Source: Leucosporidium creatinivorum
Lineage: Eukaryota > Basidiomycota > Microbotryomycetes > Leucosporidiales > Leucosporidiaceae
Length of the DNA: 64,000 nt
Direction of reading: 5' to 3'
Assembly (NCBI GenBank): GCA_001600635.1
Contig: BCKL01000012.1
Location: 558,001-622,000 of the forward strand
Each line of letters begins with the position of its first letter. The stretch's first letter is position 1. The position numbers were made by a program, and so were the translations under genes. Shown here piece by piece: positions 1 to 64,000 of the stretch. Under the pieces are notes generated by a model. The model had not been told where the DNA came from. It saw only the letters and a list, made by a program, of their open reading frames with translations, and ran no database searches.

Positions 1-1
1 C

Positions 2-1189
2 ACACCCTCCCTCTCTCCCTCCACTTCCCATTCGACTCATCCAGCCCCGCCACCCATCGCCGAGCAGCCCTCCCCTTCTTCCTTCCTCAACCGCTTCAAA
101 CGCCTCTCCTTCAAACCACCATCCTTCGCTCCTCCCAAAGCTTCACTCGCCCTCTCCCCTTCGACATCCCTCTCCGAAGGTCTCTCCACGACCACTCCTT
201 CCGGCCGAATCGTCCTTCCTCTCATCCGCACGCCCTCCAACACCGACGCCTCGCGACTTCCCACCTCACCTGCGAGCGGTCAAGTCCGTGGATACGCTTT
301 TACGGTTAGAAAGTGGACCAGGAGGGATTTGGAAGGGTCGAGGGAAGGCGCTGAGGCAGCGGGGCAGGTTCGGTTCGTGTGGAGGAGGGGGAGGAAGAAG
401 AGGGCGAGTCGTCGCGCAGTAGTCGGAGGGGAGGGTGAGGGTGGAGGAGGACACAAGCTGCAGAGGTATGCTAGTGGGAGTAGCGCAGGCGGAGGAGGCG
501 AGGGGAGGCCGCCGAGTCCCGTCAAGACGAGGTCGAGGAGTCGAGGACCATCGCCTGGCGGTGGGTTGAGGAGGCAGGATACCCTCGAAGGGGAGGATCT
601 TACGAGCGATCCGAACAACCTTTGCGCGCCGAATGGGAGGAGGAGGAGCCTGACTGTGACGGGCGCTTCGGGGGTTGGACTCGGCGTGGGAGTCGAGGGG
701 AGGGGGAGTCGGCCGACGTCGATGCATTCGGAGATGGAGAATGAGAGGACAGATGGCGAGGAAGAGGACGAGGGCGAGGAGTCGGATCCAGAGGATAGCG
801 AGAGGCCGTGGACTTGTCATCTCGTGCAGTCGTTCTCGGGCTTCTCGGCCCCCTCCTCCTCCTCGCCTCCACTCTCCTCCAACGCCACCCCCAACGGATC
901 CTCCTCGCCACCACAGCCTCCGATCAAACGCATCCACCTCGGCACCCTCATTCCCGCACCTCATCACCCCAAACTCGTAGCGACCCTCTCCGTCCCCTTC
1001 TCCCTCTCGCCTCTCGCGCTCGGTACACCAAAAGCGGGAGGCATGTGGGGAGCGAGTGAGGGGTTGAGCGTGGAGGAGATGAAGGATTGCTTGAGCGTTA
1101 GTTGTTTGTGGGTTGTGGTGAGGGAGGGGTTGGGAGGATTGGGAGCGGGCGGAGTGAGTAAGGGAGCGAAGTGGAAGCTTGGGAGGTAG
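2..1189 (+). CDS. C-terminal part of a Ser/Pro/Gly-rich hypothetical protein (5' end outside window)
   Basis: One open frame runs without a stop from the first bases of the window to the TAG at 1187-1189, giving about 395 residues of the C-terminus; the true start lies upstream of the window. The N-terminal half visible here is Pro/Ser-rich, followed by Arg/Gly-rich blocks (around GGEGEGGGG), an acidic stretch (DGEEEDEGEESDPEDSE) and then a less biased C-terminal ~150 residues (RPWTCHLVQSFSGFS, then KRIHLGTLIPAPHHPKLVAT). That last part has mixed hydrophobic and charged residues and may be a folded domain. I do not recognise the family. No intron is needed in the visible part. The codon pattern (C or G in third position) fits the other genes here. 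It is a coding call on frame length and composition only. Confidence 0.6.
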   Translation, partial: TPSLSPSTSHSTHPAPPPIAEQPSPSSFLNRFKRLSFKPPSFAPPKASLALSPSTSLSEGLSTTTPSGRIVLPLIRTPSNTDASRLPTSPASGQVRGYAFTVRKWTRRDLEGSREGAEAAGQVRFVWRRGRKKRASRRAVVGGEGEGGGGHKLQRYASGSSAGGGGEGRPPSPVKTRSRSRGPSPGGGLRRQDTLEGEDLTSDPNNLCAPNGRRRSLTVTGASGVGLGVGVEGRGSRPTSMHSEMENERTDGEEEDEGEESDPEDSERPWTCHLVQSFSGFSAPSSSSPPLSSNATPNGSSSPPQPPIKRIHLGTLIPAPHHPKLVATLSVPFSLSPLALGTPKAGGMWGASEGLSVEEMKDCLSVSCLWVVVREGLGGLGAGGVSKGAKWKLGR

Positions 1190-1367
1190 ATGAGAAGGTT
1201 GGGTTGATTATTTGGTCTGATGTGCTGTTAAGATACGCTGCGGCGCTGATGTTCCTATTTACATCGCCTGCGGTTCGAGGAGAAATCAGCTGGCTCGCGC
1301 CGAGCGACTCTCGCCCCTCTCTACTCACCTCTACAGCGCCCTCCAAGTCCACCACACTACCGCAGCG

Positions 1368-1703
1368 ATGAACCACCACCTCACTTGTACGCCGACTGTG
1401 CTCAACGAGCTGCTCCGGCCTTGTTTGACTGCCTCGCAGGCGCCACCTTTCGGCTCTGCAATCGTCGACCTCGTGCGAAGGCTGAAAGAGGACGAGGTTG
1501 AGAAGGAGTGGAGGCGCAAGTTCTCGGCCGTGAGAGGTGTGTGGAACTGTGAGCGTCGAGGGGAGAGCATCCGTAGGAAGAACAGAAGCGTGAGCTTTCG
1601 GTGTTGGAGTTGGAGCCAGAGCAAGAGAAGCGGAGCTGCTGTCGTTCAGCCTGTAGAGGCGCATGTAGCTGAGCACCTGACTTCAGCAAGCAACAAAAGC
1701 TAG
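1368..1703 (+). CDS. Possible small protein, unresolved
   Basis: An ATG at 1368 opens a 111-residue frame. Its first ~60 residues look like a real globular protein (MNHHLTCTPTVLNELLRPCL, then VDLVRRLKEDEVEKEWRRKF), while the rest becomes Arg/Ser-rich. The ATG directly follows a CCGCAG that could be an acceptor, so this may be an internal exon of a longer spliced gene. Another frame over 1270-1500 is also open and also looks protein-like, so the frame is not decided by the sequence. The rest of the 1190-1890 gap holds nothing else I can name. Confidence 0.25.
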   Translation: MNHHLTCTPTVLNELLRPCLTASQAPPFGSAIVDLVRRLKEDEVEKEWRRKFSAVRGVWNCERRGESIRRKNRSVSFRCWSWSQSKRSGAAVVQPVEAHVAEHLTSASNKS

Positions 1704-1890
1704 GCGATAGAAGATGAGCCTTCAGCCCACCCCTTTGTCTCTCTCAAATCACGCGCTCCGTTCGCCGAGTTCTCGCCGACCGCCGAACGCAACGAACAAG
1801 GAAAAGGGCGCCTCAAGGCAGCCACCTATATATTCACATAACGATACCAGCTCGTCCTTCTAGTGTCTCTGAGCACCCTCCGCTGCTCTC

Positions 1891-3118
1891 CTAAGCCTCA
1901 AGCTCGATAGCGCGGCGCTTCAGCTCGTCCCGAGTTTGGTGCTGAGTCGATTGGGGCGCTTTGACGTAGGCGCCGTCGAGGGTGCCGATCGTGTATCCTC
2001 CGGGGTTGACCTGCAGCGTCAAATGAGTCGGTGAGGAAAACGTGGAAGAAGACGAGAGACAGCGCACGATAGGCCGAGTCGTCTTGACGTAAGTGACGGT
2101 CTCTCCGTCCTTGTTGGTCGAGAGCGAGTACTGCTCCGTTCCACTCGTGCTTGTCTCATCCACGGAAACAGCAGCCTCCTCGAAATCAAGCCCACGGCGG
2201 TGCATGAGGTGCATGTCGACTTCGGCGAAATCGCGCTCGGCGAGGGGAGCGGCAGTGGGCGTAGGAGAAGGAGAGGAGGGGATGGTGGTGATGCTGAAGT
2301 TCTCGCGGCTGGAGGCGGTAGGGACGGGGACGTAGCCGGTCATAGTGCCGATAGTGTAGCCGCCGGGGTTGACCTGCGAGAGCAAGGTCAGCGAGCGAGC
2401 GCCGAAATTACAGCGAAGGGACATACGATAGGGCGAGTGGTGTAGACGTAGGTTTCGGTGGTAGAGCTTCGAGTTGAGGTCGAGTGCGTCGGCGAGGCAG
2501 TCTCAACAGTCTCCTGAACCTCGGACCAGCTCGAGCTCGGCGAAGTCGACGAAGCGGGCTCGGCAGACGAGCTAGCGCTAGAGCTCTCACTCGTAGGAGT
2601 GGCCGTCTCGACGACATATCCAGTCATCGTTCCGAAAGTGTAGCCACCCGGGTTGACCTGCAGAACAAGCATACATCAGCTCCCTCGCTCACACTGCATC
2701 TCGGTCGAAACGAACTCACGATAGGCCGCGTAGTGTAGACAAACGTGCTCGTCTCTCCGTTCGAGTAAGTTGTAGTCGAGTACGTAGGGCTCTGCACCGC
2801 ACTGTCCCTCTTCCTCAAGCTCAAGCGCGTCATGTCCTCCACCGTCTCCCTAGCTCGTCCGCTCCAACGGCTGCAACCGCTGAATCCTCCGCCTCCAAAG
2901 GCGAGGTTGGTGGCGTACAGGGAGGCTACGAGGACAGGGATGGCTAGTGCTCCTGTAGCGAAGAAGATGGCGCGGCGAAAGCGGGAGCGAGGGGAGCTAG
3001 GGGAGTCGAGGGAGGTGGATTGAGGTGTTGCGGATGGGGCGCGGTGCAGGGGAGGTTTCTCGTTGAGCGCTGCGGGCGAAGATGGGAGCAGAGTGTATTG
3101 AGGTGGTGAAGTGCTCAT
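1891..3118 (-). CDS. Single-pass membrane protein made of four duplicated exon modules
   Basis: Four exons: 3118-2720, 2657-2427, 2373-2068, 2010-1891; 351 residues. The start is the ATG at 3118. Residues ~1-45 are cytosolic-like and basic (RSRFRR), followed by one hydrophobic span (AIFFATGALAIPVLVASLYA). After it the chain is a series of Ser/Thr-rich segments; each exon ends in Y(T/V)(Y/K)TTRPI and the next begins VNPGGYT(I/F)GT. All three introns are phase 0 and cut the repeat between the same two residues, so the gene seems to have grown by duplication of one exon. A long Ser/Thr-rich outer region suggests O-glycosylation at the cell surface or wall (inference). A short cytosolic tail with an extracellular C-terminus is one topology; the reverse cannot be excluded. 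I do not recognise the repeat as a named domain. Confidence 0.85.
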
Positions 3119-3800
3119 TGCTGGAAGATGAACGACAAGACGAGGTGAAGGGGAGGAAACAGAGAGACGGTGCGCCAGAGCAACGCGTAGAGGGACGCTT
3201 GACGAGCTCGTCGAGGAGGACTGTAGAGGAGCAGCACGGCAGTAGACCTGACTCGAATGCCCTCAAATACCCCCCTCGCCGACTTTCGCTCGCCGTTTAC
3301 TCGCAAGACCCCTCTTCAGGAGCTCGAACCTCGGCAGAGAGACCTGTTGCTGCCTCTGCTGGGCTCTGTTTCACAAGCTACAAAGAGCTACATCAGACTG
3401 CAGCATCTCTGTGCATATCTTTCTCCCGGGTGCGCCCGCTGGAGATGGCTGACTCAGCTGCTCGGCCGGCCTCCTCAGCCTCTTCTATTGAGCTTTTGCC
3501 ATGTAGCAGAGCAGAGCAAACAGGGTACTGCAGGAGTGGAGTAGCTACTGTTCTCCAATACGGTTGAGACTAAGCTACAGCTCCACGACCCTTCCTCCTC
3601 CCACACAAAAGAGAAGAAAGGAAGCGAATCGTGCGAGGCTGGAAGGTCACCTGCCCTTGTCCCTAGTCAGAAAATTGGGGTGCACCCTCAATTGCTCAGC
3701 TGATCGAAGGTGGTCCAAGCTCAACTCCTCTATAAATTCCGCTCAGCCAGCTTTTCCTCTCTTTCCCTCCTGCCACTCACAGCTCAGGCTCTCCGTAAGA
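3119..3800. other. Divergent intergenic region
   Basis: This stretch lies between two genes that point away from each other (starts at 3118 minus and 3801 plus), so it should hold both promoters. The only element I can name is the TATA-like box listed separately. The open frames that cross it begin with non-ATG codons and show no splice logic. Confidence 0.5.
3731..3738 (+). promoter_or_regulatory. TATA-like box
   Basis: The sequence TATAAATT stands 63 bases upstream of the ATG at 3801, within an otherwise GC-rich region, and is followed by a pyrimidine-rich leader (CTTTTCCTCTCTTTCCCTCC) of the kind seen near fungal transcription starts. It supports the choice of 3801 as a gene start. Whether it is used is inference. 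Confidence 0.5.
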
Positions 3801-4938
3801 ATGGCACCCACCACCTTCACGGAGACCTGCCGCCGGCGCTACGCTCCCAAGGGACAAGACCACCATGCATCTGCTTCTGCTCCTGTAGTGTTTGGTAGTC
3901 GCGCTCCTAAAGCTATACGGGATCCTTCCTTCTTCCTCCCGCAAGCCCCCAAGCCTAGGCCGCCGTCCGGGCCAATCAGGGCAAAGAGTAGTAGTGAGAC
4001 GTTAAAGAAGAGTAATGAGGTGCATCCTATCAGAAGACAGCCTCCTGTCCTGGCCCGTCACGTCCGGATCCCAGCCGGAGTCAGACAACTAACAGACCTT
4101 CCCAAACAGGAAGGAAGCCCTGAGCCTGGTGGTGGATACCTCTAGTGAGAGTGAGGAGGAGATGGACCACCTTCCTGCACCACAACAGCAGAAGCCAGAA
4201 GGCCTCAAGACCGCCCAACCGCTCAACGTCACCACCTCGGCCTACGGACCGGCCTCGACCTTGTTCTGCAGGCCAACACTGTCCAAGGCCTACTCCCCCA
4301 CGGTCACCACCACCACCACCACCATCAAAGAAGCGTCACCATCCACCTCAACACCAACGCCAGCCGTCACCCTCCGTCAACCCTCCACCGAGCCGGCTGA
4401 CCACGCACTTCCCCGGGAGGACCAACCGCACCTCCACCAAGGATGGACAGCAGCTTCACCACCCAGGAGGGCAGCACCAAGATCACCTGTACATCCCCTC
4501 CGTCCTCCTTCTCCTACTCTCCGGCCCAGAGCAATCCCTCCTTCCTCCCGCGGAACTCTCCTCCCCTCCGCCGCTGGCCTCGGTTGAGAAGGAAGAAGTC
4601 ACACCCCTTCTCCTCCCACCAAACCCGCTCCTCAACACACCACCAACACCTGGTCCAGCACCCCCTCCCCCTCCTCCACCCCCCTCCGCCCATCAACCCC
4701 CTCCAACCTCTTCCCCTTCCCCACCTCCAGCTCGGCCGTCTCTCCCCCCCTTCTGCCCTCACCTCTCCAAACCCGCTTGGACCCAGCCCCCGGGATCCAG
4801 ATCAATTGGGGATGGAGCCATTTGTTCCCTGATGAGGTCAATAGTGGAGAGAAGAGGGTGAGAGAGGAGGAGCAGGAGCTGGCGAGCGCCGAGAAAAGCG
4901 CCGAGGAACCGTGGAGGAAGAAGAGGACTTGTAGATAA
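3801..4938 (+). CDS. Ser/Pro-rich hypothetical protein, exon structure unresolved
   Basis: The ATG at 3801 opens a frame encoding MAPTTFTETCRRRYAPKGQD and about 110 residues, ending at 4145. A second frame is open from 4093 (acceptor candidates CTAACAG at 4095 or AAACAG at 4109) and reads KEALSLVVDTSSESEEEMD, then a Thr/Pro-rich region; a TGA at 4585 interrupts it, after which the same frame continues to the TAA at 4936 with a charged, convincing C-terminus (IQINWGWSHLFPDE, then KRVREEEQELASAEKSAEEP). The three parts probably belong to one gene joined by introns I could not place with confidence, or the gene is decayed. No GCTGAC-type branch site is clear here, unlike in the neighbours. No family recognised. 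Confidence 0.4.
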
Positions 4939-5297
4939 TTGGGCTGTTTAGTAATAGGTTGTACGGAGTTTTCATTGTTTGATACCCCCTTCTCTCTTAG
5001 TGCCCTACATACCTGTGAAGTACCCAGTTTCTACGTGACTTCGGCGCCGAGCTGCCGGTGAGAGAGATGTGAATGAGAGATCTGAGAGATTGAGAAATGT
5101 GATTACCCTGCCTTCAATACCAATAAACAGCTTTATTGCTTAATCTTTTCCCCTCCTTTCGCTCCGACTCGACTTCGGAAGAGCCGAGCCCGCTCGCGCC
5201 TTGCTCTCTCTCAACTTCTCGTCGCGCTTCTCCTTCGACTTCGCTTCTCTTCCTACGACCGAGCAGGCGGCAGAGGACGAGCTTTGTGCATCTCATC
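4939..5297. other. Intergenic region upstream of the Hsp70-like pair
   Basis: This 359-base gap is relatively AT-rich at 4940-5130 and then becomes a pyrimidine-rich leader (5150-5297) before the ATG at 5298. It probably holds the 3' end of the upstream transcript and the promoter of the first Hsp70-like gene. I see no gene in it. Confidence 0.4.
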
Positions 5298-8200
5298 ATG
5301 GGGTGAGTGCTCTCTCCTCTTACCAAGCTACAGAGCTAACACACAACGCGCAGGTGCTGCCGCTCCTCCTCTGCGTCTCCTCCTCCAAACGGCAACTTCT
5401 CCCCTCCGCAAAAGCCTCTGCGGGACAACAGCTATCCTATCACCCTACAGCCTTCCCCCTACTCGTACCCCAACCCACGCGACCTTCCTCCGCTCTCAAT
5501 TCCTCCTCCTGCTCAGGCGCGCGGTCCGACGCCCTCGCGCTCGCCTTACTACAGCCAAGGCTACCACCAGCAGCAGCAAGGAGGGCCAAGCAAGTCGCCA
5601 GCGCCATCGACTTCTTCTGCAGGTCATCAGCATTACTACCCCTACGGCGGCGCGCCCATCCCGCCCGTCCCTTCCGTCTCCCCCTCCTTTCGTCAACACA
5701 ACAATCGCACGCCGACTTACTCTCCTCAGCACCATTCTTACTCGCATACACCTCCGCCTCTACCACCAAGATCGAACGGCCAACTCGCAGGCATCGCTCG
5801 CCCGCCGCCTACTTATGCGCAGGGAACTCCTCCGCTCTCGTCGGCGAGGAGCGGTCCGCCGACGCCTAGGAGTAGGAGTCGGCCGGGCAGTATGAGGCAG
5901 CCGTCGGGTTCGGAGAGGATGGATGGTGGAGCGGTCGGTGCTGTGAGTAGGAGAATGGCGGAGAGCTCGGAGGGCAAGCTGAGCGTTGGTATCGACTTTG
6001 GGTGAGTTCGGCGAGGGCTCGGAGCGGTGGGAGAGGGTCGCTGATACGGGGAAATTCCGCTTCAAACAGAACTACCTTCTCCGGCGTGGCCTATGGCTCG
6101 ACTCGACTCTTCTCGGGCCAAATTCGGCAGATCCTCGTGTGGCCTGGGAGCTACGAGACGTGCGTTTCCCTTCTCTCTTCTTCTCTACCATCCTCGGTTT
6201 GCTAACGAGGAGTTACACAGATACCGCAAAGTCCCCTCCTGCATCCTCTACTCGCAACACTCCCCTCACGACGAAGCGCAAGTCATCGCCTGGGGTCTCG
6301 AGGCCAAGAACATGACGCTACAGCCGGGGATGGTCAAGTGCGCTCTTCCCTTTTTCCTCGCTCCGCTCTCGACTCGGTAATAACCCCCACCGAAACAGAT
6401 GCGAATGGTTCAAACTCCTCCTCTCGCCCGAATCCCTCCGTTCGGGCCAACCGGATCCTCGACTCCCTCCCCTCCCGCACGGCAAGACAGTGGTGGACGT
6501 CATCTCTGACTTCCTGCGCGAGATTTGGAGGTACTCGAAGAAGCAGATTACGGAGGAGATTGGCTCGGTTGCTGATTTGGGTGCGCTTCTCGAGAGCGCC
6601 GAGCAAGTGGAGCGCTGAAGCTGACCTGATTTGGGCGATACACAGACTCGGCGGACGTGCTTCTGACGGTACCGGCTGCGTGGGATGCTGCGGGATGTAG
6701 TTTGATGCGGGAGGCGGCGATTCGAGCGGGGTTGGTTCAGAGTTCGAGGGGAGGGGATAAGAATTGGCGGGACAGGCTGCAGATCATCACGTTTGTTTCT
6801 CCTCTCTGTCTCCCTCTTATCATACTCGCTGACTCTCCCTCATCAAACAGCGAACCCGAAGCCGGCGCCATCCACGCCTCGACACTCTCGACCCTCCATC
6901 ATCTCCGTCCTTCGCAATCTTTCCTCCTCTGCGACGCAGGAGGCGGAACAGTCGACACAGCCGTCTACAAGCTCATGGGCCAACTTTCCGAGCTGGAGAT
7001 TGCAGAGATGTGCGTCAGGAGTGGGGCGACGAGTGGGAGTCTGTTCATTGATTTGAAATTTGAGGAGCTGTTGAGGAGGATGTGAGCTCGCGGCTACTTT
7101 CTTCCGCTGCTGGGGGCAGCGGCTGATCCACTTTCTTGTTGACCACAGCCTCAAGGACCACCCTACTCATCTCGACCCGCCATCACTCGCCGCGTTCATG
7201 CACTCCTTCTCCGAGACCGACAAGCTCGACTACCACGGCACAGCAGCGGACGACGGTGCGTCTTACTCGCACACACACTTTCTCCGACCCTGAGCTGACT
7301 CGCCTAACAACCCACAGAATCCCTCTTCCGCTTCAACTGCTTCAACGTCGAGGATGATCATGATCCCTCGGTCGGACTCGAGTATGGGGAGCTGGCGATT
7401 CCGGGCAGGGTGTTGAAGCAAGAGGTGTTTGACCCGATCATCGGTCAGTTCTTCCTTCTCCCGCCTTCCAGTCGCCGTCGCTGACCATGCTTCGTTTCTC
7501 CTCCCCCTTCACCTCGGCGCTCGCCTCGCTCCCTTCCTCGCGCCAACTCCTTCGCCTCATCCTCCCCGCTCACGCTCATCAACTTACTCACACTCCGCTG
7601 CGCTCCACCACCACAGAGCAAGTCCTCGACCTCCTCCACTACCAACTCTCCAAGATCCCCTCCACCCGTATCGACGCCATCATCCTAGTCGGCGGTTTCG
7701 CCGCCTCCGAGTACCTCTTCACGCGGGTGCAAGAAACGTTCGGGGCGACGATCGCTGTGATAGCGAGGCCGAATGATTGTGATGTTGCGACTTTGAGGGG
7801 AGCGGCGAGGTATGGACTGGGGTTGACGCAGGGGAAGAAGGCGGTTAGTAATGTCATTAGTCCGAGGAGTTATATTATGAGTGAGTTCTCGGATTCTTCT
7901 TGTCCGCTGTCGAGTGACAGAGCTGACTTGGAGACGTTGAGCAGAGGTCAAACTCCCCGCCGAGGATGTCGATCGGTTCCAGAGGCCGAACTTCATCACC
8001 ACCAACGATGCGGGCATGGAGGTGTGCGAGAACCGGTTGAGCTGTGCGTTGCTTTCTTCTCTTCTACTCTTCTTCCTCGTAGCTAACTCCACCCGCCGCC
8101 GAGCAGACCTTGTCGCTAAAGGAGCCGTCCTGCGTAAGGGCGAGCGATTGAGATCTCGATTCTGCAAGTTTGTCAAGGGTGAGCTTGTGCTTCTGCTCCT

Positions 8201-8762
8201 TCCTCGTGAGCCCAAGCTGACTCTCAGCCCTGATCAGACCCGCACGACAGCATCTTCACCGCTCAGCTCTTCGTTTCGGATACGGAGGAGTTGTATCGGT
8301 GCGTCTCGCGCTCGTTCGCATTGCAGAGCATCTTGCTGACCGCTCGCTCTCGCTCTCGATCCCAGCTACACCGACGACGGCGATGCGACGGCGCTGTGTC
8401 GATGGACGGTCGACTTGGCTGCGCTGCCTAGGTTTCACTACATCGCTCAGTCGGGAGGTGGATACGTCGAGTGAGCTTGTTTGGTCTTTGTCTGGCCTCG
8501 ACTCCGTAGCTGACCCTCTCGCCTTGACAGGTTCGACCTCGGGCTCAGTCTCGATTCGGCGGAGGTTCGAGGTGAGCTGTGGTCGGCTTCGCTTCTTTGA
8601 GGCCACCGCTGACTCCTCTCCTCGCTCTCTCTTGTCTACAGGTGTGCTTATGACGGACGATGGAGTAGACTGCGGGACAGCGAGTGAGTTCTCCCTCCTC
8701 TCCCTCCCGGCGCTCGACTTACAGGCTTCTCCTTCGCAGCCTTCGAGTTTCTGGCGACATAG
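5298..8762 (+). CDS. Hsp70-superfamily ATPase with MGCC N-terminus (tandem copy 1)
   Basis: Seventeen exons: 5298-5302, 5354-6001, 6070-6159, 6221-6337, 6399-6580, 6646-6790, 6851-7081, 7149-7255, 7318-7443, 7617-7880, 7945-8043, 8107-8178, 8238-8298, 8366-8470, 8531-8571, 8642-8683, 8740-8762; 785 residues. The actin/Hsp70 ATPase fold is shown by phosphate-1 SVGIDFGTTFSG (~212-223), phosphate-2 DAGGGTVD (~424-431) and the adenosine motif ILVGGFAAS (~573-581). It resembles the divergent fungal Hsp70-like/HSPA12 group rather than canonical DnaK; the classical substrate domain is replaced by a ~200-residue C-terminus. Residues 1-~200 are a Pro/Ser/Gln-rich tail. The first exon is only ATGGG; splicing gives MGCCRSSS, a candidate site for N-myristoylation at Gly2 and palmitoylation at Cys3/4 (inference). 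The second copy follows 187 bases downstream. Confidence 0.9.
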
Positions 8763-8949
8763 AGCCGCTGTAGGATGTTTTTGTAGGACTTTCCTTTCAT
8801 CCTGTTGTCGAATTAGCACCCCCTTCTTATTCTCGTGCAGAACCCCCGCGTTCCACGCTCGACCCCCGACTCAGGAGTCACTCCGAGGTCAGGTTTGAGC
8901 GCAAGTTCGCGTCTTTTCGTTTCCTTCCATACCTCTTCCGCCTTCTCAG

Positions 8950-11900
8950 ATGAAGCGACTGTTCACCAAGCGGTCCAAGACGCCAGCAGCTTCATCGCAA
9001 GCAGCTCCCGCCGAGCCTTTGCCCGCCGCTCCCCCTCTCGCTCCGCCCACGCTAAGCCCGGGAGTCACCGCCTATACCTCGCCGCCCCAATCACCAGCAG
9101 AGGAGCAGCCGCTGCCCATAGTGCGCCCTAGAGCTACCTACGCCTCTCCCTCTCCTCCCTTCTCCTCCGCCGCTTCCGTCCTCTCCCCTTCCTTCCGACC
9201 AGCGCCCGCGCCCGCCCCGTACCCGACGCCGCCGGTCTCGCAACATGGCTCGCAGTTTCTGAATCATAGTCAGAGGGCGATGAGTCCTCAGGTGGCAGGG
9301 AGCAGTTTCGTAGGAGCTAGCTCGCCGGCGCTGGGCCAGCAGCAGGCGCAGAGGAACGTGAGCGATGTGACGAGGCAGGAAATGGAGGGAAAGTTGAGCG
9401 TTGGGTAAGTACAGGTTGATGTGTCTTAGAGGATGGATGAACTGACTTCGATCGCTACGCAGAATCGACTTTGGGTGAGCGAAGCCCGACCCCTTCGCCG
9501 AGCAGGTTTGCTGACTCTCGCGCCGGCAGAACGACCTTCTCGGGAGTCGCCTACGGGTCGAACCGATCCATGCAGGGTCAGATCCGACAGATTTTGACTT
9601 GGCCTGGGTCGCATGAGACCTATCGCAAGGTGCCGACTTGTGAGCGCTCTTCTTTCGGCGTTCGAACGCGACTTCGCGGCGAAGCTCGGAGCTGACTTTG
9701 CGATCGCTACACTCGACACTCAGGCATCCTATATCATCAAGCTTCGCCTAATGAGGAGGCGCAGGTCGTTGCTTGGGGACTCGAGGCCAAGTCGGCCACG
9801 ATTAGGGAGGGCTTCTACAAGTGAGCGTGCTGCCCCCTGCATTGGAGTCACCCGCTGACCTTGTCCTCGATCAGGATGGAATGGTTCAAGCTCTTCCTCG
9901 ACCCCAACGTTCTCCGCGACGGCCGCATGTCCTCGACCGCTCGGCTGCCTGGTGCGCCGAGCTCGCTTCTCACCGACTGCTGAAGCTCACTGCTGACCTC
10001 TCCTGTCCACAGACCTCCCATTCGGCAAAGAACCTATCGACATCATCGTCGACTACCTCACCTGCCTCTGGCGGTATGCGAAAGAGCGCATCACCGAGGA
10101 GACGGGGTCCATCGCCGGCCTCGAGGCAGCCGACGTGCTCCTCACTGTACCGGCTCAGTGGGATGCGGCGGGCTGTCAGATCATGCGCAAGGCGGCGATC
10201 AAGGCGGGTATGGTGCAGAGTGCGAGGGCGGGAGATAAGGACTGGAGGGACAGGTTGAGGATCATCACGTTCGTCCTTCACTCGCTCTCTCGATCCTTCG
10301 CTGACCGCTCACCCTCCTCACACAGGGAACCTGAAGCTGCTGCTATCCATTCGTCGACTCTCAACACTCTCCACCGCCTTCGCGCGTCTCAGTCCTTCAT
10401 CATCTGCGACGCAGGAGGAGGAACTGTCGATTGCGCGAGTTACAAGCTTATCGGTCAGCTCTCGCAACTCGAGATTGCCGAGATGTGCTCGAGGACGGGA
10501 GTCAACGCTGGATCGCTCTTCCTCGACCTTCGCTTTGAGGCGCTGGTCAAGAATCAGTGAGCTGTCTCGGCTTGGTCGACTTGTTCCTCGCTGATAGCGA
10601 TCCCATTACTCAGTCTTCAGCACCATCCTGTCCATCTCGACCCTCCCAGTCTACTCGCCTTCCGTCACGCCTTCAGCGAGACCGACAAGCTCGCCTACCT
10701 CGGCGTACCCGACGATGGTGAGTCGCGATTCGACGACCTTCAGCGCCAATGCTGACCTTGCTATTCGTTTAACAGACACCTCCTTTCGCTTCAACTGCTT
10801 CAACATTGAGGACGGCCATGACCCGACCTGCGGCCTTGAATACGGCGAGCTCGTCATCCCCGGCCATGTCCTGCGCCGAGACGTCTTCGACCCCGTCGTC
10901 GGTGCGCTCTCCCGGTCCCTACCCTCGCTTTCTTTGGCTCACAAGCTTTACTTCACTCCACAGATCAAGTCCTCGCCCTCATTCAGCAGCAGCTCGACAA
11001 GACCCCTGGCAAGAAGGTCAACGCGCTCATCCTCGTCGGTGGATTCGCAGCTTCGGCGTACCTCTTCGCTCGGGTGCAGGAGCACTTTGGGCCCGTCATC
11101 AATGTGATTGCTCGGCCGCAGGATTGTGATGTCGCTACGCTGCAGGGAGCGGCGAGGTATGGACTTGGGCTCGTGGGAGGGAAGGCGGCGGTTAGCAGTG
11201 TGATCAGCCCGAGGAGCTACATCATGAGTAAGTCTTCCCCCTCGCTCGTCCCTTTTCATTGCTTTCGGACGACCGAGCTAACCTTGAGGCCTTGAGCGTA
11301 GAGGTCAAGCTCCCCGCCGAGGAGGTCGACCGCTACCAGCGTCCCGGCTTCATCACCCTCAACGACGCAGGCATCGAAGTCTGCGAGAATCGATTGAGCT
11401 GTACGTCATCTCTTGAGCGTCTACTGGCGACCTCCTCAGCTGAGTCGTCTTCGTCGAACAGATCTCGTCGCTAAGGGAGCCGTCCTTCGCAAGGGCCAAC
11501 GTCTTCGGTCGAGGTTCTGCAAGTACTCGAGAGGTAGGCGGACGCTGCTCTCCTGCGCCCAGGTCCCTCTTGCTTAGCTCGCTTGTGGCTCGCGCTCGCA
11601 GGACCGACCGATTCGCTTTTCACGGCCATCCTCTACGTCTCCGACTCGGACGAGATCTATCGCTACACGGATCAAGGTGCGTGCTCATCATCTATTCTGA
11701 ATTCGTCTCCGTCTCACTCCAACCATTGCAGGCGAGACGTACGAGCTCTGTCGCTGGACCGTCGACCTCTCGACCCTCCCAGCTTTCTACTACAACTCGC
11801 AGCACTCGACGGGAGGGTTCTACACCGAGTTCGATCTCGGTCTCATTCTTGATTCCGCGGAGGTGTTAGGTGCGTGTCGCTCCCCGCTTCGGTTGATTGC

Positions 11901-11998
11901 GCTCGCTGACATCTCCACCGTGGCTCGGCGCAGGTGTACTCCTTAACGACGACGGCGAGGAGTGCGGAAGGGCGACTTTCGAGTATATTGGGCAGTAG
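8950..11998 (+). CDS. Hsp70-superfamily ATPase (tandem copy 2)
   Basis: Fifteen exons: 8950-9404, 9463-9474, 9530-9639, 9724-9820, 9875-9951, 10013-10268, 10326-10556, 10614-10717, 10776-10901, 10964-11227, 11302-11400, 11462-11533, 11602-11676, 11732-11869, 11934-11998; 726 residues. It is a close paralogue of the gene just upstream over the whole ATPase region (VGIDFGTTFSG, DAGGGTVD, LILVGGFAAS) and to the C-terminus (GRATFEYIGQ). The N-terminal tail is shorter, begins MKRLFTKRSKT and has no Cys or Gly2, so the two copies may sit in different places in the cell. Intron positions mostly match but some differ: copy 2 has an extra pair around a 12-nt exon (9463-9474) and one at 9952-10012, and lacks introns found in copy 1 near 6160, 6581 and 8299. 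Tandem duplication followed by intron gain or loss is the simplest reading. Confidence 0.9.
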
Positions 11999-12213
11999 TG
12001 ACTTTGTTCAAGAGGGTGTAGCATCATTCAACGCTCGCAAGGCATCTTATTCGACGAGCTCTTGAGGTCCCGAGCAGCTGCGAGCAACAAAATGTCCATT
12101 GAGGGTAGCTATGCAAGATACAATTGCTAATAGATGTGGAAGGGGGATCATTAGGAGTGAGAAGATATATAAGTGTCGTGTTGAGTCGTCCAGTCCTCCG
12201 TCTCTATCGCTCC

Positions 12214-14411
12214 TCACTGCCCGACCGACCTCCTCCACCCTCCCACCGAGCTCTCAACCTCCCTAATCTCAATCCTCTCCTCCAACTCCGGATCCTCCAT
12301 CACCGCATCAACATCCAACGCCGTCGCCCAACTTCCATTCGTTCCCCTACTCCTCGTTCCTCCCGAAACGCTCGGCGATTCGTCCGCCTCGCTGGCGATA
12401 GTCGAGAGCTTGCGGACGAGTCGACCATCGCTCATGCGGACGTAGACGAGTGAGCCGCCAGTTGAGCCTGAGGAGCCGGTGCGAGAGTGAGGCGGAGGAG
12501 GAGGAGGCGGGGGTGGAAGTGGCTTGCCCCCCTCGTCCTCGTCGTAGTCGTGGTGGTCGAGATATCGCTGATGAAGCTGCTCGTGTTGGCGTAGATGATG
12601 CTCGTCGTAGAAAGGGTTGTCGAGGTGAGGATCGAGCGGTTCGGGGCTCGGTGAGCGGAGGGCCGAGTCAATGGTGGCTACGCTCTGAGGGCGAAGGAGA
12701 GGTGAGGTGGGGTGGGAGTTGCTGCGAGAGCGATTGAGACGAGTGACGCCGTCGAAGAGGCCTGTGTATCGTTGAGTATCGGCACTTGTGGGGCGGGAAC
12801 CGATGGAGGAGGCTGAGGAGGGGAGGGAGCCTCGGCGCGTGTTGTCGACGGTGCGAATGCTGGGGTTGTCCATGTCGAGAGGAGCGTACACCCTCATCGA
12901 AGCGGGGTCAATCACACCGCTGAGCCGTTGGCCGGGCAGCCCCTCGCTCCCTCTTCCCTCGCGCAGGAGCATCGCCTGCTTCTCCCCCTTCTCGACATCC
13001 CGATCTCGCTGCTCCTGCGCAGCATCGTACGAGTCGACGCCCAAGAGCCATCCCACCGCTCCCATGACCTTCGCACCAAGCCATGTCCCCGCTCCTCCAC
13101 CACCTTCTGCTCGTCCCTCGGAGGGGACGTAAGAGTTGGACTCCGAGACGAAGGCGTAATGGGCCGAGCGGTCGGGCATGTGAGGGAGGTGATTGGGATC
13201 GGCGTGTGGAGTGTGGTAGTGTGAGTGGGCGGAGAGAGGGACGATGCCGGCGGTGTGGCGAGCGAGAATGGCGCGAGCTTCAGAGGAAGGGGCGAGGGAA
13301 GGGTCGACGATGGAGGTGACGCGTAGGCAGCGGTAGAAGGCGCGGAGCGAGCTGAGCCAGCAGAACTGTAGAAAAGCAAGAGTCAGAGACTCGCCGAACC
13401 GCAACGAGCGAGCAACTCACGCCGACAATGAGCGTCACAATCGACCGAAGAGCTGCCGCCACGATCCATCCCTTCCATCCATTCTCTCCTGCGCATAGAT
13501 CGCCACTCTTGCCCATAGTCCAGGCAGCGTCAACGCTCCAGCTACATCTCGTTCCGAGCTCCTCTCGCCAGATGATGACGAGAACGATGTTGGCGACGGC
13601 CAGGACCAGGTGGAGGGCCGCGATGAGGACGGCGATGGCGAGGGTGGGAAGGGAGAGTCGGTTCGGTCGACGACTCTGTGCAAAAAAGAGGTCAGCTACG
13701 GAGCCTCGAACCAAGCTTGCTCGACTTACTCGAAGCCAGGGGATCACGGCGACGATGGCGAGCAGCGCGACGAGTCCAGCGCCAAGCTCGGCCCAGCGGA
13801 GAATACCCCGACCTTGCGCGCCCGAGGTGATGAGAGACCATACGACCTCAATGACGAACCAGCCGGTCGCAGCGAGGACGAGGAGGGTCATAAAGCCGGC
13901 CCACAGAGCGAGTCGTCTTCGGCGATGCTGAGCGGCGGAAAGGTGGACTCGGTGCATCTCGTGGATGAGGAGGGGGGCGTCGGGTCCTGTATGCGAGGCA
14001 AGCTTCGTTAGCTGGTTCATTAGACCCTGCGCTGTTCGGAACCGACGCACCTGCGATAGCAACTCCTCCGCTTGGCAGCGCCATCAAGCTCCCTCGCCGA
14101 GCAGCATGATCCAGCGCATCTACATCTGCCGCATCGCACACATCTATGCTCAAGCGAGGATCTCGGCTCAGAAGTCCTGCGTATCCTCCTGCGCCCCATT
14201 CCGACATGGCGTCCTCCTCGACGAAGAGGCTCTCCCTCGGCCCTAGTTGCGAGGTGGCTACAGAAGCTGGGCGAGCAGTTGATGTATGCCTCGTTTCGTC
14301 GAATACAGAGGCTGCTGAAGGAGGCGGCGAAGGACTGGGCGTCGAGCGAAGGGAGAGACGAGGAGCAAGGGGAGTGAGCGTTGGCTCGGACGGGTTGCTG
14401 AAGCTGAACAT
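12214..14411 (-). CDS. Four-span membrane protein with long cytosolic tail, unknown function
   Basis: Four exons: 14411-14051, 13986-13730, 13675-13421, 13365-12214; 674 residues. Residues 1-~150 are Ser/Pro-rich and probably cytosolic. Exon 2 encodes two hydrophobic spans (starting LALWAGFMTLLVLAATGWFV and LGAGLVALLAIVAVIPWL) and exon 3 two more (LAIAVLIAALHLVLAVANIV and WIVAAALRSIVTLIVG, running on into FCWLSSLRAF). The loop between spans 3 and 4 holds two Cys (GTRCSWSVD and GDLCAGENG), possibly a lumenal disulfide. The last ~370 residues are hydrophilic, with a His-rich patch, phospho-prone Ser/Arg segments, a run of 10 Pro and a final acidic region. It looks like a fungal tetraspan-like protein, but I cannot name the family. 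Confidence 0.85.
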
Positions 14412-14904
14412 GGCGGTCGTGGAAGTGTGGCTATAAGTGTAGGTCGTTAAGCGTAAGATTCGTCAAGCCGTTCAGATCGTCGAGGGGTCGTAAAAGGTCG
14501 TTAGTCGTCACAGCTTCTCGTCGAACGGCACCTGCGCTGAGCTCCTTCGGCGTGTCGGAGGGCCGAAGAGGGCTGTATGAGGGTGGTGACGAGAGCTGGA
14601 GAGGAGATGGACGCTGCTCGCCTGCACCCGAGGGAGGCGAGGAAAGGGGAGGAGACAGAGGAGCGAACGTTCAGGCGAGGAGCGTTTCGAGGTATGAGCT
14701 TGAACTTGGTCATTTTCGAGATCACAGCAGGGAGCTTGATTTTTGAGCTGAAGGATGATTTGATGAGCTCCTGGACAGCGCTCCCGAGCGGAACTCTCGC
14801 TGACCTCCTCTAGCTCATCGCCGAAGCGCTCCGCCGGCTCCAGCTTGCCACAGAACGAAGAGCGAGACGTGGATAGCGCTTTATCTGCATGTCATCAGCT
14901 CTCG
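14412..14904. other. Intergenic region
   Basis: The gap lies between the start of the minus-strand four-span gene and the end of the next minus-strand gene. Short frames cross it on both strands but none has an ATG with sensible composition. I see no feature beyond the presumed promoter of the gene starting at 14411. Confidence 0.4.
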
Positions 14905-16167
14905 CTACGTCGCCTTCAGCCCAGCAAGCTGCATCAACAACCTCACTGGCCATCGCCGAAGAACTTGGTCAGCTTCGGCTTTCCCTCGCTCCGAGGCAGA
15001 GACTCACTGTTCTCCTCCCTCAGCTCTTCAATCGTCTTATTTGACTCTTTGACCGTCTCGTGTAGACGCTCGATGGCGTAGGACGAGTGATGCGAGATGC
15101 AGCTGCCGGCGAGCGAGGGGATGGGAGAAGAAGGGCGGGAGGGGTGAGGAGTGGTGGATTCGGACGAGCCTGCTATAGTGAGTGAGGTCAGCCGTCTTAT
15201 TAGTCGGAAACGAGCTGCAACTCGATTCTCCGCTGTCATCGTCGCCTCCTACTTCGTGCTCAACGCGCGAGTCCCTGTTGAGCTCGGCTTTCTCCTCGTC
15301 CTGCCGCTTCTCTTTCTCTGCAAGTTGGCGCTGGATGGACTTTGAGCCGAGGATTTGAAAATCAGGGTCGCTGAGCAAATCTAGCTGGAGCCGAGCCGAA
15401 GCGGAGGAAGGCGAGGGGATCGCCGAGCTTTGGTACTGAATCGAGGGTCCGAAGTTGGAGGAGCGCCGTTCGGATCTTAGATCCCCGCGCGAGCTGCAGG
15501 GATGGCTCGAGTCCAGCCACTGGCGTTCAGCGAACCGGATGAACCTAGCACGCACCTCTGTAGCTGGCTCCCGGCAGCTTCGGCGCTCTCGCTCGACGCC
15601 TCTCCACTATCGCCTCCTCCCTCGCCGCGCTTCAGCTCGTTCAGCCCACTCCCCACACACGCAGGCCCTTCCCCAACACTTCCCAAGCTGATGTCCTGTC
15701 CCGCCAACTCACTCTGCGCCTCCTTAAGCAGCCTCGCCGAGTCCTCTACCAGCTTGACGGCCGCTCCGATCTTAGTGAGTCCGATATAGCAGTTTGTCCG
15801 ATAGTCGGCGGGGCTAATCTGGAGCTGGAAGATCTATTGAGCAGGCTGACAGTGTCAGCGAGCCGTCTCGAGCTCCAGCTTCTCTCGCCGCTCTCAGCTC
15901 TCGCCTGACGACCGCTTGAGCAGCTGAGCTCACCTTCTTCCTCTCCTGCTCCAAGTCACGTTGCAGCTCAGCTACCGCGCTCTCCTCGTGCTCTATCGCT
16001 CGCTCAGCGCTCCCTCCGCCCGCCAGCTTGAGCTGCTCCAGCTGCCTCTCGAGTCTCGAAAGCGATTGCTTGATGTCCTGCAGATCGTGGGACTCGGCTC
16101 GGTCGACTGGTCGTTCGGTTGATATTAGAGTCTGCTTCGTACGGTGGTGTTGAGACTGAGACGCCAT
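14905..16167 (-). CDS. Coiled-coil protein, family K member 1
   Basis: Five exons: 16167-15934, 15833-15556, 15493-15222, 15169-15008, 14945-14905; 328 residues. Residues ~25-78 form a predicted coiled coil rich in Leu/Glu/Gln (LSRLERQLEQLKL) ending QERKK exactly at the first intron. The middle is mixed, with a Ser/Glu segment and a charged stretch (RQLAEKEKRQDEEKAEL). The C-terminal ~50 residues read HETVKESNKTIEELREEN followed, after an intron, by MRLLMQLAGLKAT and stop. The same layout, with K-K at intron 1, SNKTxxxLREEN near the end, and a 13-15-residue last exon, is shared with the genes at 21905-23340 and 63803-64000. The 15169 boundary could instead be 15172. No known domain is recognised; a structural or scaffolding role is only a guess. 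Confidence 0.8.
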
Positions 16168-16760
16168 GTTGAAACGAGGGCGAGAACGAGCCGAGACGAG
16201 TGAGTGGGAAGGAAGAGAGAGGCGAAACGCTTGGAGAGCGAGGTCAAGGGGGCTCAGGTCGAGCGCTCAAGGTCAGCGACGGGTAGTCGCGAGATTGATC
16301 TCTGTATTATGAGTGTTGACCAGTCAGAAGGCGAGCGCGCGCCTGTAGCAAGTGCAACAGCGAGCTCGAGCTCGGCGCTGGCGAGACTCGCCTTCGTGGA
16401 CCGGAGGGCTCACAAGCTGGCTCAGCCGCTTTCCAAGGTAAATCAAGCTACATTTAACTCGCCCCTTTCACCGATCTGAGGCGAGCAACAGCTCTCATTC
16501 GGCGTCTGAAGCTCTCCCCTTCGCCATCACCGAACTGGCTGCTCGGCGCTCGTTCTTTTCCTGTTTCTCGGCGTTTTTGACTTCGTGAGCGACTTTGCTG
16601 CACTTCAGTAGATCGCTAATAAAACGCTGCAAGCTGGTGTGTCTTCAGTACACTACACTTCATCGTTGTGCACGGTGATTGTTGACATTTGGGCGCCCTC
16701 GCTCGTTCCTCCCTTTCTCTTCTTCCAAGACTCTCTTGCTTCGACTCTGCCACGATTCGG
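16168..16760. promoter_or_regulatory. Divergent promoter region
   Basis: This 593-base gap separates two head-to-head genes (starts at 16167 minus and 16761 plus). It contains an AT-richer stretch near 16605-16640 and pyrimidine-rich leaders on both sides. No specific factor site could be assigned. Confidence 0.4.
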
Positions 16761-19700
16761 ATGTCAGCATGGTCCGGCACAGCTGTAGCACATCACTCGG
16801 ATCGGACGCTCTCCCACCGTCGCTCTTCGGCAGCTGCCAATCCCGAGCTTGAAGCTGAGCGAGGGCCCCTTGTCGTCGCTCAGTCGCTCATCGCCTCCTT
16901 GTCCGGTGGGAAGGGTGTCATTCCCGCCATTTCTCTCGCTTCTACCACGCTACAGCAGCAGCAACACCGTCGACATCCTTCCTCCGCGTCAACTCACTCG
17001 CAACTCGTCCGCTCGGTTGCCCAGGAGAACCGAAGACCTCCCTCGCCGACGGGCTCGACGCGGACGACGAGCAGTCAGCAGAGCGATTACTCGAGCTTGT
17101 TCAACTCGGGCATGAGCCAGCTAAGGGAGTTGGCAAGGGAGGAGCAACGGACTAGAATGCAGCAGGAGCGGGAAGCCTCGTTGAGGGAGCGATGGGAGAG
17201 GGAGCGAGAGGCGTCGATGAGGGGCGGTGCGCTCGAGCAGCGGAGAAGGAGTTCTGCAGGGGGGAGGACGAGGAAGAGCTCGCTTGGGCTGGGATCGCTG
17301 CTGAGGAGTGCTGAAGGAGCTGCTTGGCTAGCCGCTCAGCCACCAACGCCGAGAAGCTCGGCTTCGACGAGCGGCAGCTCGACGCACCTTCCATCACCTC
17401 CGTCCTCGCCTCCTCCGCCGAGTATCTCCACCTCAACATCCTCACGCAGCTCTCGGAGGATGTACCCGCCTTCGCCCTCTCCCTCGGCGCTCAGCATCAC
17501 CCCTCGGCCTTCACCTCTGCCCTCCCCTTCGCACCACCTCTTCCCTCACCCTTCTCCCGTGCCCGCCTCGCCTACTTCCTCCTTCGCCTCCTCTTCTCAC
17601 CCCCGCCTTACCTCGAAATCTTCTGCCCTCTCCCTCAAGAGTGACGAGCAGACCTCTGGTGGGCTGCGAGGCAAAGCCGCTCGCATTCTCGGCGAGGATA
17701 TTGTGCCCAGTGGGAAGGCGGCCAAGATCTTAGGGGTGCAGAAGGAGGTCGGTGGGGTGGGAAGAAAAGTCAAGAAGGAGATGACAAGGGAGCGACAAGA
17801 GCTGGTCGATAGCCTGAGGTATGTCGGCACTGAGTTGAGCTGGAGCCGAGCTGACCTTCCTTCCATCTTGCAGAGGCTCCCCTCAGCTTACGAGCACGCC
17901 TCTCCCATACGGAGCGCCTCACTCTCCGTCCAACTACCCATCTTCCTCTCACTCTACTACTCCCATTCCCGTCTCTCACTTCCGCGCCCCGCCTCCTCCA
18001 CCGCTTTGGCTCCCTCTTCCTCCGCCATCCGGCTCCCTCACCACCGCAGTCAGTCCCTCACCTTCCACCGCAACACTGGCGAGCGCCAGCACTAGCTCAG
18101 CCAGCGCTCGAAGTCACAACGAAGCACTCGGCGAGTTGGGAGGGCGCCGAGCGCCGCCTCCGCCGCTACCGACACGACCAGGCTGGAAGACGCCGCCTGA
18201 GGACGAGATATCGAGATGGGACGACTCGCCATCGTTTCCTCCTGCTCCCGAACCGAAGCCTCATCAAACCAGGCTCAACGCCGCCCTCGCCTCCCTTGCC
18301 GCCGTCGGCGCTGCTCGCACTCCTCAGCACAGCACCTTCCAGCGTTCGGCGCCTCTCCCAGATACGACATTGAAATCTCTCTCGCCTACTTCCACGCCTT
18401 CTCCCTCCTCCTTGGACGCCCACGGCCGACCACAGCTCTACGACCGCTCCTCCGAATCATCCGACGTCGACCCCGCTCTCTCCCTTTCCCTCGAGCGACA
18501 AATACAACACACAACCCTCAGCAAGGGCCTTCATCTTTCCCTGCTCTCCACATCATCGTACGGCCTCCCCTCGGATGTTAAGTTCTACGCCTCGCCGTCG
18601 GACTCGCAGGAGGAAGGCAGTCCGGTCATGGGCAAGCTGCCGAGCTTGGCGAGCAGTGGGCGAGAGAAAGGGAGCGGAGGGAGTACGCCGGTCGAAGATA
18701 CGACCGAAGAGGGGACGGAGAGGAAAGTGGGCCTACGAGCCCGAGTACGCCTTCGACCTACTTCTCCTCCTCGCCGATTTTCGCCAAACCGCCTCCTCCC
18801 ATTCCATTGCCACGCCCGCACCACCAACCTACCTCGGCACCTCCTCTACCATCATCTTCACAAACGTCACCTTTCACCTCCCGCCCTCCTTCCCAGCGCA
18901 GGCCCTCTATCCCCATCCCTCCGCTCCCACCGAAATCCGCCGCTCGCCCATCCTCCGCCGTCCTCGCTCAATCCAACACTCTCGTCTCGGTCGCTTCGAG
19001 CCGTACGCGAGGTGTTCAGCGCGGGAACGCTCTGGAGGCGCTCGAAGGGAGGAGAGACGAGCTGCCAAGGTGCGCATCGGTCGGCGGGGGGAGGGGAGTG
19101 GAGCGGAAAAGAGGAGCTGGGAAGGGAGAGCAGAGTGCTGAGAAGGGTAGAGCGCCGATGCCGAGCGATGCGGGTCAGAAAGGAGGTGCTGGACGAGGGA
19201 GAGGAATGGCTGTTGCCGGTTTAGCGCCGAAGGTCCGGAACGGAGGAGCGTCGAACAGGGACAGTCGCTGGTTCTTGGACTGGAGCGACGATTCGGGGGA
19301 TGAGGCAGCACCCTCAGCACTTCAAGTACCATCTCGACCTGGCCTCACCTCGCAATGGTCGTCCTCCACGGGCTCAACGTCGCCTCCGGTCGACGCGCAT
19401 GCCCCCATCGGAACAGGATTCACTTCGGGATGCCTCGCCCACCCTTCGAGGGAGTCGATTATGACCATCTCCTCGCCTTTGGAACCCTTCTTCGCTCGTG
19501 GAGGACCAGGGAGAGCGCCGCCGCTGCCGTTACCATCACTGGCCGAGGTCGAGGGCGGGGAGCGAGAGGAAGCGCATCCGTTCGCCGCCCTCTCGACTAC
19601 TCCGGCTTCAACGCCTACAGCAATCGCAAAACACTCGAATCCGTCTTACATCCCGCCGCCAGCAACGCGCTCGACCTTTGCTCACCTTCCAACTCTCGCT

Positions 19701-20174
19701 CGGTCGACTCCTCCACCAGCGCCGCTGGCTCAGCGGTCGCTGAAGGCCCATCCTCCAGCCACGGAGTCACACGAACAGCATCTGCAAGCTGCTCGATTCC
19801 CTTCCGACCAGTCACGACCCTCGATCCGCCTCTCCAAGCAGCCGTCTCGGCCTCCTGCACCTCTCACCTCGGCCCATCTTCCCCCTCCNCCTTCCTCTCA
19901 GCGACAGCCTCATCCTTCCTACTCATTCCCGGACGCTCCACCAGTCCCAGCGTCTATCAAGCCGACCACCTCTGCCTCGCGCTACGACCCTCGACAGCCC
20001 CCTCCTCCTCAGCAGCGCCGACAAGTCGACCGAAATTCGACGTACTCGCTCGACTCGGCCGTCTCGTGGTTGGACTCGGATGAGGAGTCGGATGATGAGA
20101 ATGCAAGGGATCGGAGAGGACGAGAGAGGGAGGAAGAGGACCTGACTAGGGAGTTTCCGGCGCCGCCGAGATGA
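16761..20174 (+). CDS. Large Ser/Pro-rich hypothetical protein with one apparent frameshift
   Basis: Exon 1 is 16761-17818 and exon 2 starts at 17874 and runs to the TGA at 20172-20174; about 1,120 residues. The ATG at 16761 (MSAWSGTAVAHH) was preferred because frames extending further upstream start with TTG. Residues ~120-185 contain an Arg/Glu coiled-coil-like stretch (LREERTRMQQ-type, ASLRERWEREREAS); the rest is Ser/Pro-rich with class II SH3-type PPPLPTRPG, and the end is acidic (WLDSDEESDDENARD). Near 18712-18728 the coding frame moves by one: before it reads GGSTPVEDTTEEGTE, after it SGPTSPSTPSTYFSS. No intron of normal length fits. The assembly also has an undetermined base at 19889, so a sequence error is likely. 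Possible cytoskeletal or polarity scaffold (weak inference). Confidence 0.65.
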
Positions 20175-20716
20175 TTAGGGCCGAGGGGAGCTGGAGCTTA
20201 GGGTGGAGAGGGTGTTGCTATTGGTGCAGGCTTGCAAGTAAGAAGAATACAAGATGTTCTCTATATCCACTTACAACAGTCTGCGCCCGATATTGACTCT
20301 CTGAGACGGCTCGGCGAGTGCAGCCTTCGCCGAGCGAGCGCTGGGATCTGCGAGATCCGCTCGAAGAAAGCACGCAGCGCACAGAAGCGTATCGATGCTG
20401 CTCGACGACACGCCGACTGAGATGTACCGCTCGCAAAATGCCCCTGACGTCCAGGACAAGCTCGAGAATCGGCTCGCTGCTCTTGCACTCCGCCTTCTCG
20501 CTGCTCTCGACTCTTAGTCTCGTCGTGGAAGCTTTGTAAAAGTCTGAAGCTACAGTAGCTGCTCTCGTACACCAGCTTGACGAGCCTCTCTCAAGTGAGT
20601 CCTTTGCTCGACGCGCCGCCAATTCCTCCCGCTGATTTCGCCTTCAGCAGGCGTCCTGAGGACCTGCAACCTCACCACCACTTCCACCCTCTCGAAACAC
20701 GCCATTTACCACCGCT
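20175..20716. other. Intergenic region
   Basis: The gap lies between two plus-strand genes. It should contain the terminator of the upstream gene and the promoter of the F-box-like gene. A 134-codon minus-strand frame crosses it but has poor composition and lies antisense to what are probably the UTRs. Nothing else is visible. Confidence 0.4.
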
Positions 20717-21780
20717 ATGGACCCCCTTCCCGCCGAAATCGTTCATCTCATCGTCGAACGCGCTCAAGAGTGCCCTCTCTTCTCAACGCCAGAGGACTGG
20801 TCCGCTCGCTCTACGACACTACGCTCCCTGGCTCTCGTAGCTCAGAGATGGACAGCAACAGCTCAGCACTGGCTCAACGCCGACGTCTGGCTCGGCTCGG
20901 ATGATCACGCCCGCCGATTCCTCGACAGCCCGCCAATGCGCCTCAGCATCGTTCGCTCGCTGAGGACGGAGTTGGTAGAGCAGACGCAGCTGCACCAACT
21001 CCTGGACGGCGCTACGGCGCTCACCAGCTTGCACGTTCGGCATAACATCGACCAGGTCTTTCATTTCGAGCAAACGCTCAGACGAGCTTCACTGTCGAGT
21101 GCGTTCTCCTGAGGTACATCCCAATCGTGTCAGTTGCTGATCCGACTTGCCCTCCAGAGCTCGCCGCCCTCGTCCTCGAAGCCAAGGTCCAGTTCGACGG
21201 CTCGGCGCTGCCGTTCGCTCTCCGCGTTCTCGACCTGGGCACCTCTTTCATCATCATTCCCACAACAGTCACCCACCTCAAACTCGCTAGCGACTCGCTG
21301 CATGTCCTCTCTCTCCCTCTCGCAGTCCCAGAGTCATCGTCCTCCGCTCGCAAGGTCCTCATTCGGTTCACCCTCCTCGGCTCCGCATTCGACCTCCGAG
21401 TTCTAAGAGGATTGGACACGGGGGACATCAACATCAAAGAAGTGCAGTCTGCCCTCAAGAGCTGTCTGCAACTCGCTTCTCTCGAGCTCACCACCCGTTC
21501 AAGCGGCAGCGACGCCATCAAAACGATCGCTACCACCCTCTCCTACCTCCCGCACGACCTTCCATCCCTCTTTCTCTCCTTCGAGGACGGTCGGATCCCA
21601 TTCGTCGACCTCAATAACTTGGTGCACCACATCGCTCGCAAGCGGGTCAAGACCCTTGCGATCGCCGGCAACGAGGGCCACCCCGAGACTTCAAGGGAGA
21701 CGGGCTGGGTGGGCTATGACCCAGAGCAGAGCTTCCGCAATCAGCTGCCCGAGGTGGAGATGGATATCAGCCATTATTGA
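20717..21780 (+). CDS. F-box-like protein
   Basis: Two exons: 20717-21098 and 21158-21780; 334 residues. The N-terminus has the F-box pattern: MDPLPAEIVHLIVERAQE, then LRSLALVAQRWTATAQHWL, about 45 residues in all, which would bind Skp1 in an SCF ubiquitin ligase. The remainder has alternating Leu-rich segments (LSIVRSLRTELV, FALRVLDLGTSFIIIP, LASLELTTRSSG, PHDLPSLFLSFED) resembling the loose leucine repeats found in many basidiomycete F-box proteins. F-box genes are abundant and divergent in these fungi, so the substrate cannot be guessed. The branch site GCTGAT and acceptor CTCCAG at 21137-21157 support the single intron. Confidence 0.7.
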
Positions 21781-21904
21781 GGAAGACTTCGTGAGTTTGC
21801 ATTTGCTGCTTGGGACTCGCCCGCTTCTCGTCTGCTCGGCTGACCTCTCGCTCCCCGCTTCTGCAGACTCAAGCTCACCAGGTCGGTTGGTCCTACTGCT
21901 ACTA

Positions 21905-23340
21905 CTAAGCTACATCCCTCGATTTTGTGCCCAGCCTGTGTAGAAGCTCAGCTGTGGAAAAACTGGTCGTCAGCCTCGAGCCTCGATCGCCGAGCCGAGC
22001 CGCGCGAGCATCGGATTCGGAGAGACGGGAAACTCACACTGCTCGTCTCGCAGCTCCTTGATGACCCTGGTGAGATCTTGTGAGCTCTTGTGGAGTCGAG
22101 AGACGAGGCTTCCGGGCTGGGATTTGGCCGAGAACCGAGCAGCCCGAGGCAAAGCAGGAGGGGTAGGAAGGTCTGCAGAGAGAGAGCGCGGAGTCAGACA
22201 CGGCATGTGCGAAGCGACGCGAAACCTCTGGCGTCCACCTTGCTGCGCTCTAGCTCGAAGACGACGTTCGGCGGCAGCTGCTCGGCGCTTCTCGCTGCTG
22301 AGTCGTGCTTGAGCGCTTGCAAGGTCTTTGAGGAGCTCCAAGCGACGAGCGTCAGCTACATCAGGGCGTTGAGTATCACTTGGGTTACTGCCGCTGTACT
22401 GAAGTGAGCCAGGAAGAGGTAGTGGGTCTGCGGTGCCGGCGGAGGCTGCTTGAGTCACGCCGAGGCTGAGCGCCGAGGTCGGCAAAGTGTCGCTTGGAGG
22501 AAGTCTACGGAGCTCGGAAGAGGATGAGTGGGGAGCGATGTCGCTGAGAAGCACCACTCGGAGCCGATTCATGGACGCACAGGCCAGATAGTTCTTCCAG
22601 CAGCGACGGGGAGAACGAAAGGTTCGGTACGCCAGCTTCATTTGACTGCCAGGCGAAGGAGAGCTTGCCCAAAAGTTCCTCGAGTGAGTCTTGGAACGCT
22701 TGAGGAGAGACAGAGTCCTCCTTCGAGGTGATCTGTAGCATTGGAGGTAGGTCAGCTTCTTCGGCGATCGTCTGAAATGCGAGAAGGAAATCGACTGACC
22801 TTCTTGGCGTGTTCTGAGACTCCGAGAGAGACCAACGCTTGCTTCTGCTGTCCAACAAGGGCTCGAAGGACTTCCCTACGCTGCTCGGTGGTCGAAGCGA
22901 CGGCGCTGAGCGAGGTGCGAGTCCTATTGAGGCTGTTGTGCAGGCGAGCAGGCGCTTCTTGGAAGTCGTCGAGACGAGCTAGTACTTGAGCCATCTGATC
23001 CTGCTTGCTCTGTAGGTCGAGTTGTAGGCGAGCAGCCTGTTGCCGGCCAGTCAGCTCCGTCTCCTCCGGCCAACTCGCTCTCGTCTCGACTCACTTTCTT
23101 CCGCTCTTCGGCTAAGTCCAGCACCAGCTTCCTCATCTGCTCATTCTCCGGTGCAGGCTTGCTCTTCCCCTGCCCACCCGCGTTTCGAGCCTCTGCAATG
23201 CGCCCCTCGAGCTCGACGATGGCAGCTCGTCCTTCCTCGAGCTCCCGCTCCTCGCAACGCTGGGCCCGTCGCTCGCCCTTGGCTACCTCAGGTTTAGATC
23301 GCTTGTCCTTGATGCCGTACTTGCTCGGCCGGTTGGACAT
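21905..23340 (-). CDS. Coiled-coil protein, family K member 2
   Basis: Six exons: 23340-23095, 23036-22800, 22732-22581, 22543-22239, 22172-22038, 21951-21905; 373 residues. Residues ~18-82 form a charged coiled coil (RRAQRCEERELEEGRAAIVE) ending AEERKK at the phase-0 intron 1, as in member 1. Exon 2 is a second coiled coil (MAQVLARLDDFQEAPARLHN) also ending KK at a phase-0 intron. The C-terminal part reads SRLHKSSQDLTRVIKELRDE and, after an intron, ends in a short exon (LLHRLGTKSRDVA), in the same arrangement as in the genes at 14905-16167 and 63803-64000. Intron 3 (22544-22580) is only 37 nt. It sits 251 bases upstream of the family W gene at 23591-24700 on the same strand. Function unknown. 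Confidence 0.8.
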
Positions 23341-23590
23341 GAGACGAGGAACAACAGCGAAAGTTGGCGGAGAGAGAGAGTCGAGACGAGATCAAGCGCT
23401 CGATTGCTCAAGCCTCGGCGAAGTCGAGCAGCTGACTGCCCTTCAGCTCAGCTTTTGTAGTTCATAGCCTGAAGCGGTGTTGGAGTTTTCAGCCTTCGCC
23501 TCAGTCTCACGCCCTCGGACCGGCTCTCTCTCGGCCGACTCGGCGCTCGTTCGTCAACAAGAAACAACACTGCAATACAACAGCCCTACC

Positions 23591-24700
23591 TCACCAGCAT
23601 CGGTTACAATGCCATTTGCCGGATCTCTTCAATTCCTTTTCCTCCTTCCACCGACACAGCACCAATAAGAGCCCGTCGAACGCCCTCGCCCGAACTCGGC
23701 GTTCCTCCCGCTCGAGCATCGCCGTCTTTGCGCCAATCCTGATCATCTGCAGGCCCGCCATCGCCAGCTCAGACGACGGTCTCCCAATCGAGTCCATCTC
23801 TAGCGCTTCCATGCCCTCTGCGAACGCCATAAGGTCCTTCCCCTGCTCGCTCCCGTAACAATCGGCGCTCGAGACGGAGCGCATACCATCTCCACCGCTC
23901 AAACTGTAGGCAAGCGATAGATAGTGTAGGTGGAGTGTGATGACGACGAGTTGGGTAAGATAGCGACCGAAACTGGCGAGGCCGAGGACGCCGTGCTCGT
24001 TGAGATGAGCGTCCAGGAGGGCGAGGGGAGTGGGGAGGAGAGAAGTGCCGAGCGAGAGGATAGCGGAGCGAGTCAGGTGAGGGTTCGGCGGCATTACCGC
24101 TGGCCGAGATGCTGACGAGCAAAACTGAGCCAGCTGCCGTGAAGCGGCCAGTCGAGCGCCGGGCACTTCGGAGTGAAGCGAGATCCACGCCGAAGTTCCC
24201 GCTGAGACGCCGGCGAGGAAGGATGGAGGAGGTCGATAGCGATGAGCGGAATCCCGTTCCAGGGAGTTGAGTTTACCTTGGTAGTAGACGAGATTGCTGA
24301 GGAGGGTCGAGTGCTGGCGATTGAGGTGAATGAGCTGGGAGATGGCGACGTCTTTCGGATTCCGAGCGCGGTAGCTATGACGAGAGACGTATGAGCTCTG
24401 TAGTCTGCTCTACGAATCGTCGGACTCACTCGTGATGCACCAGAGCAGCAGCGATGGCCACCGCGTCCTTCCCCACAAGATGCCAGACCAGCGAGACGAC
24501 GGCGATAGTGAAATGCCATGCTATCCATGCAGGAAGGACCATGAGAAGAGCGCAGAAGCCCATGCACACCATCAGCTGGTCTGTGTGAAGAGCGGTCAGC
24601 GCGGTGCTCTTGGAGCTATAAGACGTTTGGAGATGAACGCACAGACGACATAAGCTACAGCGCGGAAAGTCGCCTGAGCCCAGCGAAGCACTCGGCTCAT
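23591..24700 (-). CDS. Family W membrane protein, member 1
   Basis: Three exons: 24700-24643, 24580-24430, 24374-23591; 330 residues. The start is the ATG at 24700 (MSRVLRWAQATFRAVAYVV). Residues ~18-60 contain one or two hydrophobic spans (LMVCMGFCALLMVLPAWIA, FTIAVVSLVWHLVGKD). The long third exon is mostly helical-looking, with the family motif LLPTPLALLDAHLNEHG, and ends in a basic then Cys/Trp tail (RSGKWHCNRCW). It shares exon 1 length (58 nt), both intron phases, WH(L/V)xGKDA and the LLPTPL motif with the gene at 39278-40408, and is more distantly related to 58787-59924. The membrane location is supported by the spans; the Cys-rich tail could be a palmitoylation or metal site (inference). 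No named family recognised. Confidence 0.8.
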
Positions 24701-25149
24701 GATGTAGGTCCCTGGTCAGTGGTGAGATGGAGACGGGAGACGAGCAAGTGAGGGCAGGAGAGCAAGAAGCGAAAGAGGCGAAGTGAGTGAGTTGAGCCTC
24801 CCAGAGGGGTGTGTGGGTGTGTGGATAGCCGCTGTAGCTCATTCGCAGGCAGACGACTCCATTCCTAGCCTTCTACATCAGCATAATGATCTCGTCTTCG
24901 TCCTGTTTCACCTCCGAATCCCTTCGTCGCCGAGCAGCCGCCTTACACAAGGAGGCAGCTTTCGTAGGCCGACTTGTCGTAGAGCAGCTTCAACAACACT
25001 TTCCTAGACCTGATACTCATCGCCAACCCGCCTAGACGCACCCTCCCTGCGTCTCCCAAACAAGCGCCGAACGAACGCCGAGGTTGACCTTGCAGTCATT
25101 TAGCCCTGTTCTTCGACTCTTGGTTTATCCTACATTTGTCCAAATGTAG
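24701..25149. other. Intergenic region
   Basis: The gap lies between the start of the family W gene and the dispersed repeat. It holds an imperfect inverted repeat, CTACATTTG followed by CAAATGTAG, at 25130-25149 right at the edge of the repeat. No gene is visible. Confidence 0.4.
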
Positions 25150-28100
25150 CTAAACTGCTACATCCACCGCGCAGTAAGCAATCTGTAGCGTTGCGGATGT
25201 GTGTGCCGTCGCCGCCCTTCGAACCCTGCCCCATTCCCGGAACTCGGCGCCTGTACCTCGACTCACTTCCTTCTGCACCTTAATAGGAAGGCTTGGAAAG
25301 AGGGTGGGAGTCCGTATCTCGCTTGCTCGAGAACCGAGCTTTGAAGTCGCATACAACATCGTATAAGTCCCAGGAGAGCGAGCTTGGATAAGACCGAGGT
25401 GGAGGGCTTGGCTGGGAAAAGGCTTGCTGAGACGGAAGGGGAGGTGAGGTGTTTTCCACGATGGGTCTATGAGCGAAAAGAGCTTCGCCTCGAAGAGACA
25501 GCTCGGTTGGAAGAGCGGGAAGCATGAAGCGAGAAATTAACCTCGATTCCGAAGCCGAGCGAGCCGAGCCAAATCCGAGGTTGAGCACAAGGGGAGCACA
25601 CCTGCGAAGCCACCGGGCCTATTTGATGTACAATGTCATCGCTCAACGACAGAGGGCGAGCCGAGAATGGTCTCTTTCCTCCGACCGCGCCCAAGTGGCA
25701 TGGTGATGGCGCCGTGCTCAGTCTCCCTTCACGCAGAGAAGGTGCTACTGTCTCAGTGTACAACAGCTCTTGGCATACTGTCAGGCTAACGACCCATCTC
25801 AATGCAGCTGTGCAACCCTTCTTCGTTTCGAGCGAGGAAGGCCGGGCGCAGAGCTCGGCGAAGGCGCTGTCGCTTATCGAGTCGAGAGCGGGTCCACTGA
25901 GCCCGGATGACGAGCAATGCCGCAAGACCTGGTGACGACGAACGTCAGCCATTCTTACTCCCGTTTGGGAACAAGATGAGCAGTGCACGCCTGCCTGCGC
26001 TGCTGCGAGTTGCTCTCCCTCTCTACCGAGCAGGCGCTGGTCCGAGGAATTGGGACTGCAAGAGAAGATCCAGCCAAGCTATCCTACAGAGTCGCCAACA
26101 TGGTACTAGCGAGACTGTAAGAATATCGGCGACGAGCGTCCTGCTCCCGTTCGAAGGCGAGCTCGGCAAATAGTCGGCGCCGAGCGATCCTCCGAGTAGC
26201 CCGAACCGACAATCAGCTCAGTCTTGCACCGTCAGATCAGATCCGCAACATCGGAGCGGGCGTAACACACTTCCAGCGAGCCTGCTAGAGTGCAAGAGAA
26301 GTGCGAAAGGCTCGACCGAGCACCCATCGCGAAAGGTGAGTTCCGCGCCAGACTCCGACAGCGCACTGTATTGTTTCTTAGATTATTCAGAGCTCGCTAG
26401 CAGACTCAGATCTCACGCTTGCACCGAGCTGAGCTCAGCAAAGGCGCAAGAACCGCCAGCCCAGCGAGCCTTCGAGCGCTCGGTGTAAGAAGCGCTTCTC
26501 AAAGGCGAGCAAGCTCTGGCCATACATCATGCTGCACTACCTGACGTGCAGGCTCATCTCATCGAAATCCTGGCACCAGCCCGTGTACAGCCTTGCAGAG
26601 TCCCCAGCGCCGCACAAGGCGTCGGGAAGCAAGGCGAAACGACCACCGAGTGTCAGCGGCCGCTGTAGAGTGTACCTCCGGCTTTCCAGCACCACGATCT
26701 CCTCAGGTAAAACCTACAATGGAGCGCTGGGGACGAGTGACCACGCTCTCACACACTCACAAGCCCGCCACCGCTCTCGGCGGCCAGCTCGACGAGAATT
26801 GAAGCACCTTCGTGGGTCTCATTGCTGCTTGATAACGCCGCGGCGAAGTAGGATTGGGATAACAAGTGTGATACGACCTCCAAGATCAGCCAGGCAGCGT
26901 CAAATGCCGTACTCGGTAGAGTAACGCGGCTCGGCGCGGAAGCTTCGCTAACGACGAGCTCGATTGATCCGCCAGGCTGAGCAAGACCAGCAGTTCATCA
27001 TTTGATCATATTAGCACTGCCTCAAGACGCGGACTGCATCACTCACGGAACTCGACGCCTCATCGAGCGTCTGCAAGCGAAGCGAGAAGCCAGAGCAGCC
27101 GAACCGGAGAGAAAAGGCGACTCAGTGCGCCCGCACGAATCGGAGCGAGCAGGAGGGTAATAGGCGATGTCATAGCCACTGATCACACAGACCACTGTCG
27201 ACCGAACCCATAGCAGCCTGCTTTAAACCGCCTAAAGTAGCCCTCTCGGCGCCGGTCCACACCGAAGAAACTTGCTGGAGGACAAGCTCCGCGCCCTCGG
27301 TCGTCGTTTCACAGAGTACCTTCCAGAAAGCAGTGATGTCGCTCGATAGCATTGAGGTCATCCGCCCAGCCCAACCTCCAGCGAGAGGCTCAGCCGGCGC
27401 GGAAAGCGTTGCGCCGAGCGACTCTCTTGCACGGCGTCTCAGTCGCTCCCATTGACCCTGACGGACCGAGCGACGTGTTAAAGACGCGCAGACATGCCAC
27501 CAGCATCACTGCAAGCTCTCAGAATCTTCCTCAAGAGCTCGGCAGCGAATCAAGGGAGCGCCGAGCGGTCGCCTACTCCCGCTACAGGTGTCATCTACCC
27601 ACTTCATGCACCTCCCTGAAAGTCGAAACAGGTGCGCAGAGCTATGTATACGTCTCAGCTGTGACCTGCAGCGCACGCGGCCGACGAACGTTTCTGCAAG
27701 CTTCCGGCGTGAGAAGAGCGAACCTCGGCGGCGGGCTGGGAGCGGCGGGCGAGCACTGGCAGCTTCTCGAAGTGGCACGAGGACCAGTTTATCGGGATGA
27801 AGCACACTCAAAGGCCGCGACAGCATCTCCACTCCCTACTGACCCTCGCCAACGGAGAAGTGAGGCTCTCGGCGAGGGGTGCTGCACGCTCAAGAGCTCG
27901 GCAAGCTGACTCAGGCTTCACTCTGCGCGCTCGAGCCAGCTTAATATAGGACGAGGAAGTCCTCGGGAGCAGCTAAGCGAGACCAGCCCTCCCTCAGACG
28001 AGGAGGAGCCCAGCCTGCCGAGCCCGTCGAGGCGCTCTCGTCTGCTGGAGAGCGGCATGCCAGCTTGCGTCCATGAAATCGCTATTGCGGTCTCGGAGCA

Positions 28101-28560
28101 ACATCACGCATCACTGAGAGCGCCCACAGCCCCACTGCGAGCGCCCTGCAGGGCTTGGCCGTTGACCCGCCCTCTCTTTCAGCTGGCTGTTACACTCGAG
28201 TGCAGCGACCTCGTGGCGCGAGGCAGGGGGAAGCAGACTCAGCCTGAGACCCACCTCATTTACCAGCCGCGAGCACCGCCCACGGCCAGCGCACAAGGAG
28301 CCAGCAAGCCCTCCTCTGTTCATCTCCCTCCCCTCCAGTTCGGCGAGCAGGCCAGCCCACGCTTAATGACTTACAGCCTGCCTCCCAGCAGGTAGCAGAG
28401 CGCTCGTGGAGAGCAAGCACAGAAGCAAACGTGAGACGAAGCACGAAGCGAGTGAGACGGAGGAGAGAGAGAGAGGCGAAGTCGAGTTGAGCGGGTCGAA
28501 GGTCGAGCTTGAGTCGGTGTGGCGAGCCGCAGGCCGGACGGCGACAGTGATGTAGGGCAA
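25150..28560 (+). repeat. Dispersed 3.4-kb repeat, copy 1
   Basis: This stretch has no convincing gene but is collinear with 45645-49110 and, in reverse, with 40540-43900. Landmarks in order: AACTCGGCGCCTGTACCTCG near 25240, AAGGCTTGGAAAGAGGG near 25290, CTCGGCGAAGGCGCTGTCGC near 25856, AACCTCCAGCGAGAGGC at 27373, and CGGCGAGCAGGCCAGCCCAC at 28341. Copies differ by many substitutions and small gaps, so they are old. I found no terminal inverted repeats or flanking duplications that would fix the type. The ends given are where similarity to the other copies fades. It may be a decayed mobile element, or a duplicated non-coding or pseudogenised locus. Confidence 0.7.
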
Positions 28561-28708
28561 TGAACAGTCTCTTGGGCATTGCTATCGCTGCTTCTTCAGC
28601 CTTTTGTATCTAACAAGCCTCAAGCCCTCGAGTCGGGCGAACCAGCGCCGAGCTTCCCTTCCCTTCCCGCTCCCTGTCCCTTCGTCCTCAGCAAGCAAGC
28701 AAGCAAGC

Positions 28709-31528
28709 CTAGAAGACGGCCATCAAGTCGCAATCCAACTCGTGGGAGCTGTGTGGACCGAGGCCGAGGGTCAGCACGCTCGTCAGCACTTGAGAGTCAA
28801 AGGGGCAGCTCGGCTCGAAGAGCAAGGAGAGGAAGGAGGTGTCGGAGGGAAGAGCAGGGCAGAGAGGAGAAGAGAAAGAACGACGCACCACGAAAGCTGA
28901 GGCTTCTGGTCGTACTTCCCTTTGAGCTCGTCCCGGACTGTGTGGTGCACGCGGGCGAGGTCAGCGCAGCTCGGAGGCGCCGAGCAGGTGGAGAAGGCGA
29001 GGCCGAGTGGGTGCGAGACGTACTAGTGTTGAGCAGTTGGCTGTTACATCCCACACAGCGCCAGTCAGCGAGCGTTCGTTCGGAAGGAGAAGAAGCGCTC
29101 ACTTGTACGTCTGCTTCGGCGCCTTAGTCAAGGCAGCCACGAAGGCATGGCTCATAGCTCCCGTGGCTTGACCTCCCTCGGAAGCATCAGCAGAAGTTTG
29201 GTCATCCTTGCATCTGTTTCCAAATCCACTCGCACACGTCAGCATCATGATTTCCGACCAGCTTCGGCGCGCGCGCGCTCGGGCAAGGGGACGAGTGGAG
29301 GAGAAAGCGACGTACCCACTCCAACTAATCACATCCGCCTCACTCCCCCTCGTTCTTCTACTAACCTCCACCGCCTGTTGCCCCTCAAAGACCTTCTTAC
29401 CCGTCACAGCCAAGGTCTCGAACAAGCCGCCGAGGTCGCGAGTGGTGTAGGCTTTGAACGCGGACATGGCGCCCGTCTTGAGGTCGGTGGTGTAGCTGTT
29501 GCGGTGGGGGGGGGGGGAGGAGGTGAGTGGAGAGAAGGACAGGAGAAGAGAGGAGAAGGAGGCAATGGAGGGGAGACGTACTCGGGTCCTTTGAGCTTGC
29601 CACTCGTGCTGTACATGTACGGACAATCGAGGCTTGATCCCGAGTGGCACTGCCCATCGTAGTAGCAACAATTCATCAGCTTTCTCTTTCTTCCTTCTTC
29701 TTCCTTCCTCCTTCTCCCCACGCCCGTTCTGAGCCCCTTCACCGAGACGGCGATGAAACAAGGAAGAAGGAACAGGCCCAAAACTCACACAATCGAAAAT
29801 CGCCGTCAACCTACACCCCTTGGGAAGCGGGCTCACCAGGATCTGATGCAGCTCATCATCCGGGATCATCCCACTCGTCTCGTAGTCCACCGGACAAATC
29901 GTCTCGGCCATACCGTCGGCTTCGTCGTTCTGGTTGGTAACTTGTTGGGAGCCGTGCCCTATTTGGGGTGAGAGGGGAGTCGAGTTCAGTCTTAGTGGGA
30001 GAGGTGAGAGGGAGCCTGGGCGAGCAGACCGAGGACTGAGAGCGTCGACGGGGCGTGCGGTGGAGAGGAGGGGAAAAGGGAAAGGCAACGAAAGGAGAAG
30101 AGAGGGAATGACGAACCAGAGTAGTGAAAGAACAGGACGTCGTTCGGTCTCGCATCGGCCACGAGCCATTTCATCGCCTCAATCTGTGTCCCAATCCCCT
30201 TCCTGATCAGCACCCATCCCTCCCCCCCCATCCTCTCCCTCCCTTCAGCAGAGCGGACAAACTCACCATATTCCCCTTATTCGGCTCCTCGCTCCTCCCA
30301 CCATTTTCCATCAAGAACCTGCAATCCCTCTCCTCATACCCTTGCCCCTGCACCCACCGCGAAAGGTTGGCCACGTCGTTATGGCAGCCCTTAAGGGCGT
30401 GGGAGGAAGACGAGTAGTTGATGCCGATGAAGAGGGCTTTGCCTGTTATCGTGCAGCGCGCGCGTCAACGGTGCGCTCGGCGGGGTTCTGCTCTCCGCCG
30501 CGCCGAAGCCTAGCGCGAGACGGGGGAGAGGGCAAATCATGGGTGGGGCAAGAAGAGGGAGAAAAAAATGGAACGTACGTCGTCCACTCATATCACTATA
30601 CCTCCCCTCCTCCCCCACCTCGGCGCTCTGATGCACCGGCATCGAAGCATATTGAGCGGGCTTACCTCCCGTCGAAGCGGAGGCGCCGAAGCCCGATGAG
30701 GAGGGGCCGTGGTAGGGTGGGTAGGGGGAGTTGGTGGTGGGAGGAGGGTAGGGAGAGGAGGAGGAGGTCGCCGAGGACGAGTGCTGCTGCTGGTAGGAAG
30801 AAGAAGTGGGGTAGGGCGATTCCCCCTGCTCCTCCTGTTTGGCGTAGGTTCCTCCTCCTCCTGCCGAGCTGTAGCCCTGTTGCTGCTGTCGGCCAGAGCC
30901 CAACTCGGCGCCGTGGGCGGGGGCGTGGGAAAGGCGCTCCTCCTGCTGCTGCTGGTAGCGCTCGGGCTGCTCGTAGCTCGTATTGTAGCCTTGAGCGCTA
31001 TACCCCCCTCCTCCCCCTCCTCCCCCTCCTCCTAGTTGCTCATGCTGGCGCTCATACCCCTCCTGCTCCTGCTCCTGCTCCTGCTCCGCCCCTCCTCCAG
31101 GCGACTCGAACCTCAACCCCTCTCCTCCGCCATACTGCTGCTGCTGCTGCTGCCTTCCTCCACCTCCACCGTGCTGCCGCTCCCTCGACCTCGACCTCTC
31201 CCTCGACCTTGACCTCGAGCGGGAACGGGAACGGGAATGACGACGACGACGGCGGTGCGTCTCCCCCTCCTCGTCGCCATCTCTTCCTCCCTGCTCCTCC
31301 TCCACCTGCCCATAACCATACCCTCCCTCTTGAGAACGTTGGAGCCTCTGCCCGCCGTGCTGCTGCTGGTGCTGGTGATGGCGAGGTGGCCTGTTCGAGA
31401 GCGAGCGGGAGAGATGAGAGAGGTGGGGGCGCGGCGTGGCGTGTCAGCTTAGTTCGAATTGTAGCGCAGCAGTGGGAGGAGGAGAAAACATACGAGTCGG
31501 AGAAGGGTTGGGAGGCGTAGTATGACAT
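28709..31528 (-). CDS. MCA1: Metacaspase (caspase-like Cys protease)
   Basis: Eleven exons: 31528-31494, 31390-30579, 30442-30267, 30183-30117, 29958-29789, 29649-29582, 29495-29316, 29213-29103, 29040-29024, 28937-28889, 28748-28709; 574 residues. Peptidase C14: KALFIGINY opens the p20-like part; the catalytic His is in YSGHGSQ (~His365) and the catalytic Cys in FDCCHSGSSLD (~Cys421). DGMAETICPVDYE, DDELH and GCRLTAIFD are typical of type I fungal metacaspases, which cut after Arg/Lys and act in stress response, protein quality control and cell death. The first ~282 residues are a low-complexity prodomain with Gln, Gly and Tyr runs and an Arg/Ser-repeat block (HSRSRSRSRSRSRERSRSRE), the latter less usual for the family. 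Exon 9 is a 17-nt micro-exon, and a 12-G run lies in the intron at 29506-29517. The terminal KPQLSCSHELD resembles the known family end. Confidence 0.95.
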
Positions 31529-32156
31529 CGCTGCTGAGGCGAGGCGAGAAACGAGAAACGAGAAGCGAGAAGCGAGAAGGAGGGAGAGAGACGAAACGCG
31601 GAGGAGCAGATCGAGCAAGGGCGCGGTCGATGCTCAAGTGGGTGCAGAGAGCTGTAGGGAGGCCAGTGGTTTGCGGAAAGATTCGCCTTGCTCGCTGCCA
31701 GCGCAGGGCTCAGTTTCGCTCCACTACAGCTCGACCCCGAATGTCGGCTCGCTCTCGCAGTCAGCTCTGAGCGCTCTCATCCGAGTGCAGTACAGCCTAC
31801 AGAGCGCTCATTACCTCCCTGCTACAGCACTATAATTGAACGCGCTGCTCCGAGCTGCTTAAGGGGCTCTCAGCCGCCTCCTAAAGCCTAGCAAACGAGC
31901 TCGGCGCTGCGCTGGCTTGCGGCTGGTCCCATCGGCGAGGAGACGAGGGCGACGGACCGGGGGGTTGGGAGTCGGCTCGAGGTGTAGGAACCTGTACAGG
32001 CGCTACGAGGTCAGCGGGACCCTCAGGCTGTCGGGAAGAGCGGGAAAAAAGCAGCTTACCTCGGCCCTCCTCCCATCCCTCTTGCCTCTTGCCTCCCGGT
32101 CCCTATCCCTCGTCTCCGCATCTCCTTCCTCCTGTCCAGTACTCAACCGACCCCAC
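31529..32156. other. Intergenic region upstream of the metacaspase
   Basis: The first ~90 bases upstream of the metacaspase start are a purine-rich tandem array of GAGAAACGAGAAGC-type units (31545-31590), probably in the 5' leader on the minus strand. Beyond that, frames are short and without ATG-supported coding character. Confidence 0.45.
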
Positions 32157-32748
32157 TCAACCACTCCTCAGCCCCTCCCTCCACTCCTCCCACCCACTCG
32201 CTCCCCTCCCGCTCTTCCCTCCCAACCTGCCGAGGTCGTCCGAGCTCGCCAGGATGCGGAGCGAGTAGGATTGCCCATCGTAGGAGGCGGGGGTGAGGGG
32301 TAGGGCTGTGAGAGGGAGGTGGGCGGATCTGTAGGCCGTGTCATCGAGCATGTTAGCTGGGTGAGCGAGGAGGGAGAGAGAAGGGAGAGGGAACTCACGC
32401 CGCGGGAAACCTCAGCACCGCTTCCCTCGCTGCATCCCCTGCATCAGAAACCTCCTCCACGCAAAGTACCTGTAGCTCGACCCCGCTGATCCCTCCCGCT
32501 GGACCAAACCATTCGGTCAAAGCTTTGTGGGCGAGGGAGAGGAGGGCGATGCGGTCTATTGGTGTTGCTGCTGGTTGGTTGGAAGAGGGAAGGGGAGTGC
32601 TGATGAGGTGCAGAAAAGGAAGGGGTTAGCTGGCGCTGAGCTGAGAGGAGAGAGGAGAGAGGAGAGGGGAGAGGAGAGGGCAGACGAACATGAGTAATCG
32701 GGCGTAGTGATACCTGCTGTGTAACGAGGTGTCGCGTAGGAGAGTCAT
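32157..32748 (-). CDS. RNase P/MRP protein subunit, Pop5/Rpp14 type
   Basis: Three exons: 32748-32690, 32599-32399, 32328-32157; 143 residues. MTLLRDTSLHSRYHYARLLI opens the protein; the middle reads AHKALTEWFGPAGGI then AVLRFPA, and the end SAHLPLTALPL then QSYSLRILASSDDLG. From memory of the family, this order matches human Rpp14/Pop5 (an RYxx start, xALxxLFG, an xxILRxP strand, then a basic or polar C-terminal strand), and the length fits. These subunits bind the catalytic RNA in tRNA 5' processing and, in RNase MRP, rRNA processing. Pop5 and Rpp14 are related, so the exact orthologue is not settled and no symbol is given. Intron 1 has a GTTCGT donor and a purine-rich GAGAGGA repeat. Confidence 0.7.
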
Positions 32749-32889
32749 TAGAGCAGTTACAGAGGAGAAAGTTGTAGCCTTGTACCGCCGACTGGGAACG
32801 AAAAGAGCACGAGCAACAAGCTGAAGCGCGTCTCAGTACTCTTGCGCTCCGTCTAGTTGCGCTCGAAAGGGAGTCTACTCAGCTACAGC
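32749..32889. promoter_or_regulatory. Short divergent promoter between the RNase P subunit and the JmjC gene
   Basis: Only 141 bases separate the two ATGs, so both genes must start transcription from the same short region. No TATA box is visible, in keeping with housekeeping genes. Co-regulation is inference. Confidence 0.5.
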
Positions 32890-35065
32890 ATGGCTCAACA
32901 GGTCGAATCAGCTACAGAAATGTCTACTGTGCTCTCCCACTTATTGAGCACCCAAACCGGTCCGTCCCCTCTCTGCTCTCTCCCGCTGCTCTCTCCCGCT
33001 GCTCTCTCCCTCTTCGCTGACCGTCTCTCTGTGCACCAGATCTCGCCCTCTGCGGTCCACCAGTCCTGTACCAACTCTCCCTCATCTCCTCCCTCCTCCT
33101 CTCCCCTTCACCCTCCGACCCTCTCAACACCAGCACCCTCCGAGCGCACCATCTCGCCCGCTCCCTCCTCCGCCTAGCAGACGAAAAGATCCTCTCCTAC
33201 CACTACTCGGACGTACCTCTCTACTGGAGGAGACTCTACACCGATGCGACGCTGTTGGCAGTGTGCGCTCAGCTGTTCTTGCCCCCGAAGACGAAGGAGG
33301 AGGAACGATGGACCGAGCAGATCCGACTACTGGATATGGCGCTCATCGTCGCAGGTGCACCAGGGGATAGTCGGGAAGACGCCCTTTTCGCTCTTCTCTC
33401 GCTCTGCCAATCCCGACTTGCCTCGCCCGCCTCTCCCGCCTCACCGCCATCGAAGCGCGCTCGGCCCTCCCCTCCCGCTCCCCTCCCTACGCCACATCTC
33501 ACCAACCCGATCCCCCGCTTCTCCCCCCAAAACGCGCCGACGCTAGACGACTACCTCACCACCCCCTCCCTCCTCTCCCGCCCTTTCATCATCTCAGGCG
33601 GCTGTCTCTCCTGGCCGGCGACCGAGCGCGGGCGGTGGGACTCGCGCGAGTACTTGCAGGAGAAGGCGGGGAGGGGCAGAGTCGTGCCGGTGGAGGTTGG
33701 GGCTAGTTATACGGAGGAAGGGTGGGGGCAGCGGATTGTGCCGTTTGCCGAGTTTTTGGAGTCGATCTTCCCTTCCGAGTCGGGAGAAGGCGAGGAGGAA
33801 GAGGGGGAGAAGCTCTACCTAGCGCAACACACCCTCTTTCACCAGCTCCCCTCCCTCCTGTCCGACGTCCTGATCCCGGACTACGTGTATTCCTCCCCTC
33901 CCGCTCCTCCCCCTCCCAGCGCCGAGTATCGACCACCCAACAACCCCGATGGATGGAGTATGAACGCTTGGCTTGGACCTCGAGGGACTGTCAGCCCGCC
34001 GCATACGGATAGGTGGTTCAATTGTTTTGGTGAGCTTGAGCGGCTGGGGCTGGGGAGGGAGCCGAGCGCCGAGCGAGCTGACCGCTTCGCTTTCATCTCC
34101 TTGCCTCCTCATCCTCGTCGTCCTTTTCTCATGCGTCGGCTCTCAACGCAACTCGATCACCCTCCTTCTCCCTCTACTCCCCACCCTCCCTCCCCATGCG
34201 CCCCCTCCCTCGCTTACGCTCGCTCACAATCCAGCCCAAATCGTCGGCACCAAATGGCTCTGGGTCGCTCCCCCCCGCTGTGGGCCTTGGATGGAGGCTT
34301 GGGGTGCTGCTGCTGCTGCTTCCTCTCCGTCTTCTTCGGCGGGGGGAGAGGGAGAGGGAGAGGGAGGAGGAGCGACCAACCATCTTCTCACCAATACCTC
34401 GAGGCTGCCGGTACATCTACACGTCCCTGCTCCCTCGCCATCATCCACCACCGACCGGCCCCCTTCTTCCGCCGGCGTCGAACCCTCGCTCAAACCCTCC
34501 CGCACCCTCTGCCTTCCCCCACCCTCCAACTCGACTCTTTTGACCTCCTCCACCCCTTCCCACTACTCCGACTCCAACTCCAACCCTCCCTACGCCTTTC
34601 CCACCGATCCTTCACCCTCCAACACGACCTCGCTCTCCACCTCGACCTCGCTCTCCACCGCCGAGCGCTCGAATTTAAACCCCTCGCCCAGCTCCGCCTC
34701 CTCTGCATCCAGCAACAACAAGACGACGGCAAACCCTCCCACCAGCAAGAGCAAGAAGACGAGCAAGAAGCCCTCCTCTTCGCCGCTCGATCAGTTCCCT
34801 TCCTTCGCCGAGCACGTCGAGCCGCTCGCGATGCAGGCTGTATTGGCGAGGGGGGATTTATTGGTCATGCCTCCTGGGTGGGTTTTTCGTTTCTCTCTGG
34901 CGCTGCTCTCTCTTTCTGTGCCCTCCCCGGCTTGGAGGAGGGAGGAAGGCGCCGAGGCGAGGCGAAGCGAAGGCCGAAAGCTGATGTGGAGAAGTTTGCG
35001 TCGACAGGTGGTGGCATAGTATGATGAGTCTGGAGAGGAGCTTTAGTGTGAGTATTTGGTATTGA
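32890..35065 (+). CDS. JmjC-domain (cupin-8) oxygenase, KDM8/JMJD5-like
   Basis: Four exons: 32890-32959, 33040-34029, 34235-34877, 35008-35065; 586 residues. The N-terminal helical part (WRRLYTDATLLAVCAQLFLP) and the JmjC core follow the KDM8 plan: RPFIISGGCLSWPA, VVPVEVGASYTEEGW, LYLAQHTLFHQLP, DVLIPDY, NAWLGPRGTVSPPHTDRWFN. Fe(II) ligands are His345 and Asp347 of HTD and a distal His571 in GWWHSM; Lys360 in GTKWLWV would hold 2-oxoglutarate. The end SFSVSIWY matches the family terminus. About 170 residues of Ser/Pro/Thr-rich sequence are inserted between Lys360 and the final strands, longer than in animal relatives. Such enzymes hydroxylate protein residues; a histone target is not established. 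Intron 2 (205 nt) and intron 3 (130 nt) are longer than most here. Confidence 0.88.
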
Positions 35066-36205
35066 GGAGAGAGAGATGGGGATGAGGTGAGTTCGGACTT
35101 GGTTTGGCGCTGCTCGTGGAGTGAAGGAAGGGGTGCTGATCATTCGTTCAACACGGCTCGTTAGGTCGTTGACTGCCGGTGTATCTGCGGAGGAGAGAGA
35201 GGATGCGGTGGCAGTAGAGAGGTGAGTCGAGTCGTCTTTCGCTCGATGCTGCTCGGCGTGATTTCGTCGGCGGAGGCTGAGGAGACCCGAGCCAAGGCTG
35301 AGCTGACTCGCTGTCCCGATCACAGGCCCTGGTATCTGTGTCACGCCCTACATCTACCCGCTAGGATCGTTCTGTAGCTAGGTGAGTCGCTTGCTCTTCG
35401 GCAGGGGCGCTCGGCGCTGACGACGATGGAAACAGTCGATCGAAAGCTCATCCTTCGTCTTCTACAGATTACAACTCTGCAGCGAATGCATCCCTAGCCT
35501 CTCCTGCCTGCCCCTTTCTCGGCCTCGTCGCAAGCAACCTATTCGCCACACCTGCTTCACTCCGCTCGAGCCCTCTCTCGGCACCTCCTTCTCCTGCTCC
35601 GTCCTCCGTTCTCTTCCCCCGTTCATCACCAGGCCCTTTTTCCTCTTCCTCATCATCAAGCCAACTTCTCCCTCGCATCACCATCCTGCTTGCCGTCCCC
35701 AGTCCGGCACCCCACACTTTTGCGGATCACGTGACCCTCATCGCTGAAGGCTCCTGCTCAGCGTTCACCCGCTCAAGGTTGCCAGGTCCAACTCTCGCAG
35801 CTCGGTCGTCCATCAGTCGCCAGTGTTCAAGAGCGATACGAACGAGCTACTGGTGATGCGCTACAGTCGGGACGAGTGGCGTACACGAGCAGCAGGCGAG
35901 GAAGAGCAAGCAGCTCGAGCCTTCCGCGCTTCCAGGTCAAGCCGGCCGTTTTTTTCCCAGAGTTCGGCGGGAGAGGGAGGTGGTTGGCGGTTTTGCTTGA
36001 AAGAGATAGTGAGTTTCTCTCTCTCCTTCCTTCACTTCACTGCTACCGCCCGAGCTCACCTCACCTCACCCGCCCTTTCCAACCGCCACAGGCCTTCGAA
36101 CGCAAGACCCATCACTCAGATCGGCCGAGCTCAGCGCCGACCTCCCTTCTCCCTCCCTCCCTTTCGGCTCCAACCCTCGCCACCTTCACCTCCACATCAA
36201 CAGCA
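35066..36205. other. Region with splice-like signals but no defined gene
   Basis: Between the JmjC stop and the MFS start I see three intron-like units: donor GTGAGT at 35087 to TTAG at 35164 (branch GCTGAT at 35135), donor at 35222 to CACAG ending 35325 (branch GCTGAC), and donor at 35382 to AACAG ending 35435 (branch GCTGAC). The pieces between them (about 56-57 nt each) do not give one clear frame. This may be a spliced 3' UTR, a small gene or a non-coding RNA. From 35700 to 36205 the sequence is the probable MFS promoter and leader. Confidence 0.4.
35727..35734. promoter_or_regulatory. E-box TCACGTGA, candidate bHLH site
   Basis: TCACGTGA is a perfect palindrome containing the CACGTG core bound by fungal bHLH factors such as Cbf1 (RTCACRTG) and Pho4. 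It lies 472 bases upstream of the MFS start codon. Use in vivo is inference. Confidence 0.35.
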
Positions 36206-38777
36206 ATGTCACCGACCACACCCCCACCCGCCCTCTCCCACCCACACCTTCACCCCCTCCCCGCCGCCGACGCGGCCACCTTCCCCTCCCTGACCGACTC
36301 AGCCGCTCACACCGACGTCTACGAGACACACACCTCTACCGGTCTCGTCGCTGCTCGTGAGCTCCACCCCCAGTTGGAGAGTGGGAGGAGCTCGATGACC
36401 CACGTTGACCTCGGCGCTCAGGCTGCTGAGGGAGATGTGGAGAAGGGGGAGAAGGGGTGGAAGAAGGGTGGAATGGAGGGGGAGAGTAAGATTGTTACGT
36501 GGAGGGAGAATGATCCGGAGGACCCGAGGCAGTTCTCCAACTTTAGGAAGTGGTGAGTTCGTTCTCCGGCTCTCTCTGCTCGGCGCTTGCTGATCCTCCT
36601 TCCCCCCGCTCCCTCGCCTTCCTTCACCAATGTACCAGGGTCGTCACCGTCATCGCCACGGCCCTCTGTTTCGACGTCGGCCTCTCCTCCTCCATCATCA
36701 CCGGCGGCCTCGTGCCCGTCAAGGAGCACTTCCACTCCTCGACCGAGGTGGTCAACCTCACCGTCTGCGTATTTGTCATTGGATTTGGAGTGGGACCTTT
36801 GTTCCTCTCACCTATGTCCGAGTTGCTGGGAAGGAAATGTGAGTTATCTCGTTGGGGGAGCGCCAAACCGAGCCGAGCTGATTCAGATTCCGTTCGACCC
36901 CATCCAGTCATCTACCTCCTCTCCATGGGACTCTTCGCAATCTTCTCGATCCCTTGTGCTGTAGCCAAATCGATGGCAGTCCTCATCGTCTTCAGGTTCT
37001 TGGCTGGCCTCGCTGCTTCGGCGCCGATGTGCAACGCCGCTGGGTCAATCGCTGATTGCGTGAGTCTGGGGTGCTTGGCTAGAGTAGCAGACCTTTATCT
37101 GACACTTCTTGCCTCTGCAGTGGAGCGTCAACGAGCGAGGACATAAGATGAGCGCCTTCTCGTCGATCCTCTGTGAGCTTCAGCTCGGCGCTCTTCCGCT
37201 CTTCTCGTGCTGACTCGGTGCAATCCAACGGTCATCTCGCCCTGCCTCGGTCCCATCTTCGGCGGCTACATGGCTATGAACGTCTCGTGGAGGTGGATCT
37301 ACTGGCGAGTCGTCTTCTTCCCGCCTCGGTTGCTGAGCTCGGCGCTGACCCTCGCCATGCTGCACCGCAGGTTCCAAGTCATCCTCACCGGCTTCCTCTT
37401 CTTCGCCGTCCTCTTTTTCATGCCCGAGACCGTACGTCACTTGCCTGCCTCCCCTCAGCCCTGCTCCTTGCTGACCCTTTGGCTCTGAACAGTACGCTCC
37501 CACTCTCCTCGCCCGCCGCGCCAAGCAGCTTCGCAAGCAGACTGGCGACAGCTCAATCATGACCGAGCAGGAGCTGAAGCGTCGTCCTGGAGCCGAGATT
37601 GTCAGGGAGGCGCTACTTCGGCCCATGGTCATGCTTGTCACCGAGCCCGTGATGGCCGCTTTCTCGTTGTTTCTCTGTCTAGTGTACAGCTTGTTATATG
37701 GGTTTTTCTTCGCCGTTGTGAGTGGGACTTCCTTCTGGGGCAGGGCAGGACATAGGAGCGTTCTGCAGGAATATACAGCTGCAAAACGAGCGCCGGACCA
37801 CGGATCGATCGCTGACCTCCGCCTCTTCCTTTCATAGCCCATCGTCTTCGCTGAGGGTCACGGATTCAATGCTGGTCAGACTGGACTCGTGTTTGTGAGT
37901 ACAGGTGGCACCTCCTGCTCTCAGCACGACCGTTTTACTGACTTTTTGCCCTCGCCGCCGTCTTTCCTCCCTCCCTCTCAGTTCGGCATCCTCATCGGTA
38001 TCGCCATCATCGCCGTCACCGGATGTCCCATCCAGGTTCGTTTTCTACTCTGCTACCTGCGGAGCCAGCACTGACCCTCCGCTCGCCTGCAGGAGAACTA
38101 CTATCAACGTCGAGTCCTCGCCGACGGAGGATCTACCGTCCCCGAGACCCGTCTCCCGATGATGATGGGATGCGCCATCCTTCTTCCCATCTCTCTCTTC
38201 ATCTTCGCATGGACCAGCAACCCCTCGACCTCGTGGGTCGGCCCTGCCATCGCCGGAATTCCTTTCGGCTTTTCGCTCGTCGGCATCTACATGTGAGTTG
38301 GAAGCTCGAGCGCCATGCACAGGACAGCAGCTGACTGTTCATCTTCTTGCACAGTTCGGCCAACTCGTACCTCGTAGACACTTACACGCAATACGGAGCC
38401 TCGGCGATGGCTTCCAAGACTTTCATCCGCTCTCTCGCTGGTGCTTCCGTGCCCATGTAGGCTTTTCTTGTGGCATCCGCTATCTCCTCGTGCTGACCAT
38501 ATGTCTCGTTATCTTCAGGTGGATCGACTACATGTACGCGAGGCTCGGAAACGAGGTATGTTTCCTCCTGCTGCCCGGGCCGAGCAAGAAGCTAACCCTC
38601 CTTCACTCACAGTGGGCCGGCTCGCTCATGGCCTTCATCTCGCTCGCCCTCGCACCCAGTGAGCTTCTACCGGTGTCCATCTAGCTCGTATCATCACTGA
38701 CCCTCGCTCTTACAGTCCCCTTCCTCTTCTACTTTTACGGCGCTCGCATTCGCGCCCGGAGCGCCATGGCTACCTAA
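36206..38777 (+). CDS. Major facilitator superfamily transporter, DHA1-like
   Basis: Fourteen exons: 36206-36552, 36639-36838, 36908-37059, 37121-37172, 37229-37304, 37371-37431, 37493-37717, 37838-37894, 37982-38035, 38093-38292, 38355-38456, 38519-38555, 38613-38658, 38716-38777; 556 residues. A ~115-residue cytosolic N-terminus carries WRENDPEDPRQFSNFRKW, a hallmark of fungal H+ antiporters of the Tpo1/Flr1 group, then 12 hydrophobic spans. Motif A is SPMSELLGRK after span 2; FRFLAGLAASAPMCNAAGSI follows in span 4-5. These plasma-membrane proteins export drugs or polyamines; the substrate here is unknown. The intron 37305-37370 has a GC donor (GCGAGT). The acceptor before 37229 would be AA rather than AG in the frame that keeps VISPCLGPIFGGY, so either a sequence error or a non-canonical site is present there. 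Confidence 0.9.
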
Positions 38778-39277
38778 GCCGACGATGAACATAGAGCGGA
38801 GGACGGTATATAGACATGACTAATAGACCTAATCGACATTGTGCACCTCATCATAGTGTCAGTGGGAGAGAGTGCCAGAGGGGAGAATCGAAGAGCGTCC
38901 TCGGCGTTCGTTCGGCGAAGGCCTGGTGCCCGAGGAACGACCTCTTACAGGACGGCGCAGAGGTCTACCACTCTCTAGGCTCATGTAGGTGTCCTATACA
39001 GCTGCAAGTGCCCTCGGCTGAGCTGTTGAGGTGCAGCACCTCGCTCGGCGAACGAAAAGGGCGTGCAAGCGACTAGCCGAGTATGCCGGTGCTAGTAGAT
39101 TGGGTTCCAGCCGTACCTACCGTCAACTAACTTAGTATGGTGCCCTGCACACCCTCTGCACCTCGACGAGAGCTGATCAACTCGACCTCTTCGCCTCGCG
39201 GCCTTCGCCTCTTGCTCTCCCGCCCTCATCTGCTCGTTGCTGCTCGTCTACTTCACCGCCGCCAATCGAGCTACAGG
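38778..39277. other. Intergenic region
   Basis: The gap lies between the MFS stop and the next plus-strand gene. It is slightly AT-richer around 38800-38860 (TATATAGACATGAC), consistent with the terminator of the MFS gene, and pyrimidine-rich from 39140. No gene is visible. Confidence 0.4.
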
Positions 39278-40408
39278 ATGTGGAGCGAGCTCAGTACCCC
39301 TCCTGCTGTTCTCTTTGCTGTAGCTTGTTTCGTCTGTAAGCTCGTTTCGAGACGTTTCCATTCCCGAGCTGACAGCGTCTTCATCTACAGGCGCCGTCTG
39401 CGTGATGTGCTGCACTGGAGTAGCTGTGGCGATGCTCTGGGTCGGAGGCCACTTCCTCGTTGCTGCTGCTGCGCTGGTCTGGCACGTCGCTGGGAAAGAC
39501 GCCGCTCACCTCGCTGCTGGGTTGCTGCGCCACGAGTGCGTGCATCTATGAATCTCTCCGAGCAGCAAGATGTAGCTAATAGTCTTGAGACCGCCAGCTA
39601 CCTTGTCCGCACACCGAAAGCCGTCGCCGTCGCCCGACTCGTTCAGCTCGCCCGCCGACGCGCAGAGACCTTCGGCGAGCTGGCTTCTCAGCTAGCAATG
39701 CTCAACGAACTCGAGACTCGCCCTTTCGTGATACTTTCGATCGCTATGCACAGGATTCATCGTCCTCCTTCCTACTATGCCGGGGCGGAAGCTGCGGCGA
39801 CAGCGTGGGTATCGCTTCACTCTCACAGGCCTCACTCGCGACTCGCCGTAGCGCGAGAGCTCTTTCGCCTGTACTCTACTGTACGTGGACCGCCTCCGGG
39901 CGACCATCACACCCGTCGCGCTCTGATCTCCCTCAGCATCTCCCTCCTACCGACTCCCCTCGACCTCTTCAACGCTCACCTTCAAGAACACGGCTTTGAC
40001 TCGCGAATGAGCTACCTTCGACAACTGCTGTCGACACTCCTTCTCAGCCTTAGTACGCACTACCAACTCTTTGCATCCGAGGTCTGCAACAGCGACATTA
40101 TGCCCTCGCTCGAATGCGCCGAGCTCGGCGATGAGCTCGGGCCGGAGCCAAAGCAAGCCTTGCGGGATTACGTTCAAGCGGTACAGGATCTGGAGATGAA
40201 GACTCCTCAAGCGCGCACAGGATGCCCTACGCTGGCAAAGGCAGGGTTGCAGCTCATCAAGACGACGGCGACAGTGCGAATGCTCAAGGAGGAAGTGCGC
40301 CGACTCGACGATGATTTGCGCCAAGCCTTGCTGCTGGTGCTCTTTGCTTTGAAGGAGGAGCGAGAGAGGAGGAGGAAGGGAAAGTGCTGCTGTATTTGCT
40401 GCTGGTGA
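39278..40408 (+). CDS. Family W membrane protein, member 2
   Basis: Three exons: 39278-39335, 39391-39535, 39598-40408; 337 residues. MWSELSTPPAVLFAVACFV begins a hydrophobic N-terminal region (then GVAVAMLWVGGHFLVAAAAL) that ends VWHVAGKDAAHLAAGLLRHE, matching member 1 (VWHLVGKDAVAIAAALVHHE). Exon 3 has SISLLPTPLDLFNAHLQEHG and ends in a basic stretch followed by a Cys-rich tail, RRRKGKCCCICCW. Exon 1 is 58 nt long, as in member 1, and both introns fall at the same codon positions. The C-terminal CCCICC block would be a strong S-acylation candidate (inference). Family unknown; the three window copies differ in length by only a few residues. Confidence 0.8.
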   Translation: MWSELSTPPAVLFAVACFVCKLVSRRFHSRADSVFIYRRRLRDVLHWSSCGDALGRRPLPRCCCCAGLARRWERRRSPRCWVAAPRVRASMNLSEQQDVANSLETASYLVRTPKAVAVARLVQLARRRAETFGELASQLAMLNELETRPFVILSIAMHRIHRPPSYYAGAEAAATAWVSLHSHRPHSRLAVARELFRLYSTVRGPPPGDHHTRRALISLSISLLPTPLDLFNAHLQEHGFDSRMSYLRQLLSTLLLSLSTHYQLFASEVCNSDIMPSLECAELGDELGPEPKQALRDYVQAVQDLEMKTPQARTGCPTLAKAGLQLIKTTATVRMLKEEVRRLDDDLRQALLLVLFALKEERERRRKGKCCCICCW

Positions 40409-40539
40409 TGCGGTGCAACCTTGCTTTTCGCTTTTCCTTCGAGGCTGGGAGGGAGCTCGGCGATGTGTTGGAGAAGGCGAAAATGGAGGAGAGAGCTGCA
40501 CAGCGAGAAATTAGCGGGAGGTACAGCTGTTTGTCTCCC

Positions 40540-43500
40540 CGATATCATGCAGCCGCCGCTGTAGCTCAGCCAAGACCGACGAGAGCGAGCCTCTTCAGCC
40601 GCTCAGCTCGACTCTCGCCTCTCTCCCTCCTTCGTCTCGCTCGCTTTCTGCTGCGTCTCGCTTCTGCTTCCGTGGATGAGGTGAACGAGTGCTCTGATGG
40701 CTGCTGGGAGGGACGCTGTAAGTCTTCACGTGTGGGCTGGTCTGCTCGCCGAGCTGGACGGGAGGGAGATGAAGAAGGTTGGGCGCGCTGGGTCCTTGTG
40801 CACTGGCTGTGGGCGTGACTCGCGGCTAGTGGGTAAGGTATTCCCAAATAACCCTCCCCTCGCATCGCACGTGCGCTTGAAGCTGAGGTTCTGTCGAGCT
40901 GCAGCAAGCGAGACGGCGGCAGAGGGCGAGTTGACTTCTCAGCTCTGCAGGGTGCTCGCAGCGGGGCTGTGGGCGCTTCGGATGCTGTTGCAGTGTTTCC
41001 TGGGCTATTCAGAGTCTCATCGCTGACAGGAGCTCTGCTGAGAAGATGAGAGCGCCTCGCCGAGCTAGCCAGGCTCAGCTTCTCCTCCTGTGCGAGAGGC
41101 GGGGTCAGGCTTCGCTCTGCTCGCTCGAATCATCGCTCTTTGTGCTGTGTCTTACCTGCCGAGGCATGGACGCGGCAGGGAGCTCTGGAGCGTTGAGCCT
41201 TCGCCGAGCACTTCTTTTCTCCGTTGACGACGTTCAGCGGGGTGTAGGAGGGCTGTAATGTCGAGAAAACGTGCTGTAGGCTTCACCTCGGAGTCCTGGC
41301 TTATGTTTGGGCAGGCAGATGTCCTTGCCGGCTGGTCCTAGCTCATCGCCGAGGTTCGCTTTTCGCTGGCCGAAAGCTTGCGGAGACGTCTCGGTAGGGA
41401 CGTCGGCGTCCGGCGGGCCCGACGGTGCTTCGGTGCACACTCAACATAGAAGATCTCTTGATGCAACATCAGTAGCTCAGTGGAGTTGCTAGCGGGAGCA
41501 TGCGGCGCCTCGACGCTCCCTCGTGTTCGCTGTCGAGCTCTTGACCGAGGTGTCGAGAGCTTGCAGTGATGTCGGCGAGGTATGCTACGCGCGTCGCTCG
41601 GCCCGTCGGCGTCCCCGGAGGCCATTGAGACGCTGTGCAAGAGGGTCGCTCGGCGCGACCCTTTCCGCGCTGGCTTAGCCTCTCGCTGAAGGTTGAGCCG
41701 AGCGGATGATTTCAGCACCATCAAGCTATACTACTTTGTTTTGAGAATTACGGCATGTAGAGACGACTGAGGGCCTGGAGCTCGTCCTCCAGCAAACGTC
41801 TTCGGTGTGGGCCGGCGCCGAGAAGGGCAGCTCCAGGCTTCGTGCAGGCTGCTGTGAGCTCGTCTCGCGGCATTCTTCATGATGCATGATGGTGCAGGCA
41901 TGGTCACCGCTTTCTGCCAGTGACACCTTGTGCCACCGCACCGATCCGCTTCCTCCGCGACGCAACGCTCGGCTGCTCTGCCTTCTCACCTCGCTTAAAG
42001 AAGCTCGGCGGAAGCGTCGGGTCTCTGGAGTGATACTGTTGGGTTCACAGATGAGCTACCGTGCTGCCGGATGGTACTATGCTGACCAGGCTTAACCTGC
42101 TGGAGCACACGAGCTCGCCGGCGATACCCCTGCGCCGACCTGCACTGTTCTTGACGAGCAGTGCACTGGTTGCTGGGTCGTCCGCATCGCAGCTTCCCCG
42201 ACCCTGCTATAAAATCGACTTCTCGCACAGAGCTGGAGACGCAGGAAGGAGACGCTTGGCGGTGCTTACACCCTCGCCGAGCTCGTCGACGAGATTGGCG
42301 ACGGGCTAGCGAGAGTGTACAGACGGACTCGCTTGCTCTCTCTCGCTAAATAGGTTCTATGAAGTGAGCCACACAACTCACAGGATCCATGCCACCCACT
42401 GAAAGCTCGGCTGAAGCGATTTTTGCCTCTCGGCGTTACCTTTCGCTGGTTTCTCGAGCGCCGCGAGCCACGCTTGGGAGCCTCCGATAGGAAGACAAGA
42501 CTAAGGGAGATTGTTCGCGCTTGTAATCATACCGATGCTTATAGCACTTGGCAGCACGCCGTCGATTGAGCACCCGAAGCAGCGCACCGCTTTCGCTCAG
42601 CTGAGGATTCATGACGACCCGAGGCTGAGTGATACAGCTTGCTGGCGCTGGCAGCTCGCTTGCAATCGGCTTCGCGCATGTCAGAAGCGCAAGGGCTGAC
42701 CTCGGGGCTCTCCAGCTCCTTGCCGAGGGCTGGCCTTCGCACGGAGCGGATCGTCGGGGGCGCAAGCGTCACTCAGTCACTGCTCAGGCTGAGGGATCCT
42801 GACTGTCTCTCGCACAAACTTCTGCTGTAGCTTCTCCATTCTCGAGCTCCTCCGGCGTAACTCGACCGTCAAGCCACTGTACTCTCTGCTGACAGTCGAG
42901 CTCGCTCGGCGACTTTGACGCCTTCTCAGCTTGCCAAGCAAGTTGCGCAGGAGTATGTCCCGTTTGCCGAGCTCGGTAGCCACTCAGTCACTCACCGTGA
43001 GGGCTGTGCAGCTCGCCGAACTTCCCGGTTCGGCGCAGGCGGCAAGCAAGGCTCGCTCTGTTTCGCCTTTGACAATACCGTCCTCGAGGTCTTGTGAGGT
43101 GAATTCTTGATGCGAATCTTGCAGCTTTCTCTCTGGGTTGTACTCAGCTGCAGCCCACCGTCGTCACAGTCAACCTTGCTGCGAATCTCGTCCCCAGAAA
43201 CGAGCGCTGAGGTTAAGCTTCGTTTGCTTGCTGACTCTCAGATGGGGTCGGTGAGCGGTGATAGTCGCTTGAGGAGACGCTCGTCATATGCGCTTGAGGG
43301 GACGCTCGTCAGGACCTGGGCGTTCAGAGATCCCGGTGGGCTCTGCAGGAGCGCTTGCTCGAGCATTTTGATGCTCGGCGTTCGCCTCCTCCGGCCGAGG
43401 CAGCCGCGTTCGGCGCGTTTGTACAGGTGCACGTCTTGATGGCAAGGTTTGTACTGCGGAATGCTGATTGACGACGGCGCTTTGGGCTTGTGGACCCTGC

Positions 43501-43900
43501 CACTCCCGTCTCGCAGCTCGGCGCTCGTCGTCGCTTTACACAAGTCGTCGGCCGAGCTGCGGCGAAGGGCTTCAGGTCGCCTCTGCAGCTTGAATATGAG
43601 CTCTGGAGTGACATGTTCATATTCTCCGCAATTCGGTAGCGCAACGCTGGAGGGAGCTCTCTGCTCGGCACAGTGGAAACCAGGAAAGGAGCAGCGAGTT
43701 CGGCGATCGCTCAGTGGCCGAAGCAGGAGCAAGCGGCGAGCAGAAGGTTGCAGCTTCTCTGCTTTCGTCTTGCTCAAAGATCGCCGTACAAAAGCGATCC
43801 ACTGCACGTCTGCGCGGAAGGTTGAGGGAGCTGCGAGGCGCGTGGGATGCTGAAGGAAGCTTTGTAGAGTCGATGGTGCAGTTGAGGAGCGTCGAGGTAG
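40540..43900 (-). repeat. Dispersed 3.4-kb repeat, copy 3 (inverted)
   Basis: The reverse complement of this stretch is collinear with 25150-28560 and 45645-49110. Landmarks on the plus strand: GTGGGCTGGTCTGCTCGCCG at 40732, GCCTCTCGCTGAAGGTT at 41678, and TCGTCCTCCAGCAAACGTCT near 41780. Similarity weakens past 42,600 but short matches continue to about 43,900, so the right end is uncertain. It begins 130 bases after a family W stop codon. Frames within it do not line up well between copies, apart from one near 40560-40818 noted in the findings. Confidence 0.6.
43266..43310. repeat. Two-unit 25-bp tandem repeat
   Basis: CGCTTGAGGAGACGCTCGTC at 43266-43285 is followed 25 bases later by CGCTTGAGGGGACGCTCGTC at 43291-43310, differing at one base. 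It is a small local duplication inside the inverted repeat copy. Confidence 0.8.
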
Positions 43901-44140
43901 TCGAATAGAGGTCGGAGAGTAGCGACAGTCTCATGCTCACGATACCCCACTTCGCTCTCCTCTCCACTCTCGGCGCCGAGCAGCTTGACGAGCAAGCGGA
44001 AATCGCGATTAATAGCTTACTGTGGTTGCGAATCGTTCTGCCAGCCTAAATGTCCATCCCCTAATCCCTGCTCCCTCTCGCACCCCCACCTTCTACTCCT
44101 ACATCGACCCAAACAAATACACTCCCCTTCTCTTCGAGCT

Positions 44141-45169
44141 CTAACCCCTGCACCTAACCCTCGCCCGATCCGTCCCTCCCAAAGGCGTGACCACACTAAT
44201 CACCTCGGTCCCCAGCGTCGTCGCCGAATTAGCAGGGATGGGAAGGTTGCCCGTGGAGGCGCGAGTGGTGCCCGATGCTGGGGCTATGGCCGAGGCGGAG
44301 GTAGAGGCAAAGGCGGTGGGGAAGGGGGAGGACTCCGTGGAGGTGATGGTGATGGGTAGGTCGGAGGAGGAGGGGAAGAGAGAGTCGATGGACGCGGCGG
44401 AACCTGAGGCGGCGGCGATCTCGGAGGAGGCGAAGGAGGAGGTCGAGGGGAGGTCGGTGTAGAGTGAGGAGGGGATCACGGTGCCGGCGGAGGTGGTTTC
44501 CGTGCCCGTGGCGGTGAAGATGGAGGCTGTAGCGTTCTTGGTCATTGCGGCGACTCTTGAGCTGGATCCTCCTCCTCCTCCCGCCGCCGCCGAATCGCTG
44601 CTGCCGGCGGTCTTGTTGCCAGCAGCGCTATTATCCTCATCGGCGCTCTTGTTGCGATTCTTGTGCGCCTCGCTCAGGCCTACGCCGAGTCCCAGAGCGA
44701 GGGCCACGGCGAGCAACAAGCCTAGGATGATGGCGAGGGCGAGAGGACGGAGGTACCATTTCCTGCCGTCTCCTCGGTCACCTCCAGCGCCGAATGTCCT
44801 TCGTCTTGGTGGTCCTTCCCTCAGACTACCCCCCGCTGCTCCCGCACCCAGTGCGCCGGCGCCATAACCTCCTCCTCCCGCTCCCCCCTTCTCGTACATG
44901 GGATACTCCCCGCCATCTGTACCCTTCTCCGCTAATCTCCTACTACTATTCCCCCTCGGCCTAGCATTCAACAGCTCGACATCATAACCCTCTTGCCTGT
45001 CCCTCTCCGTGAGAGCAATGTCGCGACTTTGGGCGAGGAAAGGGTCTGAAGGGTCCGCTCCTCGATGGTTGGGCGGTGGTGTAGCGTAGGATGCTGTAGG
45101 ATGATGCGGTGGTGGGTTGGGTAGAGGGCGCGAGGAGGAGGAAGGCGACGAGCGCGGTAAAGCGGCCAT
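44141..45169 (-). CDS. Single-pass membrane protein with Ser/Thr-rich outer domain
   Basis: One exon, 342 residues, start ATG at 45169. Residues 1-~145 are hydrophilic, Pro/Gly/Arg-rich and probably cytosolic. One hydrophobic span follows (WYLRPLALAIILGLLLAVAL, then ALGLGVGL), with basic residues (GDGRK) just before it, predicting an inside N-terminus. The remaining ~170 residues are Ser/Thr/Ala-rich with candidate N-glycosylation sites (NKT, NAT), typical of heavily O-glycosylated fungal surface proteins, such as wall-stress sensor-like or mucin-like proteins. It has no Cys-rich WSC head and no GPI-type end, so it is not a standard Wsc sensor. No family assigned. Confidence 0.75.
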   Translation of the reverse strand: MAALPRSSPSSSSRPLPNPPPHHPTASYATPPPNHRGADPSDPFLAQSRDIALTERDRQEGYDVELLNARPRGNSSRRLAEKGTDGGEYPMYEKGGAGGGGYGAGALGAGAAGGSLREGPPRRRTFGAGGDRGDGRKWYLRPLALAIILGLLLAVALALGLGVGLSEAHKNRNKSADEDNSAAGNKTAGSSDSAAAGGGGGSSSRVAAMTKNATASIFTATGTETTSAGTVIPSSLYTDLPSTSSFASSEIAAASGSAASIDSLFPSSSDLPITITSTESSPFPTAFASTSASAIAPASGTTRASTGNLPIPANSATTLGTEVISVVTPLGGTDRARVRCRG

Positions 45170-45644
45170 GTTGTTCGAGAGCGAGGGACGAGGCGGTGCG
45201 TTTGCTGCTGGAGCGAGGGGTGGCGAGCGGCTGTAGCCTGGTAGGGGAGAGAGAAAGCCCGAGGGGGCGCAGAGGTAGTTGAAGCTGTAGCCTGGTATAT
45301 CGCAGTAAAGCCTTTGAAGCGAGTCGAGCGGTGCAGGCGAGCAAGTTGAGGTTCAAGGCCAACCTCTCTCGAGGCGCGCGAGGAGCTTCCGGGCCAGCGC
45401 AGTCGATCGAGGCCCTTGACCTCTTCGGTTTTCGGCGCTCAGCCTCTGGCTGTAGTATGATATATCAAGGCTGTGGTGTGTAGCACATTCTCACTCGACT
45501 ACAGCACTCGCTCGGCAGCTCTCTAACTCAGTACGGCCCAATACCCACGAGTTCGGCTGCTCTTGCACTCGATTTAGCACCATCCCTTCAACCTTCCGCC
45601 TGCTCCTCCTCTTCTGCGCATCTTGCTGCTGCTGTCGCCTTTTA
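45170..45644. other. Intergenic region
   Basis: The gap lies between the start of the minus-strand membrane protein gene and the third repeat copy. It includes AT-richer patches near 45,450-45,480 (TGATATATCAAGG) that might belong to the promoter. No gene is visible. Confidence 0.4.
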
Positions 45645-48600
45645 CATCCTACAGCTATCTATAGCCCTCGCTTGCTCGAAAACTCGGCTTGTCCGCCCTT
45701 CGAGCTTTCTTACCCTTCCCCCGAGCTCGGCGCCTGTACCTCGGCTTCTTCTGCACTTTGCTAGGAAGGCTTGGAGGGAGGGGAAGCGTAGGTATCTCGC
45801 TCGCTTGAGAACCGAAGTCCGAAGTCGACTGCAGCTCTCTGTGAGGCCCAGGAGCACGAGTTCCAAGAAGACCGAGGTGGAGGGCTTGGCTTGAGAAAAG
45901 GCTTGCTGCAGAGTGGAGGGGAGGCGAGAGTGTTCTGCAACAATTCTGAGCGTGATGGAAGGCTTCGTGTTGAAAAGGCGTGGTCAGGCAGTACAAGCAG
46001 GAGTGAGCGCAAGTGAGCAAACGACGGCAGAAGGGGAGCGGTCGGCGACTTGCAAGAGGGAGAGAGCCGAGCAGTTCACCTACAGTACTCTGCGCTATAC
46101 ATTCCAAGGCAAGTAGCTCAAGTTCTCTCGCGCCCCAGAGCGCAAGCTGAAAAAGGTCTCCCTCCCTCGACTTGTGCTCAAGTCGGCGACAGAGAGCGCC
46201 GAGCTCACTCTCCCTTAACGCGGAGCAGCCGCTCCAGCTTTGACGTGACACCGTGCTGGGTAGATCGGCAGGTATAAGCACGAACCCCAACTCCAGCCGA
46301 GCCAACCCTCCTCGCTTCGGGCGAGGAAGACGGCTCGGCGCAGAGCTCGGCGAAGGCGCTGTCGCTGATCGGGCAAAGAGCAGGTCTACTGGACTCACCC
46401 GACTAGCAGACCAGAGGCATACGGACAGCATCAACATCTGCTCTTCCCGCACCATACACAAACGAGAAAAGCAGACCATGCCTGCCTGCGCTGTTGCTGC
46501 CTCTCCGCCGAGCAGGAGTCGCACCAGGAAGCAGAGGCTGTAATGGGGTCTATCAATGCCATCCTGAAGCCCCCGGACACTCACTAACCGAGGCTGTGAG
46601 AATGCTTGCGAGTAGCCTCTACCACCCGTTCAGCAGCCACTGGCCAGCCTGGCGAATGGTCAGCGCTGAGGCCTGAGGGCTCCATTGACAAGCTTGACGA
46701 CCTGTGAGACGAAATACATGGACTTCAGGCTATCACGGAGGTCTGCCGAGAAGGTATACGACCCCCCTTGCACCAAGAACGGTTGCGAAAGAAGTACGAA
46801 AGCCTCGACCGAGCACCCGCTACGAAAAGTGAGCGCCTCGCCAGGCGTGGAGAGCCCACCGTACAGCTTCCTAGACTATCCAAGGCGGCTAATGGACATG
46901 CATCTTAAGCTTGCACTGAGCTTGGCTCAGCAAAGGTGCAAGCACCGCCGTCGCAGCGAGGCTTCGAGTGCTCGGTGCAGAAAGCCGCGGCGCTGCTCGA
47001 TTGGAGAGCAAGCTCTAGCCACACGGCATGCTGCACTTCCTGAAGTACAAGCTCTCCTTATTTGGAAGCTGTCACAAGGCTGAGAAAGCATCACAGAGTC
47101 CTCAGCACCGTATGAGACGTCGAGGAGCTGAGCGAAACGAGCGCCGAGTTTCAGTTGCCGCTGGGGTCTGTATCTCAGGTCTTCTAGCACCATGAACCAA
47201 TTGAGAGAAATCCGCGAAGGCGTAAGGGGCGCAAGCGTGGTGGCAATCACACTGTGACACTCTCACGAGCGCGCCGCCGCTCTCGGCAGCAAGCTCGGCG
47301 CAAGTCAAAGCATCGACGGCCGCTCCGTTGCAGCCTCATCTCATCTACAACAGAGAGAGCAGGGAGATGGAGTAGCAGAAGCTCGTTCAAGAACGGAAGC
47401 TAGCGTCAGACGCTTCTTCTCGTGGAAAAACGAGCAGATCGGTGCAGAAGCATCGCCGACGACGAGCTCATGGGCTCCACCAGCCGGAGCAAGGCCGACG
47501 TGTGGCCTGCCCGCAGCCCGAACACTGCAATCAGCGCCAGCAACAGCACCTCGGAGACCCGTCAACCCTGTCGAGCCTCTACAAGCGAACCCAAAAGAGC
47601 GAGCAGCCGAGCCTATCGGACGGGACGCTTGGGTGCAATCATACGATGTAGCATTGGCTTATGAGCAGCGGAAGAGCGTGCTCAGCATCAACATGCAGAC
47701 CACCGGTGAGCCGAGCCCACAGCAGCCAGCAGCCAGCATGAAAGCGCCTGAAGCTGCCTTTCTCCGGCGCCGGTCCCCACCGAAGACTTTTGCTGGAGGA
47801 CAAGCTTCAGGCCCTCAATTGTCTTTCCATGCAGTACCTCTGCAGAGCGATATAGCAAATGGCGCCAAATACATCCGCTCAGCCCAACCTCCAGCGAGAG
47901 GCGGAGCCGACGCGGAAAATTCATCGCCGAGCAGCCCTCTTGCAAAGCCTCGCAGTTATCCTCAGCTGAGCTGGGGTATTTGATATGAGTCTAATCGACG
48001 TGACTTCATCGTCTCCGACAGCACTGCAGACCCTCGAAACAATTCTGAGAGCACTCCAGCGAAGCGAGAGACTTTGAGGAGCGCCGAGCGGCCGCTTGCT
48101 CTCTCTGCAGGGTTCATAGAGTTGCTTCTGCCGTTCAGTGAGGGTACAGACAATTTGATACCGCGCTAGACGCAACTACGTGCCAGTACACCATGTCAAA
48201 TCTACCGAGATCTCTCCGCAAGCTCTCCGCTTGCGAAGAGCGGATCTCGGCGATGGGCTGGGAGCTGCTGACGAAGACGTAGAGCGTGCAAAGGGAGTGA
48301 AGCAGTCCAACGACGACATGAGAAACGGCCGGTTGTCGGACAACAGCTGAGCCACCCCGCTGACCTTCGTCAACGGAGCGAAGAAGCGCTCGGCGAAGGG
48401 CGAGCACCACGCCGACCGGCTCTTCGAGCTGTTCGAGCACCCTTCGACGCCGTAGGAACGGCGAGCAAAATTCGAACAGCGATACTTCAAGCCAACCACA
48501 GCCCGACCCGGCTCTCCCCTGCGCGAGAAGAAGCGGAGCATGGCATCGGCGAGGAGTCGTCGAGACGCTCTCGTGTGCTAGAGCGCGACAGGACCGCTTT

Positions 48601-49110
48601 TGTCCATGAGATCGCTTTTGAGGGTGCAAAGCACGACTATGTATCTTAGAGAGCGCCGGCAGCCTCGCTACGAGTGTCCAGCAGAGCTTAGATGTCGAGC
48701 TCGCATTCGAAATCTTCGACAGACTCGACCTGCAGCAAGAGATTGTGGTCCAGCAAGCAGCAGTGGAGTGAAGAGGTGTGCTGCTTGGGCTGTACCCTGC
48801 CCACTAGCCGCGAGCACCCGCTCACAGCCAGCGCACAAGGATCCAGCGAGCCCATCCCTCCCTCATCTCCCTCTTTCCGAGCTCGGCGAGCAGGCCAGCC
48901 CACGCATGATGACCTGCACATGCTGTCCCAGCAGCCAGCAGAGCAGTCTCCTACCACAGCCACCGAAGCAAATGTGAGATGAAGCAGAAGGCGAGCGAGA
49001 CGGAGACGAAAGAGAGGCGAGGGTCGAGCTTCGAGCTTCGAGCTCGAGCGGGTGGAAAGGCTCGCTTGCGTCGGTCTTGATTGAACTGCAGGAGCCGGTG
49101 GCAAGTTTCA
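45645..49110 (+). repeat. Dispersed 3.4-kb repeat, copy 2
   Basis: Collinear with 25150-28560 over its whole length. Landmarks: GAGCTCGGCGCCTGTACCTC near 45723, AGGAAGGCTTGGAGGGAGGG near 45761, CTCGGCGAAGGCGCTGTCGC near 46345, AACCTCCAGCGAGAGGC at 47886, CGGCGAGCAGGCCAGCCCAC at 48884. Order and spacing match copy 1 to within about 60 bases over 3 kb, so both descend from one element with only small indels. Longer open frames exist (for example minus 45655-46584) but are not conserved as frames in the other copies. No gene call is made. Confidence 0.7.
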
Positions 49111-49424
49111 TGCAGAGCAGGGACCGGAGTACTGGTAGGTATCGTTGTGTAGCTGAGCAGGTCCCACCTCGTCTCGCCCTTTTCTCGCCGAGTCATCGCC
49201 GGGCTTCGACCCACTCCTCCTCCTTCAAGCGGTCTGAAAGCCAGCCATACGTGTAGTGGTATAGTACAAGAGCAGCCGCCGGGTATCACTTACAATCAAG
49301 TGTCCGTCTCTCAGCTCAGATTGTCCGTCTACCTCGTGTGCTCAGCCCTCCCTCGGCGACAACTCCCTCCACCGTGGCTCGTTCTCTCGACTGCCGGGAC
49401 CCCTCTAGCAGACAGGTGTGATGT

Positions 49425-49782
49425 CTAGAACTCTTCAGCCGCCTCCGCTCCACAGATACAGCAGCAGATGCTCTGTTTGGTCGAAGTACGGGGTCAGCTC
49501 TCGTTCGGCCTTGCTGCCTCGGCTCCCACAAGCTGCGAGAGCACGAGTAGTATCAAAAGGAATCAAGCTCACCTCAAACAACCAACAGCACAACAGACAT
49601 CTGCACAAATCGCCGCAGCAGCCTGCTCCTTTGAGCCTGAGCGTCTCCTCGGTCTCTTGAGCTTGCTCGGAGGACTGTTGAGGAGTGGGAGTGGGAGAGT
49701 GGCTAGCGGACATGCTGTTGGTGAGAGTGGGCTGCTGCTGGGCCGAGTCGGAGGAGTTGGTGGGCGAGGAAGAGGCGGCCAT
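49425..49782 (-). CDS. Small Cys-block protein (CYSTM-like), member 1
   Basis: Two exons: 49782-49573 and 49472-49425; 85 residues. Residues 1-47 are Ser/Thr/Gln/Pro-rich and disordered; then LRLKGAGCCGDLCRCLLCCW (48-67) and, across a phase-0 intron, LFE-SICCCICGAEAAEEF. Ten Cys lie in the last 31 residues. The pattern resembles CYSTM-type tail-anchored stress proteins, whose Cys-rich hydrophobic end sits in the plasma membrane (family knowledge; the match here is by eye). It shares the L-x-L-(R/K)-G-x-G lead-in and the intron just after the Cys block with the genes at 53763-54151 and 54398-54755. Confidence 0.7.
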
Positions 49783-50236
49783 TGTTGCGAGAGCTGGGGC
49801 GGCGAGCGAGTCAGCGGTTGAAGGAGAGAAGAGGTGGCTATGAGCTTACCTGTAGTGGAGCCGAAAGAGCTGAAAGAGTGCGAGTACGAGAGGCAGGAGC
49901 AGAGACAAGCAGCGAGCCCTCGAGAACAGCGAGTCCGGTTGCTGCGAGCAACACCGCCTTCCCCGGAGAGCGCGCCTAGGATAGCACAGCGAGCAGCATA
50001 GAAGAAAGGAGGTGCATGTAGGGCTGTACGAGCAGACGAAAGAGCTGTAACGAAGCAGAATGCCGTTCGAGGGTCAGCTCGGCGGAGGGATACCGCCAAG
50101 CCTCTGCGGCACCCAGGGCAAACAGGCCCCCCGCGCGCATTGACTAAGTAAATTTCTATTGATCGACATTTCCCAATACAAAAGCTGAATTACCCTCGCC
50201 GCGAAACTGTCGAAGTCCAACGCCGAGATTCCTGCC
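49783..50236. other. Intergenic region
   Basis: The gap lies between two minus-strand genes. A donor-like GTAAGCTCA (minus, near 49850) and acceptor-like sequence just before the ATG at 49782 suggest a 5' UTR intron for the Cys-block gene, as is common here. Nothing else is recognised. Confidence 0.4.
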
Positions 50237-50583
50237 TTACCGTCCTCCTACATCGCCGAGCGCGCCGAGCTGCTTCTTCCAGGCCTCAACGAAGGGTATA
50301 TCTGGCTCTTGGCGAAGTCCCGAGCCTGTAAGACATCATACGAGTCTTCTGTAGGCTTTTCAAGACACCTGTAGTGCTCTCGGTCTTCCCCAAATTCCCC
50401 TTTCCATGTATGAGCTCGAAGCGAGCCCGGTACTGTGTGTAGAAGGGTACACACCGCTGAGAGTCTTCGCCGAGCAAGGTAACTCCTTGTGAACTTGAGA
50501 AAAGTGATTACAAAAAGCTTACTTCGGTCGATGCGAGCCAAGGGGCCTGGTTGCCCTGGGTTCTCCGGCGGCCAAGTCCGCAT
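50237..50583 (-). CDS. Small spliced protein, unknown
   Basis: Three exons: 50583-50523, 50485-50369, 50325-50237; 88 residues. The joined protein starts MRTWPPENPGQPGPLARIDR, continues VTLLGEDSQRCVPFYTQYRA and ends PDIPFVEAWKKQLGALGDVG. All three pieces have balanced composition, quite unlike the low-complexity shadow frames around, and the phases fit. The introns are very short (37 and 43 nt) and the acceptors are CACAAG and TTACAG. I do not recognise the family. The gene is divergent from the von Willebrand A gene with 114 bases between the ATGs. Confidence 0.55.
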
Positions 50584-50697
50584 GATGAGAGGTCAAAGCG
50601 CTGAGCTCCTCTCCTTCCTTCGCTTCAACTCGTCTCGTCAAAGGGTCGACTACAGCATCAACTACCAACCTACCAACCTAACGAACTACCAGCAATC
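50584..50697. promoter_or_regulatory. Short divergent promoter
   Basis: 114 bases separate the start codons of the 88-residue gene (minus) and the von Willebrand A gene (plus). The right part (ACTACCAACCTACCAACC) is a C/A-rich leader. Shared regulation is inference. Confidence 0.45.
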
Positions 50698-53227
50698 ATG
50701 GTGAGCTTGCCTCGCAGAGAAAGGCGACGTCACTTCCGCCTCTTCCGATACTAACTCGCTGTTCTGTTGCTGTACATGAGGGGTTGGCAAGCAAGCTCCA
50801 AGCGGCGTCTTCTGCCGGTAATGCTGCTACTCCCGGGTACGGAGGAGCGCCTCCTGCTCAACAGCAGCAATACGGCGCGCCCCCTCCCCAGCAACAGCCT
50901 TCCTACGGCGCTCCAGCTCAGCAGGGATCGTATGGAGGACAGCAGCAGGGTCAGTATGGCCAACAGGGTGAGCTTCTCGCGTTTGGGAACGTGGGATGAT
51001 GTAGGAAAGTCAGGAGAAGTGAGAACTCGGCATGTTGGCTGAGCGGGGAGATCCAGAGATGAGGAGCGATTTGGGTGCAGAAAATTCGCGGAAACGTTAC
51101 ATAGGATTGTTCTAGGCTTCAGGATGATGTCGCTGACCTCTAAGTTTGCCTACAGCTCAAGCCTACGGCCAGAAGCCCGCCCAGTCTTCCTACGCCCCTC
51201 CCTCGGGCCCTCCTCCTCCCGGCGGTCCTCGTCCTGGTTGTCCGTTCTACCTGTTTCCTACTTGTCTACCAAGATCAAGCTGACCGAGGTCTCCTACAGC
51301 CACCGGCGGCTACGCTCCTCCCTCGGGCGCTCCTCCTTCGTACGGGGGACAGCCTCAGCAGCAAGGCCAGTACGGCCAGCCTCAACAGGGTGGTCAGTAC
51401 GGCCAATCCCCTCAACAGGGTGGTCAGTACGGCCAGCCCCAGCAGCAGGGTACGTCTCCCGTCGTTCTGCTTCGGCTCGGCGTTCGACTTAGGCGCAAGG
51501 GGTCGGCTTACTCACCTTTTCTTACTCCACAGGCTACGGCCAACCTCCCCAGCACCAGGGACAACAGTCCTACGGCGCTCCTCAAGGTCAACAGGGTGGC
51601 TACGGAGGACAACAGCAGCAAGGCGGATATGTTCCCCCTCCTCAGCACCAGCAGGGACCCGCTCCCACTGGAGGACCCAACGCTCAGCAGATCCTGGAAA
51701 TCTTCAAGCAGGCTGTTCTTGATCAGGTGCGTCCCAGCGACGACTCGGCTTGCTCCTCATCGTGCTCGGCGTTCGCTGACCGTCTATCTCCTTCGCCTCC
51801 TCCTCCTACACCCTTCCTTCAACCCACCGACGCTCGTCTCACATCCAGAACATTCAATCCTTCTACCCTCCCGGCACCCTCGAGCCTCTCTCGCAAGCCG
51901 TCGCCAACTCTGGAGCCCTCGCCCGTGTCGCCGCCGAGTGGAAGTTGCCCATGGAGATCGCTTCCGACCTCGTCAAATTGGCCTTGTTCGACGTCATTTT
52001 GTACTGTGATGATTCGGGGTCGATGGGTGAGTCACCGCTTCTCATCTCGAGACTCATTTCGGACGAGATGGGCGCGCCGAGCCAGATGGAGAGCTGACAA
52101 TTCGACTTTGACAGCCTTCGAGGAGGGAGGATCCAGGATCGACGACCTCAAGCTCATCATCTCGCGTGTCGCCTACGCCGCTTCGCTCTTCGATCAGGAT
52201 GGAATCCAGGTGCGCATTGTCGGCGCCTAGCTTCCTCGCTTCAACCTCCTGAGGTCGACCTGCAGCTGACCTCCTCCTCTTCCACCATTGTCCCCTACAC
52301 TACTTCGCATCTCACACACCAATCCCTCTCTCTTTGCCCCTTGTCACCCGCTCCTCTCTCTTTCGTCGACGACTTCACCTGTTCGGCCCTCGTTCCCCTC
52401 CCTCCCCGTCCACTCCGCCACCTCACCCACTCCTCGCCACCTCACCCAACAGGTCCGCTTCATGAACTCCCGCGTCGAAGGCAACGGCATCAACTCGGAA
52501 GCCGCTGCCATGCAGCTCGTCAACCAAGTCAAGTTCTCCGGACTCACTCCCCTCGGCACCGCCCTCGACAGCAAGATCATCCAGCCTCTTGTCATGGGAC
52601 CTGCTAGGCAGGGAAGGTTGACCAAGCCCGTCTTGATCATTGCTGTCACCGATGGAGTGCCCGGAGGAGAGGACCGCTACGCCATCGTCAAGGCTATCAT
52701 CGCCGCCAACCGCGAGCTCGCCAGGACTAGGTATGGCTCCGACGCCCTCTCTTACCAGCTCGCGCAAGTCGGCAACGACCAGAAGGCCCGCGCGTTCCTG
52801 GAGGAGATTGACAAGCACCCCGAGATTGGAGGACTCGTCGACGTGAGTTCCGCCGAGCGCCGAGATTCCGAGCTAAGTTGCTGACTGGATGCTTCTGTAG
52901 TGCACTTCCAACTACGAGAACGAGGCTGATGATAGTGAGTAGCTTTCTGTCTCTCTGCACGGGATCAAGCTGACCGCTTTTGACCCCTCGCAGTGCTCAA
53001 GGCCAAACCTCCGTGAGTCGCGCTTGTCCCTCTTCTACACCCCATCATATGATGGCATTGCCTCCCTATACATACACATCGACTTCACATATGATACCCC
53101 TTTTTTTGGGCACTCTGGGCGCTCGCTGACCCACTTTGCTCTCAGCGTCGACTTGACGCCCGAGCTTTGGCTGGTGAAGCTTTTGATGGGGGGTATCGAT
53201 TCGAGCTATGATACTCAGGACGAGTGA
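50698..53227 (+). CDS. von Willebrand factor A-domain protein with Gln/Gly/Tyr-rich N-terminus
   Basis: Eleven exons: 50698-50700, 50781-50967, 51156-51236, 51300-51449, 51533-51726, 51849-52026, 52115-52209, 52453-52842, 52901-52934, 52994-53012, 53146-53227; 470 residues. The first exon is the ATG alone; the next begins GLASKLQAA, so the protein starts MG and could be N-myristoylated. Residues ~20-190 are Q/G/Y/P repeats (GGQYGQ, QQGGYGGQQQQ), prion-like in composition. The vWA domain starts near 245 with the metal-ion motif in LYCDDSGSM (DxSxS); LTPLGTALDSKI and IIAVTDGVPGG are further vWA strands. Related proteins are widespread in fungi, with roles poorly known; metal-dependent protein binding is expected. 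The intron 52210-52452 is long (243 nt). The intron 53013-53145 contains the palindrome ATCATATGAT. Confidence 0.88.
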
Positions 53228-53762
53228 ACAACCGCCAGTAAGGGGAACCCATGCCAATTTTTTTTAACCGTCCTCAAGACTGACGCTCTCCTGCATTTTC
53301 AGATGAGCGCCGAGTTGGCGCCGACTTGCTTGAGGATAGGGCTGATAGCGATGGAGGAGGCGGTCATAAGACAGGAACTGGAAAGCAGTGTGTACAGAGT
53401 CACTCGGCAGCTGGAGAGCACAGTGAGCGAACGAACCCGCTGTGAGAAAGCAGACGAAAGCGAGCTCGGCCAAGAGGAACTCGGCGACAACAGCCTCATC
53501 AGCCGCCGTGTCATGGCTCATCGGGAGCTTGTTGAGAGTGGGCTACGATTGCCCTGCTCTCCTACAGCCGTCCCTGTTTTCGTACAGACTCGAGGCGAAC
53601 GACGGCGGACCGGCAGCGAGGAGGCAGTGCAGAAGCCAGCGCTCCGAAGTCGAAGTTGCATGACCTCACTACAGGGGAGCTAATGCTGCAGGGGAATCAG
53701 CAGAAGAGGTTGTTTCTGCTCTTTCCCTCCCACCACTCTCTGCACTCAATCGACTTCGCGCG
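53228..53762. other. Intergenic region with an open frame of doubtful value
   Basis: An ATG frame at 53303-53683 (MSAELAPTCLRIGLIAMEEA) follows an acceptor-like CATTTTCAG with a branch-like ACTGAC, so a 3' UTR intron of the upstream gene is possible: splicing GACGA to ATGA would leave the same C-terminus. The frame itself lacks support and is not called as a gene. Confidence 0.35.
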
Positions 53763-54151
53763 ATGCTTGCCCCCTCTTCCAACGCCGAGCTCGCAACCTT
53801 CCCACCTTCGCCTTCTCCACCTGCCCCAGCACACCTCCAAAGCTCGCAACCCACCCAAATCCCATCCATGAACTTCCGCTCAGCTCCCACACCCTCAGCA
53901 AACCCGGAGCAGCTCTTCCAACAGGCCGAAACGAATGCCAAATCTCTTCGCTTACGCGGCGGAGGCTGCTGGTGCTGTTGCTGTGGATGCGGGGTGAGTT
54001 GGTTGAATTTGAAGAGTAGAGCTGGAGCTGACTTTGAACCCTGTAGAACAACGACGAGCGCCCTTTGACGGTGGAGGAGAAGAAGAAGAAGAGCAAGCGG
54101 AACGGGGCCATTGCTGCTGCTGCTGCTTCGTCGTCTGTTTTCGCGGGTTGA
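53763..54151 (+). CDS. Small Cys-block protein with LRLRGG motif, member 2
   Basis: Two exons: 53763-53993 and 54047-54151; 111 residues (an internal Met at 36 is an alternative start). Residues 1-61 are Pro/Ser-rich with a short helix-like part (PEQLFQQAETNAKS). Residues 62-77 read LRLRGGGCWCCCCGCG. The first six are identical to the last six of ubiquitin, but no ubiquitin fold precedes them. After a phase-0 intron comes a Lys-rich tail (NNDERPLTVEEKKKKSKRN) and an Ala-rich end. The Cys block could be S-acylated or bind metal (inference). It is a clear paralogue of the gene 250 bases downstream. Confidence 0.75.
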
Positions 54152-54397
54152 TAAGATGTCTAGGAGATGTACTGGTGCACAACATCTGCGTATAATCATA
54201 TTGAAGAGTGTGAGCCAAGTGAGTGAATGCGGTGCCATCGCCGAGATTCGTCGGGCGTGCTAGTGAGGCGAGCTTGGCTGTTGAGAAGCCTGACTCGACG
54301 ATGCTAGAGATAGCCGTACAGCTCAAATGTAGTAACGCTGCTCTCCCTCTCTCGTTCCGCTCTCCTCGCCAAGTTCGGCCTCTCCTCCTACTTCACC

Positions 54398-54755
54398 ATG
54401 CCCGAGCCTCCCGAATATCCTCCAGCAGCCATCTTGCACGGCTTGCAGCCTTCCAGCACACCTCAAATGTCGTTCGCTTCGTCAACCACTGTCAAACCAA
54501 TCATCATGAGCGACGGACACCGAACTCAGCTCGCCGAAATGAAGGCCGAAGCGCTCCAGCTGCGTGGTGGGGGCTGCTGGTATTGCTGTTGCGGGTGTGG
54601 GGTAAGTGCTGGGACACACAGCAGTAAATGAGACTTCAAGATGATGACCGTGTGGCCTATAGGACTCGTACGGGGCGCCGCCGAGCAAGCAGAAGAAGAA
54701 GAAGGACTACAGCTCGACCTATATTGTACCGGTGCTCGGTACTGGGGGTTGCTAG
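54398..54755 (+). CDS. Small Cys-block protein, member 3
   Basis: Two exons: 54398-54601 and 54663-54755; 98 residues. The disordered N-terminus ends MSDGHRTQLAEMKAEA, followed by LQLRGGGCWYCCCGCG (53-68) and, after a phase-0 intron at the same point as in member 2, DSYGAPPSKQKKKKDYSSTY and a final GTGGC. Tandem with member 2: same strand, same intron site, same Cys block followed by a Lys run. The two probably arose by local duplication. Function unknown; the family hint is as for member 2. Confidence 0.75.
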
Positions 54756-55786
54756 AAGGCGTCAGAGTCATCTGCACCTGATCATGTGATGGCAAACGCC
54801 CTCGTTGAGCTGTGGCAGACGCTCGCAAGCTCGGCGCCGAACTGGCGAAGGGTGAAGTTTGGAGCGCTGGTCCAGAGATGGACAATGCTCAAGAAGATCC
54901 TGACCTGTACGAGACCTCTCGCTGCCCCCGCTCGAGATCATCTCTTTCGCCCCTGCGAGCTGCCTCCTCGCCGTCGCGCGTCGCTCTCGCTCTTCCTCTC
55001 CCGCTTTTTCGCTCTTCTCGTCATCTCGCCTGCTCGACACTACCGGCACGGTAGCTGATCCCTAGGGTCCTACCTAGGCCGTCACCCACCAGCTTACGCT
55101 CGCAGAGGCTACAGCTCGCCAACGCTCGGTATCGACTCGAAGCGGCGCGCTCGACCAAATTGGATCAGGAAGCAGGCTTGCGCTACTTGGAAGACAGCAG
55201 TAGGACGATTAAGGTCTAGCTGAGGACCTGCAGAGTGCTCAAGGATTCTGCGAGGACTACAGAACAGGTGAGAATCAGTGCAGAGGCATCGATGAGCTGG
55301 AGGTGCTGGAGACGTTGAGGTGAGGGCTGGCGAGGGCTGAGCTTTACCGGAGCATGCAGAGCATGCTCTAGTGCAGCTCTTCGGTCCCTTCGTCTGGCAT
55401 TGCCACCCCAGCGCTTCCTTTCAGTTCGAAAAGACGCGATGAGGGTCGGTCGAGTCGATGCTGGTCGGCGGGACCGCCGCAGAGTGCTGTACAGTGCAGA
55501 CGTGCTGTACCGCTCCCTGATACTTGGCGTCTTGCGAGGCCAGCAAGTCGCCTTGCGCGCGAGCAGCGCGCGAGTCGCTGTTCCCGACCCGACCGTGGCG
55601 GCGTGTGCTGAGGATGTTGCTGGAGGTGCAGAGCTGGTCGATGCACCGAGTCTGAACTCGAGCTTGAATGTGCCAGAAGCAGTGCTGTGGCTGCTCCCTG
55701 TGGTCAACTTTGCCTCCAAGCGCCTCCCGAACGACCGCTGATTCTCAATTCTCCGACTTCCAGGCTACCTAAGGCCCTCACACAAA
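54756..55786. other. Intergenic region
   Basis: A 1-kb gap upstream of the kinase gene. A 167-codon minus-strand frame (55216-55719) and several plus-strand frames overlap without a clear winner; all are Ala/Arg/Ser-biased. The last 50 bases before 55787 are the kinase leader. I see no gene I can support. Confidence 0.4.
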
Positions 55787-58418
55787 ATGGCCAACTCCTT
55801 TCATAACCTCCCCTCGGCCTTCACTCCACTTACGCCAACAGCAACGCCACCCGGCACTTCCTCCAATACCTCGTCGTCGCTCTCCTCCGAAACCTCGTCA
55901 ATCGTCTCTCGGCAATCCTCTACCCGTTCGACAGCCTCGGTCGTTGCCGTACCGATTCGCAAGCCTGTACGACGTCCCGCTCATGCACCCCTGAGCCGAG
56001 CCAACAGCAGCGGCATCGGTCGAGGGTTCGACTCGAGCAGCGTCTCGGTCGTCACGCCTGCGCCGACACATCTCCCAGCTGGTACAGGAGGCAGCTATTT
56101 TGCAGGGGCTCTCAACAGCGGAGCGCCACCGATGCGGAGAGGGTCGTCGGGAGAAGGCTCGGCGATGCGTACGCCGCCAGGGAGCGGCGCCGATTCGAGG
56201 ATGGGCGATTGGACGGCAGTAGGGGCAGCAGTCAGGAGCATGAATGTGGGGCAGGACGATACACCGACACGGCCCAGTGCCGATAGATCGTCCTCGTCGG
56301 CGACGACACAGCCTGCGAGTCGGCCGACGAGGGAAAGGGATGGGTCGACGAGCAGCGTGACGCTGATCCGGAAAACGGTGGGCGACTTTACGGTCGGAGA
56401 GACGTTGGGGGAAGGTTCGTACAGCACGGTGAACTTCCCTCGCCTCCCGAGTCGCCGATACAGGAGCTGACACTGTCCATTTGCCTCGGCGCAGGTCTCG
56501 CTCGTCACCGACAAGCACTCTCCGCATCGTTCCTACGCCCTCAAGATGCTAGACAAGGATCATATCAAGCGCGAGAAGAAGACCAAGTATGTGCTTATAG
56601 AACGCGATACGCTCAAGACTCTCGATGGACATCCTGGGATTGTGAGGCTGTATTGGACGTTTCAAGACCAGCGGAGCCTCTGTGCGTGTTCTGCTCTCCC
56701 TTTTTCATTTCCGATCGCACATCGCTGACCTCTCCGCACCACCAGACTACGTGCTCGAACTCGCCAAGAACGGCGAGCTGCTCAAGTGGATCAAGAAGGC
56801 GAGTCTGTCCTCTCATGCTGCTTCGGCTTCGGCCTCGATCCAAATCACTTACCGCTGCTCTCCCTTACAGTTCGGCTCGTTCCACCTCCCCTCCGCCCGC
56901 TTCTACGCCGCTCAAATCCTCAGCGCCGTCGAGCACATGCACAGCAAGGGCGTCATCCACCGCGACCTCAAACCCGAGAAGTATGTCACTCGCTTTGCTA
57001 TCGCTGAGTTGCGCTGACCGCCCCTCATAAACAGCATCCTCCTCGACGATAAGATGCGCGTCAAGATTACCGACTTCGGGACGGCCAAGCTGCAGACGAC
57101 GGCGGCTAAGGAGGTCGAGGAGGGTACGTCGGATGTCAGAACCGTTCTCGAGTTCTTCTCTGATGTTTCTTGCGCTTCTACAGATCCCGCACAACCTCGG
57201 TCAAGGTCCTTCGTCGGCACGCCCGAGTACGTCTCGCCCGAGATTCTCTCGGAGAAGAAGGAGTCGTCCCCATCGTGCGTTCTCCAGTCTTGCCCTAGCT
57301 CTCCCGCTCCATTGCTGACCTATCTCGTCACGCAGATCCGATTACTGGGGCTTTGGCTGCATCCTCTACCAGATCCTCGCCGGTCGACCGCCCTTCCAAG
57401 CTCGAACAGAGTACCTGATGTTCCAGAAGATCATCAACCTCGAGTACGAGTTCCCGCTCGGCTTCCCAGCAGACGCCAAGGATCTTGTCGAGAAGCTACT
57501 GGTCAGCTCCTTCCTCTTCTCGGCTCTCGAGCGCACGACTAAGTCGCTCTCTCGCTCGAACAGGTCGTCGATCCTCGTGAGCGACTAGGTGGAGGACCCG
57601 AAGGCGTTGCCGCCATCAAAGCTCACCCCTTCTTCACCGCCTGCGACCCACCCATCGACTTCTTAACCATCTGGACGATCGATCCACCTGCCATCGAGAC
57701 TGGCATCGCCGAGCCAAAGAAGGAGATCAAGGGCGAGTTCGTGCTGTTGGATGAGTTTGGAGCCGAGTACGGGGATGAGGATGATGAGAGCGTGGGCAGT
57801 GGGGGCGAGGAGAGCGGGCGGAGAAGCGATAGCTATGAGAGCGAGCGGGATGTGGCGAGTAGTATGGGACGGACGAGCGATGATGGACCGAGAACGAAGT
57901 GGTGAGTCGCTGCCCTCCCGCATTTCTTCTCTCGAGCGGAGCTGACCTCGGCTCGCACTCGAAAAGGACCGGCATCCTCCTCCCCACCGAGACCATCGTC
58001 TTCGCCTCCCCCGTCCTCGTCCGGCGCGGTCTCTTCACCAAGAAGCGCTCCCTCATCCTCACCGACTACCCTCGACTCATTTGCATCAAGGACGCACCGA
58101 CCAAGGTCACCCTCAAGAGCGAGGTCTTCGTCGGCGCGGCACTCAAGGGGGGAGTCACCAAGCCCGGGGCTGTAGCCTTCATCCGGGCCGAGAAGGAGGG
58201 TGATCGGGGTATCGTGATCAAGACTGTGAGTCGTCGCTGCCGTTAATTTTCGCGGGCGACACCCTCCTTCGTCCTCGACTCTCGCTGACCCGTCTCGCCG
58301 GATACCACAGTCCCAGCAGACCTACAAGTACGAAGAACCGACCGGAGCAGCTGGTCGATGGGTCGACGAGCTACGAGAGGCGCATGCACAAGGGCTTAGA
58401 GCGCCGGCTGGCCGGTGA
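55787..58418 (+). CDS. PDK1-like AGC protein kinase with C-terminal PH domain (Pkh family)
   Basis: Ten exons: 55787-56428, 56495-56681, 56746-56798, 56871-56980, 57035-57123, 57184-57274, 57336-57501, 57564-57901, 57967-58225, 58311-58418; 680 residues. A Ser/Thr-rich ~195-residue tail precedes the kinase: [12 protein letters not shown] (Gly loop, ~204-215), ALK (Lys231), HRDLKPEN (Asp326), DFG (Asp344), activation loop [12 protein letters not shown] as in PDK1, then [12 protein letters not shown]. The region from ~560 ([20 protein letters not shown]) is the PDK1-type PH domain. Fungal Pkh1/2 orthologues phosphorylate AGC kinases (Ypk, Sch9, Pkc1) in sphingolipid and wall-stress signalling at the plasma membrane; many yeast Pkh proteins lack an obvious PH domain, so its presence here is notable. 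Intron 56799-56870 has a GC donor. Confidence 0.93.
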
Positions 58419-58786
58419 GCTCGCTTTCGCCGAAGGGGTCGGCTGGGCGAGTGAGATGGACACATATATTAGTTTACGGTTCTGTTCTGCGAGGGTTATG
58501 CGTAGGATTATCCTTGCCTTGCCTTCTCGTTTCTGTAGGAATGCTCGAGGGCAGTTTTTGGGTTCGCTTCGCTGGTGAGGAGAGCCTAGACGACGAGGGA
58601 GGGGCAGAGAGAATCGCGAGGCTACATAGCAGCAGTATCCTGCGGCTCTGTAGAGCTCCACTCTCGATGCGCCTCCTGACGGGATCTACTCAGCTCAACC
58701 GAGCTCTATTTCCGAAACTCGCCTCTCGATCTCTTCCCGCTCGCTTCGTCGCTCGCTTCGCCTCGGTCACCATCTCTCAGCTCCGC
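58419..58786. other. Intergenic region
   Basis: The gap between two plus-strand genes. The first ~100 bases are AT-richer (ACATATATTAGTTTACGG), a likely terminator region for the kinase; the rest is the probable promoter of the family W gene. No gene is visible. Confidence 0.4.
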
Positions 58787-59924
58787 ATGGTCTGGAGAAG
58801 GATCGCTGCCCTCTGCCGTAGGAGCTTCAATCTCGTGCTGTCCATCTTGGGCTGGAGCTGTGAGTGCTCCTCGAGTGAGCTGCTCGCCGAGTCATCGTTT
58901 GGGCTGACATTCTCCTCCCTAATAGTCCGGCTCTGGCTCTTGGCTATCCTCGCACCGCTCTTCCTCCTCGTCCTCTTCGTTGTACCCCTTCGCATGGTCC
59001 AGTCGGTGCTCCTTCCGATCTTCCTGAGAGATGTCATGCCGAGCTGGGTAACGATTCTGCGAGGTCTCGAGTATTGCTCTCTGTACGTCGAAAGAGCCAC
59101 CGGCGCTACAAAGCTGACCTTGCCTCTGGGTGTATAGGTGGTGCTTGTGGCACTCGGTGTCGTGGTCAACGCTTGCTGTCCATACGTCCTTCTGGCTCGG
59201 GCTCGAGCTTCGCGCAGTTCACCACAGCCTGAAGCAAAGCCGCAACCAGCTGAAGAGGATCACCGAGAGTCACTTCAGAAAGCTGGATCGACCACCTCTG
59301 TACGACAGTCACCTCCCTTCCGCCATCGCCGCCTGGACCGAGCTTCACGCCGAAGACCCCTCGGCTCGACTCGCTCGCGCGCTCGCTTTGACTGAGGAAT
59401 GCTGGTCAACCTCACCAGCCAGCTTCTGGAACTTCCAACCCGCCGTACTCCGGCCTCAACAACATCCCTACGACCTCCCCACACCAATCCTCGTCGAGCT
59501 GGCCCGTTCACTTCTCCCGAGCCACCGACAGCTCGCCTGCGTTTTCAACAGAGGACTCACGCCTTCGACCTCTTTCCTCCTTCGCGCTAAAACCTCAGAA
59601 CAGCTTATCTACCTCATCAAAAACCACCTCAACTTCGCCTGGCGATTCACCCCGAGCCCCTCCTCGGCGCTTCCTCCTTTGCCGAGCTTTAGCGACGACC
59701 CACTCGCTCGCTTCAGGGAGGCGGCCAGGGAGCTCACCCTCGACGGAAGGGGAGACCCAGCGTACAAGCTGATGCTCGCGACCCTCGACATCATCCCCAA
59801 GATGGCCGAAATCCAGCAGCTCGAAAGGGAGGAGGAAGCCATCTACGAGCGATTCGAGGAGCCGTTGCTCGAGCTGCTGCATAGGTGGAGGGAGTCGAAG
59901 GGGAGGGCCGGTAGTCTAGGTTGA
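58787..59924 (+). CDS. Family W membrane protein, member 3 (divergent)
   Basis: Three exons: 58787-58859, 58926-59082, 59138-59924; 338 residues. MVWRRIAALCRRSFNLVLSI begins a strongly hydrophobic N-terminal region (RLWLLAILAPLFLLVLFVVP, then WCLWHSVSWSTLAVHTSFWL). The long exon 3 matches the other two members in overall plan: ILVELARSLLPSHRQLACVF corresponds to LxLSxSLLPTPLxLxxAHL, and the C-terminal helix LLELLHRWRESKGRAGSLG to LLLVLxxxKEExExxRxGK. It lacks the terminal Cys/Trp tail. Two introns with the same phases (1 and 2) and the same placement before a long last exon support common descent. Function unknown. Confidence 0.7.
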
Positions 59925-60762
59925 GCTCGAGGGGTAGTGAGCGTGCTCAAGGGGTGAGGAGGGTGAGGTGGGAGGTCGATAAACGAGCTCGGCGATAGTT
60001 TCGGCGGCCGTGAGGAGGGGATGCGATAGCTCCAGCTCGCTTGCGATGCAGTAATCGATACTGAGACCTCTCAAGCTAATCGACATACACCGCGAGCCGC
60101 CTCTCAACACTCTCCTACAGCTCCGCCCAACCGGACGCTGCCACCCCTCGGCAGCTTCAAGAAGTCGAAGCTAGGCTGCAGGGTTGGCCTTCCCAAGCAA
60201 CAGCCTCGGTGAGTCTCCAGCTTCAACTACAGCATCGTAGGGACGGACGGACAACAACATCGCTATGATGAGAACTTCCTTGATAGGGACAACAGAGACT
60301 GGGTCTAACTGGCGTTCGAATCTCAATTTAACGACCAGCCAGTCGGTGTTGAACACTGTTTAGATAGTACCTGAGCACACCTGTTCTGCCTGACCCTACT
60401 ACTAGCATACATAAGAGCTGAAGGAACGAAGAGCTGACCCTTTTCCGCTCTCTTCAGCAGGTCTTCGACGGCGACGCAGAGGCGGAAGTTTTTTTCGGGG
60501 AGATGGGGAGCAGGGAACTGAGCCGGGATGGAGCAGGGTGGCAGAGCATATGGGTGTGCTTGTGCTGCTGCTGTGCCGTTGTTCGAGGTGCAGAGCAGGG
60601 TGCAGACGGTTTGGCGCGCCGGCGCTGGATTCGGACTTGTTTCGCCCTTGCCACCCACGCCTGCAATGGCCTTAGTCCTCTCCCATCATCTATTCCTGCC
60701 TTTCTCGCGAGCCGACTGTCGAAGGGTCGTGAAGCGACGCTGCATTGCATACGAGTCCTCGC
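59925..60762. other. Intergenic region, unresolved
   Basis: This 0.84-kb gap is less GC-rich at 60,200-60,430. A minus-strand frame at 60171-60356 reads well (FNTDWLVVKLRFERQLDPVS, then LLLGKANPAA) but has no ATG and would need an upstream exon I could not find. A tRNA-like B box (GCGTTCGAATC at 60312) has no matching acceptor stem. Confidence 0.35.
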
Positions 60763-61011
60763 ATGAGGGCCTTCGCCGAGCTCCGTAGTCGAGCGCTTCG
60801 ACCTTCTCTCTCGTCAGAGGTCAAGAGCCTCCTGCAGCAGATTACAACTCGCTGGGCCTCACACGAGCAGCATCCAGAGCCAGATGCCCGGACAGCAGCA
60901 ACACTTACGCCAGCTCGGCCCTCTCAAATCCATCGCCGAGCAGCTCAGCTCTTGCTTGGACCCTCTCCGTGGCCGTCGTGGTTCGAGGGTAATAATGGCA
61001 TTTCGACATAG
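60763..61011 (+). CDS. Small protein, possibly mitochondrial
   Basis: An ATG at 60763 opens an 82-residue frame. MRAFAELRSRALRPSLSSEV is Arg-rich, free of acidic residues over most of its length and amphipathic, like a mitochondrial presequence; the rest (SLLQQITTRWASHEQHPEP and a Pro-rich end, PSPWPSWFEGNNGIST) has normal composition. The stop at 61009 lies 92 bases from the end of the convergent exchanger gene. Family not recognised. Alternative frames here are poorer, but no splice evidence helps. Confidence 0.4.
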   Translation: MRAFAELRSRALRPSLSSEVKSLLQQITTRWASHEQHPEPDARTAATLTPARPSQIHRRAAQLLLGPSPWPSWFEGNNGIST

Positions 61012-61102
61012 TAATAACAGGGTGCTGCGTGTGTATGGCTAGCGGTAGGGATAGAGAGGATTAGACGAGGAGGAAGTCGAAGCGAAGGGGGGAAGGGATG
61101 CT

Positions 61103-63463
61103 TTAGCAAACAAAGATGGACGTGTCGTTGACGGAGGGGTACCACCAGAAGGCGACCTGTTGCGAAAGAGGCCGGCAGGGAGCGAGTCAGCGTCCCAAGT
61201 CAAGAGCAATCCCAAGGAGGGAAGCGCCGAGACGGCGTTCGGCGCCCGCGCCCCCGACGTAGAGAAGGAGAAGCTGCTCACAGCAATGATCACGTAGACC
61301 ATCATGAGCAAGAACCCCTCCAGCCAGTTACTCCTTCCATCTTGAATCGTGTAGTTGGTGATGAGGACCGAGAGGAAGAGCACGATCGACTCGAAGGGGT
61401 CGAACAGGAGGGAGAGGGGCTTGCCCAGGATCCAGGCGAGGGTGACCATGAAGGGGATCTGCGTAGTAGAAAAGCGGTGTGGTGAGCGGGGTGAGATGAA
61501 GAGGGAGAGGGAAGAGATGGGGACGAACGACGAAGAGAGCGATTTGGATGGAAGAGCCGACGGCGACGCCCATGGAGAGGTCGAGCTTGTCGTGCACGGA
61601 GACAGAGACGGCGGTGACGTGCTGTATAGTCGAGGAGAGAGCGTCAGCGTCGGCGACTTATCTTCGGCATAGCCTTCAACTCGGCTCTCGCTCGACAACT
61701 CACCTCGGCTGCGTTTCCGACGATGGGAAGGAGAATGAGTCCGACCCACTCGACTGAGATCTCGGGGTGAGCGTCGGTGAGTCCGTTGATTGACGAGACG
61801 AGGAATTCGGCCGTGATAGCGACGAGGACCTGCGAAAGTGCGAGTGGTTAGCGGCCTTCTAGGACAGCAGGTGAGACACCTCGAGCTTCAGTGCGGAGCC
61901 AAGCAAACGTACGGTGACAATAGCAAGCAGCACCAGCGCGGCCCACAGGCTGAGGCTAGGGATCTCCTCCTCATCCTCTTCATCGTCGTACTCCTCCTCC
62001 AGCGCGCGAGGCTTGCGCACCGACTTGGCAGGACGCATCACGCGACGTTCGCCGAGTCCATAGACGAGACGACCATCGCCGACGGCGTCGCTGTCCTCGA
62101 CTCGACCTTCGGCGTAGAGGTGCTGGTGGGTGAAGAGTTGAAAGACGAGGTAGGCACCGTCTATTGGGTTCGAGGGGAGTCAGTACAAGTGAGAGATGAA
62201 GGGAGAGTGCTTGAGGTCGTACAGATGAGAAGCAGGATGATGGAGATACCACGGCTCATCGAGAGGATGGCGGCCTTCTCCTCCTCGATTCCCTGAGTCG
62301 AGCTGAAAGCAGCAGAGTACCCGGCGGGAATGAGAACAGCGATAACCGAGATGACGAGAAGAGAGCTGTTGAGCTGGGCAGCCGTGTTCTTGAAGCCTTG
62401 CTCGGAGAACTTGATTCCTCCTGCGCGCGCGCGATGGGAAGGGGGTTAGCGTGCGCGATGGAGGACGGGAAGGGAAGCCACGTACCAGCGAAGAAGCACA
62501 TGCCCAGGACGAGGAGGAGGTTACTGAGGATGGAGCCAAGGAGGGAAGATTGGACGACACGGATCTCGCATTTGACGACTGCACGGCGAAGAGGTCAGCG
62601 CCGAGTTTCGCCGCGATCCCCTTGACAGCCTGACAGCCTCGAAGACTACTTACGGGCAATGATAGCGACGATGAGTTCGACAGCGTTACCGAGCGTAGCG
62701 TTGAGCACTGCAACCGAGCATCAATTCATCAGTCGGCGAACGCTGAAGGCCTGGGCTCTTCGTCGCGAAGTAGCAGCAACTCACAGCCACCGAGGGTCTG
62801 TCCAACACGAAGTGCAATCTCTTCTGTACCGAAGCCGAGCAGCTTGGCGAGAGGGATGATGGCGAGGAAGCTGCGCGGGGTGCGAAGGCGGCGGAGGTCA
62901 GTTCTGGCTTTCGGAGCGGCGTAGAACAGCGAGAGAAGCTGTAGCGAGGTAGGCGGCCGTACGTAGTGACGAAGACGATGGTATCGTTCACTCCACCCCA
63001 GTGCAAGCCCCATCCGATCTGCGAAAGAAGAGACGATCAGCGCACCGTCCTCGCCCTTTCGCAGCTTGCTCCAGGCCGCGAGACTCACTGGGATGAAGAC
63101 GAGCAGGACGTTGAGCCAGCTAGCCTTGACGACGGCGATAGCCGACTCCTTGATACTAGGCTCCCTCTTGATCCTCCTCTCGGAAACGAAGAGATCAGTG
63201 AGCCTCTTCTTGAGCGGCTCTGGGTGGAAGGGCGTGCTGCCGGACGCTGTAGTTTCCCTCGTTCCTCTCCTGCTGGGCCGTTGGAAGTTACCTCCATCTG
63301 ACTCTGAGGCGCGCTCAGTCTCTGCATGAGTTACTCCTGGCAGCTTCTCGTTGGTGGTGGTCGAATTCAAGTTGCCCTCTGACGCTCTGTTGATGCCCGT
63401 TGTCGAGCTGATGCCAGCTGCTTCTTGCGAAGTGCTGGCTGTAGGTGGTGAGATGGTCGACAT
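61103..63463 (-). CDS. VCX1: Vacuolar-type Ca2+/H+ exchanger (CaCA superfamily)
   Basis: Eleven exons: 63463-63089, 63018-62963, 62870-62785, 62707-62654, 62578-62486, 62420-62223, 62160-61913, 61829-61704, 61621-61532, 61458-61282, 61156-61103; 518 residues. A ~110-residue Ser/Thr-rich cytosolic N-terminus precedes about 11 hydrophobic spans. The two ion-binding alpha repeats are GNAVELIVAI (exon 4) and GNAAEHVTAVSVSV (exons 8-9), the CAX signature. An acidic loop (EEEYDDEEDEEEIPSL) divides the halves, as in the family, and the end is WWYPSVNDTSIFVC. Vcx1 drives Ca2+ (and some Mn2+) into the vacuole using the proton gradient. The ATG at 63463 was chosen over an upstream in-frame ATG because the upstream 103 codons are biased and lie in the probable leader. 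Confidence 0.93.
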
Positions 63464-63802
63464 AAGAGTGGGGATGTCGGCGCTGAACGAGAATAGGGCG
63501 TGACTTAGGCGCGAGAAATTGAGGAGGAGGGCAACCAAGGCGCTGGGAAAGATGTCGTTCGAGGGCAAGTCGACCAACTTAGATCTGCCAAGAGAACGTG
63601 CCCCTGTTTTTCGAGAGTGCTGTAGGATGGCAGGCGAGGCTGAAGACGGTGTACATGTAGCTTGATCCGTTTCCTGAGCTCGGCGAAAGGAGCGGAGAGG
63701 CGGTGATGAGGAGCTGAGAGGTCGGAGAGCGCCTAGCTGCTCGCAGCAGCCTGCTGTGGTGGTACAGAGCAAGCCACCAAGCGCCGTTGCACGCCTGTAT
63801 CT
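63464..63802. other. Intergenic region upstream of the exchanger gene
   Basis: This gap lies between two minus-strand genes and probably holds the exchanger promoter and leader. An open frame in phase with the exchanger reads through it but is not supported as coding. Confidence 0.4.
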
Positions 63803-64000
63803 CTACACAACGGTAGAGACGCCCGCAATCTGCATCAAAAGCGACACTGGAGAGCGAGAGTGTCAGCGCCGAGCAGCTCGAGCTTCGTCTGCATCTCACC
63901 ATTCTCCTCGCGCAAAGTGTTGACGGTCTTGTTGGACTCGTTGATGATCTTGAGAACACGTTGAGCGACGAAAGCCGAGTGAGCGGTGCTGGTGGTTGAA
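63803..64000 (-). CDS. Coiled-coil protein, family K member 3 (C-terminus only; continues past window)
   Basis: Two exons are visible: >64000-63900 and 63846-63803. The visible protein reads AFVAQRVLKIINESNKTVNT then LREENV, and after a phase-1 intron SLLMQIAGVSTVV and stop. This is the same end as in member 1 (ESNKTIEELREEN, then MRLLMQLAGLKAT), including the intron position and phase, so the gene beyond the window edge should be a full family K gene. Only about 48 residues are seen. Confidence 0.7.

Follow-up and report, generated by a model that had tools for sequence, protein, structure and literature searches.

Three short genes in the window, a 64,000-nucleotide stretch of Leucosporidium creatinivorum DNA (contig BCKL01000012.1), are paralogues by the evidence of their sequences and share, with a fourth and distant relative (gene D) elsewhere in the genome, a lead-in of the form L-x-x-[RK]-G-[GA]-x-C followed by a cysteine block. 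Gene A (49782-49425, minus strand), gene B (53763-54151, plus strand) and gene C (54398-54755, plus strand) each consist of two exons with an intact open frame. Genes A, B, C and D may form a small family whose short products are attached by a cysteine string to the cytosolic side of a membrane, a proposal whose chances are judged to be about even. The letters of the ubiquitin tail that appear in gene B are most likely a coincidence.

The first exon of gene B (53763-53993) encodes an N-terminus with no predicted fold, one predicted helix and a 16-codon block, LRLRGGGCWCCCCGCG (53946-53993), whose first six codons spell LRLRGG (53946-53963). A predicted phase-0 intron of 53 nt follows (53994-54046, GTGAGT...CTGTAG), in which a branch-like GCTGACT lies 19 nt before the end, and then exon 2 (54047-54151), which encodes NNDERPLTVEEKKKKSKRNGAIAAAAASSSVFAG before the stop and in which a lysine-rich run, KKKKSKR (54080-54100), can be read directly 11 residues past the block. 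The predicted product thus reads MLAPSS...ETNAKSLRLRGGGCWCCCCGCG up to the intron and NNDERPLTVEEKKKKSKRNGAIAAAAASSSVFAG after it. In gene C, exon 1 (54398-54601) ends in the corresponding 16-codon block, LQLRGGGCWYCCCGCG (54554-54601), and is separated by a predicted phase-0 intron of 61 nt (54602-54662, GTAAGT...CTATAG), where no CTRAY site was found, from exon 2 (54663-54755), which encodes DSYGAPPSKQKKKKDYSSTYIVPVLGTGGC and a stop. The product is MPEPPE...AEALQLRGGGCWYCCCGCG joined to DSYGAPPSKQKKKKDYSSTYIVPVLGTGGC, and its lysine-rich run, KQKKKK (54687-54704, again by direct reading), lies eight residues past the block. The lysine runs of both genes come from AAG-rich low-complexity DNA.

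Gene A is read from the opposite strand. Its exon 1 (49573-49782) encodes an N-terminus with no predicted fold followed by LRLKGAGCCGDLCRCLLCCWLFE, and its conserved block, which starts with LRLKGAG, runs for 23 codons up to the donor (49573-49641). The favoured model has a phase-0 intron of 100 nt (49473-49572) carrying the branch-like sequence GCTGACC 25 nt before its end, and an exon 2 (49425-49472) encoding SICCCICGAEAAEEF and a stop, giving the product MAASSSPT...ETEETLRLKGAGCCGDLCRCLLCCWLFE continued after the intron by SICCCICGAEAAEEF. Acceptors for introns of 40 or 59 nt are also possible, neither of which has a CTRAY site; such a site lies 20-24 nt from the end in six of the nine introns, delimited by eye, of the neighbouring plus-strand gene (~50.7-53.2 kb). 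The exon-2 tails of genes A and D both rest on modelled acceptors. On re-reading, the first-pass annotation proved exact in its three open frames, its peptides and its position for LRLRGG. Its placement of a phase-0 intron directly after the cysteine block is right for genes B and C, but gene A has three further codons (LFE) between the block as quoted and the donor. The description of the N-termini as disordered is consistent with the absence of a predicted fold in the models of B and of A exon 1, both of low confidence.

The claim that these genes form one family with a common phase-0 intron was supported by six-frame searches of the whole 27.7-Mb genome, which also added the fourth relative. 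Exon 1 of gene B matched gene C (E 3.7e-13), gene A (E 6.4e-5) and gene D (E 0.015), and gene C matched gene B in return (E 5.8e-11), with genes A and D absent from its matches up to E 10. Gene A matched gene D (E 0.0013) and gene B (E 0.0022), and gene D matched gene A (E 0.0073) and gene B (E 0.027); gene C was absent from the matches of both queries. Gene D (C1:1191257-1191442, minus strand) reads ...AEETDEEVLRTRGGCCVDVCCCCD and then has a GTAAGT donor in phase 0, so that a phase-0 GTRAG donor after the block is common to all four members, and the distance from the conserved leucine to the donor is 16 codons in D, B and C and 23 in A. No ATG was found in the open frame of gene D, which may therefore be incomplete or decayed; a search for a 5' exon gave a single candidate, MTKRQRLSLVFLIFTRFTSSLYI, in phase 0, that fits no in-phase YAG acceptor. 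Since gene A also matched a chance-looking arginine-rich frame (C12:563766) at E 0.021, the common block and intron count for the membership of gene D no less than the E-values do.

A query built from the four blocks, and thus derived from the members themselves, retrieved those four and no others from the genome up to E 10. The remaining weak matches were not counted as members. These include C12:116286 and C2:1683669 (E 3.43) from gene B, the former of which was read and its block found not to be clear, and several places where reading did not reveal a clear block: C12:563766, C22:357077 and C15:473686 from gene A, C11:320902 and C8:891109 from gene D, and C24:34431 and C23:371378 from gene C. 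A further weak match of gene A, C2:905257 (E 1.01), which is loosely similar (LRVRLEGASLCSGCRAFLCC), was likewise not counted but could be a relative. None of the four member proteins matched an NCBIfam family, and gene B had no match among PDB sequences. Viral contigs searched with the four-sequence alignment gave 28 pattern stretches and prokaryote genomes searched with gene B gave 592, with no relative among either, results that say nothing on fungal orthologues. Among the papers listed by searches of open-licence literature, none described the A-D family.

The codons of the block indicate that selection keeps it. Genes B and C agree at 14 of the 16 residues, and of the 16 codon pairs 10 differ synonymously, two differ non-synonymously and four are identical. 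Counted by sites, the block has 12.5 synonymous changes over 10.7 sites and 2.5 non-synonymous changes over 37.3 sites, compared with 5.5 changes over 8.3 synonymous sites and 10.5 over 30.7 non-synonymous sites in the 13 codons preceding it; counts are given in place of dN/dS because synonymous change in the block is saturated, at a proportion above one. This strong synonymous bias, together with the intact two-exon frames of A, B and C, makes it very unlikely that the open frames are chance frames or decayed copies rather than functional genes, an explanation for which the absence of an ATG in gene D can be cited.

The first-pass annotation had also stressed that LRLRGG matches the C-terminal hexapeptide of ubiquitin with no beta-grasp fold before it, and the latter observation agrees with the present results. 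Structure models of B and of A exon 1, made without an alignment and of low confidence (mean pLDDT 60 for B and 59 for A), were examined for a beta-grasp fold and contain no strand: the B model has one helix (residues 48-60) and the A model a helix (residues 56-68) inside the cysteine block. In addition, none of A, B and C has a ubiquitin Pfam match. The exact hexapeptide occurs in gene B only, its place being taken by LQLRGG in C, LRLKGA in A and LRTRGG in D; R-x-R-G-G is kept in B and D but, given these spellings, is not a constraint on the family. Within the window, gene B is the sole LRLRGG place in six frames. Across the genome, the corresponding nucleotide pattern has 96 matches (168 for a reversed control pattern), 44 of which translate to LRLRGG; at C6 and C13, three of these 44 form the tails of ubiquitin matches. 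The codons of those tails differ from the codons of B, except for one leucine codon in common with the C13 copy. Ubiquitin ancestry of gene B was therefore rejected on the basis of the different codons, the lack of a predicted fold and the diverging paralogues. The likeness to the ubiquitin tail is limited to the exact hexapeptide in one gene, and in B it is neither C-terminal, being followed by one glycine and then the cysteine block, nor conserved in the paralogues. The diverging paralogues, the genome-wide occurrences and the absence of predicted strands instead indicate a looser family motif that is spelled LRLRGG in one of its versions.

A functional reading of the same letters, in which the ubiquitin system recognises the LRLRGG of B and a ZUFSP-type protease cuts after the Gly-Gly to detach the N-terminal part from its anchor, is considered highly improbable. 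The genome does encode a ZUFSP-type protease (at C35): searched against the PDB up to E 1, its query frame matched four distinct sequences, of which three were ZUFSP chains, with E 3.9e-12 for the best, and the fourth was fission-yeast Mug105 (E 0.24), with no UFM1-only protease among them. In the portion of the study available, the catalytic core of ZUFSP is described as highly active on an RLRGG peptide but not on ubiquitin itself, and Mug105 was also assayed on RLRGG-AMC (PMC8776766). The LRLRGG segment of B is moreover modelled, at low confidence, as coil after the helix. However, the same portion reports that Mug105 cuts ubiquitin K48 chains (PMC8776766), so that such an enzyme needs no other substrate, and cleavage at the Gly-Gly of B is unlikely because R-x-R-G-G is not conserved in A and C. 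The divergent spellings, the other genomic occurrences, the unlike codons and the glycine and cysteine block that follow the site also count against this reading. Ubiquitin-tail recognition, as suggested in the first pass, is thus weakly supported: an enzyme class that cuts bare RLRGG is encoded, but the hexapeptide is broken in the paralogues and spelled at 44 genome places, with no predicted beta-grasp. It is extremely improbable that B is a membrane-anchored, unfolded mimic of the ubiquitin tail and that the ZUFSP-type protease has in its bare LRLRGG a natural substrate or a decoy. If true, an enzyme class whose core prefers naked RLRGG would have a target other than ubiquitin, and cutting would set the N-terminal part of B free from its lipid anchor. 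The coincidence in B offers a cheap test for non-ubiquitin substrates of ZUFSP proteases.

Small proteins with a dense cysteine block invite comparison with CYSTM (Pfam PF12734, curated cut-off 25.2 bits), and it is possible that a remote link to CYSTM runs through gene A. The best score of gene A, 15.7 bits (E 0.017), came from the less probable model with a 40-nt intron, and the last 40 residues of its exon 1 reached 12 bits (E 0.24); none of 10 shuffles of the A block matched any family. A canonical CYSTM gene in the same genome, at C9, served as a positive control and scored 48.9 bits spliced and 22.1 bits unspliced, and a second candidate (C1:363380) scored 19.6 bits in the genome scan and 8.9 bits as an incomplete spliced fragment. 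On these grounds, together with the CYSTM-like hydropathy of A and D, the four could be divergent CYSTM-superfamily proteins, anchored by the tail through a cysteine-rich helix that crosses the membrane, but this is regarded as doubtful. No member reaches the cut-off, B, C and D have no CYSTM match up to E 10, and neither does A with its favoured 100-nt intron. The whole of A exon 1 scores only 7.9 bits, and the unrelated HEAT_GCN1 family is slightly ahead of CYSTM on the exon-1 stretch (E 0.18 versus 0.24). The block in B and C lacks the length to span a membrane and is too polar to do so, and it is not a C-terminal tail, since 34 residues follow it in B and 30 in C.

The available portion of a study of CYSTM proteins gives three to four consecutive cysteines and an acidic residue after the cysteine-rich helix as features of the module, and describes the Saccharomyces cerevisiae proteins as tail-anchored, stress-induced and cysteine-rich (PMC10217909). 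In the present family, the runs are CCCC then GCG in B, CCC then GCG in C, CCCCD in D and CCWLFE in A, and the L-x-x-[RK]-G-[GA] lead-in of all four is a difference from CYSTM. The C9 gene has a phase-2 intron inside the module, unlike the phase-0 donor after the block in A-D; however, the CYSTM-like gene on C1 has a phase-0 donor inside its module, so intron phase alone does not separate the family from CYSTM. Because B, C and D are unmatched and A is below the cut-off, the family was not filed as CYSTM.

It is also rather unlikely that the block is a metallothionein-like or knuckle element binding copper, zinc or manganese. The dense CC/CxC spacing in all four members would suit such a role, and two yeast CYSTM genes respond to metals according to the available part of PMC10217909. 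However, the cysteines are few: B has six in a span of eight residues, and C has five in such a span and one more at the last residue. The Pfam matches, all below threshold, include no metal-binding family: CCER1 is the sole match of B (14 bits against a cut-off of 27), HEAT_GCN1 and CYSTM are the matches of A, and C has none.

The best reading of the block is probably an S-acylated cysteine-string membrane anchor. The best 19-residue hydropathy anywhere in the protein is 0.43 in B (in the tail, with the block no higher) and 0.42 in C, values too low for a transmembrane helix, which makes lipid attachment the natural anchor for these two proteins. In the favoured models, the corresponding values are 1.96 for A (1.51 with the 40-nt intron) and 1.67 for D, compared with 1.92 for the C9 CYSTM protein, whose sequence was entered with one cysteine missing. 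Clustered cysteines with basic residues nearby can be read directly in B and C; the cluster recurs in A and D, where the favoured models lack the downstream basic run. Genes for DHHC acyltransferases occur at six places above the Pfam cut-off, among 12 matches in the genome. The cysteine-string protein is an S-acylated, cysteine-rich anchor, and B and C resemble it and SNAP25/23 in their clustered cysteines, nearby basic residues and too little hydrophobicity to span a membrane, but differ from them in having no J-domain or SNARE Pfam match, and no homology is claimed. In SNAP25/23, a small number of basic residues in the cysteine-rich region drive membrane contact before palmitoylation, as reported in the available part of PMC5362264. 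The available main text of two plant CYSTM papers contains no mention of palmitoylation or S-acylation (PMC8049917, PMC10030403), and acylation is therefore not borrowed from them. The earlier suggestion of an S-acylated anchor like that of CYSTM proteins is accordingly retained as regards acylation, but the likeness to the CYSTM profile is confined to A and below the cut-off.

If the proteins are indeed acylated anchors, their basic residues would first bring them into electrostatic contact with acidic lipids, the cysteines of the block would then be fatty-acylated by DHHC acyltransferases, and the acylated proteins would remain membrane-bound, probably at the plasma membrane. In B and C, acylation may be helped by the lysine run of exon 2. 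In A and D, the cysteine-rich segment runs into exon 2 under the favoured models and, given its CYSTM-like hydropathy, may insert as a helix. The Gly-Gly would act as a flexible hinge ahead of the anchor rather than a ubiquitin tail. CYSTM proteins offer an analogy from which a role in stress or metal tolerance could be guessed at.

If the family is kept in other fungi, its members would make up a class of short proteins anchored by lipid, in which the L-x-x-[RK]-G-[GA]-x-C lead-in is fixed. Such a family would stand near CYSTM but go unmatched by it, and proteins of this size are easily missed by gene finders.

D, the distant fourth member of the family of small Cys-block genes formed by A, B and C, lies on the minus strand of contig C1 in the same genome (1191257-1191442). 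Under one modelled intron its tail would read SCSVLVPCTIA before the stop codon, ending in CTIA, which resembles the CaaX motif for prenylation. A weak match on the plus strand of contig C2 (905257-905427; E 1.01), where the Cys-rich stretch LRVRLEGASLCSGCRAFLCC is loosely similar to the family, was excluded from the member count.

Between A and B in the window lies a multi-intron gene (50700-53227, plus strand) with an N-terminus rich in Q/G/P/Y and, judging by eye from a DDSGS motif, a putative von Willebrand A-like domain; a Pfam search with one of its exons returned no match. Downstream of C, a protein kinase gene (55778-56728) appears by inspection to resemble PDK1/PKH, and one exon scored 27 bits against Pfam Pkinase, under the 31.7-bit cut-off.

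A ZUFSP (Peptidase_C78) deubiquitinase-like gene on contig C35 (143635-144395, plus strand) is apparently made up of several exons. Two introns apparently cut the Cys module in the candidate model of a second CYSTM-like gene, which has a Q/P/Y-rich N-terminus (C1, 363380-363472, minus strand). The canonical CYSTM gene (C9, 351266-351334, plus strand) scored 48.9 bits against the profile when spliced versus 22.1 bits unspliced; a phase-2 intron interrupts its Cys module, which is therefore only partly visible to six-frame scans.
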